Assembly (NCBI RefSeq): GCF_030605225.1
Contig: NZ_JAUWAV010000032.1
Span: 1-49,266 of the forward strand
DNA from: Geoalkalibacter sp.
GTDB taxonomy: Bacteria; Desulfobacterota; Desulfuromonadia; Desulfuromonadales; Geoalkalibacteraceae
Length of the DNA: 49,266 bases
Reading direction: 5' to 3'
Of the stretch, positions 1-49,266 are shown piece after piece. Under the pieces are notes generated by a model, which did not search any database, had not been told where the DNA came from, and saw only the letters and a list, made by a program, of their open reading frames with translations. The position numbers and the translations under genes were made by a program. How positions within the stretch are numbered: the first letter of the stretch is position 1; each line of letters opens with the position of its first letter.

Positions 1-227
1 AGTAAGCCTCAACTTTCGTTGCAGAGAGCCGGCGGGTGGTGCGAGCCGGTACGAAAGCGGCCGAACTCGCCTTGGAGCTGCTCGGGTCAAACCGGTCGAG
101 GCACCGGCCAGCCCGGGCCGTGAGCCTGCGTTAAGGGAAAAGCAAGGATCCGGGCGAGCCGGGTCGAAACAGGGTGGTACCGCGAAGCGACAGAGCTCTC
201 GCCCCTGCACGGGCGAGAGCTTTTTTT
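1..227 (+). promoter_or_regulatory. T-box riboswitch (leucine), 5'-truncated, leader of leuA
   Basis: Senses uncharged tRNA-Leu and controls read-through into the leucine genes. Seen: the T-box AGGGTGGTACCGCG at 171-184 with the UGGU bulge at 175-178; AGTA at 1-4 and GAA at 63-65, which fit the two sides of the Stem I loop-E motif; a distal Stem I helix CTTTCGT 13-19 with ACGAAAG 51-57. The triplet after GAA is CTC (66-68), a Leu codon, inferred to be the specifier. GGGCGAG 152-158 can pair with CTCGCCC 198-204 (antiterminator base), which excludes the terminator helix 195-204/211-220. The 5' half of Stem I and the promoter lie outside the window. The family assignment is firm; the exact specifier register is an inference. 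Confidence 0.93.
194..227 (+). terminator. T-box-controlled intrinsic terminator
   Basis: Ten-base-pair stem 195-204/211-220 (GCTCTCGCCC with GGGCGAGAGC), plus A194-T221, with a six-base loop, followed by seven T residues (221-227). Its 5' arm is also the 3' arm of the antiterminator helix of the T-box, so it is the regulated switch element of the leader. Confidence 0.93.
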
Positions 228-350
228 GTGACCGACGAAAGGGGGTGGTCTTTTGGAATCGGACCTGAATGATCTATCGATCTTACCCCCGCACGCGAAA
301 CCAAAGACGGCCATTCACCGGATAGAACAGGTTGCCAACCAGGAGGAATC

Positions 351-1889
<1,539 letters not shown>

Positions 1890-1916
1890 TCGGATTTCCT
1901 TGCGCAAGGAATTCAC

Positions 1917-1943
1917 GGGCGGCTTTACGGCCGCCCTGCTTTT
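1917..1943 (+). terminator. Possible terminator after leuA
   Basis: Stem GGGCGGC 1917-1923 with GCCGCCC 1930-1936, loop TTTACG, then TGCTTTT. The U-run is imperfect. It is directly preceded by a 16-base perfect palindrome TTCCTTGCGCAAGGAA (1896-1911). It may separate the leuA transcript from leuCDB, which has its own promoter candidate. Confidence 0.5.
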
Positions 1944-1973
1944 GTCTCCGCCCTGGCGCGGAGCACGTCTGTG

Positions 1974-2003
1974 TTGCCGGGGGCTTTGCGTTTGCGCTAG
2001 ACT
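1974..2003 (+). promoter_or_regulatory. Candidate sigma-70 promoter for leuCDB
   Basis: TTGCCG (1974-1979), an 18-base spacer, and TAGACT (1998-2003), 38 bases before the leuC start. Each box matches consensus at four of six positions. Its position between the leuA terminator candidate and leuC supports it; it is an eye call only. Confidence 0.4.
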
Positions 2004-2040
2004 GCCCGTATTCTTGCATCACTCGTTTAAAGGAGCTGTT

Positions 2041-3321
2041 ATGGGAAAAACCATCGCCGAGAAGATTTTCGACGCGCACCTGCGCGACGAACCGTTTTCC
2101 GGGACCTACGTCCTCGATCTCGATCGCGTGCTCTGCCACGAGATCACCACGCCGGTGGCCATCGCCGATCTGCAATGGCGCGGCAAGGATCGGGTGTTCG
2201 ACAACACCAAGATCAAGGCCGTCATCGACCATGTGACGCCCGCCAAGGACAGCAAGACCGCCCTGCAGGGCAAGATGCTGCGCGACTGGGCGCATCGTCA
2301 TGCCATTAAAGATTTCTTCGACGTCGGCCATAACGGCGTCTGCCATGCCCTGTTTCCGGAAAAAGGCTATATCCGCCCGGGTTTCACCGTCATCATGGGC
2401 GACAGCCACACCTGCACCCACGGCGCCTTTGGCGCTTTCGCCGCCGGTGTCGGCACCACCGATCTCGAAGTCGGCATCCTTAAAGGGGTGTGCGCCTTTC
2501 GCAAGCCCGACACCATCCGCATCAACCTCACCGGCACCCTGGCGCCGGGCGTTTACGCCAAGGACGTGATCCTCTATGTTATCGGCCAGATCGGCGTCAA
2601 CGGCGCCACCGACCGGGTCATCGAATTCCGCGGCAACATCGTCGACGAGATGTCCATGGAGGCGCGCATGACGCTCAGCAACATGGCCATCGAGGCCGGG
2701 GGCACCAGCGGCATCTGCCTGCCCGACATGACCACCGTGGAGTATCTCTGGCCCTTCATCCAGAACGATTACCCGAGCAAGGAAGCGGCCTGCGAGGACT
2801 TTCGCCGCTGGCATTCCGACGCGGACGCGGTGTACGAAAAAGTTCTCGATTTCGACGTATCCTCCCTCGAACCCATGGTCACCTACGGTTACAAGCCCGA
2901 TTGCGTCAAGCCCGTGGGCGAAATGGCCGGCGCCCGCGTCGATCAGGTCTACATCGGCACCTGCACCAACGGGCGCATCGAGGATTTGCGCGTGGCGGCC
3001 GCGGTGCTCAAGGGCAAAAAGATCGCCGAGCACGTGCGCGGCATCGTTTCGCCCGCAACGCCGAAAATCTTCAAGGATGCCCTCAAGGAGGGGATCATCG
3101 ATATCTTCATGGATGCCGGATTCTGCGTCACCAATCCCACCTGCGGCGCTTGCCTGGGGATGAGTAACGGCGTGCTGGCCGAGGGCGAGGTCTGCGCCTC
3201 GACCAGCAACCGCAACTTCAACGGGCGCATGGGCAAGGGCGGCATGGTGCATCTGATGAGTCCGGCCACCGCAGCGGCAACGGCCATCGCCGGGGTGATC
3301 GCCGACGCCCGGAAACTCTAG
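2041..3321 (+). CDS. leuC: 3-isopropylmalate dehydratase large subunit LeuC
   Basis: With LeuD, isomerises 2-isopropylmalate to 3-isopropylmalate. The 426-residue product is of the shorter, monofunctional aconitase-family type. It carries the 4Fe-4S ligands (Cys in YIGTCTNGR, and CxxC in NPTCGACLGM), the family motif DVGHNGVCHALFPEKG, and GDSHTCTHGAFGAFAAGVGT. I chose ATG 2041, with AAAGGAG about ten bases upstream; an open frame extends upstream to 1900 but runs through the terminator and promoter region, and the family N-terminus matches MGKTIAEKIF. A 73-base gap containing a short repeat hairpin separates it from leuD. Confidence 0.95.
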   Translation: MGKTIAEKIFDAHLRDEPFSGTYVLDLDRVLCHEITTPVAIADLQWRGKDRVFDNTKIKAVIDHVTPAKDSKTALQGKMLRDWAHRHAIKDFFDVGHNGVCHALFPEKGYIRPGFTVIMGDSHTCTHGAFGAFAAGVGTTDLEVGILKGVCAFRKPDTIRINLTGTLAPGVYAKDVILYVIGQIGVNGATDRVIEFRGNIVDEMSMEARMTLSNMAIEAGGTSGICLPDMTTVEYLWPFIQNDYPSKEAACEDFRRWHSDADAVYEKVLDFDVSSLEPMVTYGYKPDCVKPVGEMAGARVDQVYIGTCTNGRIEDLRVAAAVLKGKKIAEHVRGIVSPATPKIFKDALKEGIIDIFMDAGFCVTNPTCGACLGMSNGVLAEGEVCASTSNRNFNGRMGKGGMVHLMSPATAAATAIAGVIADARKL

Positions 3322-3339
3322 GTCGTTGGCCAGTCTGAG

Positions 3340-3366
3340 GTAGGGGCGCAGGTTACGCGCCCCGAC
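3340..3366. repeat. GTAGGGGCG-type hairpin repeat between leuC and leuD
   Basis: GTAGGGGCGC and GCGCCCCGAC flank AGGTTAC; the perfect arms are GGGGCGC 3343-3349 and GCGCCCC 3357-3363. The outer GTAGGGGC/GCCCC(T)AC words recur in the purB-purL spacer (26019-26067), so this looks like a degenerate member of the same dispersed family. No U-run follows, so it is not an obvious terminator inside the leu genes. Confidence 0.6.
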
Positions 3367-3394
3367 ATGAATTCAATCTCGTGGAGTAGATACG

Positions 3395-3925
3395 ATGAAA
3401 AAAACATTCGGCGGCCCGGCGATTTTCCTCGACCGTTCCGACATCAATACCGATGAAATCATTCCCGCGAAATACCTGACGGAAGTGACCAAGGATGCCC
3501 TCAAGCCCTATATCCTCGAGGATCTCAAGCTCGAAGGCTTCGATCCCAAGGGCCAGGCGCTGAAAAACGCGCGGGTGCTGGTCACCCGCGAGAACTTCGG
3601 CTGCGGCTCGTCGCGCGAGCATGCGCCCTGGGTGTTCGAGGTCAACGGCATTCACACCATCATCGCGCAGAGCTACGCGCGTATTTTTCGGCAGAACACC
3701 TTCAACGGCGGCATGCTCGCCATTGAACTGCCCAAGGCCGATATCGACCGCCTCTTCGCCCTGTCCCTGGAGGGCGCGGTGGAAATCGCCGTGGATCTTG
3801 AGAGTCAGACCCTCAAGGCGCGCGCCGGCGGGCGCGAGGAAACCTTGCGGTTCGAGATCAGTCCCTTCGACAAGGCCCTGGTGCAGGCGGGCGGCTGGGT
3901 CGAGTTCGCCGACGCACGCTATTGA
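3395..3925 (+). CDS. leuD: 3-isopropylmalate dehydratase small subunit LeuD
   Basis: Supplies the swivelling substrate-binding half of isopropylmalate isomerase. The 176-residue product is slightly longer than the usual short LeuD that pairs with short LeuC. Visible family motifs: DRSDINTDEIIPAKYL near residues 12-27, ENFGCGSSREHAPW near 68-81, and YARIFRQNTFNGGMLAIELP. The ATG at 3395 follows GTGGAG. It lies between leuC and leuB on the same strand, consistent with one transcript. Confidence 0.94.
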   Translation: MKKTFGGPAIFLDRSDINTDEIIPAKYLTEVTKDALKPYILEDLKLEGFDPKGQALKNARVLVTRENFGCGSSREHAPWVFEVNGIHTIIAQSYARIFRQNTFNGGMLAIELPKADIDRLFALSLEGAVEIAVDLESQTLKARAGGREETLRFEISPFDKALVQAGGWVEFADARY

Positions 3926-3954
3926 GGGATCATCCCGCGGCAAATCTCATGTGA

Positions 3955-5070
<1,116 letters not shown>

Positions 5071-5092
5071 GCTTCGTTGCAGAAAATCCCAG

Positions 5093-5120
5093 AAAAAGGG
5101 GGCGGTCGCGCCCCCTTTTT
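5093..5120 (+). terminator. Intrinsic terminator of the leucine genes
   Basis: Perfect 12-base-pair stem AAAAAGGGGGCG 5093-5104 with CGCCCCCTTTTT 5109-5120 and a GTCG tetraloop. The terminal T5 run forms part of the stem and of the U-tract. Its presence argues against extending the next gene upstream of 5140. Confidence 0.9.
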
Positions 5121-5139
5121 GTTCCACGCGGCGCCGGTC

Positions 5140-5928
5140 ATGCTCGATGATCTGATTTTGGGACGTTTTGTTCCCGGCCACTCCCTGCTGCATCGCTTCG
5201 ATGTCCGTCTGAAGCTGGTGTTGCTGCTCAGCCTGATCGTCGCGGTCTTTGCATCCGCGCGGCCTGGCCCGCTTGCGGCCCTGACCGTACCGGCACTTGT
5301 GCTCGCCGGCGGTTGCGGCCTGCCGGCGCGGCTTTGGTGGCGCGGCCTGCTGATGTTTCGTTGGCTGTTTCTGTTTACCTTGCTCCTGCATCTGCTGTTT
5401 TCACCGGGGCGCACCCTGTTGGGGATCTCCTTTCTCTCCTATGATGGTTTGCTGCATGGTCTGCGGGTCGGCTGGCAATTGGCCCTGGCCGTCATACTCT
5501 CCTCGGTCCTAACTCTGACCAGCACTCCCGCCGCCCTGGCGCGCGGCATGACGGCCCTTGCCGCGCCCCTGCGACGGATACGGGTTCCGGTGGCGCGGGC
5601 GGGAGATTTTCTGTTGATGATCCTGCATTTTCTGCCCTTGCTGCGGGATGAACTGGCCCGCTCTCGCGATGCGGGCGGCGAGCGCCCGAGAGATCTGGCG
5701 GGCCGCATGCGCTTCATGTGTGACGGACTGGCCCCTTTGCTGATGCGTCTTGCGGACCGGGCCGAAGACATGGCGCAAGCCCTGGCGCGCGGAGAACGCT
5801 TGGGCGCGATGGCTGAGGGAGACGCCGTATCGCCTCTGTCCACCCGGCAGAACTGGTTGTTTTTTCTGGCCGGAGCGCTTTTGCCCCTGATTCTTCTCGG
5901 ACTGCGTCTATGGCCAACATCTGCCTGA
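5140..5928 (+). CDS. EcfT/CbiQ-family energy-coupling transmembrane protein
   Basis: Resembles the T component of ECF vitamin/metal transporters, which couples two ATPase subunits to a substrate-binding S component in the inner membrane. The 262-residue product starts MLDDLILGRFVPGHSLLHRF, followed by DVRLKLVLLL, close to the family N-terminus. It has about five or six hydrophobic segments and two ALARG motifs (ALARGM and ALARGER), the Ala-Arg-Gly type coupling motifs that contact the ATPases. I chose ATG 5140 because the upstream open frame overlaps the leuB terminator; no good ribosome site is visible. No ATPase or S component lies nearby. The 3' end overlaps truA by 19 bases. Substrate is unknown. 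Confidence 0.82.
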   Translation: MLDDLILGRFVPGHSLLHRFDVRLKLVLLLSLIVAVFASARPGPLAALTVPALVLAGGCGLPARLWWRGLLMFRWLFLFTLLLHLLFSPGRTLLGISFLSYDGLLHGLRVGWQLALAVILSSVLTLTSTPAALARGMTALAAPLRRIRVPVARAGDFLLMILHFLPLLRDELARSRDAGGERPRDLAGRMRFMCDGLAPLLMRLADRAEDMAQALARGERLGAMAEGDAVSPLSTRQNWLFFLAGALLPLILLGLRLWPTSA

Positions 5929-6641
5929 TTCTCGAATTCGACGGCACCGCCTACGCCGGTTGGCAGGTGCAGGCCAACGGGATTTCCGTCCAGCAGGTGG
6001 TTGAAAGCACGCTCGCGCAACTCATTGGGGTGCCCGTGCGCCTTATCTCCTCGGGACGCACCGATGCCGGCGTTCATGCCCGCGGCATGGTCGTCAACTT
6101 CCATACCGACCGATCCCTGCCCCCAAGCGCCTACCGTGAAGGACTCAACCGGCTGCTGCCGAGGGATATCGCGGTGCGCGAGGCGCGACAGGTCGCCGAT
6201 GATTTCCACGCACGTTTTGCGGCGCGCGGCAAATGGTACCGCTACACCCTCTGTCTGACACCCGTTCGCTCGCCGCTGCACGGTCGCTATTCCTGGCAGT
6301 TGCGCGCCCCCCTGGATATCTCGGCGATGTCCGCCGCCGCCCGGCATCTGGTCGGAGTTCATGATTTCGCCGCCTTTCGCACCGCCGGCTGCGATGCCCG
6401 CACCACCACGCGCGAGATTTTTTCCCTGGACATTTTGCCTGCCGAGCCGTTGTTGCAGATCGATGTGCGCGGCAGCGGTTTTTTACGCAACATGGTGAGG
6501 GTGATGGTCGGCACTCTCGTCGAGGTCGGTCTGGGTAAGCGCACGCCCGAGAACATAAGTCTGCTGCTGCGCGGCGAAGGGCAGCGGGCGGGCCGCACCG
6601 CGCCGCCGCAGGGCCTGTGTCTGATGGAGGTCTGGTACTGA
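5910..6641 (+). CDS. truA: tRNA pseudouridine(38-40) synthase TruA
   Basis: Converts uridines 38, 39 and 40 of the tRNA anticodon stem-loop to pseudouridine. The 243-residue product has the family start LILEFDGTAYAGWQVQ and the catalytic Asp52 in SSGRTDAGVHARG; GSGFLRNMVRVMVGTL near the C-terminus is also characteristic. ATG 5910 lies inside the end of the EcfT-like gene, which implies translational coupling. In Bacillota the order ecfA-ecfA-ecfT-truA-rplM-rpsI is common; here ecfT-truA and rplM-rpsI remain, with a stress protein between. Confidence 0.96.
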   Translation: MANICLILEFDGTAYAGWQVQANGISVQQVVESTLAQLIGVPVRLISSGRTDAGVHARGMVVNFHTDRSLPPSAYREGLNRLLPRDIAVREARQVADDFHARFAARGKWYRYTLCLTPVRSPLHGRYSWQLRAPLDISAMSAAARHLVGVHDFAAFRTAGCDARTTTREIFSLDILPAEPLLQIDVRGSGFLRNMVRVMVGTLVEVGLGKRTPENISLLLRGEGQRAGRTAPPQGLCLMEVWY

Positions 6642-6650
6642 GACGGCGCC

Positions 6651-6678
6651 TTGCAAATCGCGACCCGGCGGCTATAGT
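6651..6678 (+). promoter_or_regulatory. Candidate sigma-70 promoter for the universal stress gene
   Basis: TTGCAA (6651-6656), a 16-base spacer and TATAGT (6673-6678; five of six consensus matches), 31 bases before the ATG at 6710 and just after the truA stop. Confidence 0.55.
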
Positions 6679-6709
6679 CTGGAATAACTCCGGCTCGGCG
6701 GATCACATC

Positions 6710-7162
6710 ATGAAGAAAAACCTGAAAATTCTCATACCCATTGATTTTTCCAAGTACAGTCTCGAAACCCTCGGCTTTGCCCTGAAATTGCGGGAACACT
6801 GCGAGCCCACGTATCATTTGCTCTACGTGGTTGTCGACGGCGAGATAGAATCTTTCTCCGCGTTGGCCGGCATTCCCCGCGAAGAACAGCAGCGAAAAAT
6901 GGACGAGGCCCGGCACCAACTCGAGCGAGAAGCCGAGCGCGTTCGCGAAGCCGTACCCGAGGCGAGAATCGAGACGGTGATCCTGGCGGGGATTCCCTAC
7001 AAGGAGATCTGTCGCTACGCCGACAAGGAAAGTATGGACCTGATCATCATCGGCACCCATGGCCGCACGGGGCTGTCCCATCTGCTCATCGGCAGCACCA
7101 CCGAGCGCGTGGTGCAGCAGGCTTCCTGCCCGGTGCTGAGCGTCAAGCCGTCCATTCTCTGA
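6710..7162 (+). CDS. Universal stress protein (UspA family)
   Basis: A single-domain Usp of 150 residues; the family are small cytosolic nucleotide-binding proteins tied to starvation and redox stress, with exact roles varying. It begins MKKNLKILIPIDFSKYSLET, and the C-terminal part has the ATP-binding pattern G-x2-G-x9-G-S/T as GTHGRTGLSHLLIGST, so it is expected to bind ATP. An upstream open frame reaches 6617, but a promoter candidate and the truA end lie there, so ATG 6710 is preferred. The ribosome site is weak. It sits between truA and rplM and probably has its own transcript. Confidence 0.88.
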   Translation: MKKNLKILIPIDFSKYSLETLGFALKLREHCEPTYHLLYVVVDGEIESFSALAGIPREEQQRKMDEARHQLEREAERVREAVPEARIETVILAGIPYKEICRYADKESMDLIIIGTHGRTGLSHLLIGSTTERVVQQASCPVLSVKPSIL

Positions 7163-7200
7163 TCCCCTGAGAAAAACTCCCCTAACCTCTGGAAAATCCC

Positions 7201-7229
7201 TTGACATCACTTTTTCTTTCCGCTAAGTT
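7201..7229 (+). promoter_or_regulatory. Candidate promoter for rplM-rpsI
   Basis: A perfect -35 TTGACA (7201-7206), 17-base spacer, and TAAGTT (7224-7229), 57 bases before the rplM start. The -10 box is weak, but spacing and location fit a ribosomal-protein promoter. Confidence 0.5.
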
Positions 7230-7286
7230 CTCAACTTCTGTGAGCCCCGTTGATATTTCACAGATGACCGTATAGAGAGGAATTGC

Positions 7287-7715
7287 ATGAGCACCCGAAT
7301 CGTAATGAGTTCGCAGGCCGAGAAGGACTGGTACGTTGTTGATGTCGAGGGCAAGGTCCTCGGTCGTGCCGCAACGGAAGTCGCCCGTGTTCTGCGCGGT
7401 AAGCACAAGGCCATCTATGCTCCCAGCGTCGATGCCGGAGATTTCGTGATCATCATCAATGCCGACAAGATCCGTCTGACCGGCAACAAGATGGCCGACA
7501 AGATGTACTATCGCCACACCGGCTATCCCGGCGGGCTCAAGTCCATCAACGCCGAAAAACTGCTGGCGAGCAAGCCGGAGGAGATCATCAAGAAAGCCGT
7601 CAAGGGCATGCTTCCCAAGAACAAATTGGGACGTCAGATGATCAAGAAGCTCAAGGTTTATGCCGGGGGCGAACATCCTCACCAGGCCCAGCAGCCCAAA
7701 GAACTGACTATTTAA
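7287..7715 (+). CDS. rplM: 50S ribosomal protein L13
   Basis: Structural protein of the large ribosomal subunit. The 142-residue length is standard. Recognisable stretches: [38 protein letters not shown], and [14 protein letters not shown] near the C-terminus. The start follows AGAGAGGAA. It is cotranscribed with rpsI, 20 bases downstream, as in most bacteria. Confidence 0.98.
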
Positions 7716-7735
7716 GCACCGGGAGATCGAGAAGA

Positions 7736-8128
7736 ATGGCTCAGGAAACCTATTTTGCCACCGGCAAGAGAAAAACCTCCGTGGCCCGGGTGCGCATGAC
7801 TGCAGGCCAGGGCAGGATCATGGTCAACAACCGTACCCTGGATGAGTATTTCGGTCGTGAGACGTCCAAGATGGTCGTCATGCAGCCCCTGGAGCTGACC
7901 CAGCGCGTCGGCCAGTTCGACATTTTCGTCAATGTCTCCGGCGGTGGGCCCTCCGGGCAGGCTGGCGCCATCAAGCACGGCATCACCAAGGCGCTGCTCG
8001 CTGTCGATGTGGCCCTGCGCGGCTCCCTGAAAAAAGCCGGATTCATCACCCGCGACAGCCGTGTCAAGGAGCGTAAGAAGTACGGTCTGCGCGGCGCCCG
8101 GCGCAGCTTCCAGTTCTCCAAGCGTTAA
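7736..8128 (+). CDS. rpsI: 30S ribosomal protein S9
   Basis: Small-subunit protein whose C-terminal tail contacts P-site tRNA. The 130-residue product has [14 protein letters not shown] at the N-terminus, [15 protein letters not shown] in the middle, and the conserved end [17 protein letters not shown] with the terminal Lys-Arg. The gene is closed by the terminator at 8150-8176. Confidence 0.98.
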
Positions 8129-8149
8129 CCGGCACTTTTCGCCGCATTC

Positions 8150-8176
8150 AAAGGGAACCCCATGGGTTCCCTTTTT
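8150..8176 (+). terminator. Intrinsic terminator after rpsI
   Basis: Stem AAAGGGAACCC 8150-8160 with GGGTTCCCTTT 8164-8174, three-base loop CAT, and T run 8172-8176. It lies between rpsI and argC. Confidence 0.85.
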
Positions 8177-8195
8177 GCATTCCAAGGAGTTCGTC

Positions 8196-9233
8196 ATGGT
8201 CAAGGTTGCTATCGTTGGCGCCAGTGGTTATACCGGCGTGGAATTGGCGCGGCTGCTCCATGCGCATCCCGAGGTGGAGATCGCCTGCGTGACGTCGCGG
8301 CAGAATGTCGGGGAGGAACTGGCGGCGGTCTTTCCTTCCCTGCAGGGTGCGATCACCCAGGTATGCGATGATGTGGACGTCGATCTGGTTTGTTCCAAGG
8401 CTGATTTCATCTTCACCGCTCTGCCCCATCAGACCGCCATGGCGGTGGTGCCCGCATTCATTCGGGCCGGCAAGCGCGTGGTCGATCTGTCCGCTGATTA
8501 TCGCTTGCGCGATGTGGCGGTTTATGAGCAGTGGTATCAGCCCCACACCAGCCCGGAACTGCTGGCCGAAGCGGTCTACGGCCTGCCCGAAGTCTACCGG
8601 GAGCGGATCGTGCAGGCGCGTCTGGTGGCCAACCCGGGCTGTTATCCCACGAGCATCGCTCTGGCCCTCAAGCCCCTGCTGGAGCGCGATCTGGTCGATG
8701 CGGCTACCCTGGTGGCCGATGCCAAATCCGGCACCAGCGGGGCCGGGCGCTCCGCCAAGCTCGGCAGCCTGTTCTGTGAAGTCAACGAGGGCTTCAAGGC
8801 CTATGGTGTCGCCAATCATCGCCATACCCCAGAAATCGAGCAAACCCTGAGTCATATCGCCGGAAGCCCGATTCGTCTGACCTTCACGCCGCACCTTCTA
8901 CCCATTAATCGCGGCATTCTCTCCACTTGCTACGGGCAGCTCAAGGTCGCGCTCTCGTCGGCCGATCTGCATCGGCTCTATCTCGAACATTATGCCGCCG
9001 AGCCCTATGTGCGGGTTTTGCCGCAAGGGGTCTATCCCAATGTTTCCTATGTGCGCGGCAGCAATTTCTGCGATCTCAACCTGACGGTGGATGTCCGCAC
9101 CGGGCGGGTCATCGTCATGGCGGCCATCGATAATCTGGTCAAGGGCGCCGCCGGCCAGGCGGTGCAAAACATGAATCTGATGCTGGGCTTGGATGAAGGT
9201 CGGGGCTTGGGCCAGTTGCCGCTTTTCCCTTGA
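8196..9233 (+). CDS. argC: N-acetyl-gamma-glutamyl-phosphate reductase ArgC
   Basis: NADPH-dependent reduction of N-acetylglutamyl phosphate to the semialdehyde in arginine synthesis. The 345-residue product has the dinucleotide motif [15 protein letters not shown] near the N-terminus and the catalytic Cys149 in [19 protein letters not shown] carries the conserved His. ATG 8196 follows AAGGAG; the longer open frame upstream crosses the rpsI terminator. It stands alone here, with no other arginine gene in the window. Confidence 0.96.
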
Positions 9234-9339
9234 TTCAGCCCCCTCGCCGAGGCTTTGTCGGGGGCGTTTCAAGTTGACTTCGCCACCCATTTGTGGTTTC
9301 TTAGGACGCTATATTTTGGGGCGGTCATAGATAGTTTAA

Positions 9340-10377
9340 ATGTATCTTGATGATTTTGATTTTGAGCTGCCCGAGGAACTGATCGCCCAGCATCCGCCGC
9401 CGCGGCGCGATGCTTCTCGGCTCATGCAGGTCGATCGGGATCGGGGCGAGGTTCGGATCGGACACTTTTCGGACGTGGTGGAGCTGTTTCGTTCCGGAGA
9501 CGTGCTGGTCGTCAACGATACCCGCGTGATCCCGGCGCGCTTGCTCGGGCGCAAGGATTCGGGGGGACGCATCGAGATCTTTCTGGTGCGCCGCCTGGCC
9601 CAGGAGGACGAAGTCTGGTTGTGCCTGACCCGTTCGTCGAAGCCGGTGCGCACCGGTTGTCGGTTGTTCTTCGACCATGGATTGCAGGCCGAAGTTCTTG
9701 CCGAGGAGTCGGACGATGCCGGGCAGCGCCGGGTGCGTTTTGATGTCCAAGGCAATTTTCTTGAGGTGTTGGAGCAGGTCGGGCGCATTCCCTTGCCGCC
9801 ATACATTGATCGCGCCGATCAGGCTCAGGATCGCGAACGTTATCAGACGGTTTTTGCCCGTGCGCCGGGTGCCGTCGCCGCGCCGACAGCCGGCTTGCAC
9901 TTCACCGAGGCGATCCTTGGGACTCTGCGGGAACGAGGCGTTGACATCTGTCCGCTGACCCTGCACGTCGGTCCCGGGACTTTTCTGCCGGTACGCGTTG
10001 CCGACGTTCGTGAACATCGCATGCATGGCGAGTTTTTTCAGGTGCCGGCGGACACCGCGCGGCGTGTCAACGCGGCAAAACGCGAAGGCCGACGCGTCAT
10101 CGCCCTGGGCACCACCAGTACCCGTGTCCTTGAGTATGCCGTGGACGAGGGCGGTGAGTTGCTGGCAGGCGAGGGCGTGTCGGATCTTTTCATATATCCG
10201 GGCTTTCGCTTTCGCGTGGTGGATGCGCTGATCACAAACTTTCACCTGCCGCGCTCCACATTGCTGATGCTGGTCTGTGCCTTCGCGGGACGCGATCTGA
10301 CCCTGTGCGCCTATCGCCGCGCGGTCGCGGAAGGTTTTCGGTTTTTCAGCTACGGCGATTGCATGTTTATTTCCTGA
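9340..10377 (+). CDS. queA: S-adenosylmethionine:tRNA ribosyltransferase-isomerase QueA
   Basis: Transfers and isomerises the ribosyl group of AdoMet onto preQ1 in tRNA to form epoxyqueuosine. The 345-residue product shows family motifs: FELPEELIAQHPP near the N-terminus, RSGDVLVVNDTRVIPARL, GAVAAPTAGLHFTEA and LHVGPGTFLPVR, and NFHLPRSTLLMLVCAFAG near the C-terminus. It is followed 18 bases later by tgt, the usual pairing, then yajC-secD-secF. No preQ1 riboswitch-like element is evident in the 106 bases before it. Confidence 0.97.
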   Translation: MYLDDFDFELPEELIAQHPPPRRDASRLMQVDRDRGEVRIGHFSDVVELFRSGDVLVVNDTRVIPARLLGRKDSGGRIEIFLVRRLAQEDEVWLCLTRSSKPVRTGCRLFFDHGLQAEVLAEESDDAGQRRVRFDVQGNFLEVLEQVGRIPLPPYIDRADQAQDRERYQTVFARAPGAVAAPTAGLHFTEAILGTLRERGVDICPLTLHVGPGTFLPVRVADVREHRMHGEFFQVPADTARRVNAAKREGRRVIALGTTSTRVLEYAVDEGGELLAGEGVSDLFIYPGFRFRVVDALITNFHLPRSTLLMLVCAFAGRDLTLCAYRRAVAEGFRFFSYGDCMFIS

Positions 10378-10395
10378 CAGGCGGTTGTAAGGCTC

Positions 10396-11520
10396 TTGGA
10401 ACCTTTCAGTTTCGCTCTTTTAAATAAGGATGTCGGCACTTCGGCCCGGCGCGGGCGCATCCTCACGCCGCGCGGCGTCATTGAAACACCGATTTTCATG
10501 CCCGTGGGCACGCAGGGAACCGTCAAGGGATTGTTGCCGGAGGCCCTCAAGGATATCGGCGCCCAAATCATCCTGGCCAATACCTATCACCTGTTTCTGC
10601 GGCCCGGACATGAAACCGTGCGTCGACTTGGCGGATTGCATAGCTTCATGAACTGGGAGCGACCCATTCTGACCGATAGTGGTGGCTTTCAGGTATTCAG
10701 TCTGGGTGAACTGCGCCGCATCACCGAAGAAGGAGTGGTGTTTCAGAGTCATCTGGACGGTAGTCGCCATCTGCTCAGCCCGGAACTCTCCATCGAGGTG
10801 CAGCAGGCTCTAGGGGCCGATATCATCATGGCCTTCGATGAATGCATCCCTTATCCTTCCACTCGGGACTACGTCGCCCAATCGACCCAGCGTTCCACGC
10901 GCTGGGCGCTGCGTTGCAAGCAGGCGTTTCAGGCTGGAACAGGGCAGGCTTTGTTCGGCATCGTGCAGGGGGGGATGTTCCCGGAGTTGCGTCGCCGGAG
11001 CAGCGAGGAATTGCAGGAAATCGGCTTCGATGGCTATGCCGTCGGCGGATTGTCCGTCGGCGAGGACGCCTCTCTGATGTACGAAGCCATGGAATCGACC
11101 CTGCCGTTGCTGCCCGAGGACCGTCCGCGCTACGTGATGGGCGTGGGTACGCCGGAAAATCTGGTCGAGGGCATCCGCCGCGGAGTGGATATGTTCGATT
11201 GTGTCATGCCGACCCGTAACGCTCGCAACGGCGTACTGTTCACCAGTTTCGGCAAAATCAGCATCAAGCAGGCGCGCTATGCGCAAGATTCGGAACCGAT
11301 CGATCCGGCCTGCGGCTGTTATGTCTGCCGTCACTATTCCAGGGCCTATCTACGGCATCTTTATCAGAGCGGAGAGATTCTCGCGTCGGTACTCAATACT
11401 CACCACAACGTACATTATTATTTGAATCTTATGGCCGAGGCGCGACAGGCCATTGAAAACGGCATTTTCACCGAATTTAGCCGCGATTTTTATCGTCGTC
11501 GCGAAGTTCGGGACAATTGA
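10396..11520 (+). CDS. tgt: tRNA-guanine transglycosylase Tgt
   Basis: Swaps guanine 34 for preQ1 in GUN-anticodon tRNAs, the step before QueA. The product is 374 residues. Motifs: TPIFMPVGTQGTVKGLLPE, LTDSGGFQVFSL (catalytic-site Asp), FDECIPYPS, GGLSVGE, and a C-terminal zinc site CGCYVCRHYSRAYLRHLY. The start is TTG at 10396, with AAGG just upstream; the ATG nearby (10428) is out of frame, and the family needs about ten residues before the ARRG motif, so TTG is the sensible choice. Confidence 0.96.
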   Translation: MEPFSFALLNKDVGTSARRGRILTPRGVIETPIFMPVGTQGTVKGLLPEALKDIGAQIILANTYHLFLRPGHETVRRLGGLHSFMNWERPILTDSGGFQVFSLGELRRITEEGVVFQSHLDGSRHLLSPELSIEVQQALGADIIMAFDECIPYPSTRDYVAQSTQRSTRWALRCKQAFQAGTGQALFGIVQGGMFPELRRRSSEELQEIGFDGYAVGGLSVGEDASLMYEAMESTLPLLPEDRPRYVMGVGTPENLVEGIRRGVDMFDCVMPTRNARNGVLFTSFGKISIKQARYAQDSEPIDPACGCYVCRHYSRAYLRHLYQSGEILASVLNTHHNVHYYLNLMAEARQAIENGIFTEFSRDFYRRREVRDN

Positions 11521-11590
11521 TTGCTTGCGGTGGACGCTCTTGGGTCCGCCGGATTTACAACCACGATACTCTTAGAGGAGGACAATCCTA

Positions 11591-11902
11591 ATGGTCTCTG
11601 AAGCTTTTGCCATGGCAGCCAACGGTGGAGGACAGCAAGCCAATCCCTATTCGGGCATCATCATGCTGGTGCTCATGTTCGCCATTTTTTATTTTCTGCT
11701 GATCCGTCCGCAGCAGAAACGCGCCAAGCAGCATCGTGAACTGCTTGATGCGTTGCAGGTTGGGGATCAGGTGGTGACCGCGGGCGGCATTCACGGGCGC
11801 ATCGTCACCCTGCAGGATACGGTGGTGACGCTGGAAATCGCCACCGGCGTGAAGATCAAGGTGAACCGCGCATCCATCGCCAACAAGAAGGCCGCGGAGT
11901 AA
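11591..11902 (+). CDS. yajC: Preprotein translocase accessory subunit YajC
   Basis: Small inner-membrane partner of SecDF. The 103-residue product has one membrane segment (about residues 22-40, ending FYFLLIRPQQKRAKQH) and the short cytosolic domain with LQVGDQVVTAGGIHGRI. The start follows AGAGGAGGAC. It lies in the conserved order queA-tgt-yajC-secD-secF. Confidence 0.96.
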   Translation: MVSEAFAMAANGGGQQANPYSGIIMLVLMFAIFYFLLIRPQQKRAKQHRELLDALQVGDQVVTAGGIHGRIVTLQDTVVTLEIATGVKIKVNRASIANKKAAE

Positions 11903-11981
11903 GCCCCTTTGCTCCATTCGTGCCGCGGTCCCCTGATGAGGGACTACCGGCGGAGAACCAACGCAAGGAGAGTTGACCGAT

Positions 11982-13580
11982 ATGTCCAAAAGCCTCAAGA
12001 TGCGGGGTGCGCTCATCCTGCTGTTGCTTCTTCTGTCCTTCTTCGCCTTGGCGCCGACCCTGGCCGGCAACAGCCTGCCGCAGTGGTGGCAGCGGGCTTT
12101 CGATCCGATTCATCTGGGACTCGATCTGCAGGGCGGGATGCACCTGATTCTCGGGGTGGAAGTTGAAAAGGCCGTCGAGAGCCGGATGGACAGTCTGATG
12201 GATCAGACGGAAGCGCTGCTGCGGGAGCGCGACCTCATCTACCGCAGCGTCACGCGCGACCCGTCCGGGATACTTACGGTCACGGTCTATGACCAGGATG
12301 CGGGCCGCCAGGTCGATGCGCTCATGAAGGACAACTTTCCCAATCTCGAAGCCCAGACCTTGCCTTTGGATGGCGGATATTTCGCCAAGCAGTTTCGCCT
12401 GAGCGATCGCGAAATCGAGCAGATCAAGGATTATGCCCAGCGTCAGGCCCTGGAAACCCTGCGTAATCGCGTCGACCAGTTCGGCGTGACGGAGCCGGTG
12501 CTTCAGCGTCAGGCGGACAACCGCATTCTCATCCAGTTGCCCGGCGTCAAGGATCCCCAGCGCGCCATCGCCCTGCTTGGCAAGACCGCGCGTCTCGAAT
12601 TCAAAATGGTGGCCGAGGAGGTCATGCCGCAGGATGCCGTTGCCGGGCGTCTTCCGCCCGGCACCGAGTTGCTCTACGAGCGTCGCACCGATCCGCGCAC
12701 CGGAGTGACCACCGAGACGCCCATCGTGGTCTATACCACCACGGTTCTCACCGGCGATCTGCTCTCCGATGCCCAGGTGCGCATCAATCCCCAGTTCAAC
12801 GAACCTTATGTGTCCATTGATTTCAATGCCCTGGGCGCGCGACGCTTCGACCAGATCACCGCGGCCAACGTCGGCAAGCGCATGGCCATCGTACTTGACG
12901 ACACAGTCTATTCGGCGCCCGTCATCCGCGAGCGCATTTCGGGCGGCAGCGCCCAGATTTCCGGTTCCTTCACCGAACAGGAGGCCACCGACCTCGCCAT
13001 CGTATTGCGCGCCGGTTCGCTGCCGGCACCGGTGAAAATCCTTGAAAACCGCACCGTCGGTCCCTCCTTGGGGCGCGATTCGATCCAGCAGGGCATCGTT
13101 TCCATCGCCGTCGGCGGCGCCCTGGTGGTCGTGGCCATCGTCGTCTACTACGGATTGTCCGGGCTGGTTGCCGTTCTGGCGCTGGTGCTCAATCTCGTCT
13201 TCATCATGGCGATGCTCTCCATGTTCAAGGCGTCGCTGACCTTGCCTGGCATCGCGGGGATCGTTCTGACCGTGGGCATGGCCGTTGATGCCAACGTGCT
13301 GATTTTCGAGCGCATCCGCGAGGAGCTGCGCGTCGGCAAGACTTCCCGCGCCGCCTTGGAAGCGGGTTACAGCAAGGCCTTTTCCACCATCATCGACGCC
13401 AACATCACCACCCTGGTCGCCGCGCTGGTGCTTTTCCAGTTCGGTACCGGGCCGGTCAAAGGCTTTGCCGTGACCCTCTCGGTGGGCATTGTGGCTTCAC
13501 TGTTCACGGCGATCTTTGTCACCCGCGCGGTTTTTGATTATTTTCTCGATACCGGCCGGGTCAAGCGGCTGAGCATATAA
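11982..13580 (+). CDS. secD: Protein translocase subunit SecD
   Basis: RND-type membrane subunit that uses the proton gradient to help pull exported proteins through SecYEG. The 532-residue product has a first membrane segment (ALILLLLLLSFFALAP), the LGLDLQGGMHLILGVE motif, a large periplasmic P1 region, and the C-terminal RND helices with GIVLTVGMAVDANVLIFERIREEL. I chose ATG 11982 (AAGGAG 11 bases upstream) over the in-frame TTG at 11973, which lies only two bases from that ribosome site. It is separated from secF by 11 bases. Confidence 0.97.
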   Translation: MSKSLKMRGALILLLLLLSFFALAPTLAGNSLPQWWQRAFDPIHLGLDLQGGMHLILGVEVEKAVESRMDSLMDQTEALLRERDLIYRSVTRDPSGILTVTVYDQDAGRQVDALMKDNFPNLEAQTLPLDGGYFAKQFRLSDREIEQIKDYAQRQALETLRNRVDQFGVTEPVLQRQADNRILIQLPGVKDPQRAIALLGKTARLEFKMVAEEVMPQDAVAGRLPPGTELLYERRTDPRTGVTTETPIVVYTTTVLTGDLLSDAQVRINPQFNEPYVSIDFNALGARRFDQITAANVGKRMAIVLDDTVYSAPVIRERISGGSAQISGSFTEQEATDLAIVLRAGSLPAPVKILENRTVGPSLGRDSIQQGIVSIAVGGALVVVAIVVYYGLSGLVAVLALVLNLVFIMAMLSMFKASLTLPGIAGIVLTVGMAVDANVLIFERIREELRVGKTSRAALEAGYSKAFSTIIDANITTLVAALVLFQFGTGPVKGFAVTLSVGIVASLFTAIFVTRAVFDYFLDTGRVKRLSI

Positions 13581-13591
13581 GGAGTTCCGCC

Positions 13592-14527
13592 ATGCAGCTG
13601 ATCAAACCCGACATCAATATCGATTTCATCGGCAAAAGAAAGCTTGCCGTCATGCTTTCCCTGGCGATGATCTTGATCAGTATCCTGTCCCTGATCGTTA
13701 GGGGAGGGCCCAATTACGGCATCGACTTCGCGGGCGGCATGCTGGTGCAGGTCAAGTTTGAAACCGATACCACCGCCTCGGCCATCAAGGATGCCCTTGC
13801 CGCAATCGACATGGGGCATGTTTCCGTGCAGCAGTTCGGCGACGAGCGCAATGAGTTCCTGTTGCGTACTCAGATTGCCTCGGCCGAGCTGGAAAATCTT
13901 GCTCAGCAGATCGACCAGGTTCTCGAGCAGACCTACGGAGCGGGGCAGGTCGAGATCCGCCGCGCTGAAATGGTCGGCCCGCAAGTCGGCAAGGAATTGC
14001 GCCAGAAGGGGCTTCTCGCCATTCTCTACGCCATGGTGGGCATCCTGATCTACATCACTTGGCGCTTTGAATTTCGTTTCGCCATCGGCGCGATCATCGC
14101 CCTGGCTCATGACGTCATCATCACCCTTGGTCTGTTTTCCATTTTCGGCAAGGAAATCGATCTGCCCATCATCGCCGCGTTCCTGGCGATCATCGGCTAT
14201 TCTCTCAACGACACCATCATCGTTTATGACCGCATTCGCGAGAACATGGCCAAGCATGCCCGCGAAGGTCTGCCGACGGTCATCAACTCCAGCATCAACC
14301 AGACCCTGTCGCGTACCATCCTGACCTCGGGCACTACCTTGCTGGTGGTGCTGGCCCTCTTCATTTTCGGCGGCGGGGTGATCCACAACTTCGCCTTCGC
14401 CCTGTTGGTCGGCATCGGTGTGGGGACCTACTCGTCGATTTTCGTCGCCAGTCCCATCCTGATTTTCTGGGAAGACTGGCGCAAGGGGCATCCGGCACAG
14501 ACTGCGGAAAAGGGGGCCGTGTCGTGA
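13592..14527 (+). CDS. secF: Protein translocase subunit SecF
   Basis: RND partner of SecD. The 311-residue product carries GGPNYGIDFAGGMLVQV near residues 31-47 and the six-helix RND core with GYSLNDTIIVYDRIREN. AAGGAG lies before the ATG. The stop TGA is shared with the GTG start of the next gene in the sequence GTGA, so the TPR protein is probably translated by coupling to secF. Confidence 0.97.
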   Translation: MQLIKPDINIDFIGKRKLAVMLSLAMILISILSLIVRGGPNYGIDFAGGMLVQVKFETDTTASAIKDALAAIDMGHVSVQQFGDERNEFLLRTQIASAELENLAQQIDQVLEQTYGAGQVEIRRAEMVGPQVGKELRQKGLLAILYAMVGILIYITWRFEFRFAIGAIIALAHDVIITLGLFSIFGKEIDLPIIAAFLAIIGYSLNDTIIVYDRIRENMAKHAREGLPTVINSSINQTLSRTILTSGTTLLVVLALFIFGGGVIHNFAFALLVGIGVGTYSSIFVASPILIFWEDWRKGHPAQTAEKGAVS

Positions 14528-15108
14528 AAAAGGAAACCTATATTCTTGCAGGCGCGGCTCTCATCATCGGCATTCTGCTCGGCGTGATTTTCTCCGGCGG
14601 CGGGGGCGACAAGGCGCCCCGAGTCGCCACGCCCAGCGCGCCGCCTTCCGCGCCGCCTGTCAATCTTCAGCAGAACATCCAGATGCTCGAGGACATCGTG
14701 CGCCGCGAGCCCGACAATCGCAATGCCTGGGTGCAGCTGGGGCACAACTATTTCGACAGCAACCAGCCCATGAAGGCCATCGAGGCCTATAACAAGGCGC
14801 TGGAAATGGATCCCAATGATCCTGATGTCATCACCAACCAGGGTGTGATGTTCCGTCGCGTCGGCTGGTATGACCGAGCCATCGACAATTTCCGCCGGGC
14901 CAACGAAATCAACCCCATGCATCCGCAAAGCCTCTACAACATGGGTGTCGTTTATCGTTACGATCTTCAGGATTATGAAAAGGCGCGCGAAGCCTGGTCG
15001 CTCTACGTGGAGCGCCATCCCACGGGGCAAGGCGCCGATCAGATCCGAGCGGAGCTGGAATTTTTGCGCGCCCACCCGCAAATGCCGCCCGGCATGCCGG
15101 GGCAATAA
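14524..15108 (+). CDS. Membrane-anchored tetratricopeptide-repeat protein
   Basis: The 194-residue product has an N-terminal membrane anchor (residues 6-23, ending in a GGGG stretch), a Pro/Ala-rich linker, and about three TPR units (roughly residues 55-160: NAWVQLGHNYFDSNQPMKAI, DPDVITNQGVMFRRVGWYDR, PQSLYNMGVVYRYD). The domain probably faces the periplasm, with protein-protein binding as the likely role. The GTG start at 14524 overlaps the secF stop by four bases, tying its expression to the translocase. It resembles the TPR half of CcmH/NrfG-type proteins, but no cytochrome genes are near, so I do not assign that function. Confidence 0.85.
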   Translation: MKKETYILAGAALIIGILLGVIFSGGGGDKAPRVATPSAPPSAPPVNLQQNIQMLEDIVRREPDNRNAWVQLGHNYFDSNQPMKAIEAYNKALEMDPNDPDVITNQGVMFRRVGWYDRAIDNFRRANEINPMHPQSLYNMGVVYRYDLQDYEKAREAWSLYVERHPTGQGADQIRAELEFLRAHPQMPPGMPGQ

Positions 15109-15123
15109 GCTGTTCGTGGTACA

Positions 15124-15152
15124 ACAAAAGCCGGGATTTTCCCGGCTTTTGT
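15124..15152 (+). terminator. Intrinsic terminator after the sec-TPR genes
   Basis: Perfect 12-base-pair stem ACAAAAGCCGGG 15124-15135 with CCCGGCTTTTGT 15141-15152 and a five-base ATTTT loop. It ends the yajC-secD-secF-TPR unit. Confidence 0.85.
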
Positions 15153-15172
15153 GTAAGAGGAGAGGGAAGATT

Positions 15173-16048
15173 TTGCGCAACTTTGCTTTGCGGCTTCGTT
15201 TGTTTTTGGGTGTCGCCCTTCTGGGGTTCTGCCTGACGGGCTGCTCGGTCGCGCAGCCGCTGACCGGGGTGCTTGAAGGGGATCAGCACTGGCGGGGCAG
15301 GGTGCTGCTGCGCGGCGACGTGGTTCTCGCCGAAGGCGCGACCCTGCATATTGCCCCAGGGACGCAGGTGCTGTTCCTGCCGCCCGTCGAGAGCGAGGAT
15401 CTGCTGACCCTGCATCCCTATTTTCCAGGCAGTGAACTGATTGTCCACGGCCGTCTGGTTGCGCGGGGAACACCAAGCAATCCCATTCAATTTCGCGCCG
15501 CCGATCCGGAAGCCGGCCCCGGCAGCTGGGGCGCCATCAACCTGCGCGAGAGTCCCGAGGCGCTGTTTTCCCACTGCATTTTCACCCAGGCCGACAGCGC
15601 CATTCACAGTTTCGGCTCCAGGGTGCGCGTGGAGCACAGCTTGTTCGAGCATAATCTTGTGGCACTGCGCTTCAACACCAGCGAGATCGTCATCGAGCAT
15701 AATTTGATCCGCGAGAATGACGCCGGAATCCGTTTTCATTTGGGCGCGCCTCTGATCGTCAACAACATCTTGCGCGATAACAACAAGAGCTTTTTTCTGA
15801 CCTCCGATCCCCGCGATTACCACATCCGGCACAACAATATCCTCGGCAGCCGGGAATATGCGGTGGTGCTTGGCGAAGAGGTGCCCGACGAGGTGATGAT
15901 GGCCGACAATTACTGGGGCACCACCGACGCGCGGAGCATCGAAGACGGCTTTTTTGACGGCCGGCGCCTGAATCATCTGGGCCAGGTGCGATATCAGCCT
16001 CTGGCCACGCAGCCCTTTGCCGAAGCGGGTCCGGCGTGGAGCCCGTAA
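15173..16048 (+). CDS. Predicted lipoprotein with right-handed beta-helix domain
   Basis: The 291-residue product begins MRNFALRLRLFLGVALLGFC, followed by a lipobox LTGC (lipidated Cys24), so it is a predicted outer- or inner-membrane lipoprotein. The rest contains repeated beta-helix-like turns: LNLRESPEALFSHCIF-type, SRVRVEHSLFEHNLVALRFN, EIVIEHNLIRENDAGIRF, APLIVNNILRDNNKSFF and RHNNILGSREYAVVLG, followed by a NYWGTTDARSIEDG motif seen in NosD/pectate-lyase-like proteins. The start is TTG 15173 after AGAGGAGAGGGA. It overlaps recJ by 13 bases. The substrate, if any, is unknown; a carbohydrate or structural role is possible. Confidence 0.8.
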   Translation: MRNFALRLRLFLGVALLGFCLTGCSVAQPLTGVLEGDQHWRGRVLLRGDVVLAEGATLHIAPGTQVLFLPPVESEDLLTLHPYFPGSELIVHGRLVARGTPSNPIQFRAADPEAGPGSWGAINLRESPEALFSHCIFTQADSAIHSFGSRVRVEHSLFEHNLVALRFNTSEIVIEHNLIRENDAGIRFHLGAPLIVNNILRDNNKSFFLTSDPRDYHIRHNNILGSREYAVVLGEEVPDEVMMADNYWGTTDARSIEDGFFDGRRLNHLGQVRYQPLATQPFAEAGPAWSP

Positions 16049-17763
16049 GCCGTCGCGACTGGCGGCCGCGCGGCGCCTCGCTCGACGAGTCGGCGATCAC
16101 CTCCTTGGCCGGGGAGCTCAAGCTCTCCCAGCTCTGTGCGCGGGTGCTGGCCGGGCGCGGCCTGGGCGAAGCTCGCGCCGCCCACGCCTTTCTTAAGGCG
16201 CGGCTGGGTGCGTTGCCCGATCCGGCGAGGCTTCTCAACATGGAGCAAGCCGCGCGGCGTCTCGCCCGCGCCGTGCGCGAGGGGGAACCAATGGTGGTGC
16301 ACGGCGACTATGATGTCGACGGCATCACCGGCACGGCCTTGCTCGTCGAGAGCCTGCGTGCCCTGGGCGGCCGGGTCGATTTTCATATTCCCCAACGCCT
16401 GCGCGACGGCTATGGCCTCTCGGCAGACGCCCTGCGCGCCGCCAAGGCCCAGGGCAAGGGCTTGGTGGTCTCCGTCGATTGCGGCATCAGCGCCCATGAG
16501 GAAGCGCTCCTGGCCCGCGATCTAGGCCTGGATCTGATCATCACCGATCACCATCAGCCTCCCGACATCCTTCCCCCCGCCCTGGCCCTGATCAATCCGC
16601 ACCTGCCCGGCGACCGCTTTCCCGAAAAGCATCTGGCCGGCGTGGGCGTGGCCTTTTTCCTGATGCTGGCGGTGCGTCGTCAGCTGCGCGACGAGGGCTG
16701 GTTTGCCGGGCGCCCCGAGCCTGACCTGCGCCAGGTGCTCGATCTGGTGGCCCTGGGCACCATCGCCGACGTCGTACCTCTAACCGGGGTCAATCGCATC
16801 CTTACCCGCGCCGGTCTGGATCTGCTCGCCCGGGATCAGCGACCCGGCCTTCTTGCCCTGCGTCAGATTGCCGGGGTGCGGGAAGTGACCTGCGGTATTG
16901 TGGGCTTTCAACTGGCGCCGCGCCTTAACGCCGCCGGGCGGCTGGAGGACGCCACCCTGGCCGTGAACCTGCTGCTGAGCGACGATCCCTCGCAGGCGCA
17001 GAGCATCGCCCGACAGCTCGACGATTGCAACCGCGAGCGTCAGCGCATCGAAGCGCAAACCCTGGAACAGGCCTTGGAGCGGCTCGCCGCACTCAATCAG
17101 CCGCAGCGGCGCTCCATCGTGCTGGCCGATGAGCGCTGGCATGCCGGGGTCATCGGCATTGTCGCCAGCCGCCTCGTCGAGCGCTTTCATCGGCCCACCA
17201 TCCTCATCGCCCTTGATCAGGGACGCGGCAAGGGCTCGGGTCGCTCCATTCGCGGTTTTCATCTTTATCGCGCTCTGCATCGGTGCGGCGCGCGTCTGCA
17301 AGGTTTCGGCGGTCACGAATATGCCGCGGGCCTGAGCATCGCCGAAGCGGAGTTGGAAAGCTTTGCCGCGGAGATCGAGTCGCTTGCGCGACAGGAATTA
17401 AGGGAGGAGGATCTGCGACCGCAACTGCTGCACGACGGCGAAGTCGCACTGGCGGCCTTTGTGAAAGACGCCGTCGAGGAGTTGAGCGCCCTGGCGCCCT
17501 TTGGCCCCGGAAATCCGGAGCCGCTGTTTCGCGTGAATGCCGCCGAATTTCAGCGGCCGCGCTGCGTCGGCCGCGAGCATTTGCAGTTTCAGCTCGGTCA
17601 GGGGGATCTGAGCCTGCCGTGTATCGCCTTCGGCGAGGCATCGCGTTGGCAGGGGATCAACGGGCGGGTGGATGTGCTCTGCACGCCGCACATCAATCGC
17701 TGGCAGGGGCGCGAAACGGTGCAGTTGCGGGTGAAGGATCTGCGGGAGAACTCCCGAGGATAA
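16036..17763 (+). CDS. recJ: Single-stranded-DNA-specific exonuclease RecJ
   Basis: 5'-3' ssDNA exonuclease in recombination and mismatch repair. The 575-residue product has the DHH-family motifs: GDYDVDGITGTALLV (I), VSVDCGISAHEEA, ITDHHQPPDILP (the DHH triad), and the DHHA1 domain with GKGSGRSIRGFHLYRAL and FGGHEYAAGLSI, followed by the C-terminal OB-like region. ATG 16036 lies inside the end of the lipoprotein gene, with no clear ribosome site, suggesting translational coupling. The gene ends 38 bases before a convergent aminotransferase. Confidence 0.95.
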   Translation: MEPVSRRDWRPRGASLDESAITSLAGELKLSQLCARVLAGRGLGEARAAHAFLKARLGALPDPARLLNMEQAARRLARAVREGEPMVVHGDYDVDGITGTALLVESLRALGGRVDFHIPQRLRDGYGLSADALRAAKAQGKGLVVSVDCGISAHEEALLARDLGLDLIITDHHQPPDILPPALALINPHLPGDRFPEKHLAGVGVAFFLMLAVRRQLRDEGWFAGRPEPDLRQVLDLVALGTIADVVPLTGVNRILTRAGLDLLARDQRPGLLALRQIAGVREVTCGIVGFQLAPRLNAAGRLEDATLAVNLLLSDDPSQAQSIARQLDDCNRERQRIEAQTLEQALERLAALNQPQRRSIVLADERWHAGVIGIVASRLVERFHRPTILIALDQGRGKGSGRSIRGFHLYRALHRCGARLQGFGGHEYAAGLSIAEAELESFAAEIESLARQELREEDLRPQLLHDGEVALAAFVKDAVEELSALAPFGPGNPEPLFRVNAAEFQRPRCVGREHLQFQLGQGDLSLPCIAFGEASRWQGINGRVDVLCTPHINRWQGRETVQLRVKDLRENSRG

Positions 17764-17795
17764 GAAAAAGGGCCGGTCGTAAAAGACCGGCCCTT
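17764..17795 (-). terminator. Terminator of the aminotransferase gene, between convergent genes
   Basis: Stem AAGGGCCGGTC 17768-17778 with GACCGGCCCTT 17785-17795 and six-base loop. On the minus strand it is followed by TTTTTCTTA, so it terminates the aminotransferase; on the plus strand (recJ) there is no U-run. Confidence 0.8.
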
Positions 17796-17801
17796 GGCGT
17801 A

Positions 17802-18992
17802 TCAGGCGGACAGCGTTTCGGCGGCAAGTTTGTCCCAGGCCGCCAGGCTGCGTTCGATCATGGCCAGATCGACGCAGTAGGCGATGCGGAAATAACCCGG
17901 CGCACCGAAGCCCGAACCCGGCACCAGCAGCAGGTTGTGCTTTTGCGCCGCCTTGACGAAGGCCACGTCATCGGCCAGGGGCGATTTGGGAAACAGGTAA
18001 AAGCCGCCGTCGGGTTTGACCATGTCAAAACCGAGCCGGCTGAGGTGGTTGTAGAGCACATCCCGCTTTTGCTGGTATTCGGCGATATCCACGCTGGCGC
18101 GCTGCAAACCGGTCACCAGCAACTGCATGAGAGCCGGGGCGTTCACGAAACCCAGCACACGGTTGCAGAACACCGCACCCTCCATGAACAATTCGACCTC
18201 GCGCATTCGCGGGTTGGCGGCCAGATAACCGATGCGCTCGCCGGGCAGGGCCAGATCCTTGGAGTGGGAGGTGGCGATCACCGCGTTGCGGATGCAGGCA
18301 AAGATGGCGGGCACCTGCTTGCCGTCGTAGCTCAGCCGCGCGTAGGGCTCATCGGAAATCACGTAGATCTGGCGACTGAGCTCCTTTTCCTTCTGTTCCA
18401 GCATGCGCCCAAGTGCGGCCAGGGTTTCACGCGGATAGATGACCCCGGTCGGGTTGTTGGGTGAATTGAGGATGAGGGCCCGAGTCTTGGGGCCGACGGC
18501 GGCGGCGATGGCATCGATGTTGGGCTGGAAGGTATTGCGATCGGTCCATACCTCCACCGGCACACCGCCGTGGTTGTCGATGTAAAACTTGTACTCGACG
18601 AAGTAGGGGGTGAGAATGATCACCTCTTCGCCCGGATTAAGAATGGTCTTGAGAATCACGTTGAGGGCGCCGCCCGCGCCGCAGGTCATGATCACGTGGC
18701 GCGCGGCCACCGGCAAGCCGCTTTTTTCGGCGAGAATTTCCGCCACGGCGGCGCGCGTTTCTTCGTGGCCTGCATTGTTCATGTAGCGGTGCATGCCGAT
18801 GATGGGTTTTTGCGCCAGTTCCAGCAGTTGCGCGCGAAAGGCCGCGGGCGGCTCCACGGCGGGGTTGCCCAGGGTGAAATCAAACACATTTTCCGCGCCG
18901 AATTTGGCGCGTAGCGCCGCGCCCTCCTCGAACATCTTGCGAATCCACGAAGAACGCTCGATACATCCCTGAACCTTGTCGGCAATGGCCAT
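17802..18992 (-). CDS. PLP-dependent aminotransferase, class I/II
   Basis: The 396-residue product has the fold-type I PLP signature: LNSPNNPTGVIYPRETL, a DEPYARLSYDG motif with the Asp that pairs with the pyridine nitrogen, and the Schiff-base Lys in SHSKDLALPGERIGY. This resembles aspartate/aromatic aminotransferases; the amino donor cannot be told from sequence alone. The start ATG at 18992 follows AAGGAG (minus strand); a longer open frame reaches 19085 but crosses the promoter candidate. It has its own promoter and terminator, so it is probably monocistronic. Confidence 0.88.
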   Translation of the reverse strand: MAIADKVQGCIERSSWIRKMFEEGAALRAKFGAENVFDFTLGNPAVEPPAAFRAQLLELAQKPIIGMHRYMNNAGHEETRAAVAEILAEKSGLPVAARHVIMTCGAGGALNVILKTILNPGEEVIILTPYFVEYKFYIDNHGGVPVEVWTDRNTFQPNIDAIAAAVGPKTRALILNSPNNPTGVIYPRETLAALGRMLEQKEKELSRQIYVISDEPYARLSYDGKQVPAIFACIRNAVIATSHSKDLALPGERIGYLAANPRMREVELFMEGAVFCNRVLGFVNAPALMQLLVTGLQRASVDIAEYQQKRDVLYNHLSRLGFDMVKPDGGFYLFPKSPLADDVAFVKAAQKHNLLLVPGSGFGAPGYFRIAYCVDLAMIERSLAAWDKLAAETLSA

Positions 18993-19056
18993 GTCGCTAA
19001 ACTCCTTGGGGGGTGGTGTGGATCGCGCGCGCATCTCGCCGGCCCGCGATCGGCGC

Positions 19057-19085
19057 AGTTTAGCCTTGCCGGGCATGCGGGTCAA
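19057..19085 (-). promoter_or_regulatory. Candidate promoter for the aminotransferase
   Basis: Minus strand TTGACC (19085-19080), 17-base spacer, TAAACT (19062-19057), 65 bases before the start codon. Both boxes are close to the sigma-70 consensus. Confidence 0.55.
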
Positions 19086-19216
19086 GAGTCAGTCGTTCCG
19101 GACATTGCGGAGGTGACCTAAGTTGAAAAGAACATCAGTTCGTGACGGGCGCGGGGTTTCTTGCACGCACGTATTTACCGGCGTCCCATTTCCATGCATG
19201 GTCAATGGCCGATGGA

Positions 19217-19699
19217 TTACTTCCCGCAACATTTTTTGTATTTGTCTCCGCTACCGCAAAAGCAGGGATCATTGCGGCCGATTTTGCTTGAGTTCAGGGG
19301 CTTGGCCTTGACCATGATCCCTTCGGTGAACAGCCATTGCCCCTCCTTGCGCTTGAACTGCCCAAGCTCATGATGGGTGCGCTTGCCGGCCTTGTCGCGG
19401 AACCGGGCAATGAACTCGACCTGGCCTTCTTCGTCCCCGGGACCGCCCTTGTTGGTGTCGAGGATCTCAAGTCCATACCATTCGGAATGTTCCGCCCAGG
19501 CTCGGGTTCCTTTATGGTCATAGCCCTCGCGGTTGTCCGGATGGGTGCTCTCGAAGAGAAAATCGACCTCGACCTTCACATGGGCGGTGTAGCGCGCCCG
19601 CATCAACTGCTCGGCGGTTTCGGCGAAACGCTTGCCGGTGATGATCGGTTCGCAGCAGACGGAATATTCGTTCGTACTTCCGCAGGGACAGCTGTTCAT
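19217..19699 (-). CDS. YchJ-family protein with two SEC-C zinc motifs
   Basis: The 160-residue product has a SEC-C type motif at each end: [13 protein letters not shown] at residues 4-16 and [18 protein letters not shown] at the C-terminus. Between them lies a YchJ-type NTF2-like middle ([38 protein letters not shown]). SEC-C motifs bind zinc, as at the SecA C-terminus; the role of the YchJ family is not established. The start at 19699 follows AAGGAG; the longer frame to 19759 runs into the tRNA terminator. It lies downstream of tRNA-Leu on the same strand. Confidence 0.88.
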
Positions 19700-19755
19700 G
19701 GCATTTTCTCCTTCGCGGCAGGGGCCGGTTTTAAAAGCCTTGAATTTGGCGGTTA

Positions 19756-19794
19756 ACAAAAAGCCCGGCGCGTCCTTGTGGACGGCCGGGCTTT
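19756..19794 (-). terminator. Terminator of the secG/tRNA-Leu transcript
   Basis: Long stem AAAGCCCGGC 19760-19769 with GCCGGGCTTT 19785-19794, extended by CGTCC 19771-19775 with GGACG 19780-19784 around a TTGT loop and one bulged base. On the minus strand it is followed by TTTTTGTT. It sits ten bases after the tRNA CCA end. Confidence 0.88.
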
Positions 19795-19803
19795 CATGTT
19801 CGC

Positions 19804-19890
19804 TGGTGCCGAAGAGGAGACTCGAACTCCTACGACCTGTCGGTCACCACCCCCTCAAGATGGCGTGTCTACCAGTTCCACCACTTCGGC
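19804..19890 (-). tRNA. tRNA-Leu (anticodon GAG)
   Basis: An 87-base class II tRNA with encoded CCA (plus-strand TGG at 19804-19806). Acceptor GCCGAAG/CTTCGGC, discriminator A, D-arm GGTGGAACTGGTAGACAC, anticodon stem CCATC/GGTGG with loop TTGAGGG (anticodon GAG, reads CUC and CUU), a long variable arm, and T-arm AGGAGTTCGAGTCTCCT. It closely resembles E. coli leuU, which is also encoded downstream of secG. Its anticodon and discriminator match the specifier and UGGU bulge of the leader at 1-227. Confidence 0.97.
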
Positions 19891-19940
19891 GAACGGATTG
19901 TCTTTATACAGATATAGCTGAGGGATGTCAATAAAATTTC

Positions 19941-20339
19941 TTAGTTCTGGTTGGTCGGCTGCGCGGGAGCGTTTTCGGCCGGTGTCGGCTCGGCAACCGG
20001 TACCGCGGGTTCAGCCGCGGGGGTCGGGCTCGGCGGCAGGGCCTGATCGAGGGCCGGCATGCTCTGCTGCGGCGGAGCGACCATATCGGGCATGATGCTG
20101 CCGGCGCCGGGGCGGCCGGCGAAATAGGACAGCGTCAGGCTGGTGAGCATGAAGATGATGGCGGCGGCACCCGTCAGTTTGCCGAGGAAGCTGCCGGCGC
20201 CGGCGGCGCCGAACACCGTACCGCTTGCGCCGGCGCCGAAGGAGGCGCCGATGCTGGCACCCTTGCCGGCCTGCAGCAGGACGATGATGATCAGGGCGAA
20301 GCAGACCAGGATGTGCAGAAAAACGAGAAGCGTGGTCAT
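19941..20339 (-). CDS. secG: Protein-export membrane protein SecG
   Basis: Small integral subunit of SecYEG. The 132-residue product has two membrane segments (about residues 3-22 and 52-72) around the conserved LLQAGKGASIGASFGAGASG region typical of SecG, plus a Pro/Ala-rich C-terminal tail (about 50 residues). The tail is low-complexity and longer than the core requires. It lies 81 bases after tpiA and 50 bases before tRNA-Leu. Confidence 0.95.
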   Translation of the reverse strand: MTTLLVFLHILVCFALIIIVLLQAGKGASIGASFGAGASGTVFGAAGAGSFLGKLTGAAAIIFMLTSLTLSYFAGRPGAGSIMPDMVAPPQQSMPALDQALPPSPTPAAEPAVPVAEPTPAENAPAQPTNQN

Positions 20340-20420
20340 TCGAAAAACGTTCTCCCATCAAAAGTTTGGCGTTGAACCGGGCAAAACTATCACAGATGAC
20401 GCGGGGAGAAAAGGAGAAAA

Positions 20421-21179
20421 TCAGTTTTTTTCAAACCGGGCGATGCGAATGAAATCCTCAGCCTTGAGACTCGCGCCGCCGACGAGGGTGCCGTCGATGT
20501 CCATCTGCGCCATCAGGCCGTCGACGTTGTCGGGCTTGACGCTGCCGCCGTAGAGAATGCGCACCTGTTCCGCCGCCGGTGTGCCGAAGAGACCGGCGAG
20601 CAGACCGCGCACGAAGGCGTGGGCTTCCTGGGCCTGTTCGCCCGTGGCGGTCTTGCCGGTGCCGATGGCCCACACCGGTTCATAGGCGACCACCACCCCG
20701 AGCATCTGCTCTTCGCTCAGGCCGTCGAGGCCGATCGTCACCTGACGTTGCAACACATCCATCATCGCATCGTTCTCGCGCTCTTCAAGGGTTTCGCCGA
20801 TACAGAAGATGGGCGTCAGCCCTTGAGCGAGCACGGCCTTGATCTTGCGATTGATCAGCTCATCGCCTTCGCCGAAAATCTGGCGGCGCTCGGAGTGGCC
20901 GAGAATGACATGGGAGCAGCCGGCATCCTTGAGCAGGGCAGGGGAAACCTCGCCGGTGAAGGCACCGCTGTTTTCGAAGTAGCAGTTCTGCGCGGCCAGG
21001 GCGATGGGGGAGCCCTTCAGGGTCGAGGCGACGGAGGCAAGGGCGGTGAAGACCGGTGCGACCACGATCTCGACGTCGGTTTGGTCGGCCAGGCCCTGTT
21101 TCAGGGCTTCCACCAGTTCCAGGGCTTCGGGAATGGTCTTGTGCAGCTTCCAGTTGCCGGCGATCACAGGTTTACGCAT
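20421..21179 (-). CDS. tpiA: Triosephosphate isomerase
   Basis: Interconverts dihydroxyacetone phosphate and glyceraldehyde 3-phosphate. The 252-residue product has AGNWKLHKT with Lys11, the catalytic His95 in [13 protein letters not shown], the catalytic Glu in [14 protein letters not shown], and the phosphate-binding [11 protein letters not shown]. It follows pgk with a 15-base gap, so the two are cotranscribed. Confidence 0.98.
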
Positions 21180-21194
21180 ATGGTTTCGTCTCCC

Positions 21195-22385
21195 TCACTT
21201 ATCCGTCAACGCGGCCACGCCGGGCAGCACCTTGCCTTCGAGCAGTTCAAGGGAGGCGCCGCCGCCGGTGGAAATATGCGTCATGCGCTCTTCGAGGCCC
21301 GATTTCTTTACCGCCGAAACCGAGTCGCCCCCCCCAATGATGGTGGTCGCCTGGGATTCGGCCAGGGCGCGGGCCACGGCGAAGGTTCCCTCGGCGAAGG
21401 CGTCGAATTCAAAGACGCCCATGGGTCCGTTCCACACCACGGTGCCGGCGTGGGCCAGGGCTTTCTGGTAGGCGGCGATGGTTCGCGGGCCGATGTCGAG
21501 AGCCATCCAGTCCGCCGGAAAATCGCTGTTGTCGCAGGTGCGGTGTTCGGCATCGGCCTTGAACTCGCGGGCGATGACATGATCCTCGGGCAGCAGCAGG
21601 CTCACCCCCTTCTCCTTGGCCTGGGCGATGAGCCGCCCGGCCAGTTCGATGCGGTCGGCTTCCACCAAAGATTTGCCGACCTCAACACCTTGTGCCTTGA
21701 GGAAGGTGTAGGCCATGCCGCCGCCGATGATCAGGGTGTCGACCTTGGTGAGCAGGTTTTCGATGACGGAGATTTTGTCACTGACCTTGGCGCCGCCGAG
21801 CACGGCGACAAAGGGTCGTTTGGGCGCAGCCAGGGCGCCGCTGAGGTATTCCAGTTCCTTGCCCATGAGAAAGCCGGCCACCGCGGGCTGCAACAGGCGG
21901 GCGACCCCTTCGGTGGAGGCGTGGGCGCGGTGGGCGGTGCCGAAGGCGTCGTTGACGTAAACTTCGGCCAACTCCGCCAGTTGCCGGCTGAACTCGGGAT
22001 CGTTTTTTTCCTCGCCCGGATGAAAGCGCACGTTTTCCAGCAGCAGCACCTCGCCGTCGGCCATTTTGCGGGTCAGGGCGACCACCTCGGCGCCGATGCA
22101 ATCCTTGGCCATGGCCACCGGGCGGCCGAGAAGCTCGGCCAGGTGCGGCGCCACGGGAGCCAGGCTGTATTTGGCCTCGGGCTTGGCCTTGGGGCGACCG
22201 AGATGAGAGGCCAATATCAGGCGGCCGCCTCCTTCGAGAATATAGCGGATGGTCGGCAGGGCGGCGGTGATGCGGGTGTCGTCCTCGATTTCCAGCCGGT
22301 CATTGAGGGGAACATTGAAATCGACGCGGCAGAACACCCGTTTGCCGCGAAAATCGACATCCTCAATGGTCATCTTGCGTGACAT
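21195..22385 (-). CDS. pgk: Phosphoglycerate kinase
   Basis: Transfers phosphate from 1,3-bisphosphoglycerate to ADP. The 396-residue product has [20 protein letters not shown] at residues 20-39, [37 protein letters not shown], and the C-terminal nucleotide motif [18 protein letters not shown] with [16 protein letters not shown] 22385 is followed closely downstream by tpiA; the gap gene ends 90 bases upstream, with a hairpin between. Confidence 0.98.
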
Positions 22386-22411
22386 GCGTGCGAACCTCCA
22401 GAAGTGAAGTG

Positions 22412-22454
22412 AAAATGAAGAAGGGGCAGGTCTATGATGTCGACCCGCCCCTTC
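22412..22454 (-). terminator. Hairpin/terminator between gap and pgk
   Basis: GAAGGGGC 22420-22427 pairs with GCCCCTTC 22447-22454, extended by GGTC/GACC past one A-C mismatch. On the minus strand CTTCATTTTC follows, a moderate U-tract. There is little room for a separate pgk promoter in the 34 bases after it, so partial read-through and a stoichiometry-setting role are likely. Confidence 0.55.
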
Positions 22455-22475
22455 GGCACATGAACGGCCGACTGC

Positions 22476-23672
<1,197 letters not shown>

Positions 23673-23678
23673 TTATCC

Positions 23679-23707
23679 TTGCCGAATTAGTGATTTTCAG
23701 GTATATA
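23679..23707 (+). promoter_or_regulatory. Candidate promoter for the WalJ-like gene
   Basis: TTGCCG (23679-23684), 17-base spacer, TATATA (23702-23707), 79 bases before the TTG start at 23787. Confidence 0.5.
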
Positions 23708-23786
23708 GGGCACCGCTTCCAGTGCTGTGCGAGGGCCTTCTTTGCACGGCACGTTGTATTTTTGCCCGGCGTGTGGGAGAGCTTAT

Positions 23787-24560
23787 TTGCGGGTCTGTCT
23801 GATTGCGAGCGGCAGCAAGGGGAATGCGATCTACCTCGAAAGCCGGGAAAGTCGGGTTCTCATCGACGCCGGACTGTCGGCAACGGAGCTGTCCCAGCGT
23901 CTGCGACGGATGGGTGTCGAACCCGAAACCCTGGACGCCATCCTTGTTTCCCACGAACACGGCGATCACATGCGGGGCGTCGGGCCTCTGTCTCGCCGCT
24001 ATCGTCTGCCGGTGCACATCAATCCTGAAACCCGCCAGGCATTTCCTGCCTTGGGAACCATCTCCACCATCGAAGAATTTGACGCCGGAGCATCCTTTTG
24101 CTGTCGCGATCTGTGGGTTGAAACCATCCCCCTGACTCACGACGCCGCGCAACCCGTGGGCTATGTGATCAAAACCCGAGAAGGCAAGGTGGGCATCGCG
24201 ACGGATCTGGGCATCGGCACCCGCCTGGTGCGCGAGCGACTCAAAGGCTGCCGGGTGCTGGTCCTGGAAGCTAATCATGATGAAATTCTGCTGCGCGACG
24301 GCCCCTATCCCTGGCCGCTCAAGCAGCGAATCCGCGGCAATCACGGTCATCTCTCCAACGGCGCCTGCGCCGAATTGCTGGCCGATTTGCTGTGGGACGG
24401 GCTTGAGGTGGTGTTTCTCGCCCACCTGAGCGAAACCAACAATCGTGCCGAACTCGCCTTAAGCGAGGTGCAAAGGGTGCTCGACGGCCAAAACTTCTGT
24501 CACCCGCAACTGATCGTCGGCCGGCAGGATGTGCCGAGTTTGTGCGTGGCGCTGACTTAA
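23787..24560 (+). CDS. MBL-fold metallo-hydrolase, YycJ/WalJ-like
   Basis: The 257-residue product has the metallo-beta-lactamase metal motif HEHGDH (His56, His58, Asp60, His61), with a further His in IPLTHDAAQPVGY, Asp in GIATDLGIG, and AHLSETNN near the end. The start RVCLIASGSKGNAIYLES and LIDAGLSATELSQRL match the YycJ/WalJ family; members are thought to be nucleases, but this one is unproven. The start is TTG 23787, with GGGAGAG six bases upstream; an open frame reaches 23727 without a better site. It stands alone, followed by a repeat element and purB. Confidence 0.82.
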   Translation: MRVCLIASGSKGNAIYLESRESRVLIDAGLSATELSQRLRRMGVEPETLDAILVSHEHGDHMRGVGPLSRRYRLPVHINPETRQAFPALGTISTIEEFDAGASFCCRDLWVETIPLTHDAAQPVGYVIKTREGKVGIATDLGIGTRLVRERLKGCRVLVLEANHDEILLRDGPYPWPLKQRIRGNHGHLSNGACAELLADLLWDGLEVVFLAHLSETNNRAELALSEVQRVLDGQNFCHPQLIVGRQDVPSLCVALT

Positions 24561-24574
24561 AACCTAAGTTCATT

Positions 24575-24691
24575 GGGGACGCGGATCAAATCTGATCGAA
24601 TCGGATAAAACAACCAAAACCAGAATCTCTTGAGATTAAAAAGATTTTCATCCGCCTTGATCCGCCTTTATCAGATTTGATCCGCGTCCCC
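24575..24691. repeat. 117-base inverted-repeat element (GGGGACGCGGATCA family)
   Basis: Perfect 22-base terminal inverted repeats: 24575-24596 begins GGGGACGCGGATCA and 24670-24691 is its exact complement. The A/T-rich interior holds further TCCGCCTT units and a possible inner helix. A second, degenerate copy lies at 31499-31585. It has no open frame, so it may be a MITE-like or structural repeat; it lies between two plus-strand genes. Confidence 0.85.
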
Positions 24692-24726
24692 AGATTTTGA
24701 ATTAAAACATCAGGAGTGCTGCAACC

Positions 24727-26022
24727 ATGATCCCACGTTACACTCGTCCGGAAATGGCCCGCATCTGGGAACCCGAAAACCGCTTTCGCATCTGGCTGGA
24801 AATCGAAACCCTGGCCTGCGAGGCCCAGGCTGAACTGGGCGTGATTCCCCGGGAGGCGGTGCGGGTCATCCGCGAGAAGGGCAATTTCGACATCGCGCGC
24901 ATCGATGAGATCGAGGCGGAAGTCAAGCACGACGTCATCGCCTTTCTGACCTCGGTGGCGGAATTCGTCGGTCCCGAGGCGCGCTTCATCCATCAGGGCA
25001 TGACCAGTTCCGACGTGCTCGACACCTGCCTGTCGGTGCAGCTGGTGCAGGCCGCCGATGAGCTGCTGGCCGATCTCGATATGGTCCTCGACTCCATCCG
25101 CGCGCGCGCCTTCGAGCACAAGGATACGGTGTGCATGGGGCGCTCCCACGGCATTCACGCCGAGCCCGTGACCTTCGGTCTCAAGCTGGCGACCTGGCAT
25201 GCCGAGATGCAGCGCAACCGCAAGCGTCTCGAAGTTGCCCGCGCGAACATCGCCACGGGCGCCATTTCCGGTGCCGTGGGCACCTTCGCCAATATCGATC
25301 CGAAGGTCGAGGAGTATGTCTGCCGGAAGATGGGTCTTCAACCCGAACCGGTGTCCACTCAGGTCATTCCCCGCGACCGGCATGCCGAGTATTTCTGCAC
25401 CCTGGCGATCATCGCCTCGTCCCTGGAGCGCATCTCCGTCGAGGTGCGTCACCTGCAGCGCACCGAAGTGCTGGAAGCCGAAGAGTTCTTCAGCAAGGGG
25501 CAGAAGGGCTCCTCGGCCATGCCCCACAAACGCAATCCCATCCTCAGCGAAAACCTTACGGGCCTGGCGCGCCTGGTGCGCGGCTACTGTATTCCGGCGC
25601 TGGAAAACGTGGCGCTCTGGCATGAGCGCGACATCTCCCACTCTTCCGTGGAGCGCAACATCGCCCCCGACGCCACGGTCACTCTCGATTTCGCCCTGCG
25701 CCGCCTCAACGGCCTGATCAAGAATCTGGTGGTCTACCCGCGGAACATGCTGAAAAACCTCAACCAGATGAAGGGCCTGGTGTTTTCCCAGAAGATTCTT
25801 CTCGATCTGACCCAGGCCGGGGTTTCGCGGGAGGATGCCTATCGCTTGGTGCAGCAGAACGCCATGAAGGTCTGGGAGCAGGGCAAGGATTTTCAGGAAG
25901 AGCTGCTGGCTGATCCCGAGGTGGTCAAGGCCCTCGGCGAAGCCAAGATCCGTGAGTCCTTCGACCTGAACTATCACCTCAAGCACGTCGATACTATTTT
26001 TAACCGCGTGTTCGGCGGGTAG
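24727..26022 (+). CDS. purB: Adenylosuccinate lyase PurB
   Basis: Cleaves SAICAR and adenylosuccinate, acting twice in purine synthesis. The 431-residue product carries the fumarase/aspartase superfamily signature GSSAMPHKRNPI (catalytic-loop Ser), plus TSSDVLDTCLSVQL and GRSHGIHAEPVTFG with the catalytic His. ATG 24727 follows CAGGAG. Its stop codon TAG is part of the TAGGGGC word of the repeat cluster that follows, so the cluster abuts the gene with no spacer. Confidence 0.97.
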   Translation: MIPRYTRPEMARIWEPENRFRIWLEIETLACEAQAELGVIPREAVRVIREKGNFDIARIDEIEAEVKHDVIAFLTSVAEFVGPEARFIHQGMTSSDVLDTCLSVQLVQAADELLADLDMVLDSIRARAFEHKDTVCMGRSHGIHAEPVTFGLKLATWHAEMQRNRKRLEVARANIATGAISGAVGTFANIDPKVEEYVCRKMGLQPEPVSTQVIPRDRHAEYFCTLAIIASSLERISVEVRHLQRTEVLEAEEFFSKGQKGSSAMPHKRNPILSENLTGLARLVRGYCIPALENVALWHERDISHSSVERNIAPDATVTLDFALRRLNGLIKNLVVYPRNMLKNLNQMKGLVFSQKILLDLTQAGVSREDAYRLVQQNAMKVWEQGKDFQEELLADPEVVKALGEAKIRESFDLNYHLKHVDTIFNRVFGG

Positions 26023-26121
26023 GGGCAAGGCATGCCTTGCCCAGGGCGACGCATGCGTCGCCCCTACGCCAACTACGCCAACCAGCGATCGGCCCTTGCA
26101 GGGGCGATTCATGAATCGCCC
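26019..26121. repeat. Cluster of three 20-base CATG-centred palindromes
   Basis: Three perfect palindromes lie in 100 bases: GGGCAAGGCATGCCTTGCCC (26023-26042), GGGCGACGCATGCGTCGCCC (26044-26063) and GGGCGATTCATGAATCGCCC (26102-26121). The first two are enclosed by GTAGGGGC 26019-26026 and GCCCCTAC 26060-26067. The unit abuts the purB stop and lies before purL. Similar GTAGGGGC words occur at 3340-3366. This has the look of a dispersed REP-like family; copy number cannot be judged here. Confidence 0.85.
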
Positions 26122-26152
26122 TCGCCAAAACCAGAACCACACAGGAGAATTC

Positions 26153-29143
26153 ATGCCCTGGAGAATCATCGTCGGCTTGAAAGACGGCATTCGTGATGCC
26201 CGCGGCGAGCGGGTGCGACGCGAACTCAGTCGGCATCTGCACATCGAGTTGGAGAGCGTGCGCACCATCGACGTGTACACGGTCGACGCCGCCCTGAGCG
26301 ATGAAGAAGTCGAGGCCGCTGCACGCGGACCCTTCTCCGATGCGGTGATTCAGGAGGTTGCCGTCAATCGCCCCCTGGCGCACGACTTCGACATCCTCAT
26401 CGAGGTCGGCTTTCGCCCCGGCGTGACCGACAATGTGGGACGCACCGCCCGCGAGGCGATTCAATATCTCACCGGGCGCAAATTCGCCGAAGGCGAGGGC
26501 GTCTACACCTCGGTGCAGTACCTGCTCAAGGGGCGCATCGACAAGGCGGCCGCCGAGCGCATCGCCCATGATTTTCTCGGCAATGCCCTGATCCAGCGCT
26601 GGACCATTCTTTCACGCGATGAATTCGATCCCCAGCGCGGCGTGCCGGTGACGGTGCCCAGGGTGGTCAGCACCGCCAGTCCGCAGGTGCGTGAAATCGA
26701 TCTCAAGGTGAGCGACGAGGAATTGCTGCGGATTAGCAAGGAGGGCATGCTGGCCCTCAATCTGGAGGAGATGAAGGCGATTCAGGCCTACATCGCCGAT
26801 CCGGCGGTGGTCGCCCGGCGCAAGCAAGTGGGGTTGGGCGCCAAGCTTACCGACGCCGAACTCGAGGCCCTCGCTCAGACTTGGAGCGAGCACTGCAAGC
26901 ACAAGATCTTCGCCGCGCGCATCGACTATGAGGACGGGCAGGGGGGCCGCGAAACCATCGACTCGCTGTTTCGCAACTTCATCGCCGAAACCACGCGCCT
27001 GGTGCGGCAAAATCTCGGCGACCGGGATTTCTGCCTGTCGGTGTTCAAGGACAACGCCGGGGTGATTCGCTTCAATGAGGATTGGAGCATCGCCTTTAAG
27101 GTCGAAACCCATAACTCGCCCAGCGCCCTGGATCCCTACGGCGGCGCGCTGACCGGCATCGTCGGGGTCAACCGCGATGCCTTTGGTACCGGCATGGGCG
27201 CGCGCCTGCTGTTCAATACCGATGTCTTCTGCTTCGCCTCACCCTTTTACGACAAGCTCCTGCCGCCGCGCCTGCTGCATCCGCGCCGCATCTTCGAGGG
27301 AGTGGTCGAGGGCGTCGAGCATGGCGGCAACAAGAGCGGCATTCCCACGGTCAACGGCTCCATCGTGTTTGACGAGCGCTTTGCCGGCAAGCCCCTGGTC
27401 TACTGCGGCACCGGCTCCATCATGCCCGCCACCCTCAACGGCAAGCCCTGCCATGAGAAGAAAGCGCAGGACGCCGACCGCATCGTCATGGTCGGAGGGC
27501 GTATCGGCAAGGACGGCATCCACGGCGCGACCTTTTCCTCGGAAGAACTCCATGAGGGCTCGCCGGCCACGGCGGTGCAGATCGGCGACCCCATCACCCA
27601 GCGGCGCATGTTCGATTTTCTGCTGGTGGCCCGTGACCGCGGCCTGTACAACTCCATCACCGACAACGGCGCGGGGGGGCTGTCCTCCTCCGTCGGCGAG
27701 ATGTCCGAGGATACCGGCGGTTTCGAGTTGCACCTGGATCGCGCACCGCTCAAATACGCCGGTCTGCAGCCCTGGGAAATTCTAATCTCCGAGGCCCAGG
27801 AGCGCATGACGGTGGCTGTGCCGCCGCACAAGATCGATGAGTTTTTGCAACTGGCCGCCGAGATGGATGTGGAGGCCACGGATCTGGGGGAGTTCACGAC
27901 CTCGGGCTATTTTCACTGCCTCTATGAGGGACGCACCGTCGCCTATCTGGATATGGCATTCCTGCACAAAGGCGTGCCGCAGCTCAAGCTTCCCGCCCGC
28001 TGGCAAACGCCCGAGGAACGCGGCCTGGCGGAGCCGCGCCTGGAGCCGCCCGCGGATTTCAATGACCTGCTTAAGCAATTGCTCGGGCGGCTCAATATCT
28101 GCTCCAAGGAAAGCGTGGTGCGTCGCTACGACCATGAGGTGCAGGCCGGCACCGTGGTCAAGCCCCTGACCGGCGTGGTCAACGACGGCCCTTCGGACGC
28201 CGCGGTGGTGCGTCCCTTGCCCGAGAGTTTCGAGGGCATCGTCGTCGCCCACGGCATCTGTCCACGCTACAGCGACATCGACACCTATGCGATGATGGCC
28301 TGCGCCATCGACGAGGCGTTGCGCAATTACGTGGCCGTCGGAGGCGACATCGCCCATGTGGCGGGTCTCGACAATTTCTGCTGGTGCGACCCGGTGGAGA
28401 GCGAAAAAACGCCCGATGGCGCCTACAAGGCGGCGCAGCTGGTGCGGGCCAACAAGGCCCTGCGCGACTATTGCGTGGCGTTCGGCGTGCCACTGATTTC
28501 TGGCAAGGATTCCATGAAGAACGACTACATGATCGGCGAGAGCAAGATCTCCATCCCGCCGACGGTGCTCTTTTCGGTCATGGGCCGCATGGACGATGTG
28601 CGCCGGGCCGTCACCATGGATGTCAAGGCGCCGGGCGATCTGGTCTATGTGCTCGGCGTCACCCGGGATGAACTGGGTGGCTCCGAATATTACGCGCTGC
28701 GCGGCGAAGTTGGTCGCAACGTGCCGACCGTCGATGCCGCGGCCGCCCTGCGGCTGTTTCGCGCCATCAATCGCGCCCAGGAAGAGGGCGTGCTGGCCTC
28801 CTGTCACGATCTTTCCGACGGCGGCTTGGGCGTGGCTCTGGCCGAAACCGCCTTCGCCGGAGGCTTCGGCATTCGCGCCGATCTGCGCCGGGTGAGAACG
28901 GCGGGCGAGATGGGGGAGGCGCAGATTCTGTTCAGCGAAACCCCCAGTCGTTTCCTGGTCAGCGTCAATCCCGAGGATCGCGTCCGTTTCGAGAGTATTT
29001 TCGCGGATCTGGACCTTTCGCTCATCGGCGAGGTCATTGCCGAGCCGCTGCTCGAGCTGGCTGGTTTGCATGGACAATCCCTGGTGCGCTCTGGTCTGGA
29101 TGAACTCAAGGCCGCCTGGCAGGCGCCTTTGAAGGAGATGTAG
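26153..29143 (+). CDS. purL: Phosphoribosylformylglycinamidine synthase, PurS-like domain fused to PurL
   Basis: ATP-dependent amidation of FGAR to FGAM, using ammonia from the separate PurQ. The 996-residue product is longer than the small PurL (about 720-780) and shorter than the large E. coli enzyme (about 1300). Residues 1-170 look PurS-like (IIVGLKDGIRDARGERV, FDILIEVGFRPGVTDNVGRT); the catalytic core has TWSEHCKHKIFAA and ETHNSPSALDPYGGALTGIVG. The C-terminal glutaminase domain of the large type is absent and encoded as purQ two bases after the stop. I chose ATG 26153 (CAGGAG upstream); a longer frame to 26096 starts inside the repeat. Confidence 0.94.
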   Translation: MPWRIIVGLKDGIRDARGERVRRELSRHLHIELESVRTIDVYTVDAALSDEEVEAAARGPFSDAVIQEVAVNRPLAHDFDILIEVGFRPGVTDNVGRTAREAIQYLTGRKFAEGEGVYTSVQYLLKGRIDKAAAERIAHDFLGNALIQRWTILSRDEFDPQRGVPVTVPRVVSTASPQVREIDLKVSDEELLRISKEGMLALNLEEMKAIQAYIADPAVVARRKQVGLGAKLTDAELEALAQTWSEHCKHKIFAARIDYEDGQGGRETIDSLFRNFIAETTRLVRQNLGDRDFCLSVFKDNAGVIRFNEDWSIAFKVETHNSPSALDPYGGALTGIVGVNRDAFGTGMGARLLFNTDVFCFASPFYDKLLPPRLLHPRRIFEGVVEGVEHGGNKSGIPTVNGSIVFDERFAGKPLVYCGTGSIMPATLNGKPCHEKKAQDADRIVMVGGRIGKDGIHGATFSSEELHEGSPATAVQIGDPITQRRMFDFLLVARDRGLYNSITDNGAGGLSSSVGEMSEDTGGFELHLDRAPLKYAGLQPWEILISEAQERMTVAVPPHKIDEFLQLAAEMDVEATDLGEFTTSGYFHCLYEGRTVAYLDMAFLHKGVPQLKLPARWQTPEERGLAEPRLEPPADFNDLLKQLLGRLNICSKESVVRRYDHEVQAGTVVKPLTGVVNDGPSDAAVVRPLPESFEGIVVAHGICPRYSDIDTYAMMACAIDEALRNYVAVGGDIAHVAGLDNFCWCDPVESEKTPDGAYKAAQLVRANKALRDYCVAFGVPLISGKDSMKNDYMIGESKISIPPTVLFSVMGRMDDVRRAVTMDVKAPGDLVYVLGVTRDELGGSEYYALRGEVGRNVPTVDAAAALRLFRAINRAQEEGVLASCHDLSDGGLGVALAETAFAGGFGIRADLRRVRTAGEMGEAQILFSETPSRFLVSVNPEDRVRFESIFADLDLSLIGEVIAEPLLELAGLHGQSLVRSGLDELKAAWQAPLKEM

Positions 29144-29145
29144 CA

Positions 29146-29976
29146 ATGCCCAAGAAAGTACGCGCCGTCGTCATCGCCGGCAACGGCACCAATTGTGAAC
29201 GCGAAGTGGCCGCGGCCTGCCGCCTGGCCGGTTGCGAGGTGGCCGATATCGTCCATATCGCCGAATTTCTCGCCGGTCGCGCCAACCTTGATGATTACCA
29301 TTTCCTCAATCTGGCCGGCGGATTTCTCGATGGCGACGACCTCGGCAGCGCCAAGGCCGGCGCCAACCGGCTGCTGCATGCCCGCATCGCTGGCAGCGAG
29401 GAGCATCTGAGCGATCAGCTGCGCCGTTTCATCAGTGACGGCAAGCTGATCATGGGGGTATGCAACGGGTTTCAGCTGATGATCAAGATGGGGTTGTTGC
29501 CCGCCCTCGACGGCGACTACCAGACACAGAGCGCCACCCTGACCTTCAACGACGGCGGGCGTTTCGAGGATCGCTGGGCCTACCTCAGGATCGATCCCCA
29601 TTCACCTTGCGTGTTCACCCAGGGCATCAACGGCGTGTACCTGCCGGTGCGCCACGGCGAGGGGAAATTCGTCCCGGCCTCGGATCACATTCTGCATGAG
29701 ATCGAAACACGGCACCTGGCGGTGATGCGCTATTCCGACGCCAATTATCACCGTACCGCCCTCGATTACCCCGCCAACCCCAACGGGTCGGTGGCGGGTA
29801 TCGCCGGCATCTGCGATGAAACGGGGCGGCTCTTTGGCCTCATGCCGCACCCCGAAGCCTATGTGCATCGCACCCACCATCCCCGTTGGACCCGTGAACC
29901 CGGTCTGCCCGAAGAGGGCATGGGCCTGTGGCTGTTTCAGAATGCGGTGCGCTTTGTGCGCGAAAACCTTTTATGA
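29146..29976 (+). CDS. purQ: FGAM synthase glutaminase subunit PurQ
   Basis: Class I glutamine amidotransferase that feeds ammonia to PurL. The 276-residue product has the nucleophile Cys in MGVCNGFQLMIKMG and the His-Glu pair in LMPHPEAYVHRTHHPRW. It is longer than the ~230-residue PurQ of the small-type complex and matches the glutaminase half of the large enzyme in length. ATG 29146 overlaps the AAGGAGATG region at the purL end, with a two-base gap, so the two subunits are cotranslated. Confidence 0.94.
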   Translation: MPKKVRAVVIAGNGTNCEREVAAACRLAGCEVADIVHIAEFLAGRANLDDYHFLNLAGGFLDGDDLGSAKAGANRLLHARIAGSEEHLSDQLRRFISDGKLIMGVCNGFQLMIKMGLLPALDGDYQTQSATLTFNDGGRFEDRWAYLRIDPHSPCVFTQGINGVYLPVRHGEGKFVPASDHILHEIETRHLAVMRYSDANYHRTALDYPANPNGSVAGIAGICDETGRLFGLMPHPEAYVHRTHHPRWTREPGLPEEGMGLWLFQNAVRFVRENLL

Positions 29977-30006
29977 CCGCTTCGGTATCTTTTTACGGGA
30001 GAGCTG

Positions 30007-30015
30007 TGCTAGACT
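30007..30015 (+). promoter_or_regulatory. Possible extended -10 for purF
   Basis: TGC-TAGACT at 30007-30015 is an extended -10-like box 66 bases before purF; no convincing -35 box is seen. The same TAGACT box occurs in the leuC promoter candidate. purF may instead be read from the purL-purQ transcript. Confidence 0.3.
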
Positions 30016-30080
30016 GAGCGCCATCCGGGGGTGTGCCCTGGAAACCTTAAAAACTCACAAAAACAGGGATATATCGCGGC

Positions 30081-31487
30081 ATGTTTGATAAGTTGCATGA
30101 GGAATGCGGCGTCTTTGGAATCTTCGGTCACCCGGAAGCCTCCAATCTCAGTTATCTGGGACTCTACGCCCTGCAGCATCGCGGGCAGGAGAGCTGCGGC
30201 ATTGTCGCCTCCGACGGCACGCGCCTGCGCGCCCACCGCGGCATGGGCCTGGTGGCCGATGTGTTCAGGGACGAGGACATCTTCAGCCGCCTCTCCGGGC
30301 GCAGCGCCATCGGCCATGTGCGCTATTCCACCGCCGGCGGCAGCGACATCAAGAACGTGCAGCCGATCATGGTCGATTACTTGCGCGGCAGCATCGCCGT
30401 GGCTCACAACGGCAACCTGGTCAACGCCCAGGAAATTCGCAATGAACTGGAATTGACGGGCTCCATTTTTTCCACGACCTCCGATACCGAAGTCATCGTT
30501 CATCTGCTCGCCCGCTCCCAGGCCGATTCGCTGCCCGATCGCATCGGGCAGATTCTGCAGGATATCCGTGGCGCCTACAGCCTGGTGTTTCTCACCGAAA
30601 CGCGCATGGTGGCGGTGCGTGATCCCAACGGTTTCCGTCCCCTGGTGCTGGGGCGCCTCGATGGGGCCTATGTGGTCGCGTCCGAATCCTGCGCCTTTGA
30701 TCTCATCGAAGCGGAATTCATCCGCGAGATCGAACCCGGCGAAATGGTGCTCATCGACAAGGATGGCATGAAGAGCTACCATCCCTTCGGCAAGGTCAAT
30801 CCCACCCCTTGTATTTTTGAACACATTTATTTCGCGCGGCCCGACAGCGTCGTTTTCGGCCGTCAAGTCTACGGCGTGCGCAAGGAATTTGGACGCATGC
30901 TGGCCCGCGAGCATGCCGTGGCGGCCGACGTGGTGATCCCGATTCCCGACTCCGGCGTGCCCGCCGCCATCGGCTATGCCGAGGAATCGGGAATTCCCTT
31001 TCAACTTGGGCTGATCCGTAACCATTACGTGGGGCGCACTTTCATCGAGCCGCAGCAGTCCATCCGTCACTTCGGCGTCAAGATCAAGCTCAACCCCGTG
31101 CGCGAGGTCATCGAAGGCAAGCGGGTGGTGGTGATCGACGATTCCATCGTGCGCGGCACCACGGCGCGCAAGATCATCAAGATGATCCGCGCCGCAGGCG
31201 CCAAGGAAATCCATGTGCGCATATCCAGCCCGCCCACCAGCTTTCCCTGCTACTACGGCATCGATACGCCGACGCGCAAGGAGTTGATTTCCTCCTCTCA
31301 CACCATCGAAGAGATCAACCGCTACATCACCTCGGACACCCTCGGCTATCTCTCCCGCGAAGGCATGCGTGAAGCCGCGGGGATGCCCGGCAGCAAGGGC
31401 GGGCATTTCTGCGACGCCTGTTTCAGCGGTTTTTACCCGGTGAAATTCCCGCGACTGAAGGCGGATAGTCAGTTGGGATTGTTTTAG
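30081..31487 (+). CDS. purF: Amidophosphoribosyltransferase PurF
   Basis: Commits PRPP to purine synthesis (phosphoribosylamine). The 468-residue product begins [16 protein letters not shown]; Cys9 would become the N-terminal nucleophile after loss of an eight-residue propeptide, as in the Bacillus enzyme. Four Cys residues expected for the 4Fe-4S cluster are present: [18 protein letters not shown], and CDAC in [12 protein letters not shown]. The PRPP loop is [18 protein letters not shown]. So this is the Fe-S, propeptide-processed PurF type rather than the E. coli type. Confidence 0.97.
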
Positions 31488-31498
31488 GCCAACCCCTT

Positions 31499-31585
31499 GG
31501 ACGCGGATGAACGCAGGAAAAGCGGGATAAGAGCGGATGAAAGCCTATAAGGATTGATCCGCGTTGATCCTGAAAATCCGCGTCC
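31499..31585. repeat. Second copy of the GGACGCGGAT inverted-repeat family
   Basis: GGACGCGGAT at 31499-31508 and ATCCGCGTCC at 31576-31585 flank a run of GCGGATGAA/TTGATCCGCG-like units (31545-31570 reads as an imperfect complement of the left side). It lies between purF and pyrE and is less regular than the copy at 24575-24691. Confidence 0.75.
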
Positions 31586-31617
31586 CCTTGTATTTTTCTT
31601 TTTCAGGAGGAAGTCTC

Positions 31618-32175
31618 ATGACTCAGGCAGAACGCAGCGAACTGGTGAATATTATTCGCGAACTCTCCTACGAGCAGCGCGAAGTCACCCTGGCCTCGGG
31701 CCGCAAGAGCAATTTTTATTTCGACGGCAAGCAGACCACGCTGCACGCGCGCGGCGGCTTGCTGGTGGGTAAGGCTTTCTGGCAGGAGATCAAGCAGTTC
31801 GAGGGACCGATTCACGGCGTGGGCGGCCTGACCCTCGGCGCCGATCCCATCGCCACGGCGACTTCCATCGCCGCCTGCCTGGAAGGACAGAGCGTGCACG
31901 CCTTCATCATCCGCAAGGAGCCCAAGGGCCACGGTACCGGCCAGTGGCTTGAAGGGCGCAAGAATCTGCCGCCCGGTTCTCGCGTGGTGATCGTCGAGGA
32001 CGTCACCACCACTGGCGGCTCGTCCATGAAGGCCGTGGAGCGCGCCCAGGAAGAGGGCCTCGAAGTGGTGGGGATCGTCACTCTGGTGGATCGCGAGGAA
32101 GGCGCCCGCGAAAACATCGAGGGAGCCGGTCAGAAACTGCGCGCCGTCCTGACCCGCACACAGGTGGTGGGCTAG
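31618..32175 (+). CDS. pyrE: Orotate phosphoribosyltransferase PyrE
   Basis: Makes orotidine 5'-monophosphate from orotate and PRPP. The 185-residue product has the PRPP loop VVIVEDVTTTGGSSMKAV, SGRKSNFYFDGKQTTLHARG near the N-terminus, and the GGLTLGADPIATATS segment. ATG 31618 follows CAGGAGGAAG; the longer upstream frame starts inside the repeat. It is apart from the pyrR-carB operon of this window and closed by a terminator. Confidence 0.95.
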   Translation: MTQAERSELVNIIRELSYEQREVTLASGRKSNFYFDGKQTTLHARGGLLVGKAFWQEIKQFEGPIHGVGGLTLGADPIATATSIAACLEGQSVHAFIIRKEPKGHGTGQWLEGRKNLPPGSRVVIVEDVTTTGGSSMKAVERAQEEGLEVVGIVTLVDREEGARENIEGAGQKLRAVLTRTQVVG

Positions 32176-32211
32176 ATTTTTACCAAGGACAAATGACCAA
32201 GGACCAATGGC

Positions 32212-32239
32212 AAAAGGCTGTCCCGGCGGGCAGCCTTTT
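32212..32239 (+). terminator. Terminator between convergent pyrE and the FL-domain gene
   Basis: AAAAGGCTG 32212-32220 with CAGCCTTTT 32231-32239 and an inner CCC/GGG pairing; T-rich DNA follows on the plus strand and a TTTT run on the minus strand, so it can serve both pyrE and the nadB operon. Just upstream are two ACCAAGGAC units (32182-32206). Confidence 0.8.
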
Positions 32240-32447
32240 ATTCTTCCTCAGGAATTTTGAAGACTTCCAAGACGCCCGGCAAACTCCTGAGCTCATCGCG
32301 GTCAATCGTCTTGGTTTCCCCGATGACGCCGATGATCGTGCGGTTGGCGCCGGTGGATTGGTGGAAATCAAAATCACGCTCGACCAGATACTGCTTGACC
32401 CCACGCATGTCCGCCTCGGTGGCGGATCTCTTCATGACAATCAGCAT
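32238..32447 (-). CDS. Stand-alone DAHP-synthase-type regulatory domain (ferredoxin-like)
   Basis: The 69-residue product, MLIVMKRSATEADMRGV then HQSTGANRTIIGVIGETK and LRSLPGVLEVFKIPEEE, strongly resembles the N-terminal ferredoxin-like domain of type I-beta DAHP synthases, but there is no catalytic domain after it: the stop lies in the terminator. In those synthases this domain carries tyrosine feedback inhibition. It starts two bases after a chorismate mutase, so the pair is likely made together. It may be a trans-acting sensor or an adaptor; there is no experimental support here. Function unproven. Confidence 0.75.
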   Translation of the reverse strand: MLIVMKRSATEADMRGVKQYLVERDFDFHQSTGANRTIIGVIGETKTIDRDELRSLPGVLEVFKIPEEE

Positions 32448-32449
32448 CC

Positions 32450-32722
32450 TTAGCTCCCTTTTGTTCTGATGCGCTCCAGGCTGCGCGATTCGTCGATGAC
32501 CCTCTCAAACAGTCTGACGATGGCGCCGTCGTCGAGGGGACCAGGATTGGCCGCCTTCATCCGCTCGAAGATTTTCTTTTCCCGCTCGGGATCGTAGACC
32601 GGCAAACCGAGCTTTTTTTTGTGGTGGCCGATTTCGAGAGCAAGTTGCGCCCGCTGATTGAAAATTTTCAGCAACTCGTCATCAAGATGGTCGATCTGCT
32701 TGCGGATGTCGCTGATGTCCAT
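32450..32722 (-). CDS. Chorismate mutase, AroQ type
   Basis: Rearranges chorismate to prephenate for Phe and Tyr synthesis. The 90-residue all-helical product has catalytic residues placed as in the E. coli AroQ domain: Arg7 (DIRKQIDHLDDEL), Arg24, Lys35, Arg47 and Glu48 (YDPEREKKI). It is a free mutase, not fused to prephenate dehydratase or DAHP synthase. It follows nadB by 28 bases and is followed at once by the ferredoxin-like domain gene. Confidence 0.88.
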   Translation of the reverse strand: MDISDIRKQIDHLDDELLKIFNQRAQLALEIGHHKKKLGLPVYDPEREKKIFERMKAANPGPLDDGAIVRLFERVIDESRSLERIRTKGS

Positions 32723-32750
32723 GGGTTGCTCCCGTGCGATGCCGAGATGA

Positions 32751-34349
32751 TCAGTAGGTCTTGCGGATCACCGTGTCTTTTTTCCAGTGGATGTCGTCGG
32801 TCTCGGGAAAGTCGATGGTGTAGTGCAGGCCGCGACTCTCCTTGCGCTCCAGGGCGCAGCGGATGATGAGTTCGGCGACGGTGGCGATGTTGCGCAATTC
32901 AATGAGGTCGGAGGTGATGTAAAAGTCCCAGTAATAATCGGCGATTTCTTCCTGAATCATCTGAATGCGGCGATGAGCGCGCACCAGGCGTTTGGTGGAA
33001 CGTACGATGCCGACGTAATTCCACATGGACAGACGGATTTCGTCCCAGTTGTGGGCGACAACCACCTCTTCATCGCTGTTGCGCGCCGAGCCGCTGTCCC
33101 AGGCGGCGATGGGAGGGAAGGGCAGGGCCGGCTCCGAAAGTCGTTCGAGGCAGACCTTGGCGGCGCGCTCGGCATAAACCACGCCTTCAAGAAGGCTGTT
33201 GCTGGCCAGGCGGTTGGCGCCGTGAAGGCCCGTGCAGGCAACTTCGCCGATGGCGAACAGATTGAGGATGCAGGTTTCGCCCCACGGGTCGGTCTGCACG
33301 CCGCCGCACAGATAATGCGCGGCGGGCACCACCGGAATGGGCTCGCTGGTCATGTCGATGCCGTAGGACAGGCAGGTCTCGGAGATGTTGGGGAAGTGAC
33401 TGCGAATAAAGTCGGCCCCTTTGTGGGTGATGTCGAGAAACACACAATCATCGCCATGCACCTTCATCTCGTTGTCGATGGCGCGCGCCACGATGTCGCG
33501 CGGTGCGAGATCCTTGAGGGGATGGTAGTTCTCCATGAAGGCGGTGCCGTCCTTGCGCCGCAGAATCGCGCCCTCGCCTCGCACCGCCTCGGAAATGAGG
33601 AATGATTTGGCGTGAGGATGATAGAGGGTGGTGGGATGAAACTGCATGAATTCCATGTTGGCGATGGCCGCGCCGGCGCGATAGGCCATGGCCAGGCCAT
33701 CGCCCGTGGCTACATCGGGATTGCAGGTGTAGCGATAGACCTTGCCGCAGCCGCCCGTGGCGAGAATGGTGAAACGCGCGCCGAAGGTCAAAACCTCGTT
33801 GTTGACGATGTCAAGGATATAGGCGCCCAGGCAGCGGTTGGGATTCATCCGGCGGTGCAGGGCCTTGGCCTCTGTGATGAGATCGACGGCGATATGATTT
33901 TCGAAAATCTGGATGTTGGGGTGGCGGCGCACGGCTTCGATAAGGGCTCGTTCGATTTCGCGGCCCGTCACATCCTGCACGTGAAAAATGCGTCGTTCGC
34001 TGTGGCCACCTTCGCGGTGCAGGTCAAAGCTCTGGTCGGCCTTGCGGGTGAATTCCACACCCCAGTCGATGAGATTCTGAATGGCCTGGGGACCACTTTC
34101 GATGACCATGCGCACCACTTCGGGATGGGACAGATGCACGCCGGCGACCATGGTATCCTCGATGTGCTTGGCGAAGGAGTCTTCCGGCGTAAACACCGAG
34201 GCGATGCCGCCTTGCGCCATATTGGTCGCCGAATCGGCGAGTTCTCGTTTGGTCACCAGGGCGACCCGGCCTTGGGCGGCGACCTTGAGGGCAAAGGACA
34301 AGCCGGCGATGCCACTGCCGATGATCAGAAAATCCGAGGTGATCTTCAT
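32751..34349 (-). CDS. nadB: L-aspartate oxidase NadB
   Basis: Oxidises L-aspartate to iminoaspartate, the first step of NAD synthesis; FAD enzyme. The 532-residue product has the FAD motif DFLIIGSGIAGLSFALKVA, TNMAQGGIASVFTPEDS, HYLCGGVQTDPWGET with the active-site region, and TGLHGANRLASNSLLEGVV. ATG 34349 has GGGAGA nine bases upstream; the open frame upstream to 34505 crosses the promoter. No nadA or nadC is in the window. It heads a minus-strand unit with chorismate mutase and the FL domain. Confidence 0.94.
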   Translation of the reverse strand: MKITSDFLIIGSGIAGLSFALKVAAQGRVALVTKRELADSATNMAQGGIASVFTPEDSFAKHIEDTMVAGVHLSHPEVVRMVIESGPQAIQNLIDWGVEFTRKADQSFDLHREGGHSERRIFHVQDVTGREIERALIEAVRRHPNIQIFENHIAVDLITEAKALHRRMNPNRCLGAYILDIVNNEVLTFGARFTILATGGCGKVYRYTCNPDVATGDGLAMAYRAGAAIANMEFMQFHPTTLYHPHAKSFLISEAVRGEGAILRRKDGTAFMENYHPLKDLAPRDIVARAIDNEMKVHGDDCVFLDITHKGADFIRSHFPNISETCLSYGIDMTSEPIPVVPAAHYLCGGVQTDPWGETCILNLFAIGEVACTGLHGANRLASNSLLEGVVYAERAAKVCLERLSEPALPFPPIAAWDSGSARNSDEEVVVAHNWDEIRLSMWNYVGIVRSTKRLVRAHRRIQMIQEEIADYYWDFYITSDLIELRNIATVAELIIRCALERKESRGLHYTIDFPETDDIHWKKDTVIRKTY

Positions 34350-34488
34350 CGGGAAAGTCTCCCATGCAAAGACGAAGGAAAGAGTTGGACGGGCGGGCGC
34401 GAATCCTGCAAGAAAAAATACCTCAGGTTGGTGGTGGTCCGTTACGAAGGTTCTGTGGCGGACGGGAGGTCGATAGAGGCAACGTGCC

Positions 34489-34518
34489 ATTATGAAAAGC
34501 GGCAAGAGACCTTGTCAA
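34489..34518 (-). promoter_or_regulatory. Promoter of nadB
   Basis: Minus-strand TTGACA (34518-34513), 18-base spacer, CATAAT (34494-34489): a perfect -35 and a five-of-six -10, 140 bases before the nadB start. Confidence 0.65.
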
Positions 34519-34541
34519 GCCTTTTGACACAGCCAAAGTCG

Positions 34542-34570
34542 TTGAAATTTTAGTTACTTTCAGTTATATT
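34542..34570 (+). promoter_or_regulatory. Promoter of the lytic transglycosylase gene
   Basis: TTGAAA (34542-34547), 17-base spacer, TATATT (34565-34570), 24 bases before the ATG. It points away from the nadB promoter, only 23 bases away. Confidence 0.6.
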
Positions 34571-34594
34571 GGCAAACTTCGAGGTTTTTCTCTC

Positions 34595-35152
34595 ATGAAA
34601 AACGCAAGTCCCTCCATTCCTTTCCTGCTGATTTTCTTGACTCTGCTGCTGATGCCGGCGCAGGGCAGGGCTGATATTTATCGGTATATCGATGCCAACG
34701 GCGTCATGCATTTCACCAATGTTCCGACGCAATCGAACTATCGATTCTTCCGCAAGGAAAACATGGAGCATGTCGGTGTCAAGGACATCGTGCGACGTTA
34801 CGCAGCGCTCTTTGACCTCGAAGAAGCCCTGGTGCACGCAGTCATCCGCGCCGAGAGCAATTTTAACCCCAAGGTCGTCTCCCGCAAGGGCGCCGTGGGC
34901 CTGATGCAACTCATGCCCGATACGGCGCGATACCTCGATGTCGGAAATCTGACCGATCCCGAGGAAAACATCCGCGGCGGCACTCAGTATCTGCGCATGA
35001 TGCTGGACGAGTTCAACGGCGATCTGGAGTTGGCCTTGGCCGCCTACAACGCCGGTCCCAACAATGTGCGCCGCTATGGCGGCATTCCTCCCTTCGAAGA
35101 AACCCGCACTTATGTGACCCGCGTCAAGCAATACCTCAGTCAGTATCGCTGA
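34595..35152 (+). CDS. Lytic transglycosylase (SLT domain) with DUF4124-like N-terminus
   Basis: Cleaves the glycan strands of peptidoglycan. The 185-residue product has a signal peptide (residues 1-26, ending PAQGRA), a short DUF4124-like segment (DIYRYIDANGVMHFTNVPTQ), and a goose-lysozyme-type SLT domain: Glu87 in IRAESNFNPKVVS, then GAVGLMQLMPDTARYLDVG, and AYNAGPNNVRRYGGIPP with the DUF4124-SLT order common in these genomes. Periplasmic. It lies alone between minus-strand operons. Confidence 0.92.
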   Translation: MKNASPSIPFLLIFLTLLLMPAQGRADIYRYIDANGVMHFTNVPTQSNYRFFRKENMEHVGVKDIVRRYAALFDLEEALVHAVIRAESNFNPKVVSRKGAVGLMQLMPDTARYLDVGNLTDPEENIRGGTQYLRMMLDEFNGDLELALAAYNAGPNNVRRYGGIPPFEETRTYVTRVKQYLSQYR

Positions 35153-35299
35153 TCCCGATAGAGTCCAACCCCAAGGAGGGGAACCTGAAGCATTGCTCTT
35201 GCCGTATTCAGCAAAAACACACAACGTCGCATAAGATATATTATGTAAACTTACAAAAACGATTTTACTTCCGACGAAATTTGTTGGAAAGCCTGCCTT

Positions 35300-37450
35300 T
35301 CAGCCGATGCCGGCGAGTTCCAGACGACTGCCCCAGCGATCCAGAAGCGCTTGGCGGGTTTCGGCGTAATGCGGATCGCTGAGAAATGCAGGATCCTCCG
35401 CTAGGCGGAAGGCTTCGGTTCTGGCCAGTTCAAGGATGCGGCCGTCACGCAAGAGATTGGCGACGCGAAAATCAGGCAGACCGGCCTGTCGGGTGCCGAG
35501 AAACTCCCCCGGTCCGCGGATTTCCAAATCGGCCTCGGCGATGCGAAAACCATCGTTGGTTTGCGCCATGACCTCGAGCCGCCTCCGGCCGTCCTCGCTG
35601 CACCGCTGCGATTGCATGAGCAGACAGAAGCTCTGCTGGGCGCCGCGTCCCACCCGGCCGCGCAACTGATGCAACTGGGCCAGGCCGAAGCGCTCGGCAT
35701 GCTCCACCATCATGACGCTGGCGTTGGGAATATCGATCCCCACTTCGATCACCGTGGTCGCCACCAGCAGATCGATCTCGCGATGTTTGAAAGCACGCAT
35801 GACCGCCTCTTTTTCCTGAGGCTTGAGTCGGCCATGCAGCAAGCCGATCCGGTATTGCGGAAAAATCCTGCCGCGCAAATCTTCCAAGGCGCTGGTCGCG
35901 GCCAGCAGATCGCTTTTTTCCGATTCATCCACCAGGGGATAGACAAGATAAGCCTGCCTGCCCTGCTCCAGTTCCTTTCTAATGAGACGATAGGCTTCAT
36001 CTCGGCGGCTTTCCGGGAACACCCGCGTCTGGATGGGAGTGCGTCCGGGCGGCAACTCGTCGATGACCGACAGGGCAAGATCGCCATAAAGAGTGAGGGA
36101 CAAGGTGCGGGGAATGGGCGTCGCGGTCATGACGAGAATGTCGGGATTCTCCCCTTTGTGCCGCAGCATGCCGCGCTGGAGCACGCCGAAGCGGTGCTGC
36201 TCGTCGATGATGCCGAGCCCCAGGCGTTTGAATTCAACGCCCTCCTGCAGCACGGCATGGGTGCCGACCACCAGATCCACCTCCCCTGCCCTGATTCGGG
36301 CGTGTGCCTCGGCTTTCTCCCGAGCGCCCAGGGAGCCCGACAGAAGAAGGGCGCGCAATCCGAGTTTTTCCAGCCAGTTGTGAAACTGAAGAAAGTGCTG
36401 CTCGGCTAGAATTTCCGTGGGAGCGACAACCGCCACCTGGGCCTGATTTTCAATGGCGATGAGGGCGGCCATCAGGGCGACGATGGTCTTGCCGCTGCCG
36501 ACATCACCCTGCACGAGGCGGTTCATGGGATGGGGCGCCATCATGTCGGCCTTGATTTCCCCCAGAACCCGGCGTTGGGCGTCGGTCAGGCGATAGGGCA
36601 GCATCTGCGCCAGGGGGCGGGTGAATTTGTGCGTGACGGCGAAGGCGATGCCCGGTTCGAGAATAACGCCGCGCCGCTTGAGGGCCAGCCCCAATTCGAG
36701 GAAAAAGAATTCATCAAAGACCAAAGCGGAACGAGAACGGCCGGCACCCCCGTCGAGATCGAAATCCGGACTGGGATTTTCCGGCCAATGACAGTCGCGC
36801 AGGGCCTCGGCCAGCGGCGGAAGTTGGTGTCTGCGCAGAAGATCCGCGGGGATGGGCGATACGGCACTGGGCGCGTATTCATCGACGATTTGCTTGAAGA
36901 TCTTGCGGGCGACTTTTTGTGACAGACCTTCGGTGAGGTGATAGACGGGAAGAATGCGGCCAAAATTCAGGGGATCCTCGGCCATGACCTGCTCCAAGGT
37001 CTTGTCGCCAAGCAGTTCGGCGTCGGGATGGTGGATCTCACGCACCACGCCGAAGCGTTTGACCTCCCCCGTGAAAACGGCGCGGGCGCCGACGGGGAAA
37101 CGCTTTTTCAGCCATTCCTTGCGATAGTGAAACCACTTGAGGGACACCTGGCCGCTGCCGTCGCCGACCACCACCTCATAGAGCCGCTTGCGAGTTCTGG
37201 AGGTCAGGGTTTCCCCGCTGGCCAGGACCTCGCCGAGGAAGACCTCCTGGCGGCCGTCGCGCAGCTGGGCGATGCGGCGCATCTCGCGGCGATCCTCGTA
37301 GCGATGCGGCAGATGGTAAAGGGCGTCTTCGACGGTCTTGAGGCCGGCTTTTTCAAGGATTTGCAGTAAACGCGGCCCCACTCCCCTGATGTGCGTCAGG
37401 GGAGTGGCAAGCAGTTGGCGACTGCGCTGGTAGGTGGGGGTTGGGGGCAT
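35300..37450 (-). CDS. recG: ATP-dependent DNA helicase RecG
   Basis: Branch-migrates stalled forks and Holliday junctions. The 716-residue product has the N-terminal wedge/OB part (VGDGSGQVSLKWFHYRKEWL), the superfamily 2 motifs QGDVGSGKTIVALMA (Walker A) and IIDEQHRFGVLQR (DEQH), TATPIPRTL (III), and the C-terminal motifs VIEVGIDIPNASVM with QLHQLRGRVGRGAQQSFC. The start at 37450 follows GGGGAGG. It follows DUF1858 by 12 bases. The 3' flank (35153-35299) is AT-rich with no clear terminator. Confidence 0.97.
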   Translation of the reverse strand: MPPTPTYQRSRQLLATPLTHIRGVGPRLLQILEKAGLKTVEDALYHLPHRYEDRREMRRIAQLRDGRQEVFLGEVLASGETLTSRTRKRLYEVVVGDGSGQVSLKWFHYRKEWLKKRFPVGARAVFTGEVKRFGVVREIHHPDAELLGDKTLEQVMAEDPLNFGRILPVYHLTEGLSQKVARKIFKQIVDEYAPSAVSPIPADLLRRHQLPPLAEALRDCHWPENPSPDFDLDGGAGRSRSALVFDEFFFLELGLALKRRGVILEPGIAFAVTHKFTRPLAQMLPYRLTDAQRRVLGEIKADMMAPHPMNRLVQGDVGSGKTIVALMAALIAIENQAQVAVVAPTEILAEQHFLQFHNWLEKLGLRALLLSGSLGAREKAEAHARIRAGEVDLVVGTHAVLQEGVEFKRLGLGIIDEQHRFGVLQRGMLRHKGENPDILVMTATPIPRTLSLTLYGDLALSVIDELPPGRTPIQTRVFPESRRDEAYRLIRKELEQGRQAYLVYPLVDESEKSDLLAATSALEDLRGRIFPQYRIGLLHGRLKPQEKEAVMRAFKHREIDLLVATTVIEVGIDIPNASVMMVEHAERFGLAQLHQLRGRVGRGAQQSFCLLMQSQRCSEDGRRRLEVMAQTNDGFRIAEADLEIRGPGEFLGTRQAGLPDFRVANLLRDGRILELARTEAFRLAEDPAFLSDPHYAETRQALLDRWGSRLELAGIG

Positions 37451-37462
37451 CCGCCCTCCCCT

Positions 37463-37678
37463 TTACTGAGGCGAGGCGCCTTCGAAGATGGCATTGAGGT
37501 CGCGCAGCAGGTCATCGAGGTTGATGCCGTGCGCCATGGCCCCTTGTTCCAGCCTTTCGTTCATGGCGCCCATGCAGCCGACGCAGCCCATGTTGTAGCG
37601 GCCGAGAACCTTGGCCACATCGGGATGCATCTTGAGAATCTGGAAAAAGGTCATGTCCTTGGTGATGGTCTGGCTCAT
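37463..37678 (-). CDS. DUF1858 domain protein (small CxxC protein)
   Basis: The 71-residue product is a DUF1858 domain: TKDMTFFQILKMHPDVAKVL, then GCVGCMGAMNERLEQGAMAH and the helical end LDDLLRDLNAIF. The CVGC pair could form a disulfide or bind metal. In other genomes the domain is fused to, or encoded near, hybrid-cluster and redox proteins; here it is alone before recG. Its start is near a promoter at 37699-37726. Function unknown. Confidence 0.88.
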   Translation of the reverse strand: MSQTITKDMTFFQILKMHPDVAKVLGRYNMGCVGCMGAMNERLEQGAMAHGINLDDLLRDLNAIFEGASPQ

Positions 37679-37698
37679 GTCGACTCCGTAAAGATAAG

Positions 37699-37726
37699 AT
37701 TATCCAAGCTTCGAATACTACCTCAA
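37699..37726 (-). promoter_or_regulatory. Promoter candidate for DUF1858-recG
   Basis: Minus-strand TTGAGG (37726-37721), 16-base spacer, GATAAT (37704-37699), 21 bases before the DUF1858 start and after the greA terminator. Confidence 0.5.
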
Positions 37727-37763
37727 GAGATGCGTCGCGCCCAAGAATTTTACGCGGGAAAAC

Positions 37764-37788
37764 GAAAAAAGGCCCAAAAACCGGGCCT
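37764..37788 (-). terminator. Intrinsic terminator of greA
   Basis: Minus strand: AGGCCC (37788-37783), loop, GGGCCT (37775-37770), then a T run opposite plus-strand A 37764-37770. It closes the pyr-greA series. Confidence 0.85.
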
Positions 37789-37816
37789 GGTGAATCCCTT
37801 GGGAGAAAGATCAGTC

Positions 37817-38293
37817 TTATTCGTACTTGATGTCGATGATTTCGTAGGTTTTGAGACCCGAGGGAATCTTCACGGTTACTTCATCGTCGAGTTTGTGGCC
37901 GATGAGGGCCTTGCCCACGGGCGAAGTCACGGAAATCTTGCCGAACTTGAGATCGGCTTCATCCTCGCCGACGATCTGGTAGGTCACTTCGTTGCCCGAA
38001 TCCACATCGAACAGTGTCACCCGCGCGCCGAACACCACCTTATCCGTATCGAGTTCCGCCGGGTTGATCACCTGGGCGCGCGAGAGCTTGTCGTTGATTT
38101 CCTGGATGCGCCCTTCGATGAAGGCCTGGCGCTCCTTGGCGGCATCGTACTCGGCATTCTCCGACAGATCGCCGTGACCGCGCGCTTCGGCGATGTCCTG
38201 CACGACCTTGGGGCGGTCCTCCCGAATGAGCTTCTTCAGTTCCTCCTGAAGGCGCTGATAACCTTCACGGGTCATGGGGATGCTTTGCGTCAT
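37817..38293 (-). CDS. greA: Transcription elongation factor GreA
   Basis: Stimulates RNA cleavage by backtracked RNA polymerase. The 158-residue product has the coiled-coil N-terminus (TREGYQRLQEELKKLIREDR), the conserved acidic tip with ARGHGDLSENAEYDAAKE, and the C-terminal domain ending TVKIPSGLKTYEIIDIKYE. ATG 38293 gives the usual family length; an in-frame ATG at 38320 would add nine residues but lies next to the hairpin in the leader and has no ribosome site. A promoter inside the carB end (38397-38425) and the 38328-38348 hairpin make a leader. Confidence 0.96.
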   Translation of the reverse strand: MTQSIPMTREGYQRLQEELKKLIREDRPKVVQDIAEARGHGDLSENAEYDAAKERQAFIEGRIQEINDKLSRAQVINPAELDTDKVVFGARVTLFDVDSGNEVTYQIVGEDEADLKFGKISVTSPVGKALIGHKLDDEVTVKIPSGLKTYEIIDIKYE

Positions 38294-38327
38294 GAAAACC
38301 GTTTCCTTCTCGATGGACAAAAGCTAA

Positions 38328-38348
38328 GGGCGGGGGTGACCCCCGCCC
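38328..38348 (-). promoter_or_regulatory. GC-rich hairpin in the greA leader (possible attenuator)
   Basis: GGGCGGGGG 38328-38336 with CCCCCGCCC 38340-38348 and a three-base loop: nine perfect GC pairs. On the minus strand TTAGCTTTTG follows, a weak U-tract. It lies between the greA promoter candidate and the start codon, so it may terminate part of the transcripts; or it may be the terminator of the carB transcript. Confidence 0.6.
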
Positions 38349-38384
38349 GTTTCAAGCAAGACTGCTGTCGACTCATCAAAATGT

Positions 38385-41642
<3,258 letters not shown>

Positions 41643-41643
41643 G

Positions 41644-42780
41644 TTACTTTTGTCCTTCCGAGGCTTTGGCCTTGTCCATCATCTTCGTGAACTTCTCGAA
41701 CAGATAGGCGGCGTCGTGCGGTCCGGGCGAGGCCTCGGGATGATACTGCACGGAAAACGCCGGCAGCAGCTTGTGTTCCAGGCCTTCCACCGTGTTGTCG
41801 TTGAGGTTGGTGTGGGTCTGGATGGCGTCGTTCTGGATAGAGGCGGCGTCCACGGCAAAACCATGGTTTTGCGCGGTGATTTCCACGCGCCGATCATCGC
41901 CGCGCTGCACCGGCTGGTTGCCGCCGCGATGGCCGAACTTGAGCTTGTAGGTCTTGCCGCCCAGGGCCAGGGAGAGCAACTGATGGCCCAGGCAGATGCC
42001 GAATACCGGTTTTTGCCCGAGAAGCTTGCGGATGTTCTCCTGGGCATAAACGATGGGTTCGGGGTCGCCGGGGCCGTTGCTGAGAAACACCCCGTCGGGA
42101 TTCATGGCCAGCACCTCTTCCGCCGGGGTATCGGCGGGCACCACCGTCACGTCGCAACCCGAAGCCACCAGGTTGCGCAGGATGTTGCGCTTGATGCCGA
42201 AATCGTAGGCCACCACCTTGTAGCGCGGCGCGCCGTCGGTGCCGAGGTAGCCCTCGCCGAGCCGCCAGGGGCCTTCGCTCCAGTGGTAGGGCTGGTCGCA
42301 AGTCACCTCGCGCACCAGATCGCGGCCGACGATGGAGGGCGCCTTGCGGGCTTTTGCCACCAGGCTTGCCGCATCGAGATCGACGGAGCTGATGATGCCG
42401 GTCTGCGCGCCTTTGTCGCGAATGTGCCGCACCAGGGCGCGGGTATCGATGCCCTGGATGCCGACCACGCCGTTTTCCTTGAGGTAGGCATCGAGGCTCA
42501 TGCGCGAGCGCCAGTTGCTGGGAAACTCGCAGGCCTCCTTGACGATGAAGCCGGACAGAAAGGGGCGCGAGGATTCCACATCTTCCAGGTTGATGCCGTA
42601 GTTGCCGATCTGCGGATAGGTCATGGCGACGATTTCACCGCAGTAGGACGGGTCGGTGAGGATTTCCTGGTACCCGGTCATGCTGGTGTTGAACACCACC
42701 TCACCGGTGACCTCGCCGCTTGCGCCGAATGCCCGACCGTGAAACACCCTGCCGTCGGCCAGGGCCAAAATGGCTTTCAT
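41644..42780 (-). CDS. carA: Carbamoyl-phosphate synthase small subunit CarA
   Basis: Glutaminase that supplies ammonia to CarB. The 378-residue product has the family N-terminus ([20 protein letters not shown]), and a class I glutaminase domain with the nucleophile Cys in [20 protein letters not shown] and His-Glu in [13 protein letters not shown]. It starts 17 bases after pyrC. Confidence 0.97.
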
Positions 42781-42797
42781 GCTGTGCAGACTCCTTG

Positions 42798-44069
42798 TTA
42801 GCGTTGATAGCGGATACGCCCGGCAACGATGGTGTGGGTGGCGGCGCCGACCATCTTCCAGCCGTCAAAGGGCGTGTTCTTGCTTTTGGATACGAGTTTT
42901 TGCGCATCGACCGTCCATTTGAGCTCGGGATCGATGATCGTCACATCAGCCATGCGCCCCACTTCCAGAGTGCCGCTCTCCAGTCCCAGCACCCGCGCCG
43001 GATGGATGGTGAGCTTGGCGATGGCGTCGGCAAGCGAGAGCACGCCGTCGGACACCAGACGCAGGGTCAGGGGCAGAGCGGTTTCCAGGCCGACGATGCC
43101 GTTGAGGGCGATGTTGAACTCGACATTCTTTTCATCGATGTGGTGCGGGGCGTGATCCGTCGCGATGGCATCGATGGTGCCGTCGGCCAGACCCGCGCGG
43201 ATGGCGGCCACGTCCTCGGCTGAGCGCAGCGGCGGGTTCATCTTGGCGTTGGTGTCGTAGCCGCGCACCGCCTCGTCGGTGAGGGTGAAATGATGCGGGG
43301 CCGCCTCGCAAGTGACGCGCACGCCGCGTTTCTTGGCGGAGCGGATGATCTCCACCGCCGCGCCGCAGGACACATGGGCCACATGCAGATGGCCGCCGGT
43401 AAACTCGGCGAGCATCACGTCGCGGGCGATGGGCGCGGCCTCCGCCACCCAGGGGATGCCCTTGAGACCCAGTTCGGTGGCGACGAAGCCCTCGTTCATC
43501 ACCCCCTGCCCCACCAGGTCGAGATCTTCGGAGTGCGCGATGATCGGCACGCCGAAGGGGCGCGCGTATTCCAGGGCGCGGCGCATGAGTTCACCGCTGG
43601 TGACGGGATGACCATCGTCGGAAAAACCGACGCAGCCCGCTTCCTTCATATCGCCCATTTCCGCCAAGGCCTCGCCCTTGCTGCCCTGGGTGATGGAGCC
43701 CACCGGCAGCACGTGACAGAACCCTTCGGCGGCGGCCTTGGCGAGGATGTAGCGGGTCACGCTCTTGCCGTCGTTGACCGGTTTGGTGTTGGGCATGCAG
43801 GCTACGGCGGTGAAGCCCCCGGCCACCGCGGCGCGGGTGCCGCTGACGATGTCTTCCTTGTACTCCTGGCCGGGATCGCGCAGATGGACATGCAGATCGA
43901 TCAAGCCCGGCGTCACCAGTTTGCCGCGAGCGTCGATGAGCTGGGCGCCCTCGGCCTTGAGGTTCTTGCCGACCTGACCGATGCGGCCGTTTTCAATGAG
44001 CAGGTCGAGTTGGTCGTCAATCCCGTGCGCCGGGTCGAGCACTCTGCCGCCAGAGATCAGAATCTTCAT
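42798..44069 (-). CDS. pyrC: Dihydroorotase PyrC, type I
   Basis: Closes carbamoyl aspartate to dihydroorotate. The 423-residue product has the zinc-binding [27 protein letters not shown] and [13 protein letters not shown] His residues, and the catalytic Asp in [14 protein letters not shown]; all metal ligands are present, so it is expected to be active, not a structural pseudo-dihydroorotase. The start at 44069 follows CTAGGAG; the longer open frame enters pyrB. Confidence 0.96.
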
Positions 44070-44098
44070 TGGATCTTCTCCTAGGGATTGTAATGAAT

Positions 44099-45028
44099 TT
44101 ATTGCGCCTGCTCGCCGCCCAGCACCAGATACAGCAGCGCCATGCGCACCGCCACGCCGTTTTCCACCTGATCGAGAATCACGCTTTGCGCGCCGTCGGC
44201 GACATAGCTGGAGAGTTCCACCCCACGATTCACCGGACCGGGATGCATGACCAGGGCATCGGGGGCCGCAAGCTTGAGATTTTCCGTGTTCAGTCCGTAA
44301 AACTTGGCGTATTCGCGCAAGGTCGGCAGCAGGGTCTTGCCCTGGCGCTCCAGTTGGATGCGCAGCATCATCACCACATCGGCGCCGGCGATGGCTTCGC
44401 GCATGTCGTTGTAAACCCGCGCGCCCATGCGCTCGATGCCCGGCGGCACCATGGTGCCGGGGCCGGCGAGGCGCACCTCGGCGCCCATGCGCGTGAGGCC
44501 GTAAAGATTGGAGCGCGCCACGCGGCTGTGGGTGATGTCGCCGACGATGGCCACCTTGAGACCTTCCAGGCGGCCCTTGTGCTGGCGGATGGTGAGCATG
44601 TCGAGCAGTGCCTGGCTGGGGTGTTCGTGGGCGCCGTCGCCGGCGTTGATGATGGAGCAGTCGACGCGCTCGGCCAGATAGTGACAAGCACCCGAGGCGG
44701 CATGGCGCATGACGATGATGTCGGGCTTCATGGCCTCGATGTTTTTCGCCGTATCCTCCAGGGTTTCGCCCTTGACCACCGAGGAGGACGAGGCGGTGAT
44801 GTTGATGGTGTCGGCGGAAAGACGCTTCCCCGCGATCTCAAAAGAGGTGCGTGTGCGGGTGCTGGCCTCGAAGAACAGATTGACGATGGTTTTGCCGCGC
44901 AGGGTCGGCACTTTCTTGATGTCGCGGCTGTTGATCTCCTTGAAGCTGTCCGCCGTGTCGAGAATGAAGCGGATGTCGTCGGCCGAGAGCTGTTCGATGC
45001 CCAGGATGTGCTTGTGCCGGAAATTCAT
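44099..45028 (-). CDS. pyrB: Aspartate carbamoyltransferase catalytic subunit PyrB
   Basis: Joins carbamoyl phosphate and aspartate. The 309-residue product has the carbamoyl-phosphate signature [32 protein letters not shown], and [13 protein letters not shown]. No pyrI is nearby, so the enzyme is probably unregulated by a PyrI-type subunit, with control by PyrR instead. It lies 22 bases after pyrR and 29 bases before pyrC. Confidence 0.97.
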
Positions 45029-45050
45029 GGATTCCTCCGCGGGGAAATGA

Positions 45051-45599
<549 letters not shown>

Positions 45600-45636
45600 T
45601 CAGAAATGGTGAGGTTGTGCGGCGTGTCGCGGGCAC

Positions 45637-45675
45637 AAAAAAAGGCACCGCGACGCGAAAATGCGCCAGGGTACC
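45637..45675 (-). terminator. PyrR-regulated terminator before pyrR
   Basis: Minus strand: GGTACC (45675-45670) with GGTGCC (45649-45644), one G-U pair; inner helix GGCGC (45667-45663) with GCGTC (45657-45653, one G-U), loop ATTTTC; then seven T residues (45643-45637). Its 5' arm is also the 3' arm of the antiterminator. Confidence 0.82.
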
Positions 45676-45748
45676 CGGATAGACGATAGCGGATGTTCTT
45701 GGATCATGCGGGGTCACCCTTGTTAATCTCTCGGATTAACTTAAAAGG
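45637..45748 (-). promoter_or_regulatory. PyrR-type attenuator leader of the pyr operon
   Basis: Three mutually exclusive helices are seen on the minus strand. Anti-antiterminator: GTTAATC (45740-45734), loop CGAGA, GATTAAC (45728-45722), extended by CCTT (45748-45745) with AAGG (45721-45718) round a UUAA internal loop; the loop sequence AATCCGAGAGATT resembles the PyrR site ARUCCNGNGAGGYU with one base deleted. Antiterminator: AGGGTGACCC (45720-45711) with GGGTACCCT (45676-45668), nine pairs and one bulge. Terminator: see the next entry. The AAGG shared by the first two makes them exclusive. Folding by eye only. Confidence 0.78.
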
Positions 45749-45766
45749 AGACAGACGATAAATTCC

Positions 45767-45800
45767 GGGCACCCTAGCAGGGGATGGGGTGCCCTGTCAA
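45767..45800 (-). promoter_or_regulatory. pyr operon promoter with overlapping operator-like inverted repeat
   Basis: Minus-strand TTGACA (45800-45795), 18-base spacer, TAGGGT (45776-45771). GGGTGCCC (45787-45794) and GGGCACCC (45767-45774) form an inverted repeat with centres 20 bases apart, two helical turns; one arm fills the upstream spacer and the other covers the -10. No U-run follows, so it is not a lepB terminator. Confidence 0.6.
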
Positions 45801-45828
45801 CACAAAAGCGCGAGAGTTTCGCCAGGGC

Positions 45829-46500
45829 TCAGTGGATCCAGCGCCCGATGCGGCTGAAACGCGGGAAACTCTCCTCGGCGTCCCAGGACCAGTACTTGAT
45901 GAAGGCCAACCCCTTGATGTTCCCTTCTGGAACAAATCCCCAGAATCGGCTGTCGTAGGAATAGTCGCGGTTATCGCCCATGGTGAAATAGTGGCCGGCG
46001 GGCACGGTGATGGGTCCGAAATAATCGCGACTGCCGCGTTCGGGCGGCGTCAGGGTCGGATCCTTGTGGACTTCCTCAGGCAGACGGTAAGGCTCGCCGT
46101 TGACGTACACCGTCTTGGCGCGCACCTCGATCACATCGCCCGGCAGGCCGATGATGCGTTTGATGAAATCCTTGCGCTGAAAATACGATTTGTCCTTGTC
46201 GCCGGGGAACTCGAACACGATGATGTCGCCGCGTTGCGGGTTGCGCAGGGCGAGAAAGGAGATGTCGGTGAAGGGAATGCGCGTGCCGTAGATGAACTTG
46301 TTAACCAGTAGGTGATCGCCCACCAGCAGAGTGTCCTCCATGGAGCCCGAGGGAATCTTGAAGGCCTGGATGACAAAGGTGCGGATGATCAGGGCCAGGA
46401 TCAGGGCGACGATGAGCGCTTCGCCGTATTCGCGATACCAGGGGCGCTTGCCTGGGGTCATGAGCTTGCCGGCAGGGCCCGGCGCGATGGGATCGTTCAT
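45829..46500 (-). CDS. lepB: Signal peptidase I LepB
   Basis: Membrane serine protease that removes signal peptides. The 223-residue product has one N-terminal membrane helix (about residues 27-46), the nucleophile Ser53 in IPSGSMEDTLLVGDHLLV, the catalytic Lys in YFQRKDFIKRIIGLPGD, and PAGHYFTMGDNRDYSYDSRF near the C-terminus. It follows lepA by seven bases, the common lepA-lepB order. Confidence 0.97.
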   Translation of the reverse strand: MNDPIAPGPAGKLMTPGKRPWYREYGEALIVALILALIIRTFVIQAFKIPSGSMEDTLLVGDHLLVNKFIYGTRIPFTDISFLALRNPQRGDIIVFEFPGDKDKSYFQRKDFIKRIIGLPGDVIEVRAKTVYVNGEPYRLPEEVHKDPTLTPPERGSRDYFGPITVPAGHYFTMGDNRDYSYDSRFWGFVPEGNIKGLAFIKYWSWDAEESFPRFSRIGRWIH

Positions 46501-46507
46501 GGGACGG

Positions 46508-48307
46508 CTACTCTTTCACCTTGAGAATGGCCATGAAAGCCTCCTGGGGCAGTTCCACGTTGCCCACCTGCTTCATGCGCTTCTTGCCTTCCTTCTGCTT
46601 TTCCAACAGCTTGCGCTTGCGGGTGATGTCGCCGCCGTAGCATTTGGCGGTGACGTCCTTGCGCAGCGCCTTGACCGTTTCGCGGGCGATGACCTTGTTG
46701 CCGATGGCGGCCTGCAGGGCCACCTCGAACTGCTGGCGGGGAATGAACTCCTTCATCTTGGAGACCAGTTCCTTGCCGCGAAAGTAGGCCTTGTCGCGAT
46801 GCACGATGAGCGAAAGCGCATCGACGGGCTCGCCGTTGACCAGAATATTGAGCCGCACCAGATCGCTCTCGCGATAGTCGAGGGGCTCATAGTCCAGGGA
46901 GGCGTAGCCGCGGGTCAATGTCTTGAGGCGGTCGTAAAAATCAAGCACGATTTCATTGAGGGGCAGTTCATAGACCACAACCACGCGACTGGCGGTGAGG
47001 TACTTGATCTCGCGCTGCACGCCGCGCTTTTCCTCGCACAGGGCGAGCACCGCGCCCACGTACTCGTTGGGCACGTGGATCTGCGCCAGGATGAAGGGTT
47101 CCTCCATGCGGGCGATGTGCTGGATTTCCGGCAGCATGTTGGCGCTTTCCACCTGAAGTTTTTCGCCGCGCACGGTGGTGATGTGATAGACGACGGTGGG
47201 TGCGGTGGTGATGAGATCGACGCCGAATTCGCGCTCCAGGCGCTCCTGGATGATTTCCATGTGCAGCAGACCGAGAAAGCCGCAGCGAAAACCAAAGCCC
47301 AGGGCCAGGGAATTTTCCGGCTCGAAGGAAAAGGAGGAATCGTTGAGACGCAGTTTTTCCAGGGCATCGCGCAGGATGTCGTACTCACCGCTGTCGATGG
47401 GGTAAAGCCCGGAGAACACCATGGGCTTCACCACCTGAAAACCGGGCAAAGGTATGGCCGTGGGACGATCGGCATGGGTCAGGGTGTCGCCGACCTTGGC
47501 GTCCTGCACCACCTTGATGTTGGCGATGACGAATCCCACCTCGCCCGCCGACAGCGAGGACACCGACATGGGATGGGGGGAAAAAACGCCGACCTGGGTC
47601 ACGTCGTAGGTCTTGTTGGTGGCCATCAGGCGAATCTTGTCGCCCTTCTTCAACTGCCCGTCGACGATGCGCACCAGGGTGATGACGCCCTGGTAGGAAT
47701 CGTACCAACTATCGAAGATCAGCGCCTTGAGGGGCGCCGCGGGATCCCCCTGGGGCGGCGGCACCTTGTGCACGATGTGTTCGAGAATCTCGTGGATGCC
47801 GATGCCCTCCTTGGCGCTTGCCTCCACCGCGTCGGAGGCGTCGAGGCCGATGATTTCCTCGATTTCCTCCTTGACCCGCTTGGGCTCCGCGGCCGGAAGA
47901 TCGACCTTGTTGATCACCGGAAAAACTTCGAGGTTCTGGTCGATGGCCATGTAGACGTTGGCCAGGGTCTGCGCTTCCACGCCCTGGGAGGCATCCACCA
48001 CCAGCAGGGCGCCCTCGCAGGCCTTGAGGGAGCGGCTCACCTCGTAGGAAAAATCCACGTGGCCGGGGGTGTCGATGAGGTTGAGGACGTAATCCTGTCC
48101 GTCGTCGGCCCGATAGTTGAGCCGCACGGCCTGGGCCTTGATGGTGATGCCGCGTTCGCGCTCCAGTTCCATCTTGTCGAGAAACTGATCGGTCTTCTCC
48201 CGGGCCGAGAGGGTGCCGGTTTCCTCGAGCAGCCGGTCGGCCAGGGTCGATTTGCCGTGATCGATATGGGCAATGATGGAAAAATTACGGATCAGCTTTT
48301 GATTCAT
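46508..48307 (-). CDS. lepA: Elongation factor 4 (LepA)
   Basis: Ribosome-associated GTPase. The 599-residue product has the G1 motif [15 protein letters not shown], the G2 region [11 protein letters not shown], the [17 protein letters not shown]3 region, [10 protein letters not shown] (G4), and the LepA-specific C-terminal domain ([39 protein letters not shown]). ATG 48307 has AAGG close upstream and matches the family N-terminus; an in-frame ATG at 48322 and a long frame to 48676 are less likely. Confidence 0.96.
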
Positions 48308-48357
48308 GAGCCTTCGGGACATTTGAGGTGAGGGATTTTCGGATGACAAACCACAAG

Positions 48358-48386
48358 GATATACAGGAAGGAGGGGATTTTGTAAA
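48358..48386 (-). promoter_or_regulatory. Candidate promoter for lepA-lepB
   Basis: Minus-strand TTTACA (48386-48381), 17-base spacer, TATATC (48363-48358), 50 bases before lepA. The region also separates lepA from the WD40 gene remnant. Confidence 0.5.
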
Positions 48387-48429
48387 GAATGTTCGCGCGT
48401 CTGTAGAAACCGCGAATCCGTTTTTAATT

Positions 48430-49128
48430 TTACGGATCCGCCACCCACACCTTTTCCAATTCTTGAGTTTCGGCATCGTAGCGATAGACAATAATGCCGT
48501 CCTCGTATTGCTGCCCCATGACCAGAATGCCCGCTTCGGGTGCGGTGTCCATGGCGGCGTTTCGGTGGTAGTCGCGCACGGCGGGCAAAGGATCGCGGCC
48601 CAGGAAAAGGTATTTCAGGGGCAGGGGGCTGTCGATGTGGTAGAGCACGGCGTAGGCGGAATAGGTGAGGAAGCAAAGGTAATGCTCCGCATCAATAAAA
48701 CGAAGGGCGAGGATCGCCTCCCTGGAGTTGAGGTCGGAGGGCGTCGGTATTAGACCTGTTTTATCGTACCACTTGTCAGGATCGTCACTTGTATCCTTTG
48801 TCCAAACTCCATGAAAAAGACTGGCTAGGCGATGAACTTCCTCACCGGTGTCGGTGCGCCAGACAAAACCAATCCCGTTTTCACTCCCGCCGACCACGTA
48901 TTTGCCATCAGGGCTGAGTGTGGCGTTGGTTTTTACTGAATTTCCGGGCAGTTTGAAAAGTGGGCGCCCGGACGGCAATTCCCACAGAACAACTCCAGCG
49001 TAATTGCTAAAAATCTGCTCGGGGTTGACGGGTGACGTCTCCTGGATGGGCTTCTTATCGCGTGTATCAAGGCCGCTCCCGGCGGACAATAAAAGCTTCG
49101 CATCAGGTGACAGGGTGAGATTAATAAC
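48430..49128 (-). pseudogene. WD40-repeat protein gene, 5' part cut off by an insertion
   Basis: The readable C-terminal portion is about 230 residues: INLTLSPDAKLLLSAGSG, then GVVLWELPSGRPLFKLPG, NATLSPDGKYVVGGSENGIG, FVWRTDTGEEVHRL and [13 protein letters not shown], typical WD40 blades. It has no start: the reading frame is closed by TGA at 49129-49131, exactly where DNA of another character (AT-rich, AACTCAACTTTCGCAGGC) begins. A TTG at 49087-49089 could start a short protein, but it lies inside a WD40 blade, so truncation is more likely. The missing 5' part would be beyond the window. Partner unknown. Confidence 0.75.
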
Positions 49129-49266
49129 TCAACTTTCGCAGGCTAAAAAAATCGACAAGTTATTGTAATTATTAAACAAAAGCGCCATCAACTGTGGTAA
49201 AATTGGTTATCGCCAAACAACCAAAAATCCCTCAGGAGATGACGCTTTGGACCGTATTGTAGCAGA
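49129..49266 (+). mobile_element. Probable left end of an insertion sequence
   Basis: The 138 bases begin CTCAACTTTCGCAGG next to the break in the WD40 gene and are markedly A/T-rich beside the GC-rich surroundings. They contain a ribosome site (CAGGAG at 49233-49238) before a TTG-led frame that runs off the window. No terminal inverted repeat, target duplication or transposase can be confirmed from one end, so the family is not assigned. Confidence 0.6.
49247..49266 (+). CDS. Start of a probable transposase gene, truncated by the window end
   Basis: TTG GAC CGT ATT GTA GCA opens a frame that begins MDRIVA, nine bases after AGGAG. The ATG at 49239 leads to an immediate in-frame TAG and is not used. 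An imperfect ten-base inverted repeat (49180-49189 with 49238-49247) could fold over the ribosome site. Six codons are too few to name a product; the call rests on its place inside the inserted segment. Confidence 0.35.

Follow-up and report, generated by a model that had tools for sequence, protein, structure and literature searches.

The locus analysed here raises the question of what a regulatory domain does when it is encoded separately from the enzyme of which it is usually a part. The minus strand of a 49,266-nucleotide stretch of Geoalkalibacter sp. DNA (the window) contains a gene for a free-standing DAHP-synthase ferredoxin-like domain (FXD), and next to it a gene for a free-standing chorismate mutase (CM). 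Textbooks present the feedback control of aromatic biosynthesis as a matter of domain fusion, whereas here the sensor has apparently been kept unfused across a bacterial class. An earlier note on this DNA raised the idea that the domain is a sensor that acts in trans on a distant DAHP synthase. As set out below, a sensor acting in trans is supported by the present analysis, a synthase as its target is not, and the adjacent mutase is the likelier client.

The nadB–CM–FXD cluster

The FXD gene occupies positions 32238..32447 of the minus strand. Its 69-residue product matches the Pfam family PF18152 (DAHP_snth_FXD) along profile positions 1–65 of 67 with a score of 71.2 bits (cut-off 27), and this is the sole Pfam family found at E values up to 1. 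At the same E limit, the only solved sequence relatives are three T. maritima-type DAHP synthases (E 1.5e-5 to 1.7e-5). The AlphaFold2 model of FXD, calculated with an alignment of 87 orthologues, has a b-a-b-b-a-b fold and a mean pLDDT of 92.3. Its top fold matches are both to the T. maritima regulatory domain, in 4grs (a chimera bearing this domain; TM 0.89, Z 12.5) and in 1rzm (TM 0.85, Z 11.7), and other ferredoxin folds reach Z 8.3 and less. The earlier assignment of the protein to the DAHP-synthase ferredoxin-like domains is thus borne out by both its family and its nearest folds, and the protein is a member of PF18152. It is not a chance open reading frame because orthologues are found across the class. 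With the domain of the T. maritima type I-beta DAHP synthase (1rzm, 3pg9, 4grs), FXD has in common the family, the fold (TM 0.85–0.89) and the residues H29 and S31, which in the T. maritima enzyme we take to help bind tyrosine. Unlike that domain, the free FXD is not fused to a synthase barrel (its stop codon follows residue 69, 6 residues after the predicted strand b4), is paired with CM, and additionally has invariant D27, Q30 and T32.

The gene immediately upstream (32450..32722, minus strand) encodes CM, a free-standing protein of the AroQ type that is 90 residues long. It is preceded in turn by nadB (32751..34352, minus strand), the gene of L-aspartate oxidase, identified with the nadB equivalog models. 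The gaps between these genes are 28 bases (nadB–CM) and two bases (CM–FXD). The open reading frames therefore agree with the earlier description of free-standing FXD and CM separated by two bases and arranged with nadB as in an operon. As also described, the nadB–CM–FXD cluster contains no DAHP synthase gene. The purine-rich stretch AAAAGGGAG (32454..32462, minus strand) is a putative ribosome-binding site of FXD. It sits within the 3' end of the CM gene, immediately 5' of the FXD start codon, and this position suggests that CM and FXD are translated in a coupled manner.

Further possible signals flank the cluster. A terminator-like hairpin of 12 pairs (32212..32239), situated where the FXD gene and a phosphoribosyltransferase gene converge, overlaps the last part of the FXD stop codon. 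It scores as a terminator on the plus strand only, in a scan that yielded 4 sites overall against 2.8 expected (sd 1.6), no excess over shuffled sequence. Two sigma-70-like promoter matches precede nadB on the minus strand (34489–34575; 11 and 10 of 12), and the promoter scan of the region gave 3 sites against 1.0 expected.

The CM protein matches CM_2 (PF01817) with 94.2 bits. Residues R7, R24, K35, D44, R47, E48 and S79 presumably correspond to catalytic positions of the E. coli mutase, and E83 to Gln88; the mapping combines the aligned ranges with the E. coli sequence and the roles of its residues. R7, R24, K35, R47, E48 and E83 are present in 148 of 148 sequences, D44 in 146/148 and S79 in 141/148, so that the position of E. 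coli Gln88 is a Glu in all 148. Judged by these roles, CM has the usual AroQ catalytic set and is a predicted mutase. A further CM domain of the source genome belongs to PheA, which also has an ACT domain of its own, and a prephenate dehydrogenase gene adjoins pheA. For Geobacter, PMC1173090 gives the gene order aroQ-pheA > tyrA.

Spread of the free FXD and its linkage to CM

In what follows, the class is the bacterial class of the source genome, 277 genomes of which were scanned for FXD. A match of some kind is present in 271 of them and the free-standing type, counted as a best E < 1e-20, in about 252. The scan of named-species genomes gave 80 FXD loci. The best 30 are all free-standing (55–94% identity, one of them cut by a contig end) and belong to Desulfuromonadales and their relatives, including Geoalkalibacter, Desulfuromonas and Geothermobacter. 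The other 50 are frames of 228–357 residues counted from the FXD start, which is the size of a DAHP synthase (336 residues in L089, for example), and some of these are cut by contig ends. When 395 genomes were drawn from the phylum, a strong match was found in 17/17 class members listed. Outside the class, the same draw gave only 9 strong matches, all in family f51, where the free FXD occurs in 9 of 15 genomes among the matches listed. The free FXD gene is old and fixed in the class. In f51, the CM–FXD pair (L120–L128) is patchy and has no nadB nearby.

The earlier note had proposed a search of relatives for the pair, and the pair is there: in 177 of the 180 loci read, CM directly precedes FXD in the same orientation, and the remaining three have upstream sequence of only 0, 7 and 100 bases. 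The 180 loci, some of which share a genome, consist of 30 from the named-species genomes and 150 others, made up of 141 of the roughly 252 class loci plus the 9 of f51; as the loci read are mostly the best-scoring, divergent copies are under-sampled. The gap between CM and FXD is 1–6 bases in 140 of the 177 loci, and the two genes overlap in 14. Gaps of 46–117 bases are found in L133, L137, L138, L213, L217, L223, L226, L233 and L238, which belong mostly to family f25. An in-frame CM–FXD fusion, considered for open frames of up to 602 residues, was rejected: in 20/20 loci read, the two coding regions are in different frames or are separated by a stop codon.

The linkage extends to nadB, which precedes the pair in the same orientation in 165 of the 180 loci. 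It was not seen in 15, namely the 9 loci of f51, five loci with less than 500 upstream bases (L039, L141, L145, L216 and L228) and L227, with 1.3 kb. In the f51 loci, CM adjoins FXD, with an overlap in 7 cases and a gap of 3 bases in 2, and nadB was not found within 2.6–3 kb upstream of the pair.

FXD and the free-standing CM are also absent together. A CM_2 search of the 25 class genomes (out of 277) that have no strong FXD match returned 22 matches in 20 genomes, and 20 of these matches share one frame with prephenate dehydratase, i.e. they are PheA. Eighteen of the 25 genomes have only the PheA-fused CM, and in five CM_2 found nothing. G050 and G188, the remaining two, have a free-standing CM, which in both is located at a contig end. 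The contig of G050 breaks off within the first part of an FXD gene. That of G188 ends 54 bases past the CM stop codon, with no FXD start in those bases; it does not decide the matter because the gap can be as long as 117 bases in other loci. A clear case of a free-standing CM without FXD was not found among the 25 genomes. Thus, in the data read, the genomic pairing of FXD with CM is obligate, which is the pattern looked for in a regulatory subunit of CM.

The presumed ligand strand and its counterparts in DAHP synthases

Strand b2 (D27-F28-H29-Q30-S31-T32) is the most conserved element of the free FXD, with a mean of 0.10 bits versus 0.58–2.63 for the other elements (148 sequences), and all of the 150 free FXDs share the motif H29-Q30-S31-T32-G33. 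The fold places b2 at the edge of the sheet, where ACT-like domains can pair over a ligand. In the T. maritima DAHP synthase, two FXDs likewise come together over the bound ligand. ACT-like pairing over a ligand is also described for the regulatory domain of phenylalanine hydroxylase (PMC4822156).

The source genome encodes two DAHP synthases of type I-beta, type A on C20 and type B on C7. Both carry a complete FXD, which runs counter to the expectation, raised earlier, of DAHP synthases that lack a domain of their own. A third DAHP synthase, on C27, is of the AroFGH type and has no FXD, as is usual for this type, and the fourth member of the family is a KDO8P synthase. The 54 genomes sampled have 2 or 3 FXD matches each, among the matches listed, and therefore at least one besides the free FXD.

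The synthase FXDs were compared in 70 sequences from 47 of these 54 genomes, the source genome's own included. Residue 31 is Ile in 67 of 67 FXDs of types A and B (64 from the class, e.g. L001 and L003). Type A (32 sequences from the class and 3 from f51) combines H29 (35/35) with I31 (35/35) in an H-x-I motif; type B has a P-I-P motif, with H29 in 0/32 and I31 in 32/32. In three canonical synthase FXDs from f51, H29 and S31 are both kept. Synthase FXDs from outside the class carry S31 in 49/49 cases in one outgroup, which was collected by a scan that used peptides of the 69-residue protein as seeds and may favour canonical sequences, and in 25/25 in another, which comprises the best-scoring sequences by Pfam (25 of 29 loci extracted).

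S31 is missing from ten synthase–dehydratase fusions (L361–L370), which belong to the phylum and lie outside the class. These are open reading frames of 629–693 residues that join an FXD, a type I-beta DAHP synthase, a prephenate dehydratase and an ACT domain, a composition confirmed with Pfam for 3 of the 10 and recognised from the sequence itself in the rest. The fusion couples the entry enzyme of the pathway with an enzyme of the phenylalanine branch.

Among the class sequences examined, S31 is found only in the free FXD. The sensor is located beside the branch-point mutase, while the presumed tyrosine site of the synthase FXDs examined has lost one of its residues. This pattern fits a shift of tyrosine sensing to the free FXD, or a split of tasks with synthase FXDs that answer another ligand; the Ile31 FXDs of the class may bind something other than tyrosine.

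The FXDs of types A and B have only about 30% identity to the free FXD. The best tree of 95 domains gathers the 26 free FXD rows in a single group (100/100) with a stem of 1.76 changes per column; types A and B are joined to each other (96/90), outside this group. The origin of the free FXD as a recent copy of a synthase domain is disfavoured by this best tree, but the AU test (76 columns) permits the free FXDs to be joined to type A (p 0.22) or to type B (p 0.40), neither of which is rejected. Aklujkar et al. 2009, in a comparison of two genomes (PMC2700814), mention a tree, not shown, in which GSU1829 / Gmet_1956 cluster with the domains of Gmet_0024. Judged by their description, GSU1829 / Gmet_1956 and GSU1828 / Gmet_1955 are the same gene pair as the FXD and CM described here. 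Their clustering differs from the separate group of free FXDs in our tree (100/100), and the AU test permits either arrangement.

A candidate regulatory subunit of chorismate mutase

The same paper points out that GSU1829 / Gmet_1956 resembles the Phe/Tyr-responsive domain of the T. maritima DAHP synthase, and suggests in one sentence that it may regulate the adjacent CM, GSU1828 / Gmet_1955 (PMC2700814). The idea of a free regulatory domain in this place was therefore anticipated in 2009. In a literature search restricted to open-licence papers, no test of the 2009 hypothesis of CM regulation was found, nor any paper besides PMC2700814 on the four locus tags. To that suggestion, the present analysis adds the class-wide conservation of the pair, the shared absence of its members, its survival where nadB is not nearby and the difference at residue 31.

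The best explanation, to which we assign a probability of about 0.62, is that FXD is a Tyr-responsive regulatory subunit of the adjacent AroQ CM, with which it forms a 2:2 complex, and that its effect is most likely feedback inhibition. The edge strand b2 (H29-Q30-S31-T32) would be the binding site for an aromatic amino acid, most probably tyrosine, over which FXD would pair with another FXD in the manner of the T. maritima domain. The two FXDs would bind and gate the dimeric CM, and the most likely outcome would be feedback inhibition of the prephenate supply for tyrosine. CM is the likely client of FXD because it is the conserved neighbour (177/180). Since PheA already combines a CM with an ACT domain, and the prephenate dehydrogenase gene adjoins pheA, a second, Tyr-controlled CM makes metabolic sense, and a free CM of this kind would complete two feedback loops alongside PheA. 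The portability of the domain may also be counted in favour of a regulatory subunit: in the 4grs chimera, the transplanted FXD reportedly conferred Tyr control. If confirmed, the pair would be a minimal two-part regulated mutase, would be a test of how movable a regulatory domain is between enzymes, and would fill a gap in the control of tyrosine supply in Geobacter-type organisms.

Co-variation lends the contact between CM and FXD no support. Mean-field couplings between the two proteins are within the range of the nadB controls (136 pairs, effective number 75). The distance correlation of CM and FXD is 0.68 versus 0.38 and 0.39 by Pearson, and 0.54 versus 0.52 and 0.61 by Spearman. In the predicted structure of a read-through CM–FXD chain, both domains fold (pLDDT 85.6, pTM 0.64); the prediction carries no interface score and is uninformative on contact. 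The linkage of the two genes could stem from the co-expression of pathway partners, not from contact between their products.

Several known systems resemble parts of this arrangement. IlvN/IlvH of acetohydroxyacid synthase is a separate amino-acid-binding subunit of a biosynthetic enzyme and has a ferredoxin fold. Its likeness to FXD is limited to the fold (2f1f, Z 7.6): it belongs to the ACT family, not to PF18152, and serves another pathway. The E. coli T-protein (CM-TyrA) and P-protein (CM-PDT-ACT) are CM-containing proteins under feedback control, but the control is exerted within a fusion protein, whereas FXD and CM are encoded by separate genes. Feedback control of CM-containing proteins is described in PMC10464499 and PMC1173090. 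In Mycobacterium and Corynebacterium, a free AroQ-delta CM is bound to a type II DAHP synthase and borrows an allosteric device from it (PMC6435475). There, the device is located inside the synthase, whereas here it would be a free 69-residue domain.

The CM–synthase complexes of Mycobacterium and Corynebacterium share allostery (PMC6435475), and a ternary assembly can be envisaged here too, in which CM and FXD would dock on a DAHP synthase via FXD–FXD pairing and respond to one Tyr switch. At least one further FXD match per genome, as found in each of the 54 genomes sampled, could provide the partner. However, the low identity of the type A and B FXDs to the free FXD speaks against such pairing, and we consider the assembly unlikely.

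Control of a DAHP synthase in trans, the proposal of the earlier note, would mean that the free FXD lends Tyr sensing to a synthase, by pairing with the Ile31 FXD of an I-beta enzyme or by acting on the AroFGH type. The presence of Ile31 in both types of synthase FXD (35/35 in A, 32/32 in B) versus S31 in the free FXD speaks for this rival, and effector binding is described to rearrange the domains of the T. maritima DAHP synthase (PMC5545217). Yet both I-beta synthases of the source genome are equipped with complete FXDs, and the free FXD gene adjoins CM and disappears together with the free-standing CM, which makes a synthase target quite improbable. A shared sensor is similarly doubtful: FXD homodimers would act on CM, while mixed pairs with the Ile31 FXDs would act on both DAHP synthases, and the free FXD would be the cell's only aromatic sensor of the Ser31 type. 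If this were true, one diffusible 69-residue domain would set the tyrosine response at the branch point as well as at the entry step.

Regulation of CM by FXD could also have the opposite sign. The strict co-occurrence and close gene coupling of the two would suit an activator or a chaperone needed for full CM activity as well as a feedback inhibitor, and a CM whose activity is boosted by a partner protein is known (PMC6435475). A pure chaperone, however, would not need the presumed ligand strand to be its most conserved part, and CM, with its usual catalytic set (Glu in place of E. coli Gln88), has no obvious defect to be remedied, so that this role is again a rather improbable one. Finally, it is scarcely credible that FXD serves NadB or another neighbour and stands beside CM incidentally: nadB precedes the pair in the same orientation in 165/180 loci, but the 9 f51 loci retain the CM–FXD pair without nadB nearby, which argues against regulation of NadB, and the fused FXD matches examined are all in DAHP synthases.
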